A stretch of DNA of 64,000 nucleotides from Caulobacter sp. S45 (GTDB lineage Bacteria; Pseudomonadota; Alphaproteobacteria; Caulobacterales; Caulobacteraceae): the NCBI RefSeq assembly GCF_009765965.1, contig NZ_LMUL01000014.1:314557-378556 (forward strand). Direction: 5' to 3'. Positions 1 through 64,000 of the stretch are shown here, one piece after another (the stretch's first letter is position 1; each line of letters opens with the position of its first letter). The position numbers were made by a program, and so were the translations under genes. The notes beneath the pieces are model-generated. The model saw only the letters and a program-made list of their open reading frames with translations, made no database searches and was not told the origin of the DNA.

Positions 1-1381
1 CCCGCGCCGCGCCACGCAGTCCGCGGAACTCGGACGTGGCCAGCACGCCCGGATCGGTCTTGGCCATCAGGTCCAGCACGCCGATGGCCTCGAACGCCAG
101 CTCCGACCCCACCAGGAACCGGGCCAGACCGAATCGCGCCTGCAGCGGAGCGCCCTTGCCCTTGAAGCCCTCCTCGGCGGCGGCCTGCTGGAGGGCATGG
201 TAGCGGGCGAGAAAGCCGCCCTGGTCGGTCTTGGACCAGCCGTCGAAATCGATCAGCGCCGGCATGCCGGCCGTCTTGGGCAGGTCGAGCTGCTTGGCCG
301 CGACGGATATGGACGGGACGGCCGGCGTGGGCGCGACCACGGGCGAAGACAGCGCCATACCCTGGGGTCGGCCGATGTGGACGATGTCGCCGTCGTTGCG
401 GACAGTCAGGTCCTGGGTTCGCGGCGCCAGGGCCAGACCCTGGGCCGAGGCGAGCACGTCCGCCTCGATGAACTGCCTCGCCTGGGTCAGGCCTTTTGGC
501 GGACCAAGGGCTGTGACCACCGCCAGACGATCCCCGACCGAAGGGTCCTTGATCCAGAACACCCCGGTGCCGCCCGGCATCTGGGCGGTCAGCTCAGCCG
601 GGCTGGCGGCGACGTCGGCCTTGAGGGCGATCGCTGCGGGAAGGCTGTCGACGTTCGGGCCCAAGGCCAACGTCCATGCCCCACCCTGCACTGAGACGCT
701 CGTCTGCACCGACTCCGGCGCGGTGATCCTGATCGCGGTGACATTCGCATCACCCACGTCGGTGATGCGCCCAGCCTGTGGCAGCCCGTGAGGCGCTTCG
801 GAAAGGTCGAGTTCGGCCTTGGCGTCGAACACCACCCAGATCGCGTCGCCCCGCCGGAACACCGCGGCCCCCAGAGGCGCGCGCCAGTCGAAGTGCAACA
901 ACAGGGTCGCGTGCTTGAGTTCGGGCCGCAGCTTCACGACGCCGGACGCGGGGATCGGGTTGCTGCTGCGTTGCGGCGTCTGGTCGGCGGCGGTGGAAGC
1001 GGCGGGATCGGCGAACAGGTTGATATAGGTCCCCCCGTCGGCGCGACCGATCTTGGCCAAGGCGTCAGAGGCCAGCGTCAGGCGCAGCTCCAGACCCTGG
1101 GCGGTGCGCACAGCCGAGGCGCCCTTCAGGAAGCGCGGCGGTGCAACCCGGAGCTGGGCCAGGTTCGGCGGCGCAGCGTTGGCGAACCGCAGCACCAGGT
1201 CCGCGCCTTCTCGACGGACCGAGCGGGGCTGCAGGCCGTCGAATTCGATACGGGAGAAATCCTTGGCCTGGCCGACCTTGATCGTCAGGCCCGGCGCCTG
1301 CGCCGTAGCCACGGACGCAAATCCGCCACCGAGCGCGAGGCTCGCGCTCAGGACAAGACTGATCGCGGTCTGCGAACGCAT
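1..1381 (-). CDS. Secreted TPR-like protein of the flagellar locus (C-terminus outside window)
   Basis: The protein reads leftward from the ATG complementary to 1379-1381 and runs off the left edge, so about 460 residues are visible. It opens with a signal peptide (MRSQTAISLVLSASLALGGG, Ala-rich cleavage region ending ATAQA). A long beta-rich, domain-like stretch with no motif I recognise follows. Near the edge it becomes alanine-rich and helical (around QQAAAEEGFKGKG), which resembles the start of TPR repeats. It lies downstream of fliL-fliM-motE in the same direction, as a TPR protein does in Caulobacter, so a role at the flagellum or envelope is inferred from position. The exact function is unknown. 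Confidence 0.75.
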   Translation of the reverse strand, partial: MRSQTAISLVLSASLALGGGFASVATAQAPGLTIKVGQAKDFSRIEFDGLQPRSVRREGADLVLRFANAAPPNLAQLRVAPPRFLKGASAVRTAQGLELRLTLASDALAKIGRADGGTYINLFADPAASTAADQTPQRSSNPIPASGVVKLRPELKHATLLLHFDWRAPLGAAVFRRGDAIWVVFDAKAELDLSEAPHGLPQAGRITDVGDANVTAIRITAPESVQTSVSVQGGAWTLALGPNVDSLPAAIALKADVAASPAELTAQMPGGTGVFWIKDPSVGDRLAVVTALGPPKGLTQARQFIEADVLASAQGLALAPRTQDLTVRNDGDIVHIGRPQGMALSSPVVAPTPAVPSISVAAKQLDLPKTAGMPALIDFDGWSKTDQGGFLARYHALQQAAAEEGFKGKGAPLQARFGLARFLVGSELAFEAIGVLDLMAKTDPGVLATSEFRGLRGAAR

Positions 1382-1565
1382 CTAGGGGCTGAACTCCGAA
1401 CGGAACTTTGGCACAATTGCGCACGCCGCCCTTAAGGCGGGTTAACAGGACGGTGGCCGCCACATGGCGTTGTCGTGACAATTTATCGCTATGGACACAT
1501 TTGAGAGATGCCCGGCGGCTAACCAAAGGGCGGTCGAATCACCGACCAATTGGGAGACCTTAGAC

Positions 1566-1700
1566 GTGAAATTGTTCATTTCCGCCCTCGTCGCCGTCGC
1601 CGCCCTAACCGCCACCGCCGCCTCGGCCGGCCCGATGCATCACCATGGCCATCGCATCTGCAGCATGCGTCACCATCATCGCGTCTGCATGTGGCGCTAG
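1566..1700 (+). CDS. 44-residue secreted histidine-rich peptide (HHHH-motif type)
   Basis: A GTG start at 1566, preceded by GGGAGACC, gives a 44-residue product. Residues 1-22 form a clear signal peptide (MKLFISALVAVAALTATAAS then AG). The mature part is only about 22 residues, with two histidine clusters (HHHGH and RHHHR) and two cysteines. Very small His-rich exported proteins are common in Caulobacteraceae, and metal binding is a plausible but unproven role. It lies on the opposite strand between motE and the TPR-like gene. A perfect 9-bp hairpin directly after the stop codon supports an independent transcript. Confidence 0.7.
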   Translation: MKLFISALVAVAALTATAASAGPMHHHGHRICSMRHHHRVCMWR

Positions 1701-1706
1701 CCGCTA

Positions 1707-1728
1707 AGGGCGGCCTGACGGCCGCCCT
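1707..1728. terminator. Hairpin terminator after the His-rich peptide
   Basis: AGGGCGGCC at 1707-1715 and GGCCGCCCT at 1720-1728 form a perfect 9-bp stem with a TGAC loop. It starts 7 bases after the peptide's stop codon and 18 bases beyond the stop codon of motE on the other strand, so it may end both transcripts. A strong T-tract is lacking. Confidence 0.6.
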
Positions 1729-1745
1729 ACTCTACCCTTTGTGGA

Positions 1746-2741
1746 TCAACCGACCTTCGGCGCGGAGGCGACACTTTTCGGAGCGACCGTCGTCGCGGGT
1801 GTCTTGGCGTCCTTCGCCGGTGTCGGCGTTGGCGCCAGCAGGGTCGTCGGGGATACGACCTTAGCCACAGCGGCGCTCTTCAACGGAGGCGTCGCGACGA
1901 CGGGCGCGGGTTTGATCTGAGCCGCGACCACCTCATGCGGCGTCTTGCGTCGCGCACTTGCTTCGCGCCGGGGCTTGGCCCTGGCCTTTACCACCGGTGT
2001 CGGCGTCGGTGCGGTCGGGTCGGGCGTAGCCGCCGTCGCCACCACAGGAGCCGAAGCATGCTCGGCCGCCTGCATGGCGGTCTTCGCCGATTGGGCGCGC
2101 TGGGCGAGGCTTTCCGTCAGCTTCTTGGCCTCGACCGTCGGCATCTTGGCCAGGATCGCGGCCAGGGCCGCATCCTTCATCTTGGCGACCACGGCGATAC
2201 GGACCTTGTCGTCCAGCGTCGCCATCACCGCCGCCGCGTCGGCGGGTTTCATCTTCTGATAGACGCTGGTCAGCCGGTCGACATCGGCTTGCTGCTGCTG
2301 ATCGGCCTGCCCGAGCAGGGCCTGGATCTGGCCCTTCACCCCGTTCATCGCCTTGATCTTGGCGTCGACCTTGGCCTCGGCCGCGGCGAGCAGCTGGAGC
2401 TGGGTGTCGAACACCTTTTCCCGGTCGTCGAGCTGGCCTCGGCGCGTCTGCAGGTTCTGCAGCGTCTGCAGCTCCCCCGCCGACAAGCCCGCCTCGCGCG
2501 CCAGTTCCGCCGGGCTGACCGCACAGACGGGCGGCGGCTTGGGCGCGACGACGGCGACCTGGGGCGGCATGGCGGCCTTGGGCGCGGGCTTTGCGCCGGC
2601 GACGCCCTTGGGCGCCTCCGCGTGGGCGGACGCGACCGCCATCAGGTCCGGCAGGGCCTGGACGCCGTTCAGCGCCTTGACCGCCAGCACGCCCCCGATG
2701 GAGACGGCGATCAGCGGCAGCAGGCGAGGCATGGACTTCAT
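1746..2741 (-). CDS. motE: MotE-like flagellar protein (MgtE N-terminal-like domain)
   Basis: This 331-residue protein has an N-terminal signal or anchor helix (PRLLPLIAVSIGGVLAVKAL) and a coiled-coil region rich in Gln and Ala around residues 80-150. Next comes an MgtE-N-like helical segment (YQKMKPADAAAVMATLDD, then ILAKMPTVEAKKLTESLA). The C-terminal tail of about 110 residues is low-complexity Pro/Ala/Thr/Lys. This arrangement matches MotE-type periplasmic proteins encoded beside fliL and fliM in alphaproteobacteria, where MotE assists the stator protein MotC. The start overlaps the previous stop codon by 4 bases (ATGA), which indicates translational coupling in the fliL operon. The gene symbol is by family resemblance. 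Confidence 0.75.
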   Translation of the reverse strand: MKSMPRLLPLIAVSIGGVLAVKALNGVQALPDLMAVASAHAEAPKGVAGAKPAPKAAMPPQVAVVAPKPPPVCAVSPAELAREAGLSAGELQTLQNLQTRRGQLDDREKVFDTQLQLLAAAEAKVDAKIKAMNGVKGQIQALLGQADQQQQADVDRLTSVYQKMKPADAAAVMATLDDKVRIAVVAKMKDAALAAILAKMPTVEAKKLTESLAQRAQSAKTAMQAAEHASAPVVATAATPDPTAPTPTPVVKARAKPRREASARRKTPHEVVAAQIKPAPVVATPPLKSAAVAKVVSPTTLLAPTPTPAKDAKTPATTVAPKSVASAPKVG

Positions 2742-3277
2742 CGGCGGTCATCCTTGCGGCCGCGCAGGGGGCCGAGATCGAGCGGTGCGTCCGGATCGAA
2801 CAGGTCTTCGTCGAAGGCGGAGCGGGCTGGCGGACGGGTTCGTGCAGGCGGCGGCGTGAGCGGCGACCGAACCGACTCGCTTCTGCGGCTGACGGATGGC
2901 GGTGGCGGCGTGCGCCCTTCGGCCAGGGCGGCGATAGCCGCCAGCGAGCGTCCGCCCGGCGCGGCTTGAGGCGCCGGCGCGGCGCTCAATACGCGCTCGG
3001 CGGACAGGCTCGCATGCTCCAGCTTGAGGATCAGGCTTCGCGCGGTCTCGATCCGGGTCAGCAGCTGGTCGTGGGTGCTCTCGGAGGCGGCGCGCAGGTC
3101 GGCCAGACCCGCCTGGGCGCGCGCCGCGGCCTGATCCACGTCCGCCACGGCCTTGACGAAACTCGCCTGGCTATCGCGAAGCGCCTTCAGGCGTCCGTTG
3201 AGCCGCATCCCAAGCACCAGCGCGCTCATCAGCAGCGCAGCCAGCAGCGCATCCAGGCCGAGGGCGATCGGGCTCAT
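2738..3277 (-). CDS. DUF6468-type membrane protein of the fliLM operon (possible PflI counterpart)
   Basis: The start is taken at 3277 because its ATG overlaps the fliM stop codon (ATGA). The 179-residue product has one transmembrane helix at residues 5-24 (ALGLDALLAALLMSALVLGM region), a helical coiled-coil-like stretch (about 30-95), and a basic proline-rich tail (PPPPSVSRRS, then TPPPARTRPPARS). In Caulobacter the single-span, proline-rich protein PflI, involved in flagellum placement, is encoded in this neighbourhood. Architecture and position fit, but I infer the equivalence and leave the symbol blank. Confidence 0.75.
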   Translation of the reverse strand: MSPIALGLDALLAALLMSALVLGMRLNGRLKALRDSQASFVKAVADVDQAAARAQAGLADLRAASESTHDQLLTRIETARSLILKLEHASLSAERVLSAAPAPQAAPGGRSLAAIAALAEGRTPPPPSVSRRSESVRSPLTPPPARTRPPARSAFDEDLFDPDAPLDLGPLRGRKDDRR

Positions 3278-4323
3278 CGGCCGCGCGCCCGGATGGCGTT
3301 GCGCGCCGCCAGCGTCAGCGGCGCCTCGACCCTGACCGCTATGTTCTGGTTTCGCCGCCCCATCCGTCCGTGGGTGAGCGGCACCAGGCCGGCCCGGATT
3401 TGCACCGGGCTGTCCGGCGTTGCGCCCAGCATCAGCACGTCGCCGACCTTCAGGTCCAGCACCCGCTTCAGGTCCATCTGCTGTTCCTCCAGCACGGCGC
3501 GCACCTCGACCTGGGTGGTCCACAGTTCGGTCGCCAGATGGCTTTCCCAGATGTGGTCGCGGCCGAACTTCTCGCCCATGAATTGTTGCAGCAGCATCTT
3601 GCGGATCGGCTCGAGCGTCGCGTAGGGCAGCAACAGCTCCAGCCGGCCGCCGCGATCCTCCATGTCGATGCGCAGCTTGACCAGGATGGCGGCGTTGGCG
3701 GGACGGCCGATGGCGGCGAAGCGGGGATTGGTCTCCAGCCGGTCGAGCTTGAAAGTCACCTTCGTCAGGGGTTCGAACGCCGCCTGGCAGTCGGCCAGCA
3801 CGACCTCGACCAACCGCTGCACCAGCATCCGCTCGATAGTGGTGTAGGGCCGCCCCTCGATCCGCATGGCCGCGGCCCCGCGACGGCCGCCCAGCAGCAC
3901 GTCGACGATGGAGTAGATCAGGTTCGAATCGACGGTCAGCAGGCCGTAGTTGTCCAGCTCCTCGGCCCGGAACACCGACAGGATCGCGGGCATGGGGATG
4001 GAGTTCAGATAATCGCCGAACCGGATCGAGGAGATGTTGTCCAGACTCACCTCGACGTTGTCGGAGGTGAAGTTACGCAGCGAGGTCGTCATCAACCGGA
4101 CCAGCCGGTCGAACACGATCTCCAGCATCGGCAGGCGTTCGTAGGAGACCAGGGCGGAATTGATGATCGCCCGGACGCCGGTGCGTTCCCCGGCGTCCTC
4201 CTCGTTCATCTCGAAGCCGAGCAGGCTGTCGATCTCGTCCTGGTTCAACACGCGCTCGGGCGCGCCGTCGAACGCTTCCGCCTGTGCGGCGTCCCAGGCT
4301 TCCGGTGAGAGAGCGTCGGTCAT
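3274..4323 (-). CDS. fliM: Flagellar motor switch protein FliM
   Basis: FliM forms the cytoplasmic C-ring with FliG and FliN and binds phospho-CheY to switch or slow rotation. The 349-residue length is normal. The N-terminal part carries the conserved LNQDEIDSLLGF-type segment near residue 26. The middle CheC-like domain includes ERLPMLEIVFDRLVR and the DNYGLLTVDSNLIYSIVDVL region. The C-terminal SpoA-like part includes LDLKVGDVLMLG. The start overlaps the fliL stop codon by 4 bases. It belongs to the fliL-fliM-DUF6468-motE operon. Confidence 0.96.
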   Translation of the reverse strand: MTDALSPEAWDAAQAEAFDGAPERVLNQDEIDSLLGFEMNEEDAGERTGVRAIINSALVSYERLPMLEIVFDRLVRLMTTSLRNFTSDNVEVSLDNISSIRFGDYLNSIPMPAILSVFRAEELDNYGLLTVDSNLIYSIVDVLLGGRRGAAAMRIEGRPYTTIERMLVQRLVEVVLADCQAAFEPLTKVTFKLDRLETNPRFAAIGRPANAAILVKLRIDMEDRGGRLELLLPYATLEPIRKMLLQQFMGEKFGRDHIWESHLATELWTTQVEVRAVLEEQQMDLKRVLDLKVGDVLMLGATPDSPVQIRAGLVPLTHGRMGRRNQNIAVRVEAPLTLAARNAIRARGR

Positions 4324-4904
4324 TGAACCAGCATTTCCTGGATCAACACCGCATTCACCTTGGCCGGCGCGATCACGAGGTTCACCCGGCGCTGGATCTC
4401 CTGGCGGAGCTGATAGCTCCCCTGACTGCCGGCCAGGTCGTCAGGACGCAGTTCGCGCAGGAAGCTCTGGAACATGTCGTTCAGGCGCGGCGTCTCGGGC
4501 GCGATCGCCTCGGCGGCGTCCTCGTCGGACACCTCGAACGCCAGCTTCAGCTTGAGATAGGTCGGGCGACCGTCAGGGGACTGAATGTTCACCACCATGT
4601 CGGGCATGGTGTAGTAGACCACGCCGTCGGGACCCTGGCTGATTGGGTTGGGACCATCCTTCTTGCCCTCGGCGCCCTTGGCGGCAGGCTTTTTCGCGGG
4701 CTTCTTGGGCGCGGCGTGCGCCTTGGCCCCGCCGCCGCCCATCATCAGCACCGCCGCCGTCCCGCCGCCGCCCAGCACCACCACGGCCGCAGCGGCCCCG
4801 ATGATGACGAGCTTCATCGGCAGCTTCTTCTTGCCTTCGACCGCTTCGCCTTCCGGCGCCCCATCGGTCTCGGCCTCCGCCGGCGGCTTCTTTTCCTTGG
4901 ACAT
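4320..4904 (-). CDS. fliL: Flagellar basal-body-associated protein FliL
   Basis: FliL is a single-span inner-membrane protein that surrounds the stator units and supports torque. The 194-residue product has a charged cytoplasmic leader, a transmembrane helix at about residues 31-54 (LVIIGAAAAVVVLGGGG), a Lys/Ala/Pro linker, and the periplasmic FliL domain starting near YYTMPDMVVNIQ and ending IQEMLVQ. It is the first gene of the leftward operon and overlaps fliM by 4 bases. Upstream on its strand there is only a TTAACCAT half-site (4967-4974) resembling half a CtrA box, so promoter control is not resolved. Confidence 0.95.
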   Translation of the reverse strand: MSKEKKPPAEAETDGAPEGEAVEGKKKLPMKLVIIGAAAAVVVLGGGGTAAVLMMGGGGAKAHAAPKKPAKKPAAKGAEGKKDGPNPISQGPDGVVYYTMPDMVVNIQSPDGRPTYLKLKLAFEVSDEDAAEAIAPETPRLNDMFQSFLRELRPDDLAGSQGSYQLRQEIQRRVNLVIAPAKVNAVLIQEMLVQ

Positions 4905-5090
4905 GCATCGGGCCCGTACGCGCGGAGATAGAGCGCCGCGCCGTCGAAGAGCATCTAGGCCCCGTCATGGTTAACGTTCGGTTTGGAATTGGCTTCAAAC
5001 CGCCTGAGGGGCGGAATCTTCTGCCGGGGCCGAAAGCGCCCTAGGCGCCAGAATTAACCTTTTAGATCATTGATAAATATCATTATTTGT

Positions 5091-5105
5091 TGGCCCACGC
5101 CTTGC
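5091..5105 (+). promoter_or_regulatory. Sigma-54 promoter of the flgF operon
   Basis: TGGCCC at 5091-5096, five bases, then TTGC at 5102-5105 matches the RpoN -24/-12 pattern TGGCAC-N5-TTGC with one mismatch and exact spacing. The predicted start of transcription is near 5117. A good ribosome site (AAGGAGG) lies before the flgF ATG at 5134. Sigma-54 control of flgF is expected for a Caulobacter class III basal-body operon. Confidence 0.75.
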
Positions 5106-5133
5106 ATGACCCCTTATCAAGGAGGCCCTCGGC

Positions 5134-5898
5134 ATGGACAACGCAATCTACGTCGGACTGTCGCGGCAGATGACTCTGCAACGCCAGCTCGACGTCGCCG
5201 CCAGCAACATGGCCAATATGGACACCGCCGGCTTCAAGGTGGAGCACCTTCGCGTCGTCACCGATCCGGAAACGGCGCCTCATGCCTCCGCTGGATTTGG
5301 CCGCGCCGCGATCAAATACGCGCTGGACAACGGAGTCGGCCGCGATTTCAGCGAAGGCGCCCTGGAACATACCGGCGCCGTGTTCGACGTGGCGTTGGAC
5401 GGGGCCGCCGGCTTCTTCAGCGTCCAGACCCCTCAGGGCGTCCAGTACACCCGCGACGGCCGATTCGGGACCAACGCGCAGAATCAGATCGTCGACCACG
5501 ACGGCAACACCGTGCTGGACAATAGCGGCGGGGCGATCTCGGTCGATCCGACCAAGGCGGCGCCGGTGATCGGCAAGGACGGCACCGTCAGCCAGCAGGA
5601 CGCCACCGGCCATCTGAACGTGATCGGCCGCATCGGAGTGACCCGCTTCGACAACCGCGGCGCGCTCTCCAAGGAGGGCGGCAACCGCTTCAGCGACTCC
5701 AGCGGCCAGGCCGGCGCCCAGACAGCGCGCGACGTCACCATGGACCAGGGCTTCGTGGAGAAATCCAACGTCAACGCCGTGGTCGAAGTGACCAGCCTCA
5801 TCGACATCACCCGCGCCTACGAGCGCGTGCAGAACCTCATCACCTCCACCCAGGACTTGTCGACCAAGGCGATCGACGCCCTCGGCAAGATGAACTGA
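5134..5898 (+). CDS. flgF: Flagellar basal-body rod protein FlgF
   Basis: FlgF is one of the proximal rod proteins that cross the periplasm. The 254-residue product starts with the rod/hook family signature (LSRQMTLQRQLDVAASNMAN) and ends with the paired C-terminal helix common to this family (VTSLIDITRAYERVQNLI). It has no cleavable signal because it is exported by the flagellar type III apparatus. A strong ribosome site (AAGGAGG, 10 bases upstream) fixes the start. It is the first gene of flgF-flgG-flgA-flgH behind a sigma-54 promoter. Confidence 0.96.
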   Translation: MDNAIYVGLSRQMTLQRQLDVAASNMANMDTAGFKVEHLRVVTDPETAPHASAGFGRAAIKYALDNGVGRDFSEGALEHTGAVFDVALDGAAGFFSVQTPQGVQYTRDGRFGTNAQNQIVDHDGNTVLDNSGGAISVDPTKAAPVIGKDGTVSQQDATGHLNVIGRIGVTRFDNRGALSKEGGNRFSDSSGQAGAQTARDVTMDQGFVEKSNVNAVVEVTSLIDITRAYERVQNLITSTQDLSTKAIDALGKMN

Positions 5899-5916
5899 AC
5901 AGGCGGAACCTAGATC

Positions 5917-6705
5917 ATGAGAGCCCTTCGAATCGCCGCCACCGGCATGGCCGCCCAGCAGATGAACGTGGAGGTGATCTCCAACAACATCGCGAACATG
6001 AACACCGTCGGCTACAAGATGCAACGGGCCCAGTTCGAAGACTTGGTCTACGAGAACGTGCAGCGACCCGGCGCCCAGTCCTCCGACACCGGGACGGTGG
6101 TGCCGACCGGCATCCAGCTCGGCTCGGGTGTAAAGACCGGCACGGTGTACCGGATCACCACCCAGGGCTCGCCGACCTCGACCGGCAATAAGCTGGACAT
6201 CGCCATCAACGGGCGCGGCTACATCCAGGTCCAGCTACCCTCGGGCGACATCGCCTACACCCGCGCCGGCAACCTGGCCCAAAACGACCAGGGCCAGATC
6301 GTGACGGCGGACGGCTATCAGGTCATCCCGCAGATGACCGTTCCCCAGACCGCGACCGACATCTCCATATCGGCCACAGGCCAGTTCCAGGTCACCATAC
6401 CCGGTCAGGTCCAGACCCAGCAGATCGGCCAGCTCCAGCTCGCCACCTTCTTCAACGAGGCGGGGCTCGAAGCCACCGGCAACAACCTGTTCCTGCAGAG
6501 CGGTTCATCCGGCAATCCGGTCACCGGCAATCCCGGCGCGGTGGGTTTCGGCACCGTCCAGCAGGGCTTCACCGAAGCCTCCAACGTGGACCCGGTGAAC
6601 GAGATCTCGTCGTTGATCGTCGCCCAGCGCGCCTACGAAATGAACTCCAAGGTCGTCACCTCGGCCGACCAGATGCTCCAGACCACCAACCAGATGAAGT
6701 CGTGA
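5917..6705 (+). CDS. flgG: Flagellar distal rod protein FlgG
   Basis: FlgG builds the distal rod. The 262-residue length is standard. The N-terminal motif MRALRIAATGMAAQQMNVEV and NNIANMNTVGYK is diagnostic of the family. The central region has the FlgG core (NGRGYIQVQLPSGDIAYTRA). The C-terminus carries the family helix (VNEISSLIVAQRAYEMNSK). It follows flgF by 18 bases and precedes flgA by 4 bases. Confidence 0.97.
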   Translation: MRALRIAATGMAAQQMNVEVISNNIANMNTVGYKMQRAQFEDLVYENVQRPGAQSSDTGTVVPTGIQLGSGVKTGTVYRITTQGSPTSTGNKLDIAINGRGYIQVQLPSGDIAYTRAGNLAQNDQGQIVTADGYQVIPQMTVPQTATDISISATGQFQVTIPGQVQTQQIGQLQLATFFNEAGLEATGNNLFLQSGSSGNPVTGNPGAVGFGTVQQGFTEASNVDPVNEISSLIVAQRAYEMNSKVVTSADQMLQTTNQMKS

Positions 6706-6709
6706 GGTC

Positions 6710-7489
6710 ATGACCAAGCTTCTTTTCCTCCTGGCGTCCGGATCGGTCCTGCTCGCCGCGTCCGCCGCCCTGGCCGGCGAGCCGGTCAGCCTGCGCAGCA
6801 ATGCGCTTGGGCACGGCGGGGTGGTCACGCTCGGCGACCTGTTCGACGGCGCAGCGGGATCGTCGGCCACGGTGGTGGTGGCGCGCTCGGCGCCCGGAAC
6901 CCAGGCCGTGCTCGACTCCGGCGACGTCCAGCGCGCCGCCCACGCGGCCGGTCTGGATTGGGACAACACCCAGGGCCTGCGGCGGATCATCGTCAACATC
7001 GTCGCCGCCCCCCGCACGACGAGCGCAGGCTCAAGCCGTACGGCCCATCACCTGCGCGCCCCGGCCCAGGTCTTGGTCTATGCGCACAATATGATGGCGG
7101 GCGATGTGGTCGCCGCCTCCGACCTGGAGTGGAGCGCCGAAGCCGTCGCCGCCGACGACACCCCCCACGACGCGCAAGCCGTCATCGGCAAGGCTGCGCG
7201 CGGACCGCTCCGCGCCGGCGCGGCTGTGACCATCCACGAACTGGTCAATCCAAAGGTAGTCCGCCGCAACGACATGATCTCGGTCGACTTCTCAAGCGAC
7301 GGAGTGACCCTCAGCCTGATCGGCAAGGCCATGGGCGACGCCTCGGCCGGCGACCCGATCGAGGTGATGAACACCAGCTCCAAGAAGATCATCCAGGCCA
7401 TCGTCGTCGCCCCGGGCCGAGCCGTCGTCGGCCCCGCCGCCGAGGCCGTCCGCGCCAATCCCATCTTCCGCACCGCCGCCCTGCCCTGA
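6710..7489 (+). CDS. flgA: P-ring assembly chaperone FlgA
   Basis: FlgA is a periplasmic chaperone needed to assemble the FlgI P-ring around the rod. The 259-residue product has a signal peptide (MTKLLFLLASGSVLLAASAA, cleavage near ALAG). An SAF-like domain covers the C-terminal half: VYAHNMMAGDVVAASDLEW, then GKAARGPLRAGAAVTIHELV. The start lies 4 bases after flgG, so the genes are co-transcribed. The family is variable, but length, signal and position agree. Confidence 0.92.
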   Translation: MTKLLFLLASGSVLLAASAALAGEPVSLRSNALGHGGVVTLGDLFDGAAGSSATVVVARSAPGTQAVLDSGDVQRAAHAAGLDWDNTQGLRRIIVNIVAAPRTTSAGSSRTAHHLRAPAQVLVYAHNMMAGDVVAASDLEWSAEAVAADDTPHDAQAVIGKAARGPLRAGAAVTIHELVNPKVVRRNDMISVDFSSDGVTLSLIGKAMGDASAGDPIEVMNTSSKKIIQAIVVAPGRAVVGPAAEAVRANPIFRTAALP

Positions 7490-7505
7490 GACCTGAGGCC
7501 CCGCC

Positions 7506-8240
7506 ATGTCCTCCCGCCGCACCCTCCTGTTCGCCGTCGCCGCCCTGGCGCCGCTGGCCGCCTGTACAGCCATGAAGAACGCCACGGGCACGCCCGATAT
7601 GAGCCCGATCACCTATCCCGCGGCGCTGGTGCCCAAGGCGCAAGAGGTCCTGGGCTCGCACGACGACAGCCCCCGCCCCGCCTCGGCCAACTCGCTTTGG
7701 CGCAACGGCGCGCGGACCTTCTTCCACGACCAGCGGGCGTCCAAGGTCGGCGACATCCTGACCATCAACGTCACCATCGCCGACAACGCCCAGCTCTCCA
7801 ACGAGACCACCGCCAACCGGGCCGACACCGCCCAGGTCGGCTTCTCCAACCTGTTCGGGCTGGAGACCCTGCTGGCCCACGCCATACCGGGACTCAGCAC
7901 CTCCAACCTGGTGAACACCAACTCGACCCTGACCCACGACGGCAAGGGCACGGTGCAGCGCTCCGAAAACCTGACCATGACCATCGCCGCGGTGGTGACC
8001 GGCGTGCTGCCCAACGGCAACCTGACCATCCAGGGCCGCCAGGAAGTGAGGGTCAATAACGAGCTGCGCGAGCTGACCGTGGCCGGCATCGTGCGTCCCG
8101 AGGACATCAGCAGCGGCAACACCATCAACCATACCCAGATCGCCGAGGCGCGGGTGTCCTACGGCGGCAAGGGCCAGATCACCCAGGTCCAGAAGACCCC
8201 GGCCGGCCAGGCCCTGGTCGCGCAATACTCCCCGTTCTAA
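7506..8240 (+). CDS. flgH: Flagellar L-ring lipoprotein FlgH
   Basis: FlgH forms the outer-membrane L-ring bushing. The 244-residue product carries a lipoprotein signal with lipobox LAAC (acylated Cys at residue 20). Family motifs include LWRNGARTFFHDQRASKVGD, LTINVTIADNAQLSNET, and the C-terminal QVQKTPAGQALVAQYSPF. It is the last gene of the flgF operon, followed 6 bases after the stop by a strong hairpin. Confidence 0.96.
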   Translation: MSSRRTLLFAVAALAPLAACTAMKNATGTPDMSPITYPAALVPKAQEVLGSHDDSPRPASANSLWRNGARTFFHDQRASKVGDILTINVTIADNAQLSNETTANRADTAQVGFSNLFGLETLLAHAIPGLSTSNLVNTNSTLTHDGKGTVQRSENLTMTIAAVVTGVLPNGNLTIQGRQEVRVNNELRELTVAGIVRPEDISSGNTINHTQIAEARVSYGGKGQITQVQKTPAGQALVAQYSPF

Positions 8241-8246
8241 CGCAAA

Positions 8247-8279
8247 ACGCCTCCCTCTCCTTTCCGGAGAGGGAGGCGT
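8247..8279 (+). terminator. Terminator of the flgF-flgH operon
   Basis: ACGCCTCCCTCTCC (8247-8260) pairs perfectly with GGAGAGGGAGGCGT (8266-8279) around a TTTCC loop and is followed by CGTTTTG. It separates flgH from the convergent dxs. The CCCTCTCC/GGAGAGGG core also occurs in the hairpins at 14018-14040 and 31921-31943. Confidence 0.8.
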
Positions 8280-8311
8280 CGTTTTGAGGGGAGCGTCAAA
8301 CCCGAAGGAGG

Positions 8312-10228
8312 TTAGGCCCGCAGGCCGCCCGTCTTGGCGCGATCCACGCCGAGGGTTTGCAGGGCGACGTTCACGATCGCTTCGGCGTCGAGTTGCGCCT
8401 CCGCGTACATCACTTCCGGCTTGTCCTGATCTTGGAAGTGGTCGGGAAGCGTCATGGTGCGCACCTTCAGGCCACGATCCAGCACGCCCCTGCTGGCCAG
8501 GAATTGCAGCACGAAGGCGCCGAAGCCGCCCATGGCGCCTTCCTCGATGGTGATCAGCGCCTCGTGCTCGCGGGCCAGGCGCAGGATCATCTCCTCGTCC
8601 AACGGCTTGGCGAAGCGGGCGTCCGCCACCGTGGTCGACAGGCCGCGCGCAGCCAATTGCTCGGCGGCAAGCAGGCTTTCCTGCAAGCGCGTGCCAAAGG
8701 AGAGGATGGCCAGCGCCGTGCCCTCGCGCACGATACGGCCCTTGCCGATCTCCAGCGGCGTGGCGAACTCGGGGATTTCCACGCCCACCCCGTCGCCGCG
8801 CGGATAGCGGAAGGCGGAGGGGCGGTCGTCGATAGCCACGGCGGTGGCGACCATGTGGGCCAGCTCCGCCTCATCGGCGGCGGCCATCAGCACCATGTTC
8901 GGCAGGGCGCCCATGAAGCCGATATCGAAGGAGCCCGCATGGGTCGGCCCGTCGGCGCCCACCAGCCCGGCGCGGTCCATGGCGAAGCGCACCGGCAGCT
9001 TCTGGATCGCCACGTCGTGCACGACCTGGTCGTAGCCGCGCTGCAGGAAGGTGGAGTAGATAGCCGCGAACGGCTTCATCCCGTCCGCCGCCATGCCGGC
9101 CGCGAAGGTCACGGCGTGCTGCTCGGCGATGCCCACATCGAAGGTGCGCTTGGGGAAGGTCTTGGCGAAGATGTCCAGGCCCGTGCCCGAGGGCATGGCG
9201 GCGGTGACGGCGACGATGCGGTCGTCCTTCTGGGCCTGCTTGACCAGTTCCGAGCCGAACACCTTGGTGTAGCTCGGCGCATTGGCCTTGGCCTTGCCCT
9301 GCTGGCCGGTGACGACGTCGAACTTGTTCACGCCGTGGTACTTGTCGGACGCGTTCTCGGCCGGGGCGTAGCCCTTGCCCTTCTGGGTCACGATGTGGAC
9401 GACGACCGGCTGGTCCTTGATGTCGCGGACGTTCTTCAGGATCGGCACGAGCTGGTCGAGGTTGTGCCCGTCGATCGGCCCGACATAGTAGAAGCCCAGC
9501 TCCTCGAAGAAGGTGCCGCCGGTGACCATCCCGCGGCCGTACTCCTCGGCCTTGCGCGCGGCTTCCTTGAAGGGACGCGGCAGGTGGTCGGCCACGTTCT
9601 TGCCGAAGCGGCGGATGGTGCGGTAGGCGCCGCCCGACGCCAGGCCCGCCAGATAGGCGCTCATGCCGCCGACCGGGGGCGCGATCGACATGTCGTTGTC
9701 GTTGAGGATGACGATCAGCTGCTTGGTGGTCTCGGCGGCGTTGTTCATCGCCTCGTAGGCCATGCCTGCGCTCATCGAGCCGTCGCCGATCACGGCGATG
9801 ACCTTGTTGTCCTCGCCCTTGGCGTCGCGCGCGGCGCAGAAGCCCAGCGCGGCCGAGATCGAGGTCGCGGCGTGCGCGGCGCCGAAGGGGTCGTACTCAC
9901 TCTCCGCCCGCTTGGTGAAGCCGGACAGGCCGCCGCCCTGACGCAAGGTGCGGATTCGGTCGCGACGACCCGTGAGGATCTTGTGCGGATAGACCTGGTG
10001 GCCGACGTCCCAGACCAGGATGTCCTTGGGCGTCTCGAACACGTGGTGGAGGGCGACCGTCAGCTCGACCACGCCCAGGCCGGAGCCCAGGTGGCCTCCG
10101 GTGGTGGACACCGCGTCAATCATCTCCGCGCGCAACTCGTCGGCAAGCTGGCGAAGTTCGGGCGGGGTCAGTTTACGCGTGTCGACGGGGTACTGAACGG
10201 TATCCAAAAGGGGCGTATGCGGTGGCAT
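8312..10228 (-). CDS. dxs: 1-deoxy-D-xylulose-5-phosphate synthase
   Basis: This thiamine-diphosphate enzyme condenses pyruvate with glyceraldehyde-3-phosphate, the first step of the MEP isoprenoid pathway. The 638-residue protein has the family layout. The TPP-binding segment starts at [17 protein letters not shown] (about residue 146). The transketolase-like central domain contains [18 protein letters not shown] and [17 protein letters not shown]. The C-terminal domain follows. The gene is last in xseB-ispA-dxs, 40 bases after ispA, which couples it to prenyl chain synthesis. Confidence 0.97.
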
Positions 10229-10268
10229 CGGATCTCTGCGCCGGAAAAAACCGAGCTTAATTGCGGAC

Positions 10269-11171
10269 TCAAGTGGTGCGGTCTAGCACGAAATCCACGC
10301 TCGCTCGAAGATATGCCGCCTTGGGACCAAAAAGGTCCAGATGGGCGCGGCATTGTTGCGACAGTATCTCCACCCGCTCGCCTGCCGCCTCGCGCCCGAG
10401 AAGGGTTACGAAATTGGCCTTTTCGGCCCCCCGCTTTTCGCTGCGGCTCCCCCGGCGGGGGCGAGTGTCGCGCTCATGATCGGTGAGGTCGTCGACGATC
10501 TGGTAGGCCAGACCGAAGTCATGGGCGAACCCCAGCAAGGCGTGGCGCTCGGCCTCGGTCGCACGGGCCAGCACCAGCGGCGCCTCCACGGCGAAGGCGA
10601 TCAGCGAGCCGGTCTTCATCCGTTGCATTCGCGCCACGGTGCGCAGGTCCGCGCCCAGGCCCAGCAGGTCGAGCATCTGGCCGCCCGCCAGCCCTTTCGC
10701 CCCAGCCGCCAGGGCCAGTTTATGCACGAGCTGGGAGCGCACCACAGCCTCCGGGTGGGTGTCCGGGTGGGCCATGATCTCGAAGGCCGCCGAATGCAGG
10801 GCGTCTCCGGCCAGCACGGCGGTGGCCTCGTCATAGGCTGCATGAACAGTGGGTCGTCCATTACGGACTGGATCGTCGTCGAGCGCCGGCAGGTCGTCGT
10901 GGATCAGGCTGTAGGCGTGGATGCATTCCAGCGCGCAGGCGGCGCGCAGCACCGAACGCTCCGCCACGTCGAACAGGCGCGCGGTCTCCAGGGCGAAATA
11001 CGGCCGCACCCGCCGCCCGGGTCCCAGCACGGCGTAGCGCATGGCCTCGACCAGCCGGCTTTCCGGTCCGTCGGTGCGCGGCAGCAGGGCGTCAAGGGCT
11101 ACGGTGACGACGTCGGCCGCCTCGGCCATGCGCTGCTGGATGGTGGTGTGGCTCTGATCGAGGGTCTTCAC
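10269..11171 (-). CDS. ispA: Polyprenyl synthetase, farnesyl diphosphate synthase type
   Basis: It elongates DMAPP with IPP to farnesyl diphosphate, downstream of the MEP pathway. The GTG start at 11171 (protein [20 protein letters not shown]) follows a GGGGGG ribosome site and gives 300 residues, the usual size. The first aspartate-rich motif is intact ([18 protein letters not shown]). The second is present as DDLTD, followed by the KANFVTLLG segment that is typical of bacterial IspA. A longer ORF upstream exists but has no family similarity. Its neighbours are xseB and dxs. Confidence 0.94.
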
Positions 11172-11241
11172 GACGGAACCCCCCGGCCCAGCGATTCGGG
11201 GCGCGCGGGTAGCCGGAATGTCGCCCCTGTCGACATGCGAA

Positions 11242-11490
11242 TCAGGCGAAGTCCGCCGGCTCGGCCCGGACGGCCTCGCCTTGGGGTCCGACGACGATCT
11301 TCTCAACCCGCAGCCTGGCGCTGGCCAGACGCGCTTCGCAATGGGCTTTCAGGGCGGCGCCGCGTTCGTAGATCTCGATCGAACGTTCAAGCGGGGCCTG
11401 ACCGGACTCGAGTTCGGCGACGATCCGCTCAAGCTGCTCCAGCGCCTGCTCGAACGAAAGCTCGGAGATGTCCTTGGCCGCATCGGTCAT
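11242..11490 (-). CDS. xseB: Exodeoxyribonuclease VII small subunit
   Basis: XseB binds the large subunit XseA to form exonuclease VII, which degrades single-stranded DNA. The 82-residue product shows the whole family pattern: LSFEQALEQLERIVAELESG, then ERSIEIYERGAALKAHCEA. It is directly upstream of ispA and dxs, a conserved order in proteobacteria. xseA is not in the window. Confidence 0.95.
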   Translation of the reverse strand: MTDAAKDISELSFEQALEQLERIVAELESGQAPLERSIEIYERGAALKAHCEARLASARLRVEKIVVGPQGEAVRAEPADFA

Positions 11491-11555
11491 GGGCAGACCC
11501 TAACGACCAAGGCTTCCCACGCCAAGTATCTCCAGGCGTTCAGGCGTCACGCGTT

Positions 11556-11585
11556 CCTATTCGCGCCTATTCGCGCCTATTCGCG
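11556..11585. repeat. Three perfect tandem copies of a 10-base unit
   Basis: The unit CCTATTCGCG is repeated three times without mismatch. The stop codon of the adjacent histidine phosphatase lies inside the third copy. A 10-base unit shifts frame on each addition, so copy number changes would alter the C-terminal end of that protein. Confidence 0.8.
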
Positions 11586-12239
11586 CTCGAACCGGCGGGT
11601 CGCCCAGTACTTGAACCCGCGATCCTGCACGCAGCGCCAGCCGCGACGGCTGAGCTCCACGCCGACCATGCCGTTGAAGAAGCCATGGGCCAGGACCAGG
11701 ACGTTCCGCCCCGCCTCGGCCTCCACGATCAGGCGCTCAGCCGCAGTGCGGGCCCGCGCCTGGGCCTGACGCCGCGTCTCCTGCCCGCGGTGATAGCCGA
11801 ACCACCACAAGAAACGCGACACCACCCCCCAGGTCTTGGGGCTGAGCTTGACGAATCGCGGCGTGGCGGGCGCGGGCAGCGGGGCCTCGATGAACATCGG
11901 ATCTTCCCGCACGGCCTTGCCGCCGGCCACGGCGCGGGCGGTTTCTATGGCGCGCAGGCGTATGGAGGCGAAGATCACATCGGCCCGCAGCGCATGGTCG
12001 ATCAGCTCCTGCGGCGGGACCTGACCGGTGAGGATGCCCCCGGCCTCGTAGGTGGCCCACCAGCGGTCATAGCCGCGCGCGTCCAGCTTCAACCGGCGAG
12101 ACAGGGCGGGCTCGCCGTGGCGCGCCAAGACGATGGCGCCGGATTTGGAACCTTCGGAATTTGATTCGCCGGGCCCGGACACGCCGGATGGGCCGGTCGC
12201 GGCGCGGGTCTGCGTCGGGGGATCGGTCGGGCTGGTCAT
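11577..12239 (-). CDS. Histidine phosphatase family protein
   Basis: The 220-residue protein belongs to the phosphoglycerate-mutase-like superfamily. The catalytic RHG motif is in VLARHGEPALS (about residue 40), and the second catalytic histidine is in LVLAHGFFNG near the C-terminus. The first 30 residues are low-complexity and polar. The substrate cannot be told from sequence. It is transcribed with the deacetylase-like gene upstream and precedes xseB. The stop codon falls in a 10-base tandem repeat, so the C-terminal boundary may vary between strains. Confidence 0.85.
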   Translation of the reverse strand: MTSPTDPPTQTRAATGPSGVSGPGESNSEGSKSGAIVLARHGEPALSRRLKLDARGYDRWWATYEAGGILTGQVPPQELIDHALRADVIFASIRLRAIETARAVAGGKAVREDPMFIEAPLPAPATPRFVKLSPKTWGVVSRFLWWFGYHRGQETRRQAQARARTAAERLIVEAEAGRNVLVLAHGFFNGMVGVELSRRGWRCVQDRGFKYWATRRFERE

Positions 12240-12305
12240 GTCGCGAAAGGCACAGCCCCGGTAGGCGTTGAGGGCCCGCCGTCGAGCGCCGAGGCGTTCA
12301 AGCCC

Positions 12306-13226
12306 TCACCCCTCCGCCAAGGCCCGCACATGCGCCGTGGCCGAACGGCCCAGCGCTTCGAGGTCGTAGCCGCCCTCCAGCGACGACACAACCCTTCCCC
12401 CGCAACGGCTCCGCGCAACCTCGAGGATGGCGCGGGTCGCCCAGGCGAAATCCTCCGCCTCCAGGGTCTGCTGCGCCAGGGGGTCGCGGCGGTGGGCGTC
12501 GAACCCGGCCGAGACCAGGATCAGGTCCGGCGCGAAAGCGTCCACCGCCGGCATCAGCCTGTCGGCGAACAGCCGCCGCCACAGTTCGCGCGGCGCCTCC
12601 GGCGGCGTGGTGGCGTTGACCACATTGCCCACGCCGGTCTCGGAAGGGTCGCCGGTGCCGGGATAGAGCGGCGACTGGTGGATGGAGGCGAACATCAGCT
12701 TCGGATCGGTCTCGAACACCGACTGGGTGCCGTTGCCGTGGTGCACGTCGAAATCCACCACCGCCACCCGCCGGAAACCTTCCGCCTGGGCGACCCGCGC
12801 GGCGATGGCGACGGTCGAGAACAGGCAGAATCCCATCGGCGCGGCGGCCTCGGCATGGTGGCCCGGCGGACGAACCGCGCAGAAGGCGCGCGTCGCCTCG
12901 CCCTTGCCCACCCGCCGCACCGCCGCCGTCGCCGCACCCGCCGCTCTCAGCGCCGCGTTCAGGCTGCCAGGCGACATGAAGGTGTCGGGATCGAGCGCCG
13001 CCAGTCCCTCGGCGGGTGATTCGGCGTAGAGACGATCAACGTAGGCCGTGGGGTGCACGCGCTCCAGGTCGGCCCGCGAAACCGGAAGCGCTTCGACCAT
13101 GTCGAGGTCCAGCCGGGCGTCGGCCAGGGCGTCCAGCACGGCCTTCAGCCGCTCGGGCCGTTCGGCGTGGCCGGGGCCTGGATGGTGGCCCAGCATATCG
13201 GGATGGGTGAAGACGGGCAGGCTCAC
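12306..13226 (-). CDS. Histone-deacetylase-family (acetoin utilisation/acetylpolyamine amidohydrolase type) protein
   Basis: This is a zinc hydrolase of the arginase/deacetylase fold. The motifs are intact: catalytic histidine pair in [10 protein letters not shown], zinc ligands in [12 protein letters not shown], and the second aspartate in [13 protein letters not shown]. The GTG start at 13226 ([20 protein letters not shown]) follows a GAGAGG ribosome site and gives 306 residues, the usual length. The longer upstream reading has no similarity. Bacterial members remove acyl groups from polyamines, small molecules or proteins, and the substrate here is unknown. It heads a leftward set with the histidine phosphatase. 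Confidence 0.9.
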
Positions 13227-13311
13227 AGACACCCTCTCGCCGCGACGCGGACTGAACGTGATGCTTTCAGGCAATCTAGCATGGCGTCGAGGGAGCCGAT
13301 AAAGCGCGCCC

Positions 13312-13854
13312 ATGTCCAGCGCGCTCCTGTCCAAGTTCGTCATCCGCCTCGCCACGCCGGAAGATGCGGCGCGGCTGTCCGAACTTTCCCACCTGACCTT
13401 CCGCGAGACCTTCCTGGAGGGGTTCGCCATCCCCTACCCACCCGAGGACATGGAGGTGTTCGTGGAGGCTTCCTACAGCCTGGAGGCGACGGTGGAGCGT
13501 CTGGCCGACCCGGCCCAGATCACTTGGATCGCCGAGGTCGACGGGGCGCCCATCGCCTACGCCAATGCGGGCCCCTGCCATCTGCCCCACCCCGAGGCGC
13601 AGGGCGGTCACGGCGAGCTGTACCGGATCTATGTCGCCCGCGACGCCCAGGGCCTGGGCGTGGGAACCGCCTTGCTCGATATCGCCCTGGCGTGGCTGGA
13701 ACAGACGTTCGAAGGGCCGTTATGGCTGGGCGTCTGGTCGGGCAACGTGAAGGCCCAGCGCCTCTATGCCGCCTATGGGTTCACCAAGGCAGGCGAGTAC
13801 GAATTCCCCGTCGGCGCCTGGCGCGACCACGAGTTCATCTTCCGGCGAGGGTAG
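13312..13854 (+). CDS. GNAT-family N-acetyltransferase
   Basis: The 180-residue protein has the GNAT fold: an N-terminal strand ([18 protein letters not shown]), the acetyl-CoA-binding motif A around [19 protein letters not shown] (Q/RxxGxG/A as QGLGVG), and motif B ([19 protein letters not shown]). Such enzymes acetylate amines of small molecules or proteins, and no substrate is predicted. It is divergent from the deacetylase-family gene, with 85 bases between them, and ends facing the dehydratase across a two-hairpin repeat. Confidence 0.9.
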
Positions 13855-13885
13855 AAGGAGCTGCGTGCTTCGAGGCCCCCAGCTC

Positions 13886-14040
13886 TCCTTCTCCCCTTGC
13901 GGGAGAAGGAAGGGGCCCGCATGTCGACAGACGCGTGGGAAGGTTGAGGGGTCGACGCACGCTTATCGGCTTATGGCGGCGCGACCCCTCACCCTCCCAG
14001 CCCAAGGCTGGGCCCCTCCCTCTCCCGCAAGGGGAGAGGG
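13886..14040. repeat. Extragenic palindromic element with three hairpins, between convergent genes
   Basis: Three perfect stems are present: TCCTTCTCCC/GGGAGAAGGA at 13886-13910 (loop CTTGC), CCCAGCC/GGCTGGG at 13996-14012, and CCCTCTCCC/GGGAGAGGG at 14018-14040 (loop GCAAG). It lies between the converging GNAT and dehydratase genes, so it may end both transcripts. The last stem recurs exactly at 31921-31943. Confidence 0.7.
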
Positions 14041-14049
14041 ATAAGATAC

Positions 14050-15864
14050 TCAGTGATTGTCCCGCGGCACGCCGAAGGTTTCGGCCACCCGCTGGAACTT
14101 CACTGCGGTCTCCAGCACCATGCCGTCGCCCATCTGGCCCGTCAGCCCCCGCTGGATCTCCTGCCAGGGGGTCTGCGACGCCGGATACGGATAGCCGCCG
14201 GCCGCTTCCAAGGCCTTGCGGCGCTCGGCGAGCTCGGCGTCGGAGATCAGGATATTGGCCTGACCCTTCCCCAGGTCGATGCGCACCCGGTCGCCCGTCC
14301 GCAGCACGCCGAGGTTGCCCCCGGCGGCGGCCTCCGGCGAGGCGTTCAGGATCGAGGGCGAGGCCGAGGTGCCCGACTGGCGCCCATCGCCGATGCACGG
14401 CAGCGAGGTCACGCCCTTTTTGATCAGGTAGGCGGGCGGGCGCATGTTCACGACCTCGGCCGCCCCCGGATAGCCGATCGGGCCCGCCCCGCGCATGAAC
14501 AACAGGGTGGTCTCGTCGATCTTCAGCGCCGGATCGTCGATCCGGTGGTGGTAGTCCTCGGGCCCGTCGAAAACGACCGCCGGCCCTTCGAAAGCCTCCG
14601 GGTCGTCGGGATTGGACAGGTATCGCTCGCGGAATTCCGGCGCGATCACGCTGGTCTTCATGATGGCGTTGTCGAACAGGTTGCCGCGCAACACCACGAA
14701 GCCGGCCTCGGCCTTCATCGGCTTGTCGAAGCTGCGGATCACTTCGGGGGTGACGATCTCGCGCCCACGGCAGTTGTCGCCGATGGTCTTGCCGTTGGCG
14801 GTGAGCGCGTCCTCGCGGATCAGCCCATGCTTCATCAGCTCGTTGACCACCGCCGGCACCCCGCCCGCGTGGTGATAGTCCTCGCCCAGGTACTCGCCCG
14901 CCGGCTGCAGGTTCACCAGCAGCGGCACCTTGTGGCCGTAGTCCTGCCAGTCCTGAAGGTCGAGCTGCACGCCCATGTGCCGGGAGATCGCCGCCAAGTG
15001 GATCGGCGCGTTGGTCGAGCCGCCGATGGCGGAGTTGACCACGATGGCGTTGAGGAAGGCGTCGCGGGTCATGATGTCGGACGGCTTCAGGTCCTCGCGC
15101 ACCATGTCCACGATCCGCTTGCCGGTCAGGTAGGCCACCTGCTGGCGCTCGCGGTACGGGGCGGGAATGGCGGCTGAGCCCGGAAGCTGCATCCCCAGCG
15201 CCTCGGCCAGCGAGTTCATGGTCGTGGCCGTGCCCATGGTGTTGCAATAGCCGGTGGAGGGGGCGGACGACGCGACCAGCTCCACGAAGCCTGGATAGTC
15301 GAGCTCGCCCGCCGCCATCATCTGGCGCGCCTTCCACACGATGGTGCCCGACCCGGTGCGCTCGCCCTTGTGCCAGCCATTCAGCATCGGCCCGACCGAC
15401 AGCGCGATGGCCGGCAGGTTCACCGTCGCCGCCGCCATCAGGCAGGCGGGCGTGGTCTTGTCGCAGCCGATGGTCAGCACCACCCCGTCCAGCGGATAGC
15501 CGTAGAGCACCTCGACCAGGCCCAGATAGGCCAGGTTGCGGTCCAGTCCCGCGGTCGGGCGCTTGCCCGTCTCCTGGATCGGATGGACCGGGAACTCGAT
15601 GGCGATGCCGCCAGCCTCGCGGATGCCCTCGCGGATACGGTCGGCCAGGACGATGTGGTGCCGGTTGCAAGGCGACAGGTCCGAGCCGGTCTGGGCGATG
15701 CCGATGATCGGCTTGCCGGACTGCAGCTCCTCGCGGGTCAGGCCATAGTTAAGGTAGCGCTCCAGATAGAGCGCGGTCATGTCCGGATTGGCGGGGTTGT
15801 CAAACCAGGCGCGCGAACGCAGCCGGCGAGGATGGGCGTCTGACGGAACAGTGGAATCGTACAT
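14050..15864 (-). CDS. Sugar-acid dehydratase, IlvD/Edd family (XylD/arabonate dehydratase type)
   Basis: It is predicted to dehydrate an aldonic acid (arabonate, xylonate or galactonate class) to the 2-keto-3-deoxy acid with an iron-sulfur cluster. Length is 604 residues. The cluster cysteines appear in [24 protein letters not shown] and [20 protein letters not shown]. The C-terminal family motifs are [17 protein letters not shown] and [20 protein letters not shown]. The sequence follows the Caulobacter xylonate dehydratase pattern closely ([20 protein letters not shown] near the N-terminus). It is divergent from the AraD1/dehydrogenase/transporter operon. The exact substrate is not settled by sequence. 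Confidence 0.92.
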
Positions 15865-16037
15865 GTCGGCCTATCGTGAACCGGGACCAGGACCTCGATC
15901 TTTGCACCACCCGCTCGCGAAATGGGATGAAGCTTCGACTTGACCCTAGCCCTCGCTCGTTTTGTATGATGATTGGATAAGGCCGTCCGCCTCGCCTGTC
16001 GAGGGGATAGCGGCGAGTTAGGTTGGAGGAAGACCGC

Positions 16038-17024
16038 GTGCGTCTGGTGCAGCTTAAAACGGTGGGGGGCGAGCGCGCCGTGGTGGTCTCCGATCCATCG
16101 GGCGCGCGGCGCGTGAAGGGCGTGGAGAACGTCTACGCGTTGGCCATAGAGGCGATCGCCGAGGGTGAGACCCTGACGCAGATCGTCCAGGCGCACGGGC
16201 TGGGCGAAGCTGTGGACCTGGACGCCGCCCTGGCCGAGAGCCGGGTGCTGGCGCCGATCGATCATCCCGATCCCGCCCACATGCAGCTGACCGGCACCGG
16301 CCTGACCCACCTTGGCTCCGCCGACGCACGCGACAGGATGCACAGGTCGACGGCCCAGGCCGAGGGGCTGACCGATTCGATGAAGATGTTCCGCATGGGG
16401 CTCGAAGGCGGAAAGCCGGCCGCTGGCGAGGTCGGCGTACAGCCGGAGTGGTTCTACAAGGGCGACGGCTCCAGCGTCATCGCGCCGGAGGCTTCGTTCC
16501 AGAGCCCCAATTTCGCGCTGGACGGCGGCGAGGAGCCCGAGATCGCGGGCGTCTACGTCATCGCCCCCGACGGGACGCCCTGCCGCCTGGGCTTCACCCT
16601 TGGCAACGAGTTCTCCGATCACGTGACCGAGCGCCAGAACTACCTGTTCCTGGCCCATTCCAAGCTGCGCAACGCCTCGTTCGGGCCAGAACTTCGTCTT
16701 GGCGAGCTGCCGGGCGATGTGCGTGGCGCTAGCCGCATCCGCCGCGCCGGCAGGGTGATATGGGAAAAGCCCTTCCTCTCCGGCGAAGAGAACATGTCCC
16801 ACACCATCGCCAACCTGGAGCACCACCACTTCAAATACGCCCAATTCCGTAGGCCGGGCGACGTGCACGTCCACTTCTTCGGCACCGCCACCCTGTCTTT
16901 CAACGACGGGATCAAGGCGGAGCCGGGCGACGTGTTCGAGATCGAGGTGGAGGCGTTCGGCAGGCCGCTACGCAACGCCCTGGCCGTGGCGCCAGCGCTC
17001 CAAGCCGTCGTCCGGGCGCTCTGA
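16038..17024 (+). CDS. AraD1/GguC-type protein, fumarylacetoacetate hydrolase superfamily
   Basis: The GTG start at 16038 is chosen because GGAGGA lies 7 bases upstream. The 328-residue product begins MRLVQLKTVGGERAVVV. FAH-superfamily features include the ligand region GVQPEWFYKGDGSSVIAPE, with metal-binding acidic residues near EEPEIAGVYVI and NEFSDHV. Members of this branch sit in L-arabinose or galactose oxidation clusters and act on 2-keto-3-deoxy acids. Here it follows the divergent dehydratase and precedes a sugar dehydrogenase, so it probably handles the dehydratase product. Its precise reaction is inferred. Confidence 0.85.
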   Translation: MRLVQLKTVGGERAVVVSDPSGARRVKGVENVYALAIEAIAEGETLTQIVQAHGLGEAVDLDAALAESRVLAPIDHPDPAHMQLTGTGLTHLGSADARDRMHRSTAQAEGLTDSMKMFRMGLEGGKPAAGEVGVQPEWFYKGDGSSVIAPEASFQSPNFALDGGEEPEIAGVYVIAPDGTPCRLGFTLGNEFSDHVTERQNYLFLAHSKLRNASFGPELRLGELPGDVRGASRIRRAGRVIWEKPFLSGEENMSHTIANLEHHHFKYAQFRRPGDVHVHFFGTATLSFNDGIKAEPGDVFEIEVEAFGRPLRNALAVAPALQAVVRAL

Positions 17025-17032
17025 GAGGTCTG

Positions 17033-17968
17033 ATGTCCCCCATTCGCCTCGTCATCGTCGGCATCGGCAAGATCGTCCGCGACCAGCACATCCCCAATAT
17101 CGAGAAGAACCCACGCTTCGTGCTGGCCGGCGGGGTCAGCCCGCACTCGATCCTTGAAGACACCCCAATGTTCAAGGACCTGGACGCTCTGTTCGCGAGC
17201 GGAACCGAGTTCGACGCGGCGGCGGTCTGCACCCCGCCGCAGGTTCGCCACGGCCTGGCGCGCCAGTTGCTGCTGGCCGGCAAGCATGTGTTCTTGGAAA
17301 AGCCGCCCGGCGCCACGGTCAGCGAGGTCGAGGACCTGGCCCAGACGGCGAAGGACAAGGGCCTGTCCCTGTTCGCCTCCTGGCATTCGCGCCAGGCGCC
17401 GGGGGTCGAACCCGCCGCCGAGTGGCTGAAGGGCCGCAAGCTGAAGGAGGTCGAGATCGTCTGGCGCGAGGACGTGCGCCATTGGCATCCCGGCCAGGAA
17501 TGGGTGTGGAAGGCCGGCGGGCTGGGCGTATTCGATCCGGGGATCAACGCCCTGTCGATCGCCACCCGCATCCTGCCGCCCTTCTTCGTGCGCAAGGCCG
17601 ACCTGGAGTTCCCGAGCAACTGCGAGGCGCCCATCGCCGCGCGGATCGACTACGAGCTCGACGGCGGCGGCCCGATGAGTTCCGATTTCGACTGGCGCCA
17701 GACCGGCCCGCAGACCTGGGACATCCGCGTCGACACCCAGGACGGCGGCGCGCTTCGCCTGTCGAAGGGCGGAACGGAACTGACGATCGACGGCCACGCG
17801 GTGGATGTCGGCCCCGAGCGCGAATACGGCGCCCTCTACGACCGTTTTGCGGACGTGGTCGAGGCGGGTGAATTAGACGCGGACGTGCGGCCGCTGCAAC
17901 AGGTGGCCGACGCCTTCCTGCTCGGCCGACGCATCGAGACCGAAGCCTTTTACGATCCGGCGCGCTAG
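17033..17968 (+). CDS. Gfo/Idh/MocA-family sugar 1-dehydrogenase (galactose/arabinose type)
   Basis: The 311-residue NAD(P)-dependent oxidoreductase has an N-terminal Rossmann segment (IRLVIVGIGKIVRDQHIPNI) and the family EKP motif (HVFLEKPPGATVSEVE). Its substrate domain carries HSRQAPGV and a conserved histidine region (WREDVRHWHPGQEWVWKAGG). The pattern fits D-galactose or L-arabinose 1-dehydrogenases of alphaproteobacteria, which oxidise an aldose to its lactone. It starts 8 bases after the AraD1 gene and precedes the sugar transporter. No lactonase is visible in this cluster. Confidence 0.87.
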   Translation: MSPIRLVIVGIGKIVRDQHIPNIEKNPRFVLAGGVSPHSILEDTPMFKDLDALFASGTEFDAAAVCTPPQVRHGLARQLLLAGKHVFLEKPPGATVSEVEDLAQTAKDKGLSLFASWHSRQAPGVEPAAEWLKGRKLKEVEIVWREDVRHWHPGQEWVWKAGGLGVFDPGINALSIATRILPPFFVRKADLEFPSNCEAPIAARIDYELDGGGPMSSDFDWRQTGPQTWDIRVDTQDGGALRLSKGGTELTIDGHAVDVGPEREYGALYDRFADVVEAGELDADVRPLQQVADAFLLGRRIETEAFYDPAR

Positions 17969-18022
17969 GCTGGCGCCGCAACCAAAAACATAAAGATGCC
18001 CGAGTGGGCGCGGGAGGAAGAT

Positions 18023-19327
18023 GTGGACGTGCGTGCAAACGATGTTAGCGCTGTCGGAGCGCCCAAGGGCGGCTACACCCTGGCCCTGTCGGTGCTGGCC
18101 TCGGTGTTCTTCATGTGGGGTTTCTGCACCGTCCTGAACGACATCCTGGCCCCACATCTGAAGGCCGTGTTCGAGCTCAACTACACACAGTCGGCGCTGG
18201 TCCAGTTCACCTTCTTCGCCGCCTACTTCATCATGTCGCTTCCAGCGGCCAAGGTGATCGAGACCATCGGCTACAAGGCTTCGATCATGGTCGGGCTGGC
18301 GGTGATGGCGCTCGGCGCCCTGTTGTTCGTCCCTGCCGCCGCCCTGCCCTCCTTCCCGGTGTTCCTGACCGCCCAGTTCGTACTGGCCACCGGCGTCACC
18401 CTGCTGCAGGTCGCCGCCAACCCCTACGTGGCGGTGATCGGATCGCCCGAGACCGCCTCGGCCCGATTGAACCTGGTGCAGGCGCTCAATTCGCTAGGCG
18501 ACACCGTGGCCCCGATCTTCGGCGGCCTGCTGATCCTGGCCCACAGCACCAGCGGCGCGAGCCGCACCGCCGTCGTGCTCACCGCCCACCAGAAGCTGAC
18601 CGACGCCGCGGCGGTGAAGGGTCCCTACGTGATCATCGCCCTGGTGCTGCTGGCGCTGGCCGGGCTGATCTTCATCACCCACCTGCCCAAGCTGCAGGCC
18701 CAGACCGACGAGACCCGCTCGGCGGGAACCAGCATCTGGCGGCACAAGCGGCTGATGCTCGGCGTGGTCGGCATCTTCGTCTATGTCGGCGCCGAGGTGG
18801 CGGTTGGCACCTATCTGATCAACTACATCTCCTCGCCGGGTGTAGGGGACATGTCGCCAGCCTCGGCGGCCAAGTACGTCACCTATTATTGGATGGGACT
18901 GATGGTCGGCCGCTTCGTCGGCGCCTTCCTGATGCGCCACATCCGGCCGGCGACGCTGCTGGCCGTTGTGGGGGCCGGCGCGATGGTGATGATCGGCGCC
19001 TCGATGCTGACCACCGGCATGACCGCGATGTGGACCATCATCCTGGTCGGACTGTGCAACTCCATCATGTTCCCGACCATCTTCACCCTGTCGATCGAGG
19101 GCCTGGGACCGCTGACCGAGAAGGGATCGGGGCTGCTGGTCATGGCCATCTGCGGCGGCGGCATACTGCCGGAGATCCAGGGCGCCTTGGCCGACCATAT
19201 CGGCCTGAAGCTCGCCTTCATCGCGCCGGCGCTCTGCTATCTCTTCATCCTCTACTTCGCCCTGTATGTGCGTAAGCGCCCCATCGCCCACGCGCCGTCC
19301 ACTCTGGCCGCCCCCCAGGCGGCCTGA
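18023..19327 (+). CDS. Sugar:proton symporter of the FucP/GluP MFS family
   Basis: The product has about 12 transmembrane helices and imports a monosaccharide with protons. Family sequences are LSVLASVFFMWGFCTVLND near the N-terminus, FELNYTQSALVQFTFFAAYF, and LQVAANPYVAVIGSPETASA (helix 4-5 region). The GTG at 18023 is preferred because GGGAGG lies 5 bases before it. An ATG at 17996 would add 9 residues without a ribosome site. It is third in the operon with the AraD1 and dehydrogenase genes, so the cluster takes up and oxidises the same sugar. Confidence 0.9.
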   Translation: MDVRANDVSAVGAPKGGYTLALSVLASVFFMWGFCTVLNDILAPHLKAVFELNYTQSALVQFTFFAAYFIMSLPAAKVIETIGYKASIMVGLAVMALGALLFVPAAALPSFPVFLTAQFVLATGVTLLQVAANPYVAVIGSPETASARLNLVQALNSLGDTVAPIFGGLLILAHSTSGASRTAVVLTAHQKLTDAAAVKGPYVIIALVLLALAGLIFITHLPKLQAQTDETRSAGTSIWRHKRLMLGVVGIFVYVGAEVAVGTYLINYISSPGVGDMSPASAAKYVTYYWMGLMVGRFVGAFLMRHIRPATLLAVVGAGAMVMIGASMLTTGMTAMWTIILVGLCNSIMFPTIFTLSIEGLGPLTEKGSGLLVMAICGGGILPEIQGALADHIGLKLAFIAPALCYLFILYFALYVRKRPIAHAPSTLAAPQAA

Positions 19328-19420
19328 GCGGGCCAAGGCGATGCAGACCCTTGTGGGCCGAAAGGGTTCACCCCTGCGCGCCGAGGCCCTAAGCTTCTTC
19401 GTGATGGGGGCCGACACGCT

Positions 19421-20155
19421 TTGAAATCGCCGAAAAAGACGATGAACATCTCCGCGTCGGTGGCGCAGGATCTGGGGATAGCCATCGTCGCCGGCCGGAT
19501 CGCGCGCGAAGACCCCTTCCCCACCGAGGTCGAGCTCTGCCGCCACTACGGCGCCAGCCGCACCGTGCTGCGCGAAGCGATCAAGATGCTGACCGCCAAG
19601 GGGCTGCTGGTGGTGCGGCCCCGGCTGGGTGCGCGCATCCGGCCCGAGCGGGAATGGAATCTGCTCGACCCCGACGTGCTGCAATGGCTGCTGGAGCGCA
19701 ACTTCTCCTACGGCCTGCTGGTCGAGTTCACCGAGATCCGCCTGACGGTCGAGCCCGGTGCGGCGGCGCTAGCCGCCCGCTCCACCGATCCCACCGAACG
19801 CAAGCAGATCCAGGACGCCATCGAGGGCATGTTCGCCGCCGAACGCGGCGAGGCCGATCCGCTGGAGACCGACATCGCCTTCCACGTCGCCATCCTCAAC
19901 GCCTCCGGCAACCGCTTCTACATCCAGCTGCGCGACATGATCGAGGCGGCGCTGCGCTTCAGCATCCGCCGCACCCACGACTTCAAAGGGCTGATGACCA
20001 CGGCCCTGGATCACAAGCGCATCGCCGACGCGGTGCTGGCCGGCGACGGCGAAGCAGCGGCCGAGGCCATGCGCGCCCTGATCCTGGAGGCCCTGCACCT
20101 GATCCGCCTGGCGGAAGCTCGGGAACAGGCCGGCGTCTCGGCCGACGCGCGGTAA
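19421..20155 (+). CDS. FadR-subfamily GntR transcriptional regulator
   Basis: The 244-residue protein has an N-terminal winged helix (FPTEVELCRHYGASRTVLRE, then AIKMLTAKGLLVVRP) and a C-terminal FCD ligand-binding domain. The domain has metal ligands in the ETDIAFHVAILNASGN and ALDHKRIADAVLAGD regions. The WNLLDPDVLQW segment after the wing resembles DgoR-type regulators of sugar acids, so it probably represses the adjacent sugar genes. Control of lutABC, which lies 129 bases downstream, is an alternative. TTG is used as the start; an ATG 21 bases later is possible. Confidence 0.88.
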   Translation: MKSPKKTMNISASVAQDLGIAIVAGRIAREDPFPTEVELCRHYGASRTVLREAIKMLTAKGLLVVRPRLGARIRPEREWNLLDPDVLQWLLERNFSYGLLVEFTEIRLTVEPGAAALAARSTDPTERKQIQDAIEGMFAAERGEADPLETDIAFHVAILNASGNRFYIQLRDMIEAALRFSIRRTHDFKGLMTTALDHKRIADAVLAGDGEAAAEAMRALILEALHLIRLAEAREQAGVSADAR

Positions 20156-20283
20156 GGCCAAGGCTTGTGTTGCATATCCACGTACGAGATGTGTCTATTC
20201 CGAAGATGGGCCGGCTCTCGCGTCGACAGCGCACCTGCGTCTGAGAACGGTGGCCCGTGCATGAACCTGGGGACCATTCGCCC

Positions 20284-21024
20284 TTGAAGATCAGTCTGTT
20301 CATCACCTGTTTCAACGACGCCCTGTTCCCGCAGACGGGCCAGGCGGTGGTGAACGTGCTGGAGCGGCTCGGCTGCGAGGTGGAGTTCCGCGAGGCCCAG
20401 ACCTGCTGCGGCCAGATGCATCACAATTCCGGCTACCAGAAGGAGGCGATCGACCTGGTCCGCCGATTTGTCGAGGTGTTCGAGGGCGCCGAGGCCATCG
20501 TCGTCCCATCCACCTCCTGCACCGCCATGATCCGCAGCCAGTATCCGCGCCTGGCCAAGGCCGCGGGCGGCGAAGCCCTAGCCGCGCGGGTGGAGGCGAT
20601 CGCGCCGCGGGTGTTCGAGTTCTCCGAATTCCTGATCGACCGGCTGGGGCTGGAGGACGTCGGCGCCTACTATCCCCACAAGGTGGTCTACCACTCGTCC
20701 TGCAACTCGCTGCGCGCGCTGAAGCTGGGCGACCGGGCGCTTCGGCTGCTTCGCAACGTCAAGGGGCTGGAGCTGGTGGAGTTGGCGCGGGCCGAGGAAT
20801 GCTGCGGCTTCGGCGGGACCTTCGCGGTCAAGAACGCGGAGACCTCCACCGCCATGCTGACCGACAAAATGCGCCATGTGCTCGATAGCGGAGCGGAGAT
20901 CTGCACCGCCGGCGACAACTCCTGTCTGATGCACATCGGCGGTGGGCTGTCGCGCCAGCAGACCGGGGTGCGCACCGTGCACTTGGCCGAGATCCTGGCC
21001 TCCACCGATCAGGCGGCGTCATGA
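20284..21024 (+). CDS. lutA: L-lactate utilisation iron-sulfur protein LutA
   Basis: LutA is the CCG-domain subunit of the LutABC L-lactate oxidase that feeds electrons to the respiratory chain. Both CCG motifs are intact: QTCCGQMHHNSGYQ and EECCGFGGTFAVKN. The TTG at 20284 gives the canonical start LKISLFITCFNDALFPQTG with GGGGACC upstream. A GTG at 20257 would add 9 atypical residues. Length is 246 residues, standard for LutA. The stop overlaps the lutB start by 4 bases. Confidence 0.92.
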   Translation: MKISLFITCFNDALFPQTGQAVVNVLERLGCEVEFREAQTCCGQMHHNSGYQKEAIDLVRRFVEVFEGAEAIVVPSTSCTAMIRSQYPRLAKAAGGEALAARVEAIAPRVFEFSEFLIDRLGLEDVGAYYPHKVVYHSSCNSLRALKLGDRALRLLRNVKGLELVELARAEECCGFGGTFAVKNAETSTAMLTDKMRHVLDSGAEICTAGDNSCLMHIGGGLSRQQTGVRTVHLAEILASTDQAAS

Positions 21025-22463
21025 CCGCGCTCGATTTCACCGCCCGCGCGCGCACCTCGCTGCGCGACTCCCAGCTGCGCCGCAACATCGCCAAGGCCAC
21101 CTCGACCATCCGAGCCAAGACCGCGCGGGTAGCGGGCGAGCTGCCGGACTGGGAGGCGCTGCGCGACGCCGGCCAGGCGATCAAGCGCCAGACCATGGCC
21201 GAGCTGGACCGCCATCTGGTCGCCCTGGAAGCCAGCGTCACCGCCGCTGGCGGCGTGGTGCACTGGGCGCGCGACGCGGCCGAGGCCCGCACCATCATCG
21301 TCGGCCTCGCCAGGCAATATCAGGCCGGCAGCGTCATCAAGATCAAGTCGATGACCACCGACGAGGTGGAGCTGAACCCCGCCCTGTCCGCCGCCGGGAT
21401 CACGCCCTACGAGACCGACCTGGCTGACATGATCGTGCAGATGGCCAAGGAAAAGCCGTCCCACCTGCTGGTCCCGGCCATCCACAAGAACCGCGCGGAG
21501 ATACGCGACCTGTTCCTGCGCGAGCTGGACCCCGCCGCCATCCCCGGCGGCCGGCTCGACGCCGATCCCTCCAGCCTGGCCAAGGCCGCCCGCGCCCACC
21601 TGCGCGCCAAGTTTCTCTCGACCAAGGTCGCCATCTCCGGGGCCAACTTCGCCATTGCCGAGACCGGCTCGGTGGTGATCGTGGAAAGCGAGGGCAACGG
21701 GCGGATGTGCCTGACCCTGCCCGACGTGCTGATCTCGATCATGGGGGTCGAAAAGGTGCTGCCGAAATGGGAGCACCTGGAGGTGTTCCTGCAACTGCTG
21801 CCCCGCTCCGCCACCGGCGAACGGATGAACCCCTACACCTCGGTGTGGACGGGGAATCGCGCCGCCGAAGCGCGGGCCGGCGACGGGCCGCAGGTGTTCC
21901 ACCTGGTGCTGCTGGACAATGGCCGCTCGAAGATATTGGCTGACGAGGTGACGCGCGACACCTTGAACTGCATCCGCTGCTCGCGCTGCCTGAACGTCTG
22001 CCCGGTCTATGAGCGCGCCGGCGGCCACGCCTACGACAGCATGTACCAGGGGCCGATCGGGGCCATCGTCACGCCTCAACTTCGGGGGTTCGAGGAGGCC
22101 GGTTCGCTGCCCTTCGCCTCCACCCTCTGCGGGGCTTGCCAGGAAGCCTGCCCCGTCCGCATCCCCATCCCCAACATCTTGACCCACCTGCGGGCCAAGG
22201 TGGTGGCGGAGAAGCGCCAGGGCCTGGGCGCGCTGAACGGCGAAAACCTGGCCATGCAGGCGGCCAAGGCGATGTTCGACCACCCTACCCTGCTGGCCAT
22301 GGCGCTGGCCGCCGGACGGATCGGCCAGGCGCCGCTGGTTCGCGACGGGCGCGTCACCCACCTGCCTCCGCCCCTGTCCGGCTGGAGCCTCTCGCGCGAC
22401 TTCCCGGCCCTGCCGCCGGAGAGCTTCCGCGACTGGTGGGCCAAGCGGGAGCCTCGCTCATGA
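21021..22463 (+). CDS. lutB: L-lactate utilisation iron-sulfur protein LutB
   Basis: LutB carries two [4Fe-4S] clusters in the LutABC complex. The 480-residue protein has both ferredoxin-type motifs: CIRCSRCLNVCPVY (about residue 316) and CGACQEACPVRIP (about 370). Upstream of them is the LUD domain (AETGSVVIVESEGNGRMCL). It is translationally coupled to lutA and lutC by 4-base overlaps. Confidence 0.95.
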   Translation: MTALDFTARARTSLRDSQLRRNIAKATSTIRAKTARVAGELPDWEALRDAGQAIKRQTMAELDRHLVALEASVTAAGGVVHWARDAAEARTIIVGLARQYQAGSVIKIKSMTTDEVELNPALSAAGITPYETDLADMIVQMAKEKPSHLLVPAIHKNRAEIRDLFLRELDPAAIPGGRLDADPSSLAKAARAHLRAKFLSTKVAISGANFAIAETGSVVIVESEGNGRMCLTLPDVLISIMGVEKVLPKWEHLEVFLQLLPRSATGERMNPYTSVWTGNRAAEARAGDGPQVFHLVLLDNGRSKILADEVTRDTLNCIRCSRCLNVCPVYERAGGHAYDSMYQGPIGAIVTPQLRGFEEAGSLPFASTLCGACQEACPVRIPIPNILTHLRAKVVAEKRQGLGALNGENLAMQAAKAMFDHPTLLAMALAAGRIGQAPLVRDGRVTHLPPPLSGWSLSRDFPALPPESFRDWWAKREPRS

Positions 22464-23104
22464 ACGCGCGTGACGCCATCCTGGCCAACATCCGCTCGGC
22501 CCTGGCCGGCTCGACCCCACCCGTTCTCCCGCCGTTCGCCTATCGCCGCGCCGGCGAGATGACGGGCGAGGAGCTGCGCGCACGGTTCCTCGACCGACTG
22601 GCCGACTACAACGTCCATATCGTCCGTCTACGGAATGAAGCGGAAATCCCCGCCGCCCTAGCCGATCGCCTGGCCGCCAACGGCGCAACCCGCTACGTCG
22701 CCCCCGCCGACCTGCCTTCGGCCTGGCGGCCTGCGGGGGTCGAGGCGCTGGAGGAGGTCGACGGCGCACCGCTCTCTCACGCCCAGCTGGAAGCCACGCC
22801 CAGCGTCGTGACCGGTTGCGCGCTCGCCGTCGCCGAAACCGGCACGGTGGTGCTGGACGCCGGCTCGCATCAAGGCCGGCGCGCCCTGACCCTGCTGCCC
22901 GACCACCACGTCTGCGTCGTGTTCGAACACCAGTTGGTGGAGACCATCCCCGAAGCCTTGCAGAACCTGATCGGCGCCGTCCGCGACGGTCGTCCGCTGA
23001 CCTTCTTCTCCGGCCCCTCGGCCACCGCCGACATCGAGTTCGACCGGGTGGTCGGCGTACATGGGCCGAGGCGGCTCGACGTGCTGTTCGTCCAGGGCGA
23101 CTGA
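22460..23104 (+). CDS. lutC: L-lactate utilisation protein LutC
   Basis: LutC is the third, LUD-domain subunit of the lactate oxidation complex. The 214-residue product starts MNARDAILANIRSALAGSTP, typical for the family. It carries the LUD signature GCALAVAETGTVVLDAGSHQ followed by RRALTLLPDHHVCVV. The ATG at 22460 overlaps the lutB stop codon by 4 bases. Confidence 0.93.
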   Translation: MNARDAILANIRSALAGSTPPVLPPFAYRRAGEMTGEELRARFLDRLADYNVHIVRLRNEAEIPAALADRLAANGATRYVAPADLPSAWRPAGVEALEEVDGAPLSHAQLEATPSVVTGCALAVAETGTVVLDAGSHQGRRALTLLPDHHVCVVFEHQLVETIPEALQNLIGAVRDGRPLTFFSGPSATADIEFDRVVGVHGPRRLDVLFVQGD

Positions 23105-23231
23105 CGCCCACCCTTTCGGCGCCGCATCGCTAGCTCGATCATATTTCCCGCTAGTTACATCCGCCTCAAACCGCTGTTGTATGGGGCTGCAACATCCAGC
23201 GCAGCCGATGCGCGTTCCGGGGGGCTAACCT

Positions 23232-25076
23232 TTGCGCCGTCGTTCCTTCCTCGCCGCCCTGCCCGTCGCCGCAGCCGCGGGCGCAGCCTCCCAGGTCTCA
23301 GCTCAGAACCGCCCCCCGCCCATCGCCAACGAAGGCGAAGAAGCGCTGCCCAAGTTCCAGCCGCCAGGTGCTGAAAAGTTCGTCCGCCCCGACGTACACG
23401 CGGGCGACCGGCCGTCCGGCGCCAGCTTCGCTAGCCGTTCAGCCGCCTTTGGGCTGTCGGGCGCGGCCGGCACGGCCCAGCCGCTGGCCACCATGGCCGC
23501 TATCGAGACCCTGAAGAAGGGCGGCTCGGCCGTCGACGCCGCCATCGCCGCCAACGCCTGCCTGGGCTTCCTGGAGCCGACCAGCTCGGGCCTGGGCGGC
23601 GACTGCTTCGCCTTCGTCTGGGACCCCAAGCTGAACAAGCTGGTCAGCATGGCCGGCTCGGGCAAGTCGCCGCGCGGCCTGAGCCTGGAGACGGCGCGCG
23701 CACGGGCCAAGAACGGCGCGCCGCCGCCCTATGGCGCGCCCGCCGTCTCCACCCCCGGCGCGCTCGACGGCTGGTGGACCCTGCACCAGCGCTACGGCAA
23801 GCTGAAATGGGCTGAGCTGTTCGAACCGGCGATCCATCTTTGCGAGCACGGCGCGCCGGTGCCCCAGATCATCGGCTATTACATCAAGCGCAACATGGCC
23901 AACTTCCTCAAGCCGGGCTCCGGCGTGGAAGAGACCGCCAACGCCCAGCACACCTACATGCCGAACGGAAAGGCGCCGAGTGAAGGCGACGTGTTCCGCA
24001 ATCCCGACCTGGCGCGCACCTACCGCATGATCGCCGAAGGGGGCCGCGACGCCTTCTACGCCGGCCCGATCGCCCGCACGATCGACGCCTACTTCAAGCG
24101 GATCGGCGGCTGGCTGTCCTACGAGGACCTGCGCGACCACCATTCCGAATGGCTGGAGCCGCTGGTCACCGGCTATCGCGGCGTGGACGTCTACGCCATG
24201 GCCGCCAACACGCAGGGCCTCGCCACCCTGCAGATGCTCAACATCATCGAGCACTTCGACCTGAAGGGCATGGGCTTCCAGTCGCCCCAGTCGATCCACA
24301 TCCAGGCCGAGGCCAAGCGCCTCGCCTACGAGGACCGCGCCCGCTACTACGCCGATCCGCACTTCTCCAAGGTGCCGGTGGAGTGGCTGAAGTCCAAGGA
24401 ATACGCCGCCGAGCGCGCCAAGCTGATCCGGCTCGACCGCATCCTGACCCCCGCCTATCCCGGCCAGGCGCCCAGCCACGGCGACACCACCTACTTCACC
24501 ACCTCCGACGCCGACGGGATGATGGTGTCGATGATCCAGTCCAACTTCCGCGGCATGGGCTCGGGCCTGGTCGCCGACGGTCTGGGCTTCATGTTCCAGG
24601 ACCGCGGCGAGCTGTTCTCGCTGCAGGACGGCCACCCCAACATCTATGCACCCGGCAAGCGGCCGTTCCAGACCATCATCCCGGGCTTCGCCTCCAAGGA
24701 TGGCGTGCCGTGGATGGGCTTCGGGGTCATGGGCGGGGATATGCAGCCCCAGGGCCAGTCGCAGATCATCATCAACCGGGTCGACTACGGTCTCGACATC
24801 CAGGCGGCCGGCGACAGCCCTCGCTGGCACCACGAGGGGTCGTCCCAATCGATGGGCGAGGACCCGCCGAACCTCGGCCCCAAGGGCATCCTGCGGCTGG
24901 AGTCCGGTGTGCCGAAGGCCACCCGCGAGGCCCTGATCGCCATGGGCTGGCCGATGGCCGAGAGCGATGGCGGCTTCGGTCGTTACGAGTGCATCGAGCA
25001 CCGCATGAACGGCGCGGACCGTGTCTACAGCGCGGCTTCCGAGATGCGTGCGGACGGGTGTGCGCTCGCCTACTGA
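23232..25076 (+). CDS. ggt: Gamma-glutamyltransferase family protein, exported
   Basis: This is an N-terminal nucleophile hydrolase that cleaves gamma-glutamyl compounds such as glutathione in the periplasm. The 614-residue proprotein begins with a twin-arginine-like signal (MRRRSFLAALPVAAAAGAAS). The autoprocessing site and catalytic threonine are in SHGDTTYFTTSDADG (about residue 417). The large-subunit motif SSGLGGDCFAF is present. A TTG start at 23232 is used, behind GGGGGGC. Some residues differ from classical GGT, so it could act on other gamma-glutamyl or cephalosporin-like amides. TGTTG/CAACA arms in the leader are weak. Confidence 0.9.
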   Translation: MRRRSFLAALPVAAAAGAASQVSAQNRPPPIANEGEEALPKFQPPGAEKFVRPDVHAGDRPSGASFASRSAAFGLSGAAGTAQPLATMAAIETLKKGGSAVDAAIAANACLGFLEPTSSGLGGDCFAFVWDPKLNKLVSMAGSGKSPRGLSLETARARAKNGAPPPYGAPAVSTPGALDGWWTLHQRYGKLKWAELFEPAIHLCEHGAPVPQIIGYYIKRNMANFLKPGSGVEETANAQHTYMPNGKAPSEGDVFRNPDLARTYRMIAEGGRDAFYAGPIARTIDAYFKRIGGWLSYEDLRDHHSEWLEPLVTGYRGVDVYAMAANTQGLATLQMLNIIEHFDLKGMGFQSPQSIHIQAEAKRLAYEDRARYYADPHFSKVPVEWLKSKEYAAERAKLIRLDRILTPAYPGQAPSHGDTTYFTTSDADGMMVSMIQSNFRGMGSGLVADGLGFMFQDRGELFSLQDGHPNIYAPGKRPFQTIIPGFASKDGVPWMGFGVMGGDMQPQGQSQIIINRVDYGLDIQAAGDSPRWHHEGSSQSMGEDPPNLGPKGILRLESGVPKATREALIAMGWPMAESDGGFGRYECIEHRMNGADRVYSAASEMRADGCALAY

Positions 25077-25143
25077 CAGCCCGCCGAGCGCCCCACGGTC
25101 GAGGTTGACCAAGACCCAGACTCTCCGCCTAAACGGCGGCCGA

Positions 25144-26940
25144 ATGGGCGGGGGCGACGTGGATCAAGCAGCGGAGTTTCTGACAGCGTATTTAGAGCGT
25201 TACCGGGAGATGTTCCCGGTGCGCCTGCTGTCGGTGGCGGCCATCGGTGTCGCGACCGCGGTGCTGTTGTCGCCGGTGTGGGGCGGGTTGTTCGTCGCGA
25301 TCCAGTTCGCCGCCTACCTCGTCTTCATCCGGGTCGTCGCCGAGGCCGGGAAAGCCGTCGACGACCCCTCCGCGCTGGGCCGGCTGCGGGGATGGACCGA
25401 GGTCCTGACCATCGTGTTGACCGGACATGTGGCGGCCTTCGTCTACATCGTCTGGCAGGTCCACCCGCGCCTGCTGCTGGAATGCCTGCTGCTGATCGTC
25501 GGCAACATGGTGCTGGGCGGACTGCAGGTGCACATGAGGTGGCGGGGCTTCCTGCTGGCCACAGTGCCGCCATCGATCGTGCTGGTGCCGATGATGGTCA
25601 GCCTCTCGCACGGCGACCCCGGCGTGGTCGTGTGCACCCTGGTGTTCGAAGTCGCGGTGATCGCCGCCGCCTGGCGTCAGCAAGAGTCCGACCTCTGGTC
25701 GGCGCTCGCGCGCTCCGAACGCGCCGGAGCGGCCGAACAGCTTCGCCACGCGCTGGAAGCGGCGGAGCAGGCCCGCATCCGTTCCGACGAGGCCAACCGC
25801 GCCAAGTCCAAGTTCCTGGCCATGATCAGCCATGAGGTGCGCACGCCGCTAAACGTAGTGCTCGGCATGGCCTCAGTGCTGAAGCCCCAGGTCGTGGACG
25901 CACGCCAGAGCGAACTGGTCCAGGAGATCGAGGCGGCCGGCGGTATGCTGCTGCGCCTGCTGAACGGCGCCCTGGACCTGTCCAAGATCGAGTCCGGCGA
26001 AGCGGTTCTGATATCTGCGCCGGTCGACCTGCGCGAATGCCTGAACGCCATCGCCCGCGTCTGGAAGCTGCGGGTGCAGGAGCTGGGACTGACCCTGACC
26101 GTCGCGTTCGATGGGACGCCCGAGCATTTCCGCCTGCTGACCGACGGCGCTAAGATCGAGCAGACCGTTATCAACTTCCTGTCCAACGCCTTGAAGCTCA
26201 CCCCCAAGGGCGAGATCGAGATCCACGCCAGCGCCAAGCCGGATGCGAACGGCGTCGTCGTGCGGATCGAGGTCCACGACGAAGGGCCCGGCGTGCCCGA
26301 GGCTTATCGCCAGAAGGTGTTCGAACCGTTCGAGCAGCTCGAGGAGGGCCGGGCCGCGGGCGGTGCGGGGCTGGGCCTCGCCATCTGCCGCGCGAACGTC
26401 CAAAGTCTCGCCGGCCAGCTGGGTGTCGAGAACAAATCCCCTCACGGCGCGATTTTCTGGTTCGAGTTCCCGGCCGAGCCGACCCTCATGGAGGAAGCCC
26501 CCACGCCCACGCCTCCGACATCGCCCGGCGAGCCGGTCCTGGACCGGCCCGTGCGCGTGCTGGCCGCCGAGGATCATCCGGCCAACCGCATGCTGCTGTC
26601 GCTGTTGCTGGAGCAGTTAGGCGCCGACGCGACCCTTGCGGAGAACGGCCAAGCGGCGGTGAACGCCCATGCCGAGGGTCGCTACGACATGATCCTGATG
26701 GACGCCCTGATGCCGGTGCTGGACGGCGTCGGCGCTCTGGCCGCAATCCGCGCCGTCGAAGCGGGGACCGGCCGGCGGACGCCGATCTACATGCTCACCG
26801 CCAACGTGTTCGAGGACGATGTGGCCCGTTACCTGGCCGCCGGTGCGGACGGCGTGCTGCGCAAGCCCATCGAGCTGCCCGCGTTGAGCGCCGCCCTTAC
26901 CAAGGTGGCGGAAGCTGTCGCAGCGGGGACGCCCGCATAG
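25144..26940 (+). CDS. Hybrid sensor histidine kinase with C-terminal receiver
   Basis: The product is 598 residues. About five or six transmembrane helices fill residues 15-175 with no large sensor domain. A short coiled coil precedes HisKA with the phosphorylated histidine in MISHEVRTPLN (about residue 230). The ATPase domain has its N box in VINFLSNALKLTPKG, and G boxes HDEGPGVPE and GAGLGLAICRAN. A receiver starts near residue 468, with acidic pocket AAEDHPANR and acceptor Asp in LMDALMPVLDG (about 519). A GTG at 25159 is an alternative start. It converges with the next gene over only 12 bases. Signal and partner are unknown. Confidence 0.92.
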   Translation: MGGGDVDQAAEFLTAYLERYREMFPVRLLSVAAIGVATAVLLSPVWGGLFVAIQFAAYLVFIRVVAEAGKAVDDPSALGRLRGWTEVLTIVLTGHVAAFVYIVWQVHPRLLLECLLLIVGNMVLGGLQVHMRWRGFLLATVPPSIVLVPMMVSLSHGDPGVVVCTLVFEVAVIAAAWRQQESDLWSALARSERAGAAEQLRHALEAAEQARIRSDEANRAKSKFLAMISHEVRTPLNVVLGMASVLKPQVVDARQSELVQEIEAAGGMLLRLLNGALDLSKIESGEAVLISAPVDLRECLNAIARVWKLRVQELGLTLTVAFDGTPEHFRLLTDGAKIEQTVINFLSNALKLTPKGEIEIHASAKPDANGVVVRIEVHDEGPGVPEAYRQKVFEPFEQLEEGRAAGGAGLGLAICRANVQSLAGQLGVENKSPHGAIFWFEFPAEPTLMEEAPTPTPPTSPGEPVLDRPVRVLAAEDHPANRMLLSLLLEQLGADATLAENGQAAVNAHAEGRYDMILMDALMPVLDGVGALAAIRAVEAGTGRRTPIYMLTANVFEDDVARYLAAGADGVLRKPIELPALSAALTKVAEAVAAGTPA

Positions 26941-26952
26941 CGTTCGCCCGCC

Positions 26953-27522
26953 TCAGGCCGCCTTGGTCGGGTCGACCGAGGAGACGTGGGTGACGGCGAT
27001 CACCCAGCGCCCATCGACCTTGCGCATCAGCCGCGTGTTGACCCCGAGCTGAGGATCGATCGCCTTCTTCAGGTGGAAATGGCTGACGAGCTGGGCGGCG
27101 TCCGGGGCCAGGAACTCGACGGTCATATCGTAGAAGTGCAGGTCGCCCCGCGTCCCCGGCTTGCCGTAGTCGCGGATGTAGTGGTCCAGCGTGCCCTGCC
27201 AGCCTGTCTGGATCTTGCCCTTGGAGACGAAGACCACCCCGGGGTTCAGGAAACCGGCCATGTAGCCGCGGAAGTCGCTGTGGTTCCAGGCGGTCTCCAT
27301 GTCGGCGATCACCTTGCGAATGGCCCGCTCCTCGGCCGCCGGGTCGGCCGGACCGGATGGCGAGCACACCGGTCCAGGCGCCGCGCGTGCGCCGCCCGCC
27401 AGGCCGGCGACGCCGAACGCGCCGGCGAGCAGGGTCAGGGCGCCGCCTCGTTCCCGCCGCTGCCGAGCGACGCCGGCTTCCTCGGTGGCCGCGAGGCCCT
27501 CGCGGCTCTCCTTGGCGTTCAT
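26953..27522 (-). CDS. SnoaL/DUF4440-like protein, exported
   Basis: The ATG at 27522 follows GAGGGG and gives 189 residues. The N-terminal third contains an arginine pair and a hydrophobic Ala/Gly-rich stretch (ALTLLAGAFGVAGLAGGARA), probably an export signal. The rest matches the NTF2-like SnoaL/DUF4440 fold: EERAIRKVIADMETAWNHSD, FLNPGVVFVSKGKIQTGWQG, and DGRWVIAVTHVSSV. Such proteins are small ligand-binding or isomerase-like folds, and the role here is unknown. It lies downstream of proC on the same strand, 14 bases apart. Confidence 0.82.
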   Translation of the reverse strand: MNAKESREGLAATEEAGVARQRRERGGALTLLAGAFGVAGLAGGARAAPGPVCSPSGPADPAAEERAIRKVIADMETAWNHSDFRGYMAGFLNPGVVFVSKGKIQTGWQGTLDHYIRDYGKPGTRGDLHFYDMTVEFLAPDAAQLVSHFHLKKAIDPQLGVNTRLMRKVDGRWVIAVTHVSSVDPTKAA

Positions 27523-27536
27523 CTGCGTCCCCTCTC

Positions 27537-28379
27537 TCAAAGCTGCCGGGCGCGGGCGATGGCGGCGTCCACCGCGGACTGTAGCAGCGGCGTGAAGCCA
27601 TGCTCGCCTTCCAGGATCGCCAAGCCGGCCGCCGTCGTCCCGCCCTTGCTGGTGACTGCGTGCTTGAGGGCTGTGACCTGGTCCAGCGTCTCCGCCATCG
27701 CGCCCGCGCCGATCAGGGTCTGCACCGCGAACCGCTTGGCCAGTTCCCCGTCCAGGCCCGTCCGTTCGCCCACGGCGGCCAAGGCCTCGGTGAAGGCGAA
27801 ATAGAAGGCGAGCGCGCTGCCCGAGATCGCGGTGACCACGTTCAATTCGTCCTCGGTCTCCACCCAGGCGCCGCCGCCCGCGGGCGCGAACAGGGCGTCG
27901 GTCTTGGTCCGGTCGGAAACGTTGCGCGCCGAGCCGGCGTCAGCCGTGGAGCATAGCGCGGTCAGGCCTTCGCCCTTGGCCACCGCCAGGTTGGGCAGGC
28001 AGCGGATTACCGTGCTCGCCTCCGGCAGCGCCTCGCGCAGGAAGGCGCAACTGACACCCGCCGCCATCGAGATCACCGCCCGGCCCGCGCACAGCGGCGC
28101 GAGGTCTCCGACAATCTCGCGCAGGATCTGTGGCTTCACACCGATCATCACCGCATCGCAGTCCGCGACCTGCGGCGCCGTGGCGTCGGTGACGATCACC
28201 GCCGGCGTACCCGCCAGGCGCGCCGCCATCCGCTCGCGATCCCGGGCGATCACCACCATCCGGGGCGCGCCTTCGTCCCGCGCGAACCCCCGCACCAGGG
28301 CCGAGCCCATGGACCCGCACCCGTAGAAGGCGACACCGCGAAACTGCTCGACTGACGACACGAACGACTGCTCCTTCAC
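27537..28379 (-). CDS. proC: Pyrroline-5-carboxylate reductase
   Basis: ProC reduces 1-pyrroline-5-carboxylate to proline with NAD(P)H. The 280-residue protein has the N-terminal dinucleotide fold (GVAFYGCGSMGSALVRGFAR) and the DAVMIGVKPQILREIV segment. The C-terminal family signature is intact (VTSKGGTTAAGLAILEGE). Upstream, divergent from the DUF885 gene, there is a 7-base inverted repeat GCCGGCT/AGCCGGC at 28413-28428 of unknown role. Confidence 0.94.
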   Translation of the reverse strand: MKEQSFVSSVEQFRGVAFYGCGSMGSALVRGFARDEGAPRMVVIARDRERMAARLAGTPAVIVTDATAPQVADCDAVMIGVKPQILREIVGDLAPLCAGRAVISMAAGVSCAFLREALPEASTVIRCLPNLAVAKGEGLTALCSTADAGSARNVSDRTKTDALFAPAGGGAWVETEDELNVVTAISGSALAFYFAFTEALAAVGERTGLDGELAKRFAVQTLIGAGAMAETLDQVTALKHAVTSKGGTTAAGLAILEGEHGFTPLLQSAVDAAIARARQL

Positions 28380-28483
28380 AATGGGCGCACCTGCGTCCCA
28401 ATCTCAGCTATTGCCGGCTCCAGCCGGCCAGATAGTATAACTTCTACCAAGCGCACGGCCGACGTCGGCAGGGAAATGATCAG

Positions 28484-30241
28484 ATGACCAAGTTTTTTGC
28501 CGGTGTCGGCTGCCTGGCCGCCATCCTGGCGAGCGTATCGGCCGTCCACGCCCAGCCGTCCTCCGCCGACGCAAAATTCAAGAGCATCTACAGCACCGAA
28601 TGGTCCTGGCGGCAGGCCCAGCGCGGCGAGACCGACGAAGACCATCACGGGATCGATCCCCACCTGCCCAAGGTCGACCTCGCCACGCAGCAGGCGCGCC
28701 TCGCCTACTGGACCAAGGTCATGCGCCAGCTCGACACCGTCCACGAAGGCGATCTCTCGCCCAAGGAGAAGGTGAATTACGAGGTCTACAAGGCCCAGAT
28801 CCAAGTCAACATCAACAACCAGACGTTCAAGGAATACGAAAAACCCCTGAACGCCGATACCGCCTTCTGGTCCAACATTGTCGGCGAGGCCCGTCGGCCA
28901 TTCAAGTCGGCCCAGGAATACCGCAACTTCATCTCGCTGATGAACGACATCCCGCGCTACTTCCACGAGGAAGAGACCAATATGCGCGCGGGTCTGAAGC
29001 GCGGCTTCACCCCGCCCAAGGTGACGCTGCAGGGCCGAGACTCCTCGATCAAGTCGGTGGCCGAGGCCAAGTCCCCCGAGGACGTGATCTTCTTCCGCCC
29101 CTTCACCAAATTCCCCGACAGCATCCCCGCCGCCGAGCGTGAACAACTCAAGGCCCAGGCGCTGCAGGCGATCCGCCAATCGGTGGTCCCGGCCTACACC
29201 GAGCTGCTGCATTTCTTCGACGACGAGTACGAGCCCCACGCCCACGTCCCACTCGCCGCCGACACCCTGCCGGACGGCAAGGCCTACTACCAATCCAAGA
29301 TCCTGGAGTTCACCACCACCGAACTGACGCCCGAGCAGATCCACCAGATCGGCCTGGACGAAGTGGCCAAGATCCACGCCGAGATGCTGGCGACGATGAA
29401 GCAGACCGGGTTCAAAGGCAGCTTCCCCGAGTTCCTGCAGTTCCTGCGCACCGACCCGCAGTTCTACGCCAAGACGCCCGACGAGCTGCTGAAGGACGCC
29501 GCCTGGATCGCCAAGGAATTCGACGAGGTGTCGGGCAAGTACTTCGGCTACCTGCCCCGCCAGCGGTTCGGCATCGTGCCGGTGCCGGCCGACCAGGCGC
29601 CCTTCTACACCTCAGGACGAGGCGGACCGGGGACCTATCTGGTCAACACCTACGACCTGCCCTCGCGCGGCCTGTACGCCCTGCCGGCCCTGACCCTGCA
29701 CGAGTCCGCCCCCGGCCACGCCTTCCAGATGCCGATCGCCTCGGAACACAAGGACCTGCCCAAGTTCCGCGAGGTCTACATCTCCGCCTACGGCGAAGGC
29801 TGGGCGCTCTATTGCGAGCGGCTGGGGACCGAGATGGGCATCTACCACACGCCCTACGACAGCTTCGGCATGCTGAGCTACCAGGCCTGGCGCGCCGCGC
29901 GCCTGGTGGTGGACACCGGCATCCACACGCAGGGCTGGACCCGCAAGCAGGCCCAGGACTACCTGCGCGACAACACCGCCCTGTCGAGCCACGAGATCGA
30001 GACCGAGGTGGACCGCTACATCGCCTGGCCGGGCCAGGCCCTGTCCTACTATCTGGGCGAGATGGCGATCTTGAAGGCCCGGCATAAGGCGGAGGCCGCG
30101 CTTGGGCCGAAGTTCAACCTGCGCGCCTTCCACGACTCGGTGCTCGAACTGGGCTCGGTCCCCCTGCCGGTGCTCGAATCCCACATCGACGCCTTCATCG
30201 CCCATGGCGGAACAGGCCCATATCCGGATATGGAGCGGTAA
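28484..30241 (+). CDS. DUF885 family exported protein (putative metallopeptidase)
   Basis: The 585-residue protein begins with a signal peptide ([20 protein letters not shown], then VHAQ) and is predicted periplasmic. The family's HESxPGH motif is intact in [18 protein letters not shown] (about residue 405), with conserved downstream acidic residues in [21 protein letters not shown]885 proteins are gluzincin-like and presumed zinc peptidases, but few have been characterised. It lies 19 bases upstream of the semialdehyde dehydrogenase, so the two may be co-transcribed. Confidence 0.9.
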
Positions 30242-30260
30242 GAAGATTGGGAGTGATAGC

Positions 30261-31829
30261 GTGACCATCACCGGCGAAATCATCATCGGCTCCGCGCTCG
30301 TCCGTGGGGCCGAGACCTATCAGGCCATCGACCCCTCCACCGGCCAGGCGCTCGACCCGCCGTTCTCGGCCGCCGGCGCCGCCGAGGTGGACCGCGCCTG
30401 CGCGCTGGCCTGGGCCGCCTTCCCCGCCTACCGCGAACTCGACCGCGAGGCGCGCGCCAAGTTCCTGGAGACCATCGCCGACAACATCATGGCGCTGGGC
30501 GACGAGCTGATCGTGCGCGCCATGGCCGAATCCGGCCTGCCGCGCGGACGGCTGGAAGGCGAGCGTGGCCGCACCATCGGCCAGCTCCGCCTCTTCGCCA
30601 CTGTCGTGCGCCAGGGCGACTGGCTGGGCGTGCGGATCGATCCGGCCATGCCCGAGCGCAAGCCGCTGCCCCGCTCCGACATCCGCCTGCGCAAGATCCC
30701 GCTGGGTCCGGTCGCGGTGTTCGGCGCCAGCAACTTCCCGCTGGCCTTCTCGGTGGCGGGCGGCGACACGGCCTCGGCGCTGGCCGCCGGTTGCCCGGTG
30801 GTGGTCAAGGGCCACCCCGCCCATCCCGGCACGGGCGAACTGGTCGGGCGCGCGATCCAGAAGGCGGTCAAGGACTGCGGCCTGCCGGAAGGCGTGTTCA
30901 GCCTGGTCGGCGGCCCGTCGCACGAGCTGAGCGGCGCGCTGGTGCGCGATGCGCGGATCAAGGCGGTGGGCTTCACCGGTTCGCGCGGCGCGGGCCTGGC
31001 GCTGGCTGGCATCGTGGCCTCGCGCCCCGAGCCGATCCCGATCTATGCCGAGATGAGCAGCGTCAATCCGGTCTTCCTGCTGCCCGAGGCGTTGAAGGCG
31101 CGGGCCGAGGCGCTCGGCCAGAGCTTCGTCGGCTCCCTGACCATGGGCGCCGGCCAGTTCTGCACCAATCCCGGCCTGATCTTCGCCGTCGACGGGCCAG
31201 ACCTCGACCGGTTCATGGACGCCGCCAGCCAAGCCCTGGCCGCCAGCCTGCCGTCGGTCATGCTGACCCCCGGCATCCACAAGGCCTATGAGCAGGGCGT
31301 GGACAAGCTGGCCGGCCACGGCGGCGTGCGCGAGCGCGTGCGCGCCCAGACCTGCACCGGGGCCAACCAGGGCCGCGGCGTGCTGTTCGAGACCGACCTG
31401 GCGACCTTCCAGGCCGACCCGGCGCTGGCGCACGAGGTGTTCGGCTCCTCGTCGCTGGTGGTGCGCTGCCCCGACGCAGCGAGCCTCCCGACCGTGATCG
31501 CGCCGTTGGAGGGCCAACTCACCGCGACCCTGCACATGGATGCGGGCGACCAGCCCCTGGCCGCGCGCCTGATCCCGGAACTTGAGCTGCGGGCCGGACG
31601 CATCCTGGCCAACGGCTGGCCGACCGGGGTCGAGGTCAGCCACGCCATGGTCCACGGTGGTCCCTTCCCGGCGACGTCGGACAGCCGCTCGACCTCGGTC
31701 GGGACCCTGGCCATCGAGCGCTTCCTGCGCCCGGTCTCCTACCAGGACATCCCCCAGGCCCTGCTGCCCGACTACATGCGCGATGGCGAACAGACCGTGC
31801 GGCGGTTGGTGGATGGGGCCTGGGTGTAA
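30261..31829 (+). CDS. Alpha-ketoglutarate semialdehyde (2,5-dioxovalerate) dehydrogenase
   Basis: This aldehyde dehydrogenase oxidises 2,5-dioxovalerate to 2-oxoglutarate, the last step of non-phosphorylative pentose and hexuronate breakdown. The GTG start at 30261 ([16 protein letters not shown]) follows TTGGGAG and gives 522 residues. Motifs present are [20 protein letters not shown] (cofactor region), catalytic Glu in [11 protein letters not shown] (about 262) and catalytic Cys in [11 protein letters not shown] (about 300). The sugar dehydratase, AraD1, dehydrogenase and transporter genes 10-16 kb to the left could supply its substrate. Confidence 0.92.
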
Positions 31830-31880
31830 GGGCGCCAACCTAGCCCACCCGGAAAGCGCCTGGTCTCACCCCCATCCCGA

Positions 31881-31943
31881 CCTTCCCCCGTCGAAGGGGG
31901 AAGGAGAACAGAGCGCTTCCCCCTCTCCCTCGAGGGGAGAGGG
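31881..31943 (+). repeat. Two-hairpin extragenic palindromic element, possible terminator
   Basis: CCTTCCCCC/GGGGGAAGG (31881-31904) and CCCTCTCCC/GGGAGAGGG (31921-31943, loop TCGAG) are perfect stems. The second stem is identical to that at 14018-14040. It follows the semialdehyde dehydrogenase by about 50 bases and may end that transcript before rnhB. Confidence 0.65.
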
Positions 31944-32075
31944 TCGGGGTGAGGGTGAACGCGCCGCCCATTCCGAAATGCCTTTAGAGGCGCCGGACGC
32001 ATATGCCGTGCGGCTTAGTCGGCCTCACCCAACGCCACGCTTTTGCCCACGCGGCCGGCGCCGTATCACCGGGGG

Positions 32076-32741
32076 GTGAGCCCCCGAATCGCCAAACTGG
32101 CCGGCAAGCCCGGCGTCAGGATCGCAGAGCCGCCCAGCCTGGCGCTCGAGATCCTGCATCCGCCCCCCGTCTGTGGCGTGGACGAGGCCGGTCGGGGGCC
32201 CTGGGCCGGTCCCGTCTCGGCCGCCGCGGTGATCCTCGACCCCGCCCGCACGCCCCCCGGCATCAACGACTCCAAGAAGCTCACCGCCAAGGCCCGAGAG
32301 CGGCTGGCGATCGAGATCAAGGCCTCCGCCATCGCCTGGTGCGTGGCCTACGCCTCGGTCGAGGAGATCGCCGAGCTCAACATCCTGCACGCCACCGGCC
32401 TGGCCATGCGCCGCGCGGTGGAGGGCCTACAGGTCGCCGCCGCCTTCGCCCTGGTCGACGGCAACTATGCGTTCAAGCTGCCCTGTCCCGTGCGCACGGT
32501 GATCGGCGGCGACGGCGTATCGCTCTCCATCGGCGCCGCCTCGATCCTGGCCAAGACCGCCCGCGACGCGGTGATGGCCGAGATGGACGATCTGTACCCC
32601 GGCTACGGCTTCGCCTCCCACAAGGGCTACAACGCCCCCATCCACACCCATGCCCTGCGAACGCTTGGCCCCTGCCCGATCCACCGCCGCAGCTGGGCGC
32701 CGATTAGGCTGTTGCTCGAAGGCGCGGACGAGCCGACATGA
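32076..32741 (+). CDS. rnhB: Ribonuclease HII
   Basis: RNase HII cuts RNA-DNA hybrids and removes misincorporated ribonucleotides. The catalytic core is complete: [20 protein letters not shown] (Asp-Glu pair), [11 protein letters not shown], and the later [21 protein letters not shown] and [14 protein letters not shown] use the GTG at 32076, about 221 residues. Neither it nor the in-frame TTG at 32043 has a clear ribosome site, so the N-terminus is uncertain by 11 residues. Its stop codon overlaps the start of the channel gene by 4 bases. It lies upstream of ccrM. Confidence 0.93.
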
Positions 32742-34561
32742 CCGTGGACGCGGATCACGCCAGACGGCCGACCGCGAGCGGCCTGCCGATCCGCAACCCA
32801 CTGCCGGCCAGCGCGCGCGGACTGCTGGCCCAGGTCCGTTCGCTGGTCCGCTCCAGCGAGATCCTGCTGGTGCTGTTCTCCGGACTAGTCGGGTCGATGG
32901 CCGGCGTCTTCGTCACCCTGATGAGCGACATGTCCCAAGCGGCGCATGTCCTGCTCTTCCATATCGCGCTGGACGAACGGTTGAGCGCCACCGCCCGCGT
33001 CCATCTCCCCACCGCCCTACTGGCCCCGGTCGGCGGCGGCCTGCTGCTCGGCGCGACCGAGATGTGGCGGCGCTGGCGCGGCGGGCGCACGCCGGTCGAT
33101 CCGGTGGAGGCCAACGCCCTGCGCGGCGGACGCATGTCGTTTCGCGACAGCATCCTGGTCAGCCTGCAGACGGTGATCTCCAACGGCTGCGGCGCCTCGG
33201 TAGGACTGGAGGCGGGCTACACCCAGATCGGCGCGGGCCTGGCCTCGCGCATCGGCATCATTCTGAACCTGCGCCGCAGCGACCTGCGCATCATCGTCGG
33301 CGCAGGCGCGGCCGGGGCCATCGCCGCCGCCTTCGCCGCCCCCTTGACCGGCGCCTTCTACGCCTTCGAGCTGATCGTCGGCGTCTACTCGGTGGCCAAT
33401 GTCGCCTCGGTGATGGCGGCGGCCCTGGCGGCGGTGCTGACCACCCAGGCCCTTTCCGGCGCGCCCTACTCCCTGCACGCCCCGCCCATCGCGCCCCTGC
33501 ACAACATCCACTACCTCGCCATCGTGTTGCTGGGCCTGATCGCCAGCGGCATCGGCGTGCTGGTCATGCGGATGGTGGCCTATGTCGAGCGCGCGTTCGA
33601 GTGGACCCGCGCACCGCAGGCCCTGCGTCCGGCCATGGGCGGACTGATCATCGGCGCCCTGGCCCTGATCACGCCCCAGGTGCTGGGCGCCGGTCACGGA
33701 GCGATGAAGCTCGACTGGCCGCTGAATCTGTCGATGCAGACTCTGGCCCTGCTGATCGTGCTGAAGCTCAGCGCCTCGATGATCTCGTTGGGCTCGGGTT
33801 TCCGGGGCGGGCTGTTCTTCGCCTCGCTGTTCGTAGGCTCCCTGCTCGGCAAGCTCTACGGCACCGCGCTGCAGCACCTGATGCCGCACTTCGGGCTGGA
33901 CATCACCGCCTGCACCCTGGCCGGCATGGGCACCATGGCGGTGGCCATCGTCGGCGGCCCGCTGACCATGTCCTTCCTGGTGCTGGAGACCACCGGCGAC
34001 TTCACCCTGACCGGCGCCGTGCTCGCCGCCTGCGTGGCCACCAGCCTGTCGGTGCGCGAGACCTTCGGCTACTCCTTCTCGACTTGGCGGCTTCACCTGC
34101 GCGGCGAGACCATCCGCAGCGCCGCCGACGTCGGCTGGGTGCGCTCGCTGACCGTAGGCCGGCTGATGCGCAAGGACGTCGCCACCATCCCCGACAACGC
34201 CAGTATCGCCGAGTTCCGCCGCCGCTATCCGTTGGGGTCGCGCAACTTCGTCATCGTGCTGGACAGCCAGGACCACTATGCCGGCCTGCTCGCCACCGCC
34301 GAGGCCTTCGCCGCCGAACTGGACGACAAGCTGGCCCGGCCCATCTCGGACCTGGCCAAGCTCAAGGATACGGCCCTGCTGCCCGAGATGAACGTCAAGC
34401 AGGCCATGGACACCTTCGGCTTGGCCGAGGCCGAGACGCTGGCGGTCGTCGATGGCGCGGAGAGCAAGCAGGTGGTCGGCCTGCTCAAGGAGGCCTACGC
34501 CACCCGCCGCTACGCCGAGGCGCTGAACAACGCCAACCGCGACGTGGTCGGCGCGCTTTAA
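32738..34561 (+). CDS. CLC-family chloride channel or transporter with C-terminal CBS domains
   Basis: The 607-residue protein has about ten membrane-embedded helices. CLC filter motifs are recognisable: [15 protein letters not shown] contains the gating glutamate, [16 protein letters not shown] corresponds to the GxFxP region, and [18 protein letters not shown] covers the C-terminal helices. The terminal 150 residues (from [18 protein letters not shown]) look like a CBS pair that could sense nucleotides. The ATG overlaps the rnhB stop codon. Whether it is a channel or a proton antiporter is not decidable here. Confidence 0.9.
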
Positions 34562-34615
34562 CCTTTGCTTAGCCAAGTTTGGTGAATCGCCCTTAACCAA
34601 CCGGGCCCCAGATTC
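34558..34615 (+). promoter_or_regulatory. Predicted ccrM control region: CtrA-like box and two GANTC sites
   Basis: TTAA (34558-34561), seven bases, then TTAG (34569-34572) matches the CtrA box TTAA-N7-TTAA in 7 of 8 positions. Two GANTC sites follow, GAATC at 34584-34588 and GATTC at 34611-34615, ahead of the ccrM ATG at 34693. In Caulobacter, ccrM is activated by CtrA and its leader methylation sites tie expression to replication. The box overlaps the last codons of the upstream channel gene. Confidence 0.65.
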
Positions 34616-34659
34616 TCCCTTGTGCTTCTGCGACGACCTCGGCTCTGCCCAAGGCGTAG

Positions 34660-35769
<1,110 letters not shown>

Positions 35770-35778
35770 CGATCTACC

Positions 35779-36060
35779 TGTCGGGCGTCATTCAAATCGA
35801 TTCTTCGGTCACTCAAAACGACTCACACTGAGGAAACCCTTTGAAAAGAGGACTTATCGGCGACAGAGGGATTTTCTAATCGCCATTCCATACGTCTGAA
35901 ATTGCACCCAGCGCAGGCCAAACCTTTAGCTGCAAGAACGACGAGCGCAACTAATGCGTCGTTCCATTTTGCATGGATAACATGACGCCACTGCATTGAG
36001 GGTCTGTCAGCCGTCAGCTTACCTGCAGGACATGTCAGGACTGCAGCGACCAACTGCCAG
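35779..36060. mobile_element. Decayed IS21-like terminus, copy 1
   Basis: The segment starts TGTCGG and holds two imperfect tandem 17-mers of the form GTCAYTCRAAWCGAYTC with a 21-base period, the pattern of IS21-family ends. A diverged second copy begins at 49966. Similarity resumes at 36025-36060 (GACATGTCAGGACTGC against GACATGTCAGCACTGC at 50162-50205). No transposase remains between. Confidence 0.45.
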
Positions 36061-36102
36061 TTAGCAGGTGAGTAACCGACCGTCTAAACATCATCCAAAT
36101 AT

Positions 36103-36114
36103 TCCCGCGCGGGA
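36103..36114. promoter_or_regulatory. Palindrome, candidate operator 1 of the XRE pseudogene
   Basis: TCCCGCGCGGGA is a perfect 12-base palindrome, followed by TGG. The arms TCCCG/CGGGA recur at 36207-36218. Paired palindromes upstream of a HipB-like gene resemble an autoregulatory operator. Confidence 0.4.
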
Positions 36115-36206
36115 TGGCTCGAGCGGGTTTTTGTTGGGGATTTCATGTTTCGGGATTGCCCGAAGGGAAATTAGTTTATCGGGCAGCTGGAATCCTTATT
36201 GCGCAC

Positions 36207-36218
36207 TCCCGAGCGGGA
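36207..36218. promoter_or_regulatory. Palindrome, candidate operator 2 of the XRE pseudogene
   Basis: TCCCGAGCGGGA has the same 5-base arms as the site 104 bases upstream, and both are followed by TG. It ends 45 bases before the ATG of the broken XRE gene. Confidence 0.4.
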
Positions 36219-36263
36219 TGATCCCTTTCCGTTACATCAGCGCAGGAGCGTACCGTGGCCCCC

Positions 36264-36455
36264 ATGGAATTTGGCGAAGCCATACGTAATGAACGCATCG
36301 TGTAGAAGCTGACACAGATTCAATTAGCCGTGAAATCGGGAGTGGGAGTGAGATTTATTTCAGAATTAGAGCGAGGAAAGGAAGGCATTCAGCTGGGAAA
36401 AGCCTTAACGGTGCTCGCCATCCCTAAATTAGAGATTATTTTTTATAAATACTAA
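36264..36455 (+). pseudogene. XRE/HipB-like DNA-binding protein, interrupted by a stop codon
   Basis: The frame from ATG 36264 to TAA 36453-36455 has 63 codons and reads as a HipB-type helix-turn-helix: MEFGEAIRNERIV, then KLTQIQLAVKSGVGVRFISE, LERGKEGIQLGKALTVL. Codon 14 is TAG (36303-36305), so the protein is cut before the helix-turn-helix. The rest of the frame is open, so the nonsense change is recent or the region decayed little. No hipA-like toxin gene follows. Upstream palindromes look like its former operator. Alternatively an internal start could give a shortened protein. Confidence 0.65.
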
Positions 36456-36523
36456 ATTGTTCCGATCAAATTAATAATACCTCTGCTACGCTTCGTTGCA
36501 CCTTAGACTAGGAAAATCGGCTA

Positions 36524-36631
36524 TCAGGTCTCGACGTTACGCAGCGACAGCGAGTACTTGATGTGCATCATCACAACCAATCGGATCACCTCCGGCGAGC
36601 TGTTGAAGTAGCGGAACGGGTACGGGTTCAT
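36524..36631 (-). pseudogene. IS6-family transposase, N-terminal fragment
   Basis: A 35-codon frame starts at ATG 36631 with the IS6 transposase N-terminus: MNPYPFRYFNSSPEVIRLVV then MMHIKYSLSLRNVE. It then ends in TGA. Intact IS6 enzymes continue with a DDE domain of about 200 more residues, which is missing here. The flanking 150 bases to the right show no further element sequence until 36795. Confidence 0.65.
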
Positions 36632-36794
36632 GGCCACCCCCTCTAGCCGCTCTCCCCTACCAATCGGCTATTCTGACAAAGCCCGCCTCCTCAATGCGAC
36701 AGAAGTAGGGGTATCGACGACCCCGCGAGCAAATCACGGGTGACCCCGCCGAGAATCTATTCGCGAGCCCGGGAATGACCATAGGCGCCGGATA

Positions 36795-36976
36795 GGCATT
36801 GTCAGCGCAAATGTTCCGGGTCTAGCTCCGCCTCGGCTGATTCCTGTTTGGAGGCAGCCATCATCGCATTCCGTTGCAGAACAAGGGGGTATGCGGGCGA
36901 CGGACCCTGCAATTCTGATCCATCCACCCTAAAAAGGCGTGAACAGCGGCTTCCGGTAGTTTGGTTTGACAGTGCC
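36795..36976. mobile_element. 182-bp IS6-derived element with both ends (MITE-like)
   Basis: The left end GGCATTGTCAGCGCAAA (36795-36811) and the right end, read outward, GGCACTGTCAAACCAAA (36976-36960), are similar terminal inverted repeats of IS6 type. The internal part to about 36950 is about four-fifths identical by eye to 38417-38560. No transposase coding is left and no target duplication is visible. Confidence 0.45.
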
Positions 36977-36978
36977 AA

Positions 36979-37341
36979 ATGATCTGCGGTGTGGTCCCGG
37001 ACCCCACGGTTGGGCGAGCGATACAACTGATCGAGGCGACAGAGCGCCATCTAGTCCCGGAAAATTCATCGGCGGACGAGGCCGAGGACTGTCGCATCTT
37101 CCTCGACATGGATCTCTCGGTTTTGGGCAGTAACGACGAGGTGTTTGACGCCTACGAGGCGGGGGGTCGCCACGAATACCGGCACGTCCCAGAGGACGCG
37201 TTCAGGCAGGGTCGAGCCGCAATACTCGAGCGCTTTCTAAGCCGGGACCGCCTCTACATGTCTGAGTGGGGCTACGAGCAGTTCGAGGCCAAGGCGCGGG
37301 AGAACTTAGGGCGCTCCCTGCGGGCGCTACGAAAAGCTTAG
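36979..37341 (+). pseudogene. 5'-truncated HD-superfamily phosphohydrolase-like gene
   Basis: A 120-codon frame encodes what looks like the C-terminal half of an HD-family metal-dependent hydrolase (COG4339 type): VGRAIQLIEATERHLVP, CRIFLDMDLSVLGSNDEVFD, YRHVPEDAFRQGRAAILERF, and LYMSEWGYEQFEAKARENLG. The N-terminal half with the HD motif is absent, and the frame begins directly at the edge of the IS6-derived element. I infer that insertion or deletion at this element removed the gene's start. Confidence 0.55.
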
Positions 37342-37342
37342 G

Positions 37343-37717
37343 TTACAGGCCCGGAGCCCGCCAGATTGGGAAGACTTGGTTGGAGGTGCAGGTCATCGCA
37401 TTGATCATGGCTTGGTGATCGCATCCGGGAAGCGCCATCAAGGCGTCCACGACGTCCTTTTCGCCTGTCGAGCCTTGCGGAAACGCGAGGGCCACCTTGT
37501 CGTCTTTGCCGAATAGGAGCCACCAAACGTCGGCTCCCCAAGGCCCAGTGTCGTTGGTTTCTACCGCGACCCCGGTCAGTTCGCTGAGCTGGACGCGCCG
37601 GGATTCGACCTCCGGAGCAGTCAATTCAACTGCGCCGTCCCGAAGAGAAAGCACCCAGCGGCTCTCAGGGTTTAGGCGCTCCTCGCGCTTTTTCTTGAAC
37701 AAGTTCCAAAGCGCCAC
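37343..37717 (-). CDS. Conserved hypothetical protein, 124 residues
   Basis: The ATG at 37717 follows AAGGAG. The protein has a basic N-terminus (MALWNLFKKKREERLNPES) and alternating beta-like segments (RWVLSLRDGAVELTAPE, then GPWGADVWWLLFGKDDKVAL). There is no signal peptide or membrane segment, so it is probably a small cytoplasmic protein. I do not recognise a family. The stop codon faces the truncated HD gene almost directly (one base apart). Amino-acid composition looks like real coding sequence in an otherwise decayed neighbourhood. Confidence 0.65.
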   Translation of the reverse strand: MALWNLFKKKREERLNPESRWVLSLRDGAVELTAPEVESRRVQLSELTGVAVETNDTGPWGADVWWLLFGKDDKVALAFPQGSTGEKDVVDALMALPGCDHQAMINAMTCTSNQVFPIWRAPGL

Positions 37718-37745
37718 GGGAAAGCTCCTTCAAGCTGAGCCTACG

Positions 37746-38007
37746 TCAGAGCTGTCCGGCGTCAAACATTGAACATATGCTCCGCCTGCGCCGTTCGCGC
37801 CGGCGCCTCCCGGCTTCGAAGTTTGTGGGGGGCAGCTCGGCTTGCATGGCCCGACACATCTCCAGCGCCTCGCTGAGCCGCTTGTTCTCGACGATGGCCC
37901 TGATCGACCCACGTGATGGCGCCAGCGCCAGTCGCGACCAAGGCCCCGGCGAAGACCGCAGCAAAAGGCAAGCCCGGACCCAAGGCCAAGAAGGCCGCCA
38001 AAGGCAT
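37746..38007 (-). pseudogene. Possible small membrane protein, frameshifted
   Basis: One frame reads MPLAAFLALGPGLPFAAVFA plus a further hydrophobic stretch (GALVATGAGAITWVDQG). The continuation that looks protein-like is in another frame (IRAIVENKRLSEALEMCRAM, then QAELPPTN). Together they resemble a short anchored protein with a helical tail that has suffered a frameshift. The putative start lies inside an IS6-end-like sequence (GGCATTGTCAGCCCAAA at 38003-38019), so the true 5' end may be lost. Confidence 0.3.
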
Positions 38008-38166
38008 TGTCAGCCCAAACTGGAAATTCCGTAGCCTCTGGCGGCCCGCTCTTTAGTTACGGGGCTTGGTTTGGGCAGAAAACATGGACACCATAAGGCG
38101 TTGGCGAGGTCGGACCGCTGGGCGACCCCTTCATAATCGACATGTGTGAATTTGCGCTGACAGAGC

Positions 38167-38328
38167 CATCAGACCTATATCCACCCCTCCTCCCTCGGCG
38201 TCGGGACCGACTACCAGCTGAGCTCCCATTTCAGCGCCTCGGCCGACGTCGCCCGCGTCCTCTCCGCTGGCCTGCGCACCCGGGATGGCGATTGGCTGGC
38301 GCAGGGGCGGGCGACCGTCAGCTTCTGA
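38167..38328 (+). pseudogene. C-terminal fragment of an outer-membrane beta-barrel protein
   Basis: The frame ending at TGA 38326-38328 reads HQTYIHPSSLGVGTDYQLSS, HFSASADVARVLSAGLRT and DGDWLAQGRATVSF. Alternating hydrophobic residues and a terminal phenylalanine are the marks of a barrel's last strands. The pattern resembles FhaC/ShlB two-partner secretion transporters. No upstream coding remains, so this is a remnant. The family name is an inference. Confidence 0.45.
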
Positions 38329-38416
38329 GGGTACTGTCATCTGTGGACGGCCTGCTCTGCAACAGTGAAGGTGGGTTGCTTTTTCAATCTGTCGGGTTGC
38401 GGTCATCTGTCCGGCC

Positions 38417-38710
38417 GGCATTGTCAGCGCAAATGTTCCGGGCCTGGCTCCGCCCCCGCTTGCTTCCTGTTCGGAGGCGATCCTCATCACATTCTGTTGC
38501 AGAACAAGGAGGGACGCAACCGACGGGCCCTGCAATTTTGATCCATCTGCCCTAAAAAAGGGTTATTTGACGTACATCAGTCACCAGACGGATCACCTCC
38601 CGCGAGCTGTCGAACCAGCGGAACGGGCCAGGCGGGGCCTTCTTACGGGCACGTAACTTCCCCTACTTCGGCGCATCCTTACCGCAAGGTATATTTCACC
38701 TCTCAGAGCC
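38417..38710. mobile_element. 294-bp internally deleted IS6-family element
   Basis: Terminal repeats are GGCATTGTCAGCGCAAA at 38417-38433 and, read outward, GGCTCTGAGAGGTGAAA at 38710-38694. The left half matches the element at 36795. The right half, read leftward, encodes only the start of an IS6 transposase (PFRWFDSSREVIRLV), cut off near position 38560. So both ends are kept and the catalytic DDE domain is gone. It ends 3 bases before the response regulator stop codon. Confidence 0.5.
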
Positions 38711-38712
38711 TG

Positions 38713-39111
38713 CTAAAGGCTTGATGGCGCCGCTACGGGAGCACGCAACAATCTCGCCACCCGCGCCAACAACTGGCCTTGGCTGAAGGGTTTGGTCAGG
38801 TAGTCCTTGGCGCCCAGGCCGACCGCCCGGCGCACATCCTCTCCTGCGTGACGGGCGGTTAGCATGAGCACGGGCGTACGGGTCGCTTGCGGACGGACCT
38901 TGAGCGCTTCGAGAACGCCAAAACCGTCCAGCTCAGGCATGTTGATGTCGAGGATCACGGCATTCGGGCGCAGCATATCGACCTTCTGAACGGCTTCGAA
39001 GCCGGTCTTGGCGGTATGCACTTCGTATCCCGACATCTCCAGAATGGATCGGATAAGATCGCGAATACTGGCGTCATCCTCGGCGACCACCACACGAAAT
39101 TTAGGCGACAT
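38713..39111 (-). CDS. Single-domain response regulator
   Basis: The 132-residue protein is one receiver domain with no output domain. The acidic pocket is in VVVAEDDASIRD, the phospho-acceptor Asp in AVILDINMPELDGFG (about residue 55), the conserved Thr in VLMLTARH, and the Lys in YLTKPFSQGQL. Its start overlaps the end of the upstream MHYT hybrid kinase by 11 bases. The two are probably co-expressed and act in one phosphorelay. Single-domain regulators usually serve as diffusible phosphate carriers or bind a target protein. Confidence 0.92.
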   Translation of the reverse strand: MSPKFRVVVAEDDASIRDLIRSILEMSGYEVHTAKTGFEAVQKVDMLRPNAVILDINMPELDGFGVLEALKVRPQATRTPVLMLTARHAGEDVRRAVGLGAKDYLTKPFSQGQLLARVARLLRAPVAAPSSL

Positions 39112-41815
39112 CCGACAACTCCCGCGCCTGAATATCGGGGACCCACGCTGTCGCCCGGGCGATCGCCTGGATGAGCGCGCCCGGTTCCAGCGGTTTGGAG
39201 ACGACGTCCTGGAAGCCCATCGCTTCTAGACGTCCCGGCGTCTGCGCATCGGCGTCCGCAGTGAATGCGAGGATGGGGGTAGCGTCATTCGGACCCTCGG
39301 AACTCCGTATGCGCTGCAAGGCTCCGAAGCCATCAAGGACGGGCATGCGCAAGTCCAGCAAGATGACGTCGAACGGCCACTCCCCCGCCAGGCGAGCGGC
39401 CTCCTCGCCATCGCCAGCTTCGGTGATGTCCGCTCCGACCCCCGCGAGGAACAGCCGGACCAGTTCGCGGTTGGTCGCATGATCATCGGCGACAAGCACC
39501 CGGACCCCTTCGAACGCCAAACGATCGATGGCTGCGTCCACCACCCCGGTATCCGATAGGATGGCGACAGTCGCGGAAATGGAAAACCAGAAGCGGCTCC
39601 CCTCGCCAGGGCGACTCTCCACACCGATCTCGCCGCCCATCGCCTCGACCAGCCCTTTGCAGATCGCCAGACCCAGGCCCGTACCGCCCTGGACGCGCGT
39701 CAGCGACCCATCGATCTGCGAGAACCGTTTGAAGAGGCGCTCCTGTTTGTCAGGCGAGATACCGGCGCCCGTATCGACGACATCGACGCTTAGGTTCAAA
39801 GCTGTTGGATCGTAGCGGACCCGCAGCGTCACGCCTCCCTCGGATGTGAACTTCACAGCGTTGCTCACCAAATTGAGAAGGATTTGGCGAATGCGATCCG
39901 GGTCGACGGCCACTACAGCCTCGTCAGTAACCGGATCTATATCCAGGCTCAGATTCAGATCTTTCGCGCCCGCTTGCGGTGTAAACAGGTCAAGAGTCGC
40001 TCGAGCCAACTTCGACACGGACACAGGCTGTGGTTCGAAGCTTACCTGACCGGCCTCGAGCTTGGAAAAGTCGAGAATATCGTTGACCGTGCATAACAGG
40101 GCTCGACTGGCCTCGCCGACCCGCTCCACATAAGTGCGCGTCAACTCGGTTAGATCGGGCTGCTCCGCCGCCAATCCGGTAAAGCCGATGATGCTGGTGA
40201 GCGGCGTGCGAAGCTCATGGCTCATATTGGCGAGAAATTCGCCTTTCACGGCTGCGGCCGCTTCCGCCTCGGCCTGGGCCAACCGCAGTTGATCCTCAAG
40301 AAGCCTCTGCTCGGTGACGTCCACGATCGTGCCCATGACCGCGACGATCTCGCCATCGGGCCCCATCTCAACGCGGGAGTTGCCCGAAAGGAAGCGGATC
40401 TCGTCATCGGCGCGCACGATCCGCGTGATGAAATGTTCCTCGGACCCACCCCGTTCGAGCTGGCCGGCTATGCGGGCCCTCGCCGCCTCCCCATCCTCGG
40501 GATGCGCCATCGCCATGATTACAGAAAGGTCCAGGTGCGTATCGATCGGAAGTCCGTAGATGGCGTACATCTGGCCAGACCATTCGATCTCGCGGGACCG
40601 CGCATCGACCCGCCAATGCCCAAGTCCGGCCAAGGCTTCGGCGAATTCGGCCCGACGGGCGTGTTCCTCAGCCTTGTCCCTCGCGTCTCCGATGGCGGCT
40701 TCAGCGCGCTTCAGGTCGGTGATGTCGACGCTCACCGATACGGTGCCCCCGTCGCCGGTTCGACGCTCGGTGATCCGCAGCCATCGCCCTCCCGTCATCT
40801 CCTGGATCAAGCTTGGCGCGGAGCCCCAGCGCGCCTCGCGACGCTCCGCCAACCACTCCGTTTCCCGCCCGGCCATTCCGGCGTAGGCGCCGTGAACGAT
40901 ACTCGAATCGAGCAGGTCGCTATATGGCATGCCCAGAAAGAGGGTCACGCCGCAGGGGCGGCATAGATCCGCATACTGCGTGTTCCAGGCCAGCAGCCGA
41001 TCGGACGCGTCGTAGAAGGCGAGGCCTTCCGGCATCACGTCCAGGGCCTCTCGCAAACGCCGCAGGTTGCCGTTGCGGCTGGCTGTGTCGAACGCGACGC
41101 CGCCGATGGCGGTGATGAGGATCACAGCCGTCACCGCGACGGCGAGGGTGACCATGACAGAATCCGATATCAGCGAACTCGGAACGCCGATGTGGCGGTC
41201 AGGGATAATCGTCATCGCAGCCATGCTCGTAAAATGCATGGCGACGATCGCCAGAAAGAACAGGCCGGCCCCGCCGAGCAAGCGCCAGAAGCCCCTGCCC
41301 CAATCGACCACCAGAAGAGCGGCCGCCGACAGCCCCGTCCCCAGCAGGAGGCTGGCGAGGACGTAGGATAAGTCCCATTGCAGGAAGCCGGCGGTTCGAT
41401 AGCCGCTCATGCCGACATGGTGCATAAGGGTCATGCCAAGACCGACAATCGCGCCGCCTGTAAGCGTGAGGACGGGCGTGCGCTCCCTTCCCGCGCCCGC
41501 TGAGCTGACGGCGAAGCCCCCGGTTGTCCCAAGCACGGCGATACAGAGCGACCCTATCGTCGAGAAGGCGGCGTATCCCGTCGGAAGGCCGGTTTTAAAC
41601 GCCAGCATGGCGACGAAGTGCGTGGTCCAGATCCCTGAGCCCGCAACCAAGCCCGTCATGGAGAGCCACGCCCAGCGCCGCCATGCCGGAAACGGCGGAA
41701 CTTTTGAGTAGAGATACAGGGTGGCCAGCGACGCTGGAGCGCAGACCATCGCCGCAACGGCGACCAGCCACCAGTTATGTTGCGTTGCGATGCAGAGAAA
41801 TATTCGGAACATCAT
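39101..41815 (-). CDS. MHYT-domain hybrid sensor histidine kinase
   Basis: The 904-residue protein starts with a seven-helix MHYT membrane domain (residues 1-245) with motifs WTTHFVAMLAF, LMHHVGMSGY and AMHFTSMAAM. Such domains are thought to bind a metal and sense gases. Two PAS-like domains follow (about 255-500). HisKA has its histidine in MSHELRTPLTS (about 532), and the ATPase domain has LLNLVSNAVKFT and GTGLGLAICKGL. A C-terminal receiver has ADDHATNRE and acceptor Asp in LLDLRMPVLDG (about 818). It is divergent from a second MHYT kinase. Confidence 0.93.
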   Translation of the reverse strand: MMFRIFLCIATQHNWWLVAVAAMVCAPASLATLYLYSKVPPFPAWRRWAWLSMTGLVAGSGIWTTHFVAMLAFKTGLPTGYAAFSTIGSLCIAVLGTTGGFAVSSAGAGRERTPVLTLTGGAIVGLGMTLMHHVGMSGYRTAGFLQWDLSYVLASLLLGTGLSAAALLVVDWGRGFWRLLGGAGLFFLAIVAMHFTSMAAMTIIPDRHIGVPSSLISDSVMVTLAVAVTAVILITAIGGVAFDTASRNGNLRRLREALDVMPEGLAFYDASDRLLAWNTQYADLCRPCGVTLFLGMPYSDLLDSSIVHGAYAGMAGRETEWLAERREARWGSAPSLIQEMTGGRWLRITERRTGDGGTVSVSVDITDLKRAEAAIGDARDKAEEHARRAEFAEALAGLGHWRVDARSREIEWSGQMYAIYGLPIDTHLDLSVIMAMAHPEDGEAARARIAGQLERGGSEEHFITRIVRADDEIRFLSGNSRVEMGPDGEIVAVMGTIVDVTEQRLLEDQLRLAQAEAEAAAAVKGEFLANMSHELRTPLTSIIGFTGLAAEQPDLTELTRTYVERVGEASRALLCTVNDILDFSKLEAGQVSFEPQPVSVSKLARATLDLFTPQAGAKDLNLSLDIDPVTDEAVVAVDPDRIRQILLNLVSNAVKFTSEGGVTLRVRYDPTALNLSVDVVDTGAGISPDKQERLFKRFSQIDGSLTRVQGGTGLGLAICKGLVEAMGGEIGVESRPGEGSRFWFSISATVAILSDTGVVDAAIDRLAFEGVRVLVADDHATNRELVRLFLAGVGADITEAGDGEEAARLAGEWPFDVILLDLRMPVLDGFGALQRIRSSEGPNDATPILAFTADADAQTPGRLEAMGFQDVVSKPLEPGALIQAIARATAWVPDIQARELSDVA

Positions 41816-42187
41816 ACGCGCTCCACGCCTTGCTCGCAGAGCTTCAGCCCAGGAGGTTAATAAATAACTTCGTCAATTTTTGACTCATAATATTGAGCAT
41901 TGGAAATGATTTTGCAAATCGAAGCCCACTACGCGTAGGATAATACTGGGCGCGTTCGCTCTATCCGATTCTTAAATCTATCATCTGGGGCGCATTATTC
42001 ATCTGCGCGCTGGCTAAAAATCTCTCCCTTCAATCGCCACAAGCGGTGGCCTCGCCAGACCGGCCGGAGCCCACGGATCGCCAGACAGCGAACCGGGACT
42101 CGCTTTCAGATTGCGTTGTGCCGCCAAACAGCCGTTAGTATCAAATTATATCAAGTCTGAAATAAAGAAAAAAGGAGGCGTCTTGGA
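41816..42187. other. Divergent intergenic region between the two MHYT kinases
   Basis: This 372-base region is clearly richer in A and T than its neighbours and should hold both kinase promoters. I see runs such as TAATATTGAGC and AAATTATATCAAG, and a good ribosome site (AAAGGAGG, 42172-42178) before the rightward kinase. I could not identify a convincing operator or sigma-factor signature. Confidence 0.5.
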
Positions 42188-44455
42188 ATGCTCAAGTCGC
42201 TCTATTGCGTCGTTCATGCACACGACCTGCGCCTAGTCGGCTTAGCCGGCGCGGTGTGCCTGGTTGCGACGGCCACGGCCTTTCGGATGAAGGCCATCGG
42301 CGCAGCTTCACACCATCAATCGCGACTGTTCTGGCTGGGCGCGGCCGGCGCAATCGTCGGGGCGGGCGCGTGGGCGACCCATTTCATCGCCATGCTTGCT
42401 TTCGATGCTGGCGTCGCCACCGGGTATAACCTGACGGGGACCCTCGCGTCGCTGGCGGTCGCCGTCGCGGGCATGATGCTGAACACCCTGTGGACCGCGG
42501 GATTGAAGCGACCCTGGAACCTGGTGGCGTGGGGCCTCTTATTCGGCTCAAGCATCGGGGCCATGCACTACATCGGCATGATGACGATGGACATCCCCGG
42601 ACGGATGTCTTGGAATATCCCCTATGTCGTCGCATCTGTGTTGTTGGGCGGAATACTTTCGTCCGCGGCCTTGTACGTCCAATTGAGATGGTCGACGTTT
42701 ATAGGGTTCATTTTAGCCTCTCTCTGCCTGACGGTTGCGATCTGCAGTCTGCATTTCACCGGCATGGCCGCCGTCACCCTCACCGCCGACCCCACCATCG
42801 CGATACCTAAGGCGCAACTGCCGCACGCCACGATGGCGATCTGGGTGAGCGCCCTGGCGGCCCTGATCCTGCTATCGGCTCTCCTCACCGCCTGGGTCGA
42901 TCAACACACTCACAGGTCTTCGTTGAAGCTTTTGCACTCGGTGATCGATGCCGTCCCCCACGGCGTGGCCTATTTCGACGCCGACGATCGCTTCATCCTT
43001 GGAAACGAAGCTTATCGCATTGGCTTGGGCGCCGACGGCGTCAAACCCGCGCGGGGTCTCCTCTACCGGGAGATTCTGCAGCGCGCGCTGGAACTGCGTA
43101 GCGTGCCGGAGGCGGTCAATCGCGAGGCCGAGTGGCTGGCCGACCTGATGGCGGCCCGCGCAGGGGCGGCGAACACCCGTTACCAACGCATGTCCGATGG
43201 GCGCTTCCTCTGCTTCGAAAGCAATCGCACCGACGATGGCGGCCTGGTCACGGTCGTCTCGGACGTCACCACGCTTAAGCAGCAGGCGGATGATCTCACA
43301 GCATCGCGAGACCTCGCCGAAGCCGCCGTCCGCGCCAAGAGCGAGTTCCTGGCCAATATGAGTCACGAGATTCGCACGCCAATGAACGGCGTGCTCGGAG
43401 TCGCCGACCTGCTGGCTCGGGAAGCCTTGACGCCGCGACAGACCGAGTTGGTCTCCATCATCCAGGCCTCCGGGGCGACGCTCGACCGGGTGCTGCGCGA
43501 CCTGCTCGAGGGGGCGACATTGGAGGCGGGAGTCGTCGAGATCACCGAAGCGCCACTCGACCTGACTGTCGCTCTCAAAGCCATCGTCGGACTCTTCACG
43601 CCCCGAGCCGTTGAAAAGGGCGTCAGCTTGAGCCTTCGCCTTCCGGCGAAGATGGCGGACCGCGTCCGTGGCGATGAGGTTAGGATCAAGCAGATCCTCG
43701 GCAATCTCCTATCCAACGCTGTCAAGTTCACCGAGCATGGCTCTATCGACATCAGCCTTGATCACGATGGCGCTTCGGCGATCTTCCGGGTGGCCGACAC
43801 CGGCATCGGCTTCGATCCGGAATTTGGACACCGGATTTTCTCACGTTTCGAGCAGGCTGACGGATCGATCACGCGCCGGTTCGGCGGAAGCGGCCTGGGG
43901 CTCTCTATCGCTCGCGACCTGGCGCTCCGCATGGGCGGGGATCTCGTCTGCGAGAGTACAGCGGGAGCCGGGTCGGTCTTCACCTTGACGCTGCCGCTTC
44001 GCGAATGCGGCCCCGCCGAGCACGCTCCGCCAAACGTGCAGATTCAACCGGAAAGCACCCACATTCTGATCGTGGATGACAGTCCAACCAATCAGCGGGT
44101 CCTGGCTTTGATGCTGGAGGCGGCGGAGATCTGCACGGTGCTGGCGGACAATGGCGAAGAGGCCGTAACGCAATGGCGGACCGGCCTCTTCGACGCCATC
44201 CTGATGGACATCCAGATGCCGGTGCTGGACGGCCTGTCGGCGACAGCCGCGATCCGTGCGGAAGAGAGCGAACGTGGATTGACCAGGACGCCGATTATCA
44301 TGGTTTCCGCCAACGCCTCGCCCGTAGATATCGAAGCAAGCCGGGCCGCCGGCGCAGATGGTCACGTCGCCAAGCCAGTCACCGCCGAGCGCTTGTTCGC
44401 CGCCCTCGGTAGCGCCGAAACGCCTACCCCAGGCAGCAGTAAGATGGCGGCTTAG
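42188..44455 (+). CDS. Second MHYT-domain hybrid sensor histidine kinase
   Basis: The 755-residue protein has the same plan as the leftward kinase but one PAS-like domain. MHYT motifs are WATHFIAMLAF, AMHYIGMMTM and SLHFTGMAAV (residues 1-235). A PAS-like segment follows (LLHSVIDAVPHGVAYFDADD, about 245-370). HisKA has its histidine in MSHEIRTPMNG (about 392). The ATPase domain has ILGNLLSNAVKFTEHG and GSGLGLSIARDL. The receiver (627-740) has VDDSPTNQR and acceptor Asp in LMDIQMPVLDG. It is probably co-transcribed with the next gene, 8 bases downstream. Confidence 0.93.
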   Translation: MLKSLYCVVHAHDLRLVGLAGAVCLVATATAFRMKAIGAASHHQSRLFWLGAAGAIVGAGAWATHFIAMLAFDAGVATGYNLTGTLASLAVAVAGMMLNTLWTAGLKRPWNLVAWGLLFGSSIGAMHYIGMMTMDIPGRMSWNIPYVVASVLLGGILSSAALYVQLRWSTFIGFILASLCLTVAICSLHFTGMAAVTLTADPTIAIPKAQLPHATMAIWVSALAALILLSALLTAWVDQHTHRSSLKLLHSVIDAVPHGVAYFDADDRFILGNEAYRIGLGADGVKPARGLLYREILQRALELRSVPEAVNREAEWLADLMAARAGAANTRYQRMSDGRFLCFESNRTDDGGLVTVVSDVTTLKQQADDLTASRDLAEAAVRAKSEFLANMSHEIRTPMNGVLGVADLLAREALTPRQTELVSIIQASGATLDRVLRDLLEGATLEAGVVEITEAPLDLTVALKAIVGLFTPRAVEKGVSLSLRLPAKMADRVRGDEVRIKQILGNLLSNAVKFTEHGSIDISLDHDGASAIFRVADTGIGFDPEFGHRIFSRFEQADGSITRRFGGSGLGLSIARDLALRMGGDLVCESTAGAGSVFTLTLPLRECGPAEHAPPNVQIQPESTHILIVDDSPTNQRVLALMLEAAEICTVLADNGEEAVTQWRTGLFDAILMDIQMPVLDGLSATAAIRAEESERGLTRTPIIMVSANASPVDIEASRAAGADGHVAKPVTAERLFAALGSAETPTPGSSKMAA

Positions 44456-44463
44456 AGGTTCCC

Positions 44464-45708
44464 ATGCTCGCGGAACTCGCCACAGGTTCGAACGATGCGG
44501 CTCCCCTCGTCGACGACGTCGAGAACGTCCGGATTCTTCAAGACCTGCAAACCGCCGGCGCTCTTGGCGACGGCAAGGCTCATGTCGTCTCCCTACGCGC
44601 CGTGCGCGAGGCGCTCGGGCCGCGCTGGGGAGAGCGCAAGGCGACCATTTGGGAAATGGCCGAAAGCCAGATCCGCAGACGGCTCGGCGAGCAAGGCTTG
44701 GTGTCGCGACTGACCGACGACGCCTTCCTGATCTTGACCCCGGCCCTGGGGTCGAATGTGGCCCGGGTGCTGGCTGTGCGGGTGCTGAAAGATCTTCTGA
44801 CCCACTTTCTGGGTGCGCTCGAGACGCATGATATCGATGTCATGGTCGCCACAGGCTTCGATGGCGGGCGTCTCCAATGCCGAGCCCTCTCGGGTGACGA
44901 CCTCTCGCAGGCGCTTGCGAGCGGCGACAAACGTGAACGTGAACATGAATCGTCCGGCCTCATAGGCGCCCACACAGATAGGGGCGCGCCCCCACATCCA
45001 CAGACGGGAGGGTCGCTAACGACGCTGCAAGGTCGCCGCCTGCGATTCTCCGTCTCCGTAGAACCGATCATCGACTTGGCGCGGGGCGCGGTGGCGGGAC
45101 ATCGCGTCGAGCCAAAGATCACGTTCGAGCACAGTACAAATCCTCTGCCGCCGAGCGCACGCAGCGAACTTCTGCCCCGCGATGTTCAGGAAGGTGACTT
45201 GGCGGCGCTACGTCGAGCCCTGGCGCGCTTAGGCGATGGGCAAAGCAGCGTAGAGCGGCCGTCGTTGATATTGGCCATGTCGTACCTGACGCTCTCAAAC
45301 ACGCGCGCCCGCGCTCGGCTGCTAGGGGAAGCGGCGCAACGTCGAGCTGAAATGACGAGATCGGTAATCTGGGAAATTGCCGACCTGGACCCTGGCGTAC
45401 CGGTGGACCACCTCAAAGAAGATGTCGCTCTCCTTAAGCCGTTCTGCCGTTCGGTGTTCGCGCGCGTGGATAAAAATTCGCTGCGGGCGTTTCATGGGCA
45501 GGAGCTGGGCCTCGCCGGCTTCGTGTTCCAATCCAACGGCCCGGGGACGTCTCGAGACGATGAAGCTAGCTGGCTCCTAGCGGTCAGCCGCACCTTCAAA
45601 GGCGGTATGGGTACGCTGATCGCCGCTAGCCTCACGACCACGCTGCTATTGCCCATAGCCGGCGCGGCGGGATTCACCCACGCGACTGTCCGCACCCAGT
45701 CCTCATGA
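44464..45708 (+). CDS. Hypothetical protein with degenerate GGDEF/EAL-like layout
   Basis: This 414-residue cytoplasmic protein follows the MHYT kinase by 8 bases. Residues 40-130 resemble a GGDEF fold without the catalytic motif (SRLTDDAFLILTPAL stands where GGDEF-containing strands would be). Residues 195-400 resemble an EAL-type fold (FSVSVEPIIDLARGAVAGHR, then VIWEIADLDPGVPVDHL) but lack an EAL signature. A hydrophobic stretch lies near the C-terminus (LIAASLTTTLLLPIAGAAGF). I infer a non-catalytic relative of cyclic-di-GMP enzymes. It may equally be an unrelated family. Confidence 0.6.
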   Translation: MLAELATGSNDAAPLVDDVENVRILQDLQTAGALGDGKAHVVSLRAVREALGPRWGERKATIWEMAESQIRRRLGEQGLVSRLTDDAFLILTPALGSNVARVLAVRVLKDLLTHFLGALETHDIDVMVATGFDGGRLQCRALSGDDLSQALASGDKREREHESSGLIGAHTDRGAPPHPQTGGSLTTLQGRRLRFSVSVEPIIDLARGAVAGHRVEPKITFEHSTNPLPPSARSELLPRDVQEGDLAALRRALARLGDGQSSVERPSLILAMSYLTLSNTRARARLLGEAAQRRAEMTRSVIWEIADLDPGVPVDHLKEDVALLKPFCRSVFARVDKNSLRAFHGQELGLAGFVFQSNGPGTSRDDEASWLLAVSRTFKGGMGTLIAASLTTTLLLPIAGAAGFTHATVRTQSS

Positions 45709-46017
45709 CGGGGGGAACCAACGAAACTGGTCGCTTTCAAAACCCAGATCGCCAGCGTTGAACCGCCGAAGACGAATGACCAGATGCGCTCCATCTGGCC
45801 AGATACGGAAACGCGGCGCCATATCCCAGACGTTCTTGGGAGAAAAGCTTGGGATCGTTTTTCAACAGATTTAAAAATAGGAACAAGTATCCAACCGCAT
45901 ATCCACTTCGATCTTGGTGAGGGCAGCCGAAGCGCTTGGCGTTGCCCCCGCAGCGCTGCTTCCGGAGGGGACGCTAGCCCCCATCAGCCTTCTGCCAGAA
46001 AGACGACATCCAGTGGG

Positions 46018-46128
46018 CCTGAAGAGAGGCCCCAAGCTCCGGCCTAATGTCCGAAGCCGGGGGTCAACCGGACTCGCCACTACAGCCGCATAGCGGACGT
46101 GGCGGAGGGCGAGTTTCCGGAGCCACGC
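46018..46128. repeat. Dispersed repeat, copy 1 (pair with 63251-63366)
   Basis: Both copies share, in order, GAAGAGAGG, TTGTCCGAAGC or ATGTCCGAAGC, CGGACTC, CATAGC and GGCGAGTTTC at matching spacing over about 110 bases, with diverged sequence between. Neither copy lies in a recognisable gene. Confidence 0.5.
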
Positions 46129-46282
46129 CAGCCGCGAGGTCAATCGCTTCGGCGTGCGCCTACTGCCCGACTTGGTGGGCCACCTTAACCCGTTGCGACG
46201 CTGGGAGGCACTAGAGCTAGAAGGCGCGTTGGCGGAAGAACTAGGTCGCGCCGGTATCCTTTGGGTCGCTGGCGGCTACTAA
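46117..46282 (+). pseudogene. C-terminal remnant of an unrecognised gene
   Basis: The frame ending at TAA 46280-46282 reads SHASREVNRFGVRLLPDLVG, HLNPLRRWEALELEGALAEE and LGRAGILWVAGGY. It looks like amphipathic helices of a real protein, but there is no start region and it abuts the dispersed repeat. I do not recognise the family. Confidence 0.3.
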
Positions 46283-46378
46283 GCGCCATTACCGACATGC
46301 GGCTTGCCGGATTGCAGACGTTGGCCGCGGCCTGGAAAGGCGAAGTTCGCCAGCGGCCTCCGGGCAGGCCTGGTTTCT

Positions 46379-49300
46379 TTAGAGGTCGTCCGGATCGTCG
46401 TCATCGTCCTGGTCACCGGGAGTGGTCGCCGGCGCCGCGCCGGGGTGCAACATGGCGAGGCCCGCCTTTCGCAGGCTCTGGTCGACCTCAGGCACATTCG
46501 TCTGCGCCTGCTTCCACTCGCCCTCCAACCGCACGATCTGTTCGCCGGCGGCGTGCACGGCGGTCAGTTGGGCGGTGGTCGGCGCGGCCGCGCCACCCGT
46601 CACCTGCGTATAAAGCTGGTCGAGGTTACGCTGCGTCCGGGCCACCCCATCGCGGTTGCTGCTCGCCTCTCCTTCCAAGACGCCCTTGAGCGCGGTGTCG
46701 AGGCGGCTGATGGCCGGATCATTGGCGCTCGCGCCCTTCAACTGGCCCCGTTGCGACTGGGCTTGGGTCAGCATCGACGAAGATCGGGCCAACAGGTCGC
46801 TGATGGTGAGGCCGAGGTCGAGCTGTTGTCGCAGCGCTTCGGCGGTGGCCCTAACACGCGGGTCGGCCCGCAACGTCAGCGGCTGTTCCAGCGTCTTGCC
46901 GTCAACGATGAGGCGCACGGTGTAATCGCCGGGGATCGCCATCGGGCCCTGGGGCAGACGCGGCGTCGCATTGGGCACAGCCGAGATCGGGAAGCCCCGC
47001 CGGGCGCCCATCGGCGCGGTATAGTGCATGTCCCATAGCCACCGATGCATGCCGCTCTTTCCCGACAGGCTCCGGTGTGGGGCTATCCAGTATGGCGGGA
47101 CCAACCCCTGCTTGATCTCCGCCTCGGTTATCTCCGCGGGATCATCGCCCCGGTAGCGGCGCACCAGCTTGCCCTGGCCGTCCAGGATTTCGAGCGTGAC
47201 CAGTCCCTTTGCGTCCTGTGGCAGGTAATAGTCGATCATCGCGCCCGCGGGAGGGTTCTGGCCGTTCGGTTCATCCGGCGGCATCGGCGAGTCGGTCCAG
47301 GTGCTGCGGGCCACGCGATAGGCCGCCGACGGCTTCAGCAACGTCGCCTTGTTGGTGGTGGCGGCCTTCATCTGACGTAGCGGCGAGATATCGTCGAGAA
47401 TCCAGATGGACCGGCCATGCGTGCCGACGACGAGATCGTCGTCCTGGATCGTAAGGTCGCGCATGGAGGTGTGCGGTAGGTTGAGCTGGAGCGAATCCCA
47501 GCTGGCGCCGTCATTGCGCGAGACCCACACGGCCTTTTCGGTGGCCGCGAACAGCAATCCTGGCTGCTTCGTATCTTCGCGCACCGCGTTGACGGCGGCG
47601 TTGTCGGGAAGGCCCGTGACGATGGAGGCCCAGGTCTTTCCGCCGTCGCGTGTGCGGAACACATAGGGGCGCTGATCATCTACGCGCATCCGGCTGACCG
47701 AGATGTAGGCAGTGTTTCCGTCGAAATGCGAGGCGTCGATCTGGGTGACTTTGCTCCACGCCGTCATCGTTGGCGGGGTGACGTTGGCCCACGCCTTGCC
47801 GCCGTCGCGGCTCGTCCACACCAAGCCGTCATCCGTGCCGGCCCACAAGATGTTGCTGTCGCGCGGCGAGACGCCGAGCGAATAGATGACGCCACGCTGG
47901 TTCTCCATGCCGGGGCCGTGCATCGCGCCGACGCTGGCGGGGAGTCCCGGCTTCTCGCGGGTCAGGTCCGGGCTGACGACCTCCCAGTTCGTACCGCCGT
48001 CGCGGGTACGATAGACCCTGCTGGTGGCGTAATAGAGCGCGTGCGGATCGGAGGACGCGAACATGATCGGCTGGGTACGATCCACACGATCCGCCCCCGT
48101 GAGGATGGGAACGGGCGTGACGTTCTCGACCAGGCCCGTGGACCAGTGGAACCGCGAGACCTGCGAGCGGCCCGCGCCATAGATCACGTCCGGATCCAGC
48201 GGGTCCGGCGCCACCTGGGCATATTCGCTGGCGCCGACCGGATGCCAGTCGCGCACCGTCACGGCGCCATCGTTGCCGCGGCTCGAGATGCAGACCGAGC
48301 CGCTGTCCTGATAGCCGCCGCAGACGCGGTACGGGAAGGTGTTGGTCGTGGTAGTGACGTGATAGAGTTGGCCGGTGGACTGGTTGAACCAGGTGCTCCA
48401 CGTCTTGCCGCCATTCAGCGTGATGGTGGCGCCCTGATCGACGCCGTAGATGATGATGTCCGGATTGACCGGATTGATCCAGACGTTCTGATAATCGTCA
48501 CCACCCGGCGCGCCGCGCACTGGCCCCCAGGTTTTGCCGCCATCGACGGACTTCATGGCCATGATACCGGACATGTAGACGATGTCGGGATTGGTCGGAT
48601 GTGGACGCATTGTCGGCAGATCATTGTCCGCAATGCTCGGCAGCGGTCGGGGATCGTCGGTAATGCGCGACCAGCTCTCTCCCGCGTCATCTGACCGGTA
48701 GAGTCCACTGCCTGAAGCGCCCTTTCCGCCGGTGTCGGAGCGGGTCGACACCGTCGCGAAGAGCCGCTTCGGGTTGGCGCTGCTGACGGTGACGATGAGC
48801 TGCGCGGTGTTCTCCGGAAGACCGTTCGTCAATTTGCGCCAAGTGGCGCCGCCGTCGGTGGACTTGAACAGGCCGCCGTTGAGCCCTTGATACGCGTTCC
48901 TGTCTTCCCACGGGCCATGCCGATCCTCCCACAGGCTGGCGTAGACGGTCTGCGGCTGGCTGGGATCGATCGCGATCGAATAGGCGCCGGTGTCCTCATC
49001 CTTGAACAACACCCGTTCCCAGGTCTTGCCGCCATCGAGTGAGCGATACACGCCCCGCTCGGCATTGGGGCCGTAGGGATGGCCGAGCACGGCGGCGAAA
49101 ACGCGATTTGGATTGTTTGGATCGACCGCCAGGTCGGGGATCTGCTGTCCATCGCGCAACCCAAGATGCGTCCAGGTCTTGCCCGCGTCGGTGGTTTTGT
49201 AGATGCCGTCGCCTATGGACAGGTCGGGCCGATGCTGTCCCTCGCCGCTACCGACATAGACGATGTTCGGATCCGACGGCGCCACCGCGATCGAGCCGAT

Positions 49301-49594
49301 GGACTGGGTGGGCTGGTCGTCGAAGACCGAATGCCAGGTGTTCCCCGCATCCTCGGTTTTCCAAACGCCGCCGTTGACGGCGCCGATGTAGAAGACGTTC
49401 GGCTGCGTCGCGACACCGGTCACCGCGCGAGTTCGGCCGCCGCGGAAGGGGCCGATCATTCGCCACGTCATCTCACGGGCGACGGTCGCCATCGCCGGCC
49501 CGCCGGCCCCGGTGATCGAGGGCGCAGGCTGCGCCGCCAGACGAGTGGTGCAGGCCAAGCTCGCGGTGATGAGCAGAAATGTCAGAGTGCGCAT
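46379..49594 (-). CDS. Large exported BNR/Asp-box repeat protein (VPS10/sortilin-like beta-propeller)
   Basis: The ATG at 49594 follows GGAAG and gives 1071 residues with a signal peptide (MRTLTFLLITASLACTTRLA, then AQ). The first 700 residues are beta-propeller blades with many Asp-box motifs: TEDAGNTWHSV, TTDAGKTWTHL, SLDGGKTWERV, STDGGATWRKL, SVDGGKTWGPV and SRDGGKAWANV. The C-terminal 300 residues include a predicted beta domain (DYTVRLIVDGKTLEQPLTLR) and a helical tail ending in acidic DDDDDPDD. These proteins are often annotated as glycosyl hydrolases, but no catalytic residues can be assigned. Location is periplasmic or surface. Confidence 0.88.
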   Translation of the reverse strand: MRTLTFLLITASLACTTRLAAQPAPSITGAGGPAMATVAREMTWRMIGPFRGGRTRAVTGVATQPNVFYIGAVNGGVWKTEDAGNTWHSVFDDQPTQSIGSIAVAPSDPNIVYVGSGEGQHRPDLSIGDGIYKTTDAGKTWTHLGLRDGQQIPDLAVDPNNPNRVFAAVLGHPYGPNAERGVYRSLDGGKTWERVLFKDEDTGAYSIAIDPSQPQTVYASLWEDRHGPWEDRNAYQGLNGGLFKSTDGGATWRKLTNGLPENTAQLIVTVSSANPKRLFATVSTRSDTGGKGASGSGLYRSDDAGESWSRITDDPRPLPSIADNDLPTMRPHPTNPDIVYMSGIMAMKSVDGGKTWGPVRGAPGGDDYQNVWINPVNPDIIIYGVDQGATITLNGGKTWSTWFNQSTGQLYHVTTTTNTFPYRVCGGYQDSGSVCISSRGNDGAVTVRDWHPVGASEYAQVAPDPLDPDVIYGAGRSQVSRFHWSTGLVENVTPVPILTGADRVDRTQPIMFASSDPHALYYATSRVYRTRDGGTNWEVVSPDLTREKPGLPASVGAMHGPGMENQRGVIYSLGVSPRDSNILWAGTDDGLVWTSRDGGKAWANVTPPTMTAWSKVTQIDASHFDGNTAYISVSRMRVDDQRPYVFRTRDGGKTWASIVTGLPDNAAVNAVREDTKQPGLLFAATEKAVWVSRNDGASWDSLQLNLPHTSMRDLTIQDDDLVVGTHGRSIWILDDISPLRQMKAATTNKATLLKPSAAYRVARSTWTDSPMPPDEPNGQNPPAGAMIDYYLPQDAKGLVTLEILDGQGKLVRRYRGDDPAEITEAEIKQGLVPPYWIAPHRSLSGKSGMHRWLWDMHYTAPMGARRGFPISAVPNATPRLPQGPMAIPGDYTVRLIVDGKTLEQPLTLRADPRVRATAEALRQQLDLGLTISDLLARSSSMLTQAQSQRGQLKGASANDPAISRLDTALKGVLEGEASSNRDGVARTQRNLDQLYTQVTGGAAAPTTAQLTAVHAAGEQIVRLEGEWKQAQTNVPEVDQSLRKAGLAMLHPGAAPATTPGDQDDDDDPDDL

Positions 49595-50392
49595 GTCTTC
49601 CACGTCCGTAGCTTGGAAACCCAGGGCTTTGGCATCTAACCATAGCTACACGAAATCTGAGCGCGCCGCGGACCGTGAATAGCAAAGCGCAACGAATGAA
49701 CTCCCAGCGAGGAGTTCGGACACTCCAGACGATCAGGGTGGGGTCGGCGAAATGCGAAACAGCGGCCACTGTGGATATCAGTCCCACTCCGGAAAGGCGA
49801 CATTGGCATCGCACCGAATCGATGGCGGTGACGGAAAGCCATGATCGAGTCGAATCAAATGGTATTTGAATCGATCTTGAGTTTGATCGTTTAAATTTCT
49901 TGCCTGAAAAAACAATCGGTTAGCGGCTCAGCCAGAATCGGTCCCTATGACATCCAACACCGATTTGTCGGCCGTCATTCGAAACGATTCCTCGGTCACT
50001 CAAATCGATTCAGGATGGGAAAACCCCACAAACAGGGCGACTTGTAATGTGGTGCGGGCCTCAGCCCCGCTAACGTGGAAGGCTTGAGCGCGACTTACCT
50101 CCACTAGACGGGCGATTGGATTTTCAACAGACACAACCAGAGCGTTATGCAATTTAACCCGCATGACATGTCAGCACTGCGTCGAGAAACCGTCAGCTTC
50201 ATAACCTTTAATATACGCATATTTTTTGTATCTACTGGTAGATACAGCTGGACTGCCTTCCAGCGCGCCTCGTCCGGTTAGGCTGACGATCAAGGTTGGA
50301 GCGCCCCACGGTTCGCCGAGCAGCAGCCCCCGGCTCGAACCCGATCCGCTTGAGCGCGCCGTTGTCGCCTGAACCGCGGCATGACGTCGGAG
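49595..50392. other. Decayed intergenic region left of the IS6 pseudogene
   Basis: About 800 bases without a convincing gene. Right of 49860 it becomes A/T-rich (for example TTTAAATTTCTTGCC) and contains the second IS21-like end. The open frames on both strands (49636-49869) overlap each other and have no family features. Confidence 0.5.
49966..50205. mobile_element. Decayed IS21-like terminus, copy 2
   Basis: It begins TGTCGG with two tandem 17-mers (GTCATTCGAAACGATTC and GTCACTCAAATCGATTC, 21-base period), matching copy 1 at 35779. The following AAAACCCC..CAGGGCGACTT region also resembles copy 1, and a shared segment returns at 50162-50205. No istA or istB coding is left. Confidence 0.45.
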
Positions 50393-51234
50393 GGTGCTGT
50401 CAGTCCAACGCGAACTTGTCTCCACTTGGACGTCGCTCGCCCAAACCCGAGCCAGCTCTACCCCACGACCTGCCGCCACTCGGCCAGGGCGGCCGAGCGT
50501 CGGTCTTTGTAGGTTGTGCGGCTGATAAGGTGGCGCTCCTGGTTGAAGTGGTTGTGGAAGGGATGCATGGACCGAGGCGAACTACTGGAGTGTCTTTATC
50601 CTCCGAAACCTCAGCATCGCCCGCTCTCTTCGTCGAAACGGCTGGTGGGAGTTCTCCGCCCTGTTGTTGGCCCGCCGGCCTATCTCCTGGCGATCAGCGA
50701 TGTTCAGTTCCTTTATGGGGCCCGGTAGGAGCGCAATCCATCGGTGGTGATGGTCTTGGCGCAGCCGTGCCGCTTCATCGCCTTCCTGATAAATTTCGGC
50801 GCCGCAGCCTTTTCCCGCTCCTTGGTGACAAAGGATTCCAGCACCTCGCCCTCATGATCGACGGCTCGCCAGAGGTAGCGCATTTCACCGTTGATGCGGA
50901 CATAGACCTCATCCAGGCGCCAGCGCTAATGGGTGTGCTGGCGCATCGCCCCGACCCGCTTCTTACGGATCTCCGAGGCGAACGTCGGACCAAAGCGGGT
51001 CCACTACAGCCTCACTGTCTCATGGCAGATGTCGATCTCCCGCTCGTGCAGAAGATCCTCCACTTTGCGGAGCGACAGCGGGTATTTGACGTAAAGCATT
51101 ACCACCAGCCGGGATCACTTCCGGCGATGAGTCGAACCAGCGAAACGGGCTGGGCGGGGGGTTTTCGGCGCGGCATGCCCCTTCCCTGCCCCCGGCCGCG
51201 CTCACCGCAAGATACATTTGAGCTGATAGAAGCC
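50393..51234 (-). mobile_element. Near full-length IS6-family element with inactivated transposase
   Basis: Candidate ends are GGTGCTGTCAG at 50393 and, read outward, GGCTTCTATCAGCTCAAA at 51234, a span of about 840 bp, typical for IS6. Read leftward, the transposase is recognisable throughout: PFRWFDSSPEVI, LHEREIDICHETVRL, LDEVYVRINGEMRYLWRAVD, KRHGCAKTITTDGLRSYR, and RRANNRAENSHQPFRRRERA. It is interrupted by a frameshift after PEVI, stop codons after ETVRL, RQHTH, YRAP and KTLQ, and a later frameshift. The DDE positions themselves survive. No target duplication is visible. Confidence 0.75.
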
Positions 51235-51263
51235 CGTTTGCTTTGAAATTGCCGGTTAAATTC

Positions 51264-52333
51264 TTATATCACGAAAGGAATTTGCTTAATCTGGAATGTG
51301 AAACCGGAAAAAAACCATGATTCAATAGCCAAACGCTCTCGGGTCATCCCCGGGCGTACGCCAGTACGATGCAGGAAGAGTTGATCAAACAGCATCGCAT
51401 CGCCAGCCTTGAACAGCGGCGTAACATAGGAACCGTCTGGGTCATTTCCTCGAGTAACCCTTCACCGACGGTCCACCAGGCCACAGCCCCCTTCGTTCCC
51501 GTTTCGACTAGATGATCTAGGCGTCGAGGGAAAATGTCCAATCCAGGCGCATCTTCGCCGCAGTCGGACAATGTCAGCCAAACGTTCACTGTTCTAATGT
51601 CCGGGCCCAGGAACGCCCCATCTTAGTGCCAATTCGTGCCGGTAGTCGGCGGCACGATCCTGAGGGTAGCCTTGCCGAGCGAGAGAAAGGCACGTTCCCC
51701 AAGATAATCCTCGATCAGCCGGATTATCTCGTGCGTCTTAAGGAAGGCAATAAAGTTCGACAGTGCGTGCGGAGAATCTCCAGTCCAGATCGCTCCGCAC
51801 GCATTCCCAAACTCACGCCCAGCTTCTGTCATGCCGTCTTCGGGGCTTAGAGAGTATGGCGAATACCACGGGGATATTTCTGCCTGCCGTGCGCCAGACC
51901 GGATGGGTTCGGCCGTATCGAACGCCTTCCTAACCACTTCCGTCAACTGCCCTGTTTGCTCCGGGCTGATCATCGCCCGGACGAGAAGGCAGCCGTGGTG
52001 CTGAATGGCGCCGCCTAGGATTTCCACATCAAGATCGGCGGCCGAAATCTCAGGGGGTTCCTTGACACCCGGGAACGGATCAGAAAAACGAGGCGGCCAT
52101 ATCGTACGGCCCGGCTGCGGATCGAACGCCGCATTGCGCCACCGCACCAGATCGCGAAGCGTTGGCGCATCAAGGCTTCCAGCAGGCTGGGCGGAGAGGA
52201 GATCGATCGCCTCACGAAATTGACCCGCCCGGGCTAGGAGACGCGCCTTGTCCGCAAAGCTCGCAGCCGCCAGCTGCGAGTCTTCGGCGATCATTTCCCG
52301 GCTTTCCCGCGACTTGCGTTTGAAGCCCCACAT
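51264..52333 (-). pseudogene. Phytanoyl-CoA dioxygenase (PhyH)-like gene, broken by stop codon and frameshift
   Basis: The gene starts at 52333 (MWGFKRKSRESREMIAEDSQ) and reads 236 codons to GTNWH, then TAA (51623-51625), then DGAFLGPDIRTVNVWLTLSD in the same frame. The family's iron-binding HxD motif, probably HQDG, has thus been cut by a CAA-to-TAA change. Further on, after GEGLLEEM, the coding frame shifts to DPDGSYVTPLFKAGDAMLFD, QLFLHRTGV (second iron histidine) and ESWFF, ending at 51264. PhyH enzymes are 2-oxoglutarate and Fe(II)-dependent hydroxylases. It lies 94 bases downstream of the GSCFA gene. Confidence 0.8.
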
Positions 52334-52427
52334 CTGTGCGCCCTTAACAGTATAAATGATTTAATCGTCCAATTTCGACAAGCGGCCCCAGGGAGCCGAC
52401 TTCATCAAGGCGCGCGACCGCGACCAC

Positions 52428-53489
52428 TCAATCCGCAGGATCAAGCCGCGCCTCGTCGCAAATGACATCGACCGCCCGCTCTGCGCGCTGCAGGAAGGGA
52501 TCGGTAGTTGTATGGGAAGGTGGCGCGAAGGCGCTCGCTCCTTCCACCATGTGTTTGAAGAAAAGGCGCATCACGTGGTCGACGCCCGCTGCCGATATAG
52601 TTCTGAGGTCTTCTTCGAGATATCGCCCCCGAGCAGTAGGTGAGGTAATGATTTCATACGAGGGGAAATATATGATGTTTTGTGTTCGCGTCATCTCCTC
52701 GGCGGCAACTCGCAGAACAGCTTTGGAGGCAGTAGTGGACGTCCAAACGTGACGACGTTCAGCCGTCGCGGCTAACGGCACCGGCGACACAGTGAGGATT
52801 ATACGGATGTCCGGATTTATTCGGCGCAGTTCCGTCACAAACGCATCCAGATCTCCTATTGTATCTGATACGCTGAGATTGTGGAATTCATGTCGCTCAG
52901 GGTCAAATTGACCGGCGGCGACCCCAGGGCACAGCGGATAGACTGCGCCATCAAGCTTTGAGCGCCAACATTCTGTAAGCCCCAAGGTGAAGATGAGGAC
53001 CGTCGCAGTTTCGAACATTTTCCGGACAGCGCGGAAATGCCCAGCCCGATCAAGGTCGTATTCCCGTCTAGTAGGATAGCCTCTAGGCTGTATTGTTGGC
53101 CGGAAAGGGTCGAACAACCGGCCTTCCATTCCGAACCAAACGTCTTCCTCGGGGACGAATTGGCCAAATGAGCGCCGAAGAAGCTGCAATAACTGCCTGG
53201 CAGTGTAAATTGCACCAAATCTTGCGCTAAAATGGCCATACCCATATGCGTCCGCCGTCTCGGCAGAAAGTATTGGGTGCGCCGGCTCCACATCCAGTAG
53301 ATCTAAGCCCGATCCACGGAGGCGGCGAGAGACGTGCTGCGCAAAGCAACTTCCAGCAGTTGCAATGCGGTCATGTGCAGATATCCGCCACGATTGCGCG
53401 ACGACGGGATCAATTTCCTCCGGACTCCCCCGCGTCATTGCCGATCGCCAACGTTGATGCGGAAGAGCATCTATATACGGATGCTTCAA
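52428..53489 (-). CDS. GSCFA-domain protein (SGNH-like esterase family)
   Basis: The 353-residue protein carries the name-giving motif in RIATAGSCFAQHVSRRL (about residue 47). Downstream are the family segments AYGYGHFSARFGAIYTARQL, VLIFTLGLTECWRS, PLCPGVAAGQFDP and RIILTVSPVPLAAT. GSCFA proteins are related to SGNH hydrolases and lie in surface polysaccharide or capsule loci, where acyl-group transfer or removal is suspected. There is no signal peptide, so it is probably cytoplasmic. Its start overlaps the end of the SGNH gene by 4 bases. Codon use is visibly less GC-rich than in the flagellar genes, consistent with transfer. Confidence 0.88.
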   Translation of the reverse strand: MKHPYIDALPHQRWRSAMTRGSPEEIDPVVAQSWRISAHDRIATAGSCFAQHVSRRLRGSGLDLLDVEPAHPILSAETADAYGYGHFSARFGAIYTARQLLQLLRRSFGQFVPEEDVWFGMEGRLFDPFRPTIQPRGYPTRREYDLDRAGHFRAVRKMFETATVLIFTLGLTECWRSKLDGAVYPLCPGVAAGQFDPERHEFHNLSVSDTIGDLDAFVTELRRINPDIRIILTVSPVPLAATAERRHVWTSTTASKAVLRVAAEEMTRTQNIIYFPSYEIITSPTARGRYLEEDLRTISAAGVDHVMRLFFKHMVEGASAFAPPSHTTTDPFLQRAERAVDVICDEARLDPAD

Positions 53490-54178
53490 ATGGCGCCCCG
53501 CAATTCTTCCAGCACCAACGCCCCATAAGAAGCATTCGCATGTGCGCCATCCCGATCATAATCAGGATGGAGAAAACCTTCCTCGTCCTTAGATCGCTCA
53601 GGCGCAGGCACATATTGTATGTCGAGGCGGGTGCAGATTGCCGCGATAACCTCGCAATGCACGCGCCAGAGTTTGTAGCGTACCCACTTGGGGGCAATAG
53701 CATGGGGTTGTCCAGGAAACAGTATCCAAGGCACGTGAGGCGCTATGCGATCCTCGGCCGCTACAGGCGGCGGGGGCCCGATGTGAACCAATGGCGTCGC
53801 GCAAAGCCGCGCGACAGCCGGAAGCATGGCAAGATACGGCTCAGACATCTCACTCAACTTCGCCCGCACGGCATCGGCGGGAATTAGCTCTCTTGTTTCA
53901 TCAAGTGGCAGATCCTGTGCAGATGGCACGATTAGATCGAATGGCCGGGGATGCTCCACCATGCCAAGTACCGTATGGGCCGACCCGCCAATCAGGGAAA
54001 GCACGCGGCGGCCCCTCAGAACGCGCTCAGCCAAGTCGTGACGGAGGTGAGTCGCTCCTCCGTCGTACCGCCACGGATCACCCGTGTCCCAAAAGTTGAT
54101 GCTATCGAGCTCGGGATCACCCGACCGCGCGAGAGCCGCGACATGACTGTGCCCGATGCATACCCAACGGTCGCCCAT
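53486..54178 (-). CDS. SGNH/GDSL-like hydrolase
   Basis: The ATG at 54178 follows AGCGGG and gives 230 residues. A GTG at 54193 would add five. The N-terminus has a block I-like motif, WVCIGHSHVAAL, with Ser following GH instead of GDS. The C-terminus has the expected Asp and His in the DRDGAHANASYG region. A middle segment (RRVLSLIGGSAHTVLGMVE) resembles block III. It has no signal peptide. It is translationally coupled to the GSCFA gene, so the two are likely to act on the same acylated substrate. Catalysis is inferred from motifs only. Confidence 0.75.
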   Translation of the reverse strand: MGDRWVCIGHSHVAALARSGDPELDSINFWDTGDPWRYDGGATHLRHDLAERVLRGRRVLSLIGGSAHTVLGMVEHPRPFDLIVPSAQDLPLDETRELIPADAVRAKLSEMSEPYLAMLPAVARLCATPLVHIGPPPPVAAEDRIAPHVPWILFPGQPHAIAPKWVRYKLWRVHCEVIAAICTRLDIQYVPAPERSKDEEGFLHPDYDRDGAHANASYGALVLEELRGAI

Positions 54179-54265
54179 AACGTACCCGCTCACTCGGCGA
54201 TGCTATCCTAAGGCGAAGATACGTGCCACCCTCGGCCTTCATCAATCAATCAGGTTGCCCCCCTT

Positions 54266-55075
54266 CTATGGCCGCCTCTTCGGCGTGGCCGTCACTTCGG
54301 CGAGGAAAGCACCGACAGCGGAATCCCAGACCGAGGCGTCCTCTTGAGCGAAAGTCTTGTGACCGTCATCGCCGAAGGGCGGCAGGTCGACAAACTTGAT
54401 CGTGGGCGCCGACCCCGCCTGATAGGCATGCGCCAAGGCGGCGGAAAGAAGTGATCGTTTGCCGCGACGAGCCACAACTGCGGAACGCGATTGGCTCTTC
54501 CAAGCGTCGCGGTCGCCTCGATCAACCGAGCGGCCCCGCCGCAGATATTTTCGTGATCATCACCGCTCCGGCCGCCGGTAAAACTGATAACCCCCAACAC
54601 ACCTGGAGGGGGCGCGTCGGCCAGAGCGATCGCGCCGAAACCGCCGGCCGACTGACCGACAACGACGATACGTCGAGGATCGATATCTGGCAGCGTGGCT
54701 GCGCTTTCCACAATCGCGAGGGCATAGTCCAAGCCGTCGGCGACCGACTCACCTCGATTGCTCACGCTGTACAGCAGGGTGGAATCGGCTGTGGGGTGGA
54801 CTGGGCGCAGCACCGTGAAATCGGTAGAGAACACCGCCCGTCCACGGTTGTCGCGAGGGGCTTTGTTCAGATCGATAATGCGTGCATTGGCCGGTGCCTA
54901 TGGGTCGAGCGCGAAGATGGCTCGCCCATGCAGGGTCTCGTGGGCCGCCCCGGGTGCAGTGTTGCACTTCACGCAGGTCGGCAGGAGATGATTTCGACCC
55001 GTTCCACCTCCGCGTGGGCCGGGGGCCTCCCGTTTCGTAGGCGATCTCAAGAACGTTGGTTTGGACGACAGACAT
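54266..55075 (-). pseudogene. Chimeric alpha/beta-hydrolase pseudogene
   Basis: Reading leftward, the 5' part (MSVVQTNVLEIAYETGGPRP) up to VFSTDFTVLRPVHP and LLYSVSNRG resembles the N-terminal region of large alpha/beta-hydrolase-domain proteins, but in several frames. From ESVADGLDYALAIVESA onward it resembles a dienelactone-hydrolase-like enzyme, with nucleophile VVVGQSAGGFGAIAL. A frameshift follows NDHFFPPP, and the end (FGDDGHKTFAQED, with the catalytic His) is in another frame. So two families appear joined at SNRG/ESVAD, and the gene is frameshifted on both sides. It is the last member of the leftward set. Confidence 0.65.
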
Positions 55076-55294
55076 AATGCGATCTCTCGTCCTTAAATTC
55101 CTGTCCGAGCAACGAGATGCGACACGATGCGAGCCGCGGTTCGCTGCAGGCGCCGTCCGCGTCTGACGGGTTTTCCATCTTGATATGACGTGGACGGAAA
55201 CGTCTACCTAAGTCGGCCGCACCCGCAGCTCAGCATCCGCCATGGCCGCCTTCTGCCCGTGCGCCAAAATCCGAAAATGGGCGAGATGCTTCCC

Positions 55295-56020
55295 TCAGCC
55301 CGTAGAGACGATTACAGACTCCAGGTCGATCATGAATGTGGATGGCGCGCTCAGCGTCGCGATGTTTCCGTCTCCGCGCGGAACCACTCGCCGATGAGTA
55401 GGGAAGATGAACCCGTCGAAGGTCGCGTGATCGAACACGTAGTGGGCGGCGCTTCCACGTCCGACGTCGGTGAAATAGTCATGCCGCTGTAGAAGACCCT
55501 TGTCGTTAAAGTAGAAGTTTTGGATTGCGCAATGCGTGTCCAAGTCCTCTGGAAAATTCGCCTGCAGCACCCGCCACGTCTCGCCGTTCTCCTCCCATGG
55601 TTCAATTTCAACGACCGAGACACCATTAACGGCTAGCAGAAAAGGCGTGGTGAAGTAATTCCAGAAAGCATAGCCAATGAAGTAGAGGAGCTGGAGCTGC
55701 GTCCAGGGGGTCGTTCGCTCGTGCCCGGCGAATGTCTCCCGTGGCCGATCTAGAGCGGCGATCGACTGGCCGGAACTCGTTTGGATCGCCACAGCGCGGT
55801 TCTCGAACAGACCGCGTGCGCCCGGATGGGGGAACGGCGAGATCAGCGTCCGGGGCCGCTGGGTAGCGATCTTCACCAAAGCCCCCTGCAAACCCTGCGG
55901 TTGCTGCTTCACCTGGAGAAGCCGCCCCCTCAACGTCAACCTAAGGTCGATCGTCGTCACCTCACGCCAATTGACGAGTCCACCGTGGGCGTCGAGCACA
56001 AGCTCAAGTAGGTCGGACAT
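55295..56020 (-). CDS. Conserved hypothetical protein, 241 residues
   Basis: The protein starts MSDLLELVLDAHGGLVNWRE and has a beta-rich pattern throughout: IDLRLTLRGRLLQVKQQPQG, then RRVVPRGDGNIATLSAP. Most strands alternate polar and apolar residues, as in lipid-binding or LolA-like folds, but it has no signal peptide. I know similar proteins only as uncharacterised. It ends 219 bases upstream of the hydrolase pseudogene and starts 6 bases after the YciI gene, so it belongs to the leftward operon of the TetR-MarR-controlled cluster. Confidence 0.75.
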   Translation of the reverse strand: MSDLLELVLDAHGGLVNWREVTTIDLRLTLRGRLLQVKQQPQGLQGALVKIATQRPRTLISPFPHPGARGLFENRAVAIQTSSGQSIAALDRPRETFAGHERTTPWTQLQLLYFIGYAFWNYFTTPFLLAVNGVSVVEIEPWEENGETWRVLQANFPEDLDTHCAIQNFYFNDKGLLQRHDYFTDVGRGSAAHYVFDHATFDGFIFPTHRRVVPRGDGNIATLSAPSTFMIDLESVIVSTG

Positions 56021-56026
56021 CTAACC

Positions 56027-56320
56027 CTACTCGGTAACGTGAAGGCGCGTGGGATCGGCGCCATGGACTTCATATGCCCGCAGCTTGTAGCTGCGGATCG
56101 CACCGGCGCGGATATAGGGGTCCTCATCCACGAGACGTTGGGCGTCTTCCAGGGTGGCGGCGTCGTAGAGGAACAGGCCTCCATCGTCCTCAGGGACGAA
56201 GGAGCCCGCGCAGATCACCCGCCCCTCCCCGATGAGTTGGTGCATGTAGGCGCGATGCTCAGGCCGGACCCGCGCTATGGCGGCCAGATCGCCATAGTCC
56301 ATGACGCACATGTAGATCAT
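56027..56320 (-). CDS. YciI family protein
   Basis: The 97-residue protein has the YciI/YCII ferredoxin-like fold: AIARVRPEHRAYMHQLIGEG with the conserved His-containing helix, VICAGSFVPEDDGGLFLYDA, and AQRLVDEDPYIRAGAI with the conserved Asp-Pro pair. The family includes small dehydrochlorinase-like and other uncharacterised enzymes. It lies between the oxidoreductase and the conserved hypothetical gene in the leftward operon. Confidence 0.88.
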   Translation of the reverse strand: MIYMCVMDYGDLAAIARVRPEHRAYMHQLIGEGRVICAGSFVPEDDGGLFLYDAATLEDAQRLVDEDPYIRAGAIRSYKLRAYEVHGADPTRLHVTE

Positions 56321-56352
56321 TGCAAACGCTCCCTTGTTTGCTTGGGACTAAA

Positions 56353-57453
56353 TCAGGCGGCCCGCTCTCGGTCGACGTTCACCACGACCTTGCCGACGGG
56401 GCCGTGTCCGGCCGCCATCGCCGCGAGTTCCGCATTGATCTCGGCCGGGCCGCTATCGATCCGCTTGCCTATGTGCGGCGTCACACGGCCATCGAGCGCC
56501 CAGGCCATGGCCGCCTGCATCGCTTGGCCGAAGAAGGCCTGGGCGGCGGCGTCCATCAGCTCCGGCTGGGAGAAGTAGCGCAGCATGTTGGCGTTCACCT
56601 GCCGCGCGCCGCGTTCGGCCAGGATGGCGTCGACGGGGCTTTCGGTCTCGCCGGTCCGCGTGGTCTTGCCGGGTCCGACGCCGAGCACCACCCAGGTCCC
56701 GCCCTCGCGCACCATGGCCGCCGTTTCTACAAAGCCCTTCTCGCTGTAGGTCGCGTCAAACACCAGGTCGACGCCGCGGCCATCTGTCAACCGATCGATC
56801 TCGGCGGCGACATCCTCCTGCTTGTAATCGAACACCTGGTGCGCACCGGAGGCCCGCGCCAACGCCAGCGATTGCGGGCCGCCCGCGCTGCTGACGACTA
56901 GACCGGCCCCGAGCGTACGGGCCGCCATCTGCACTGCAAGGTGTCCCACGCCCCCGCCGCCGCCGGGAATGTAGACCGTGTCGCCCTTGGAGATGTTGGG
57001 TTGCAGCCCGAGATAGGCGGCGATGAAGCACAAGGGCAGCGCGGCGGCGTCGCTGAAGCTCAGCGAGCCGGGCTTGGAGGCGGTGAAGCATTCCCGCGCC
57101 AAGGCGTAGCCGCCCTGCCCGCCCGTGGCCCAGCCGCCATCCCCGTTCGAATCCGCCATGGCGGCGACCGCATCGCCGACAGAGAAGCGGGTCACGCCCT
57201 CACCGACCGCGACCACCACGCCAGCCATATCGAACCCCAGGACGACCGGAGGAGACCGGCCGAAGAAGTTCAACTGGGCGAGCTTGTATTCCAGCGGGTT
57301 GAGGGAGGAGCAGACGACGTGGATCAGAACCTGATCCGGGCCGGGCTTGGGAACCGGAACCTTCACCGCTTCGAGAGGGAAGCCGTCGCGGCTCTTGGTG
57401 TAGCCGACGCCTTCGAAGTCCGCCGGCACGGCGGGCGCGTGCAATTGGGTCAT
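56353..57453 (-). CDS. Zinc-independent MDR oxidoreductase (quinone-oxidoreductase-like)
   Basis: The 366-residue protein belongs to the medium-chain dehydrogenase/reductase superfamily. The N-terminal domain (DQVLIHVVCSSLNPLEYKLA, VVLGFDMAGVVVAVGEGV) lacks the zinc-binding cysteine and histidine ligands. The Rossmann domain has the glycine motif IPGGGGGVGHLAVQMAA. The usual reaction is NADPH-dependent reduction of quinones or activated double bonds. It follows the DUF302 gene by 81 bases and precedes YciI by 32 bases in the leftward operon. A role in redox detoxification is inferred. Confidence 0.88.
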   Translation of the reverse strand: MTQLHAPAVPADFEGVGYTKSRDGFPLEAVKVPVPKPGPDQVLIHVVCSSLNPLEYKLAQLNFFGRSPPVVLGFDMAGVVVAVGEGVTRFSVGDAVAAMADSNGDGGWATGGQGGYALARECFTASKPGSLSFSDAAALPLCFIAAYLGLQPNISKGDTVYIPGGGGGVGHLAVQMAARTLGAGLVVSSAGGPQSLALARASGAHQVFDYKQEDVAAEIDRLTDGRGVDLVFDATYSEKGFVETAAMVREGGTWVVLGVGPGKTTRTGETESPVDAILAERGARQVNANMLRYFSQPELMDAAAQAFFGQAMQAAMAWALDGRVTPHIGKRIDSGPAEINAELAAMAAGHGPVGKVVVNVDRERAA

Positions 57454-57534
57454 AGCCTTCTCAGCCTTTCGATCGCTTGGGGCGATCCCATCGGCGCGGG
57501 CGCGTCAGCGGGACTTGGATAGGTGACTTTGGAT

Positions 57535-58032
57535 TCAGGCGGGCGCACCGGCCATGTCGGTGAAGAAAGCCACCACCTTCTCGTCGATGGGACGGGCGGC
57601 TGCATCGACGGCGTCGTTGTGCAGATGGCTCATCAAGGTCGACGGCAAGTCGTAGGCGATGCGCGCCTCGCCCTCGGGCGTTTCATAGATCATGACGCGG
57701 AAGGGGACCTGGAAGCACGCGCCGATGTCGTGCTTGACCATGCTGTAGGCCAGGATCGGGTTGCCGTAGGTGTACTGCTTCGCCTTGGCCTGGATGCCGT
57801 AGAGCCTTTGCCATCGACCGTGGTCGAAGCTGAGCACATGGACAAATCCGCTCGGGCCGAAATGCATCTTGCAAAGCGCCTCCCACTCCGCAGCCGTGGA
57901 AAGCGCCTGCATCTCGTTCAGGAACCGGCCATCGTCACCGTCGCCGACCGCCTGCTCGAAGGCCGTCACTAGGTCCTCGAACGACTTGGGGCTCACGTGC
58001 TCGTAGTGCTTCACGACGTATTCGCTGATCAT
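57535..58032 (-). CDS. DUF302 domain protein (leftward paralogue)
   Basis: The 165-residue cytoplasmic protein has the DUF302 pattern: SPKSFEDLVTAFEQAVGDGD, QYTYGNPILAYSMVKHDIGA, PFRVMIYETPEGEARIAYDL, then PSTLMSHLHND. Family members bind small ligands or membranes, but no biochemical role is established. A paralogue with the same blocks is encoded at 59300 on the other side of the regulator. It is the first gene of the leftward operon and starts 40 bases left of the inverted-repeat operator. Confidence 0.87.
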   Translation of the reverse strand: MISEYVVKHYEHVSPKSFEDLVTAFEQAVGDGDDGRFLNEMQALSTAAEWEALCKMHFGPSGFVHVLSFDHGRWQRLYGIQAKAKQYTYGNPILAYSMVKHDIGACFQVPFRVMIYETPEGEARIAYDLPSTLMSHLHNDAVDAAARPIDEKVVAFFTDMAGAPA

Positions 58033-58071
58033 CGCATCCTCCTCGGGTCGGCGCGCGCGATACGCATTTTG

Positions 58072-58109
58072 ATGGCGATCGTCATCGTTGCATAGGTGAC
58101 GATCGCCAT
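58072..58109. promoter_or_regulatory. Perfect 13-base inverted repeat, probable operator of the TetR-MarR fusion regulator
   Basis: ATGGCGATCGTCA (58072-58084) and TGACGATCGCCAT (58097-58109) are exact inverted copies separated by 12 bases. The site lies between the divergent DUF302 gene (start 58032) and the regulator (GTG 58149), with an A/T-rich TTATATTTG stretch after the right arm that could be a -10 element. Each arm contains CGATCG, so each may be a half-operator. This is a classical position for autoregulation plus control of the leftward operon. Confidence 0.65.
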
Positions 58110-58148
58110 TATATTTGTCAAGGCGACAGCGAACACAGTGAGGTCAGA

Positions 58149-59216
58149 GTGCGGGTTTCCAAGGAGAAGGCGGCCGACAACCGCAGGCGGATCGTCGAGA
58201 GCGCAGCGCGCCTTTTCCGTGAGCGGGGCCTGGCCAGCGTGGGGGTGGACGAGTTGGCCGCCGCCGCGGGCCTCAGTTACGGTGGCCTCTACAGCCAGTT
58301 CAGATCCAAGGACGGCTTGGCCGCCGAGGCCGTGGATCAGGCGTTTACAGCCTTTGCCGACAGGATGGCGGACAACGTCCGTCTGGCGGACTACGTGGCG
58401 GAATACCTCTCGCCGGACCACCGCGACCATCGCGGCGATGGCTGTGCACTCTCCGCGCTGGGCAGCGAAATCCCCCGCCAGAGCCCGTCCGTTCGCGCCC
58501 GCTTCACCGCCGGGATCAGACGGACCCACGCCAGGATACGAGGCCTGCTGACGAACACCCCCGCGACACCCGCCGCCGATGACGAGGCCTGGGCCACCAT
58601 GGCGACGATGCTAGGCTCGCTGATCTTGGCGCGGGCGATGGACGAACCGGAATTGGCGGATCGCATCTTGCGTATCGGCCGGGAAACGCTCGCGAACAGG
58701 CAAACCTTCACCGATCTGTCGCCACCCTCCGCCGATCCAGCGCCATTTGCGCAGGATCCGTCCAAATGCAGCGCCACACTGCTCCGCAAGGCCTCGCGAC
58801 GCCTATCTTCCCTTTATGATTCCGCCTTGGCGGGAACCGGCTTGACCATCACCCAGTACGCCCTGCTCGTGGAGATCGACCGCCCACGCGAGACGGCCCC
58901 GACCCTGACCGAACTCGCGGAGGCGATGGTCATGGACCGGTCCGGCCTTGGCCACGGGCTACGCCCCCTACAGCGGGACGGCCTGATCGAACTCGTGCAA
59001 GGCGATCGGGACCATCGCAGCCGCCATATCGTGCTGACGGCCAAGGGGCGCGCGCTCCAGAAGGCGGCCGCACCCTATTGGCGGAAGGCGCAGGCGCATT
59101 TCGCCGCCACCGTGCCCCAGGCGGAGGCCGCCGACCTGCGCGGTCGCCTGATCTCCATTGCGCGCAACCCCGCCCTCTTCAGCCTTCCGGCCAACACGTC
59201 GCCGGAAGCGCGATAG
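58149..59216 (+). CDS. TetR-MarR fusion transcriptional regulator
   Basis: One uninterrupted 355-residue frame, from a GTG start, joins two regulators. Residues 1-190 are TetR/AcrR-like: KEKAADNRRRIVESAARLFR, then GVDELAAAAGLSYGGLYSQF as the helix-turn-helix, followed by a TetR-C-like helical domain. After a linker (DLSPPSADPAPFAQDPSK), residues 205-345 are MarR-like: TGLTITQYALLVEIDRPRET, winged helix TLTELAEAMVMDRSGLGHGL, wing GDRDHRSRHIVLTAKGRAL. Both DNA-binding motifs look intact. The adjoining perfect inverted repeat is the likely target. Such a double regulator is unusual. Confidence 0.92.
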   Translation: MRVSKEKAADNRRRIVESAARLFRERGLASVGVDELAAAAGLSYGGLYSQFRSKDGLAAEAVDQAFTAFADRMADNVRLADYVAEYLSPDHRDHRGDGCALSALGSEIPRQSPSVRARFTAGIRRTHARIRGLLTNTPATPAADDEAWATMATMLGSLILARAMDEPELADRILRIGRETLANRQTFTDLSPPSADPAPFAQDPSKCSATLLRKASRRLSSLYDSALAGTGLTITQYALLVEIDRPRETAPTLTELAEAMVMDRSGLGHGLRPLQRDGLIELVQGDRDHRSRHIVLTAKGRALQKAAAPYWRKAQAHFAATVPQAEAADLRGRLISIARNPALFSLPANTSPEAR

Positions 59217-59299
59217 GCCCACCTCCAAATCGTACGCCCGGAAGGAACCAACCCCTTTCATATGCATATACCCCTATATCGGGGCAGCAAGATGGAGAC

Positions 59300-59818
59300 A
59301 TGACCATGGACGTTTACGCAGTTCAGCACATCGAGCACCGCAGCAACCGATCCTTCGAGGACGTGGTCGCAGCCTTCGAAGCCGCCACCGGCGAAATCGA
59401 AGACGGTGCGTTCGCGGAGGAACTCGCCGCATCGACGGACCTGCAGGACTTTGAGCGCCGGATCCGCGGCCATGAAGGCGACAGCGGATTCATGCGCTTC
59501 CTCATGCTCGATCACGGCGCCTGGCTAGCGCTCTACGGCGAGCGGGCCAAATGCCGGCTCTACACGCTCGGCAATCCCCTGATCGCACGCACCATGCTGA
59601 AGCACGATCTGCGCGTCGGCCTGAACGTACCGGTGCGGCTGATGATCTATGAGACGGCGGACGGCGAGACGCGGATCGCCTACGATCAGCCCTCAAGTCT
59701 GATGAGCCGCTTGAACAATCCCGAAGCGGCTGCGGCGGCGGCGAAACTCGACGCCAAGCTGGCGGCGCTGGCCGAACAGGCTGTGGGGCGCGAGCCGATT
59801 GCAGGAACTGTCGCATGA
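59300..59818 (+). CDS. DUF302 domain protein (rightward paralogue)
   Basis: The ATG at 59300 follows GATGGAG and gives 172 residues. The blocks match the leftward paralogue: NRSFEDVVAAFEAATGEIED, LYTLGNPLIARTMLKHDLRV, VRLMIYETADGETRIAYDQP, SSLMSRLNNPE. The alanine-rich C-terminal helix differs. It heads the rightward operon, and its stop codon overlaps the start of the next hydrolase by 4 bases. No enzymatic motif is visible. Confidence 0.87.
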   Translation: MTMDVYAVQHIEHRSNRSFEDVVAAFEAATGEIEDGAFAEELAASTDLQDFERRIRGHEGDSGFMRFLMLDHGAWLALYGERAKCRLYTLGNPLIARTMLKHDLRVGLNVPVRLMIYETADGETRIAYDQPSSLMSRLNNPEAAAAAAKLDAKLAALAEQAVGREPIAGTVA

Positions 59819-60933
59819 TCCGGCAGGCCTCCGGGATGGCGGGCGCGCTTGCGGCGGTCGCGACCGTGGCGGCGGTCTCGAGCCCCGCCCAGGCGCAAAA
59901 CGCCGGCCCCTGGGGGCAAGGCGACAACCCCGCCGCCCCGCAGGCCGACGCCTGGTACGACAACTACCGTTTCCGCGATGGCGAGACCCTAGCCAAGGTG
60001 CGCATACACTACGCCACGCTCGGCACGCCCCACCGGGGCCAGGACGGCGGTGTCGACAACGCGGTCTTGGTGCTGCACTGGACCGGGTCCGACAGCCGCG
60101 CGCTGCTGACCCCCACCTATATGAAGGCCCTATTCGAGCCGGGCCGCCCTCTCGATGCGCGCCGCTACTACCTGATCTTCGCCGACAGCATCGGCCATGG
60201 CCGCTCCTCGCGGCCCAGCGAGGGCCTGAGGGCGCGGTTTCCGCACTACACCTATGGCGACATGGTCGACCTGCAACACAGGTTGGTGACTGAGACCCTA
60301 GGGATCAAACGCCTTCACGCCATCCTCGGCATGTCGATGGGCGGGATGAACGCCTGGCAGTGGGCCGAGACCTATCCAGAGGCGATGGACGGGGTGATGC
60401 CAGTGGTGTCGCTCCCCATCAAGGTCTCGGGGCGCAACCTGATCTGGCGCCGGCTGGCCATCAGCTACATCGAGACCGATCCGGACTGGCAGGGCGGCGA
60501 TTATACCAAGCCTTTCAAGGGCTGGACCCAATCCTATCAGCTCCTGCGGATGATGATCGACGGCGTGCCCCACATGCAGGCCATCGCCCCGGACACCACC
60601 TCAGCCGACACGTTCCTGGCCGACGCCGCCGCCCAATCCGCCGGAGCCGATCCGAGCGACGTGATCTATTCCCTGAAGTCGTCGGCCGACTACGATCCCG
60701 AGCCCGGCCTCGGAAGCATCCGCACCAAGCTCTACGCGCTTAATTTCGGTGACGACGAGTTCAACCCCGACGTCCTGCAAGTCCTCGAGACCGACATCAA
60801 GCGGGTGCCGAACGGCCGCGCCGTGGTGCAACCCGGAACGCCAAGCTCGTTCGGCCACCTGACCATGGCCCATCCGGAACTCTGGGCCGACCAGGTGGCC
60901 AAATTCATGCATTGGCTCGGCGATGGGACATGA
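59815..60933 (+). CDS. Exported alpha/beta hydrolase, MetX-like
   Basis: The 372-residue protein has a signal peptide (MIRQASGMAGALAAVATVAA, then VSSPAQAQ). The fold follows the homoserine acetyltransferase-like group: LVLHWTGSDSRALLTPTY, SIGHGRSSRPSEGLRARFPH, and the nucleophile elbow ILGMSMGGMNAWQWAETYPE with catalytic Ser in GMSMGG. The acid and base lie near FGDDEFNP and SSFGHLTMAHPE. Export argues against methionine synthesis, so it is more likely an esterase or acyltransferase of unknown substrate. It is coupled by 4-base overlaps to the genes on both sides. Confidence 0.88.
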   Translation: MIRQASGMAGALAAVATVAAVSSPAQAQNAGPWGQGDNPAAPQADAWYDNYRFRDGETLAKVRIHYATLGTPHRGQDGGVDNAVLVLHWTGSDSRALLTPTYMKALFEPGRPLDARRYYLIFADSIGHGRSSRPSEGLRARFPHYTYGDMVDLQHRLVTETLGIKRLHAILGMSMGGMNAWQWAETYPEAMDGVMPVVSLPIKVSGRNLIWRRLAISYIETDPDWQGGDYTKPFKGWTQSYQLLRMMIDGVPHMQAIAPDTTSADTFLADAAAQSAGADPSDVIYSLKSSADYDPEPGLGSIRTKLYALNFGDDEFNPDVLQVLETDIKRVPNGRAVVQPGTPSSFGHLTMAHPELWADQVAKFMHWLGDGT

Positions 60934-62030
60934 GCGGCGCGATGATCGCCGTGCATCGCCGCGCCTTTGTCGGCTCCCTCGCCGGCGTCGCCCTGACGGG
61001 TCCGGCCGTGGCTGAGGACGCGTCTTTCACGGTTCGCCGGGTCGCCACCCCGCGGCACACGACCGCCTACCTCGACACAGGGCCGGCCGACGGACCACCG
61101 ATGATCTTCGTCCACGGCTGGCCGGAGCTCAGCCTGGTCTGGCGCGCCCAGATGGAGCATTTCGCGGTCGCCGGCTGGCGCTGCATCGCGCCGGACATGC
61201 GCGGCTACGGCGGCTCTTCCACGCCGAAAGCCACGAGCGCCTATGCGATACGGGAGCTGGTCGCCGACATAATCGAACTGCACGACGCCCTCGGCGGCGC
61301 GCCCGCTGTCTGGGTGGGCCACGACTGGGGGAGCCCGGTCGTCAGCGCCCTCGCCGCTCGTCATCCCGAGCGGTGCCGCGGCGCGGTCCTGATCTCTCTG
61401 CCCTATTTCCCGCGAGGCTTCGCCCTGGCGAACCTCACCCCCCTGGTCGACCGCAGCCTCTATCCGGTTGATCAATACCCCGACGGCCAATGGGACTATT
61501 TCCGCTTCTATCAAACTCATTTCGACCAGGCGGCGCGCGACTATGAAGCGGATATTCCCGCCACCCTGGCTTCGATCTTGAAGCCCGGCTCGCCAGCAGA
61601 CGTCGGCAAGCCCTCGCCCACGGCCAGGGTGACGGCCAACGGCGGTCGCTACGGCGCTGCACACCGGGCGCCGCCGACGCTACCGGGCGCCTCGATGATC
61701 CCGCAGGCGGACTTCGACACCTGGACAGCGGCGTTCCGCAAGACCGGGTTTGGTCCCGCAGACGCCTGGTATCTGAACGATGCGGCCAACATCGCTTATG
61801 CCGAGGGCGCACCTGATAGAGGCAGGCTTCACCAACCCATCCTGTTCCTAAACGGCGCGTGGGACGGGATCTGCGACATCACCCGAAGCCGGCTCGGCGA
61901 GCCGATGCACCAAGCCTGCGCCGATCTGACCGTGGTCGACCTTCCGGGCGGCCATTGGCTACCGCTGGAGCGCCAGGCCGAGGTCAATGCGGCGATCGAC
62001 CGGTGGCGATCGGCGAAACTGGGAATGTGA
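60930..62030 (+). CDS. Exported alpha/beta hydrolase, epoxide-hydrolase type
   Basis: The ATG at 60930 overlaps the previous stop codon (ATGA) and gives 366 residues. The N-terminus has an Arg-Arg pair and hydrophobic stretch (HRRAFVGSLAGVALTGPAVA), which suggests Tat export. Soluble epoxide hydrolase motifs are present: oxyanion HGWPE in PPMIFVHGWPELSLVWRAQM, nucleophile Asp in VWVGHDWGSPVVSALAARHP, and catalytic His in DLPGGHWLPLE. It would hydrolyse an epoxide or haloalkane-like substrate, not identified here. It is the third gene of the rightward operon. Confidence 0.88.
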   Translation: MSGAMIAVHRRAFVGSLAGVALTGPAVAEDASFTVRRVATPRHTTAYLDTGPADGPPMIFVHGWPELSLVWRAQMEHFAVAGWRCIAPDMRGYGGSSTPKATSAYAIRELVADIIELHDALGGAPAVWVGHDWGSPVVSALAARHPERCRGAVLISLPYFPRGFALANLTPLVDRSLYPVDQYPDGQWDYFRFYQTHFDQAARDYEADIPATLASILKPGSPADVGKPSPTARVTANGGRYGAAHRAPPTLPGASMIPQADFDTWTAAFRKTGFGPADAWYLNDAANIAYAEGAPDRGRLHQPILFLNGAWDGICDITRSRLGEPMHQACADLTVVDLPGGHWLPLERQAEVNAAIDRWRSAKLGM

Positions 62031-63214
62031 GCGAGTCCATGATCCTTCCTCCCGCGACCGACGCGCTGACACCCTTCCGCATCGCGGTTCCGCAGGCGCG
62101 ACTCGACGACCTGAACCGGCGCCTGGCCGACGTGCGTTGGCCCGACGCCGGCCCCGCGGAGGACTGGAGCCAGGGCGTGCCGCTCGCCGTCGCACGGGCT
62201 CTCATCGCCCATTGGCGCGACCACTATGATTGGCGGCGGTTCGAGGCGCAGGCCAATGTCTATCCACAAGTGCGCACCCGGATCGACGGCCTCGGTTTTC
62301 ACCTCTTCCACGTACGCTCGCCCCACGTTGGGGCCCTGCCGATCGTATTGACCCATGGCTGGCCCGGCTCGTTCGTCGAGTTCCTGGCCGTCATCGATCC
62401 ACTGGTGGACCCCACCCGTCACGGCGGGCGGGCGCAGGACGCCTTTCACGTGGTTATCCCATCGCTCCCCGGATTCGGCTTCTCCGACAAACCTTCGGAG
62501 CGAGGTTGGGACGCGGGCCGTACGGCGCGTGCGTGGGCCGTTCTGATGCAGAGGCTCGGCTACGACCGGTGGGTGGCGCAGGGCGGGGACTGGGGCTCGC
62601 GCGTGGTGCACGCCCTGGCCCAGATGCGGCCCCCGGGGTTAGTCGCGGCGCATACCAACTGGCCCTATGTATTTCCCGCGGAAAAGCCGGCGCATCCCGC
62701 GCCCGCCGAGATAGCCGCCTACGCCGACCTGCAACGCTTCTTGGATTATGGGACCGGCTACGCCAAGGCGCAGCAGACCCGCCCCCAAACCCTGGGTTAC
62801 GCTCTGGCCGATTCTCCTGTCGGCCAGGCCATGTGGATCTACGAGAAGTTCCACGCTTGGACCGACAATCATGGCCGACCCGAGGACGCTCTCTCGACCG
62901 ACGCCATGCTAGACGACATCACCCTCTATTGGCTGACCGACAGCGCCGCTTCATCGGCCCGTTTCTATCTCGAGAATACCAAGCCGGGTCCGCCATCCTA
63001 TTCGGCCGGGCGGATCGATCTGCCAATCGCGGCCTCGATTTTCCCAAAGGAAATCTATCGCCCTCCACGCGCATGGGCCGAGGCGCTTTGGCCCAATCTC
63101 ATCCACTGGAACGAGCTCGACCGCGGCGGTCACTTCGCCGCTTTCGAACAGCCAGAAATTTTCGTCGATGAATTACGCAGGGCGTTCCACACCGTTAGAA
63201 ACTCGGCGCCATAG
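62027..63214 (+). CDS. Epoxide hydrolase with N-terminal EHN domain
   Basis: The GTG at 62027 overlaps the previous stop codon (GTGA) and gives 395 residues. The EHN domain is at the start (ALTPFRIAVPQARLDDLNRR, then LADVRWPDAGPAEDWSQGVP). The alpha/beta-hydrolase core has HGWPGSFVEFLAVIDPLVDP, PSLPGFGFSDKPSERGWDAG, nucleophile Asp in VAQGGDWGSRVVHALAQ, and C-terminal His in DRGGHFAAFEQPE. There is no signal peptide, so unlike its two upstream partners it is probably cytoplasmic. It is the last gene of the rightward operon. Confidence 0.92.
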   Translation: MSESMILPPATDALTPFRIAVPQARLDDLNRRLADVRWPDAGPAEDWSQGVPLAVARALIAHWRDHYDWRRFEAQANVYPQVRTRIDGLGFHLFHVRSPHVGALPIVLTHGWPGSFVEFLAVIDPLVDPTRHGGRAQDAFHVVIPSLPGFGFSDKPSERGWDAGRTARAWAVLMQRLGYDRWVAQGGDWGSRVVHALAQMRPPGLVAAHTNWPYVFPAEKPAHPAPAEIAAYADLQRFLDYGTGYAKAQQTRPQTLGYALADSPVGQAMWIYEKFHAWTDNHGRPEDALSTDAMLDDITLYWLTDSAASSARFYLENTKPGPPSYSAGRIDLPIAASIFPKEIYRPPRAWAEALWPNLIHWNELDRGGHFAAFEQPEIFVDELRRAFHTVRNSAP

Positions 63215-63250
63215 CTTCCGTCTGCACAGCGCCCTAAGCCGCCACCGGCG

Positions 63251-63366
63251 GCTCGGAAGAGAGGGCGCCGAGTTCCGACGTATTGTCCGAAGCTGGAGGT
63301 CTAGCGGACTCACCGCCACGGCCACATAGCAGACATAGCCAAAAGGCGAGTTTCGGGAACTGAGCC
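63251..63366. repeat. Dispersed repeat, copy 2 (pair with 46018-46128)
   Basis: It shares GAAGAGAGG, TTGTCCGAAGC, CGGACTC, CATAGC and GGCGAGTTTC with copy 1 in the same order and orientation. It begins about 37 bases after the EHN hydrolase stop codon. Confidence 0.5.
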
Positions 63367-63518
63367 GATGCGTGCTGGCGTTCCTTTCCGGACATCGGTC
63401 TGGCTCCAGAACCCGACTTCCGCGGACTGCTTGTGGCATCACCGACGCCAGAGTTCGCCGGCAGCTGACCGACGGCTTGCGGCACCACGGATGCACTAGA
63501 GGTCATCCTTTTGCGGCT

Positions 63519-63556
63519 GCCGCGCTCATGGCAAGATACGTTTCAGCTGATAGAGC
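63519..63556. mobile_element. Solo IS6-type terminal sequence
   Basis: Read outward on the minus strand it begins GGCTCTATCAGCTGAAA and continues ACGTATCTTGC. It matches the right end of the IS6 pseudogene (51197-51234) at nearly every position and the end at 38694-38710 less well. No other part of an element is seen next to it. Confidence 0.45.
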
Positions 63557-63700
63557 CGCGTGGCGAAGACCGAGATCGCCAGCACCAGCGTCGCAGATAA
63601 AAGGCCCCAATCGAAGCCGCCTCGCTCCCAAGCCAGGCCCCAGGGTGCGCGCCGGTTGAGTTTCAGGCGGCGACAGGCATTGGACAATTCAAGGCGCCAA
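63525..63700 (-). pseudogene. C-terminal remnant of a membrane protein truncated at the IS end
   Basis: Reading leftward the frame gives AFRVWRLELSNACRRLKLNR, PWGLAWERGGFDWGLL, SATLVLAISVFATRLYQLKR and ILP, then TGA at 63527-63525. The hydrophobic stretch is a likely transmembrane helix. The last eight or nine residues and the stop codon come from the IS6-type end, so the original C-terminus was replaced. The 5' limit is approximate and the family is not recognised (perhaps an ABC-2-type permease). Confidence 0.4.
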
Positions 63701-63769
63701 ACCCTGAATGCAAGGCAGGGTTGACGTCGTCACGCCCCTCGGCTTCAATGAGGCTGGGGGCTCTCGTTC

Positions 63770-64000
63770 ATGTTTAAATGGCTGCTGGCCGGCTTGGCCG
63801 TGCTTTGGTTTGGCTTGAGTCCCGCATGGGCTACGCCACCACTCACTGTTTATGGGAAGCTCCCAGCCACGGAAGACTTGGTGCTGTCGCCAGATGGCAA
63901 AGCCCTCGCCTATGTCTCCGTAGAGTCTGACAAGCGTCGCCTTATTGTACAAACCGTCGATGGCGCACCTTTACAGACCCTATCTCTTGGTCAGATGAAA
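63770..64000 (+). CDS. S9-peptidase-like exported protein (N-terminal 77 residues; continues past window)
   Basis: The ATG at 63770, with GGGGG 10 bases upstream, begins a signal peptide (MFKWLLAGLAVLWFGLSPAW, then AT). The mature start (YGKLPATEDLVLSPDGKALA, then YVSVESDKRRLIVQTVDG) has the LSPDGK..AY pattern of the first propeller blade of prolyl-oligopeptidase-family (S9) enzymes. Codon use is less GC-rich than in the core genes. The catalytic domain lies beyond the right edge, so the assignment is provisional. Confidence 0.7.
   Translation, partial: MFKWLLAGLAVLWFGLSPAWATPPLTVYGKLPATEDLVLSPDGKALAYVSVESDKRRLIVQTVDGAPLQTLSLGQMK

Follow-up and report, generated by a model that had tools for sequence, protein, structure and literature searches.

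TetR and MarR are two large families of bacterial repressors, the members of which are normally separate homodimers. Two complete repressor units per chain are known from Mce3R and the other actinomycete double-TetR repressors (double TFRs), which are rare in bacterial genomes (PMC11667970), and in Mce3R the two TetR domains pair on one non-palindromic site (PMC11667970). In the TetR-fold regulator NemR of E. coli, Cys106 is the chlorine-sensing residue (PMC5297802), and in the MarR regulator MosR the cysteines sense peroxide (PMC11351531); the published MosR consensus operator is gTGTAnnTACAc (PMC9506551). A survey of companion domains counts 70 such domains for TetR, among which MarR is not named in the accessible part of that source (PMC5882156).

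In Caulobacter sp. S45, a single reading frame joins a TetR and a MarR repressor. The frame lies in the window (the whole 64,000-nucleotide stretch of DNA that was analysed) between two small operons, with one site resembling a TetR-family operator upstream and one resembling a MarR-family operator downstream, and one fusion molecule probably controls both of these neighbouring, detoxification-type gene sets.

Structure of the fusion gene

The frame was intact over 355 residues (58149–59216, plus strand), with a GTG start and no internal stop, and encoded a complete TetR repressor followed, after a Pro-rich linker, by a complete MarR winged helix. The TetR half (residues 1–189; 58149–58715, plus strand) carried an N-terminal helix-turn-helix with its recognition helix at about residues 44–50. 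It was matched by Pfam TetR_N (PF00440; residues 15–60, E=1.6e-13, 50.6 bits, above the cut-off of 24) and TetR_C_13 (E=6.8e-6, 26.9 bits against a cut-off of 27), and, among PDB sequences, by 2fd5 over residues 6–180 (E=1.9e-18). The MosR-like MarR half (residues 204–355 plus stop codon; 58758–59216, plus strand) was matched by MosR of M. tuberculosis (4fx0/4fx4), the alignment with 4fx0 covering residues 206–323 (E=2.9e-17), and by Pfam MarR_2 over residues 231–291 (E=2.1e-5, 25.0 bits, just below the curated cut-off of 27). The linker (about residues 190–204, NRQTFTDLSPPSADPAP...; 58716–58757, plus strand) contained several prolines and neither a stop nor an in-frame start codon. Its length was put at ~15 residues from the borders of the relatives: those of TetR type stop at window residues 182–200, and those of MarR type mostly start 5–17 residues ahead of C207.

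Structures were predicted with AlphaFold2 for each half separately, because a joint alignment of both misplaced the C-termini of the TetR relatives; plasmid-derived rows were left out of the alignments. The TetR half was modelled with a mean pLDDT of 93 and contained the full set of helices, among them the dimerisation pair (141–163 and 167–189). For the MarR half the mean pLDDT was 88.9, and the model comprised the recognition helix (264–276), the wing strands (280–284/292–296) and the flanking dimer helices; the near-invariant MarR residues were kept, and the linker was of low confidence. Both folds are complete in these models. Foldseek searches returned 2fd5 as the best PDB match of the TetR half, together with 3qbm and NemR (4yze), and MosR as the first match of the MarR half, followed by CouR, MepR and SlyA. 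Rv2887 had been considered as the nearest MarR and was discarded: its published site is of a GC-rich CGATCG type, and the best match by Foldseek was MosR. A single 355-residue frame with both modules, as described in a first-pass annotation of this DNA, was thus borne out by the frame itself, Pfam, PDB sequences and AlphaFold2, although in the Pfam search of the one chain only TetR_N exceeded its cut-off, while MarR_2 remained under it.

Predicted operators on either side of the gene

The putative operator of the TetR half lay in the divergent promoter region upstream of the fusion gene (TGGCGATCGTCA-12 nt-TGACGATCGCCA, 58073–58108). Here the near-palindrome TGRCGATCGYCA occurred twice, 24 bp apart (ATGGCGATCGTCA-12-TGACGATCGCCAT, 58072–58109), and the two copies jointly formed a 13-bp perfect inverted repeat. 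The upstream regions of 29 TetR relatives (40–51% identity) were surveyed for this pattern, using dinucleotide shuffles and coding regions as controls. Two such palindromes were present in 10 of the 29 (shuffle mean 0.005) and at least one in 14 (shuffle mean 0.375; coding controls 0), the copies typically being placed near -75 and -50; about half of the close TetR relatives had no clear palindrome match. Tandem palindromes of the TGRYGATCRYCA class, ~25 bp apart near -75/-50, were found upstream of L021, L022, L023, L049, L093, L002 and L052. When a matrix was built from the relatives, excluding the window, the two window copies ranked first and second in the 64 kb, and no second copy of the double site occurred in the 4.89-Mb genome when up to three mismatches were allowed. 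The tandem palindrome is a predicted family operator of this TetR subfamily. No consensus sigma-70 promoter was found by a promoter scan.

In the gap that separates the end of the fusion gene from the gene after it, a putative operator of the MarR half was located at 59260–59275 (ATATGCATATACCCCT, core GCATATAC). A GYATATRC palindrome was present beside 11 of 29 MarR relatives (shuffle mean 0.30). This pattern had been chosen after viewing both the relatives and the window and was hence retested on 11 loci fetched later, five of which contained it (shuffle mean 0.22, maximum 2 in 500 shuffles). With a matrix derived from the MarR relatives, again excluding the window, 59260–59275 ranked first in the 64 kb at 18.6 bits, the runner-up scoring 13.8. 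The GYATATRC palindrome matches the MosR consensus in form, and aTGCAtaTACcc at 59262–59273 agreed with it at 7 of the 10 specified positions, with the GYATATRC core exact. In the nearest MarR relative (Variovorax, 51%), TATGGGCATATGCCCCTA was found between marR and an MFS gene. Each of three Paraburkholderia loci (L042, L043 and L044, around 6000-6960) contained a tandem pair of MarR paralogues, and in L042 and L043 a GYATATRC palindrome lay between them. The MarR operator is predicted less strongly than the TetR operator, because it is a single, imperfect palindrome and because a loose version of its pattern was no commoner genome-wide than a reversed control.

Neighbouring operons

The left operon, on the minus strand, consisted of a gene for a DUF302 protein (DUF302a, 57535–58032, first in the operon; Pfam DUF302 E=4.7e-7), a medium-chain zinc-binding dehydrogenase resembling quinone oxidoreductases (56353–57453), a YCII-domain protein (56027–56320) and a 241-aa protein without a family match (55295–56020). 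The right operon, from 59300 on the plus strand, began with a further DUF302 gene (DUF302b, 59300–59818) and continued with an alpha/beta hydrolase of MetX-like fold (59815–60933), another alpha/beta hydrolase (60912–62030) and an epoxide-hydrolase-like protein (61859–63214, with the true start probably near 62039; Pfam EHN E=1.2e-34). According to the first-pass annotation, the fusion may integrate two ligands, or bind two operator types, in controlling the divergent operons around it. Binding of two operator types gains strong but indirect support from the tandem TGRCGATCGYCA upstream and GYATATRC downstream, but the description of the operons held on one side only: the left operon is divergent from the fusion gene, while the right one runs in the same direction.

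The DUF302 proteins a and b shared 48–51% identity, whereas b and a copy on a Sphingomonas plasmid were 52% identical, and a recent duplication was therefore rejected. Of 249 genomes from the order, only two had DUF302 genes of this type, and one of the two was the genome that contains the window. A third DUF302 gene in the same genome (L074:3317-3907) adjoined a paralogue of the MarR half, and on rhizobial plasmids DUF302 genes adjoined TetR genes of the fusion's broad TetR subfamily. The MarR relatives adjoined alkene reductases, hydrolases, SDR and aldo/keto reductases and MFS transporters. Judging by these neighbours of the TetR and MarR relatives, the families of both halves accompany small detoxification-type gene sets. 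In a distant genome of the phylum, a DUF302 gene was clustered with two dehydrogenase genes and a gene whose product was 40% identical to the 241-aa protein (L131:1262-5598); the left operon is thus partly conserved as a unit.

Relatives and distribution of the fusion

A second TetR–MarR fusion was sought with the whole protein as query, and none was found. The genome sets covered, which overlap, comprised 100 near relatives, 390 members of the family, 398 of the order and 385 of the class, plus 43 genomes from another order; a GTDB peptide-pattern scan and PLSDB (72,556 plasmids) likewise gave no second fusion. For the large genome sets the top-ranked candidates of each genome were scored, a fusion being expected to rank first. 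Among everything searched the query alone covered both halves; the best TetR matches (49–51% identity) and the best MarR matches (about 50%) were all separate genes. Two plasmid records that covered at least 80% of the query also proved to be separate genes. It had been stated beforehand that homologues that are always two genes would speak against the fusion; each half's homologues are indeed separate, yet a lineage-specific fusion predicts exactly that. As the fusion was found in one genome only, conservation gives no argument for selection on the joined form. A 255-aa MarR ORF of Sphingomonas panacis (L152:2629-3396) was examined as a fusion and set aside, its N-terminal extension resembling no TetR; an operator-like palindrome falls inside the annotated gene, the start of which was therefore probably annotated too far upstream.

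In phylogenetic trees the TetR half clustered with TetR proteins of Bradyrhizobium and of a second alphaproteobacterium (98/90), while for the MarR half the partner was a Variovorax MarR (95/76); the end branch was 1.16 for the MarR half and 0.58 for the TetR half. On Variovorax paradoxus plasmids (L071:5001-6062 and L072:4974-6087), a TetR and a MarR gene were direct neighbours on the same strand; in L071 they were separated by 21 nt and shared a frame, and in L072 their frames differed. Their order, strand and broad subfamilies were as in the fusion, but they were two separate genes, and their products were only 33–34% identical to the two halves of the fusion. At that identity the pair is an analogue of the ancestral layout, too distant to be a direct ancestor, and by analogy it illustrates how such a fusion can arise.

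Candidate sensing cysteines

One conserved cysteine in each half aligned with a cysteine of a known sensor. Cys99 (codon 58443–58445, plus strand) aligned with NemR Cys106, and the position was Cys in all 52 aligned TetR relatives. Cys207 (codon 58767–58769, plus strand) aligned with the first N-terminal cysteine of MosR, and the position was Cys in 35 of 39 MarR relatives; the position of the second MosR cysteine is occupied by Ala209 in the fusion. The conservation of these NemR-like and MosR-like residues would fit two thiol sensors, so that the fusion may integrate two ligands, and, by analogy with NemR and MosR, an oxidant or electrophile would be the most likely input signal.

Proposed mechanism and alternative explanations

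From the fusion, its two folds and the two sites we infer binding, repression, co-regulation and a thiol signal, and we consider it reasonably probable that the protein acts as a two-headed homodimer that represses both operons through two operators and is released by a thiol trigger. A complete TetR regulator joined to a complete MosR-like MarR regulator would form a homodimer of a single chain. Its TetR heads would bind the tandem TGRCGATCGYCA palindromes at 58073–58108 and so repress the left operon (DUF302a, dehydrogenase, YCII and 241-aa genes) as well as the fusion's own gene, and its MarR heads would bind the GCATATAC palindrome at 59260–59275 and so repress the right operon (DUF302b, the two hydrolases and the epoxide hydrolase). 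Oxidants or electrophiles acting at Cys99 (NemR-like), Cys207 (MosR-like) or both would release the protein, upon which both detoxification-type operons would respond together. The fusion would hold the two regulators at equal copy number and co-localised.

That the frame consists of two adjacent genes merged by a sequencing or assembly error, with the loss of a stop codon or a frameshift, would be in keeping with the existence of both halves elsewhere as separate genes and with the neighbouring TetR and MarR genes of V. paradoxus, which share a strand and are separated by 21 nt. For a MarR gene of its own, however, a start near residue 200 would be required, and neither ATG nor GTG occurred in 58669–58765, whatever the frame; the only TTG there was out of frame and had no visible ribosome-binding site. 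In the fused frame, no ATG, GTG or TTG was found between TTG174 and TTG227 (residues 175–226), MarR homology was already present at Cys207, and third-codon-position G+C stayed high through the join, with the codon bias unbroken; moreover, one error would need to erase the stop and the start together. The stop codon or frameshift error that had been feared near residue 195 thus left no sign at the junction. The TetR–MarR fusion is regarded as real, a gene border hidden by an error being unlikely on the sequence, and the merger of two genes in this way is very improbable. An account in which one chain is made and two are at work, either by cleavage of the linker or by production of the MarR part from an internal start, draws on the Pro-rich and predicted flexible linker and on the in-frame ATG164 and TTG174. 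The first of these codons directly precedes the last TetR helix and the second falls inside it, so that a product started there would carry a stray helix, and we think such a split improbable.

The strengths of the two sites differ, the TetR site (two copies, a perfect inverted repeat) being far stronger than the one imperfect MarR copy, and the end branch of the MarR half is the longer (1.16 vs 0.58). Both observations would suit a protein in which the TetR half alone is functional, the MarR half being a recently acquired passenger or serving only for dimerisation or ligand binding, with the palindrome downstream left over from the ancestral marR locus. Set against this are the intact frame, the high-confidence fold of the MarR half with its near-invariant residues, wing and recognition helix kept, and a downstream site that is still the top-scoring one in 64 kb, and we judge this account unlikely. 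A variant in which the homodimer grips both operators at once, with a loop of ~1.2 kb around its own gene, and in which a signal to either half frees both operons (an OR gate), is put forward tentatively and appears rather doubtful.

Comparison with known systems

A TetR–MarR fusion was unreported in the open literature searched, and it may have been published elsewhere. The parts are familiar, and their combination with two family operators is not described in anything searchable. A natural chain in which both units are intact, with the predicted family operators on opposite sides of its gene, makes the effect of forcing equal copy number and place testable, and the predicted operators are short and specific enough for quick gel-shift testing. 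The fusion would also be a ready-made template for two-input, two-operator sensors.

NemR, from the E. coli nemRA-gloA operon, resembles the fusion in its TetR fold, in the alignment of its Cys106 with Cys99 and in its reductase- or detoxification-like neighbours, but it shares only 22% identity over 143 residues with the fusion and is without a second DNA-binding domain; nemA (N-ethylmaleimide reductase) and gloA (glyoxalase) were absent next to the fusion gene. MosR (Rv1049 of M. tuberculosis) is the nearest solved MarR by both sequence and fold, and has in common with the MarR half the conserved first N-terminal cysteine and an adjacent oxidoreductase gene, which in MosR is regulated; the operator predicted for the MarR half resembles the palindromic MosR site in form. 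It differs in being a single-domain protein with a Cys10/Cys12 redox pair, whereas the window protein keeps the first of these (C207), has Ala209 in place of the second and bears an N-terminal TetR unit. The double-TetR repressor Mce3R is the nearest published kind: there, as in the TetR–MarR fusion, two repressor units are fused and two DNA-binding heads are present. In Mce3R, however, both units are TetR and share an operator, whereas the second unit of the window fusion is a MarR winged helix and its two predicted operators are unlike each other and about 1.2 kb apart.
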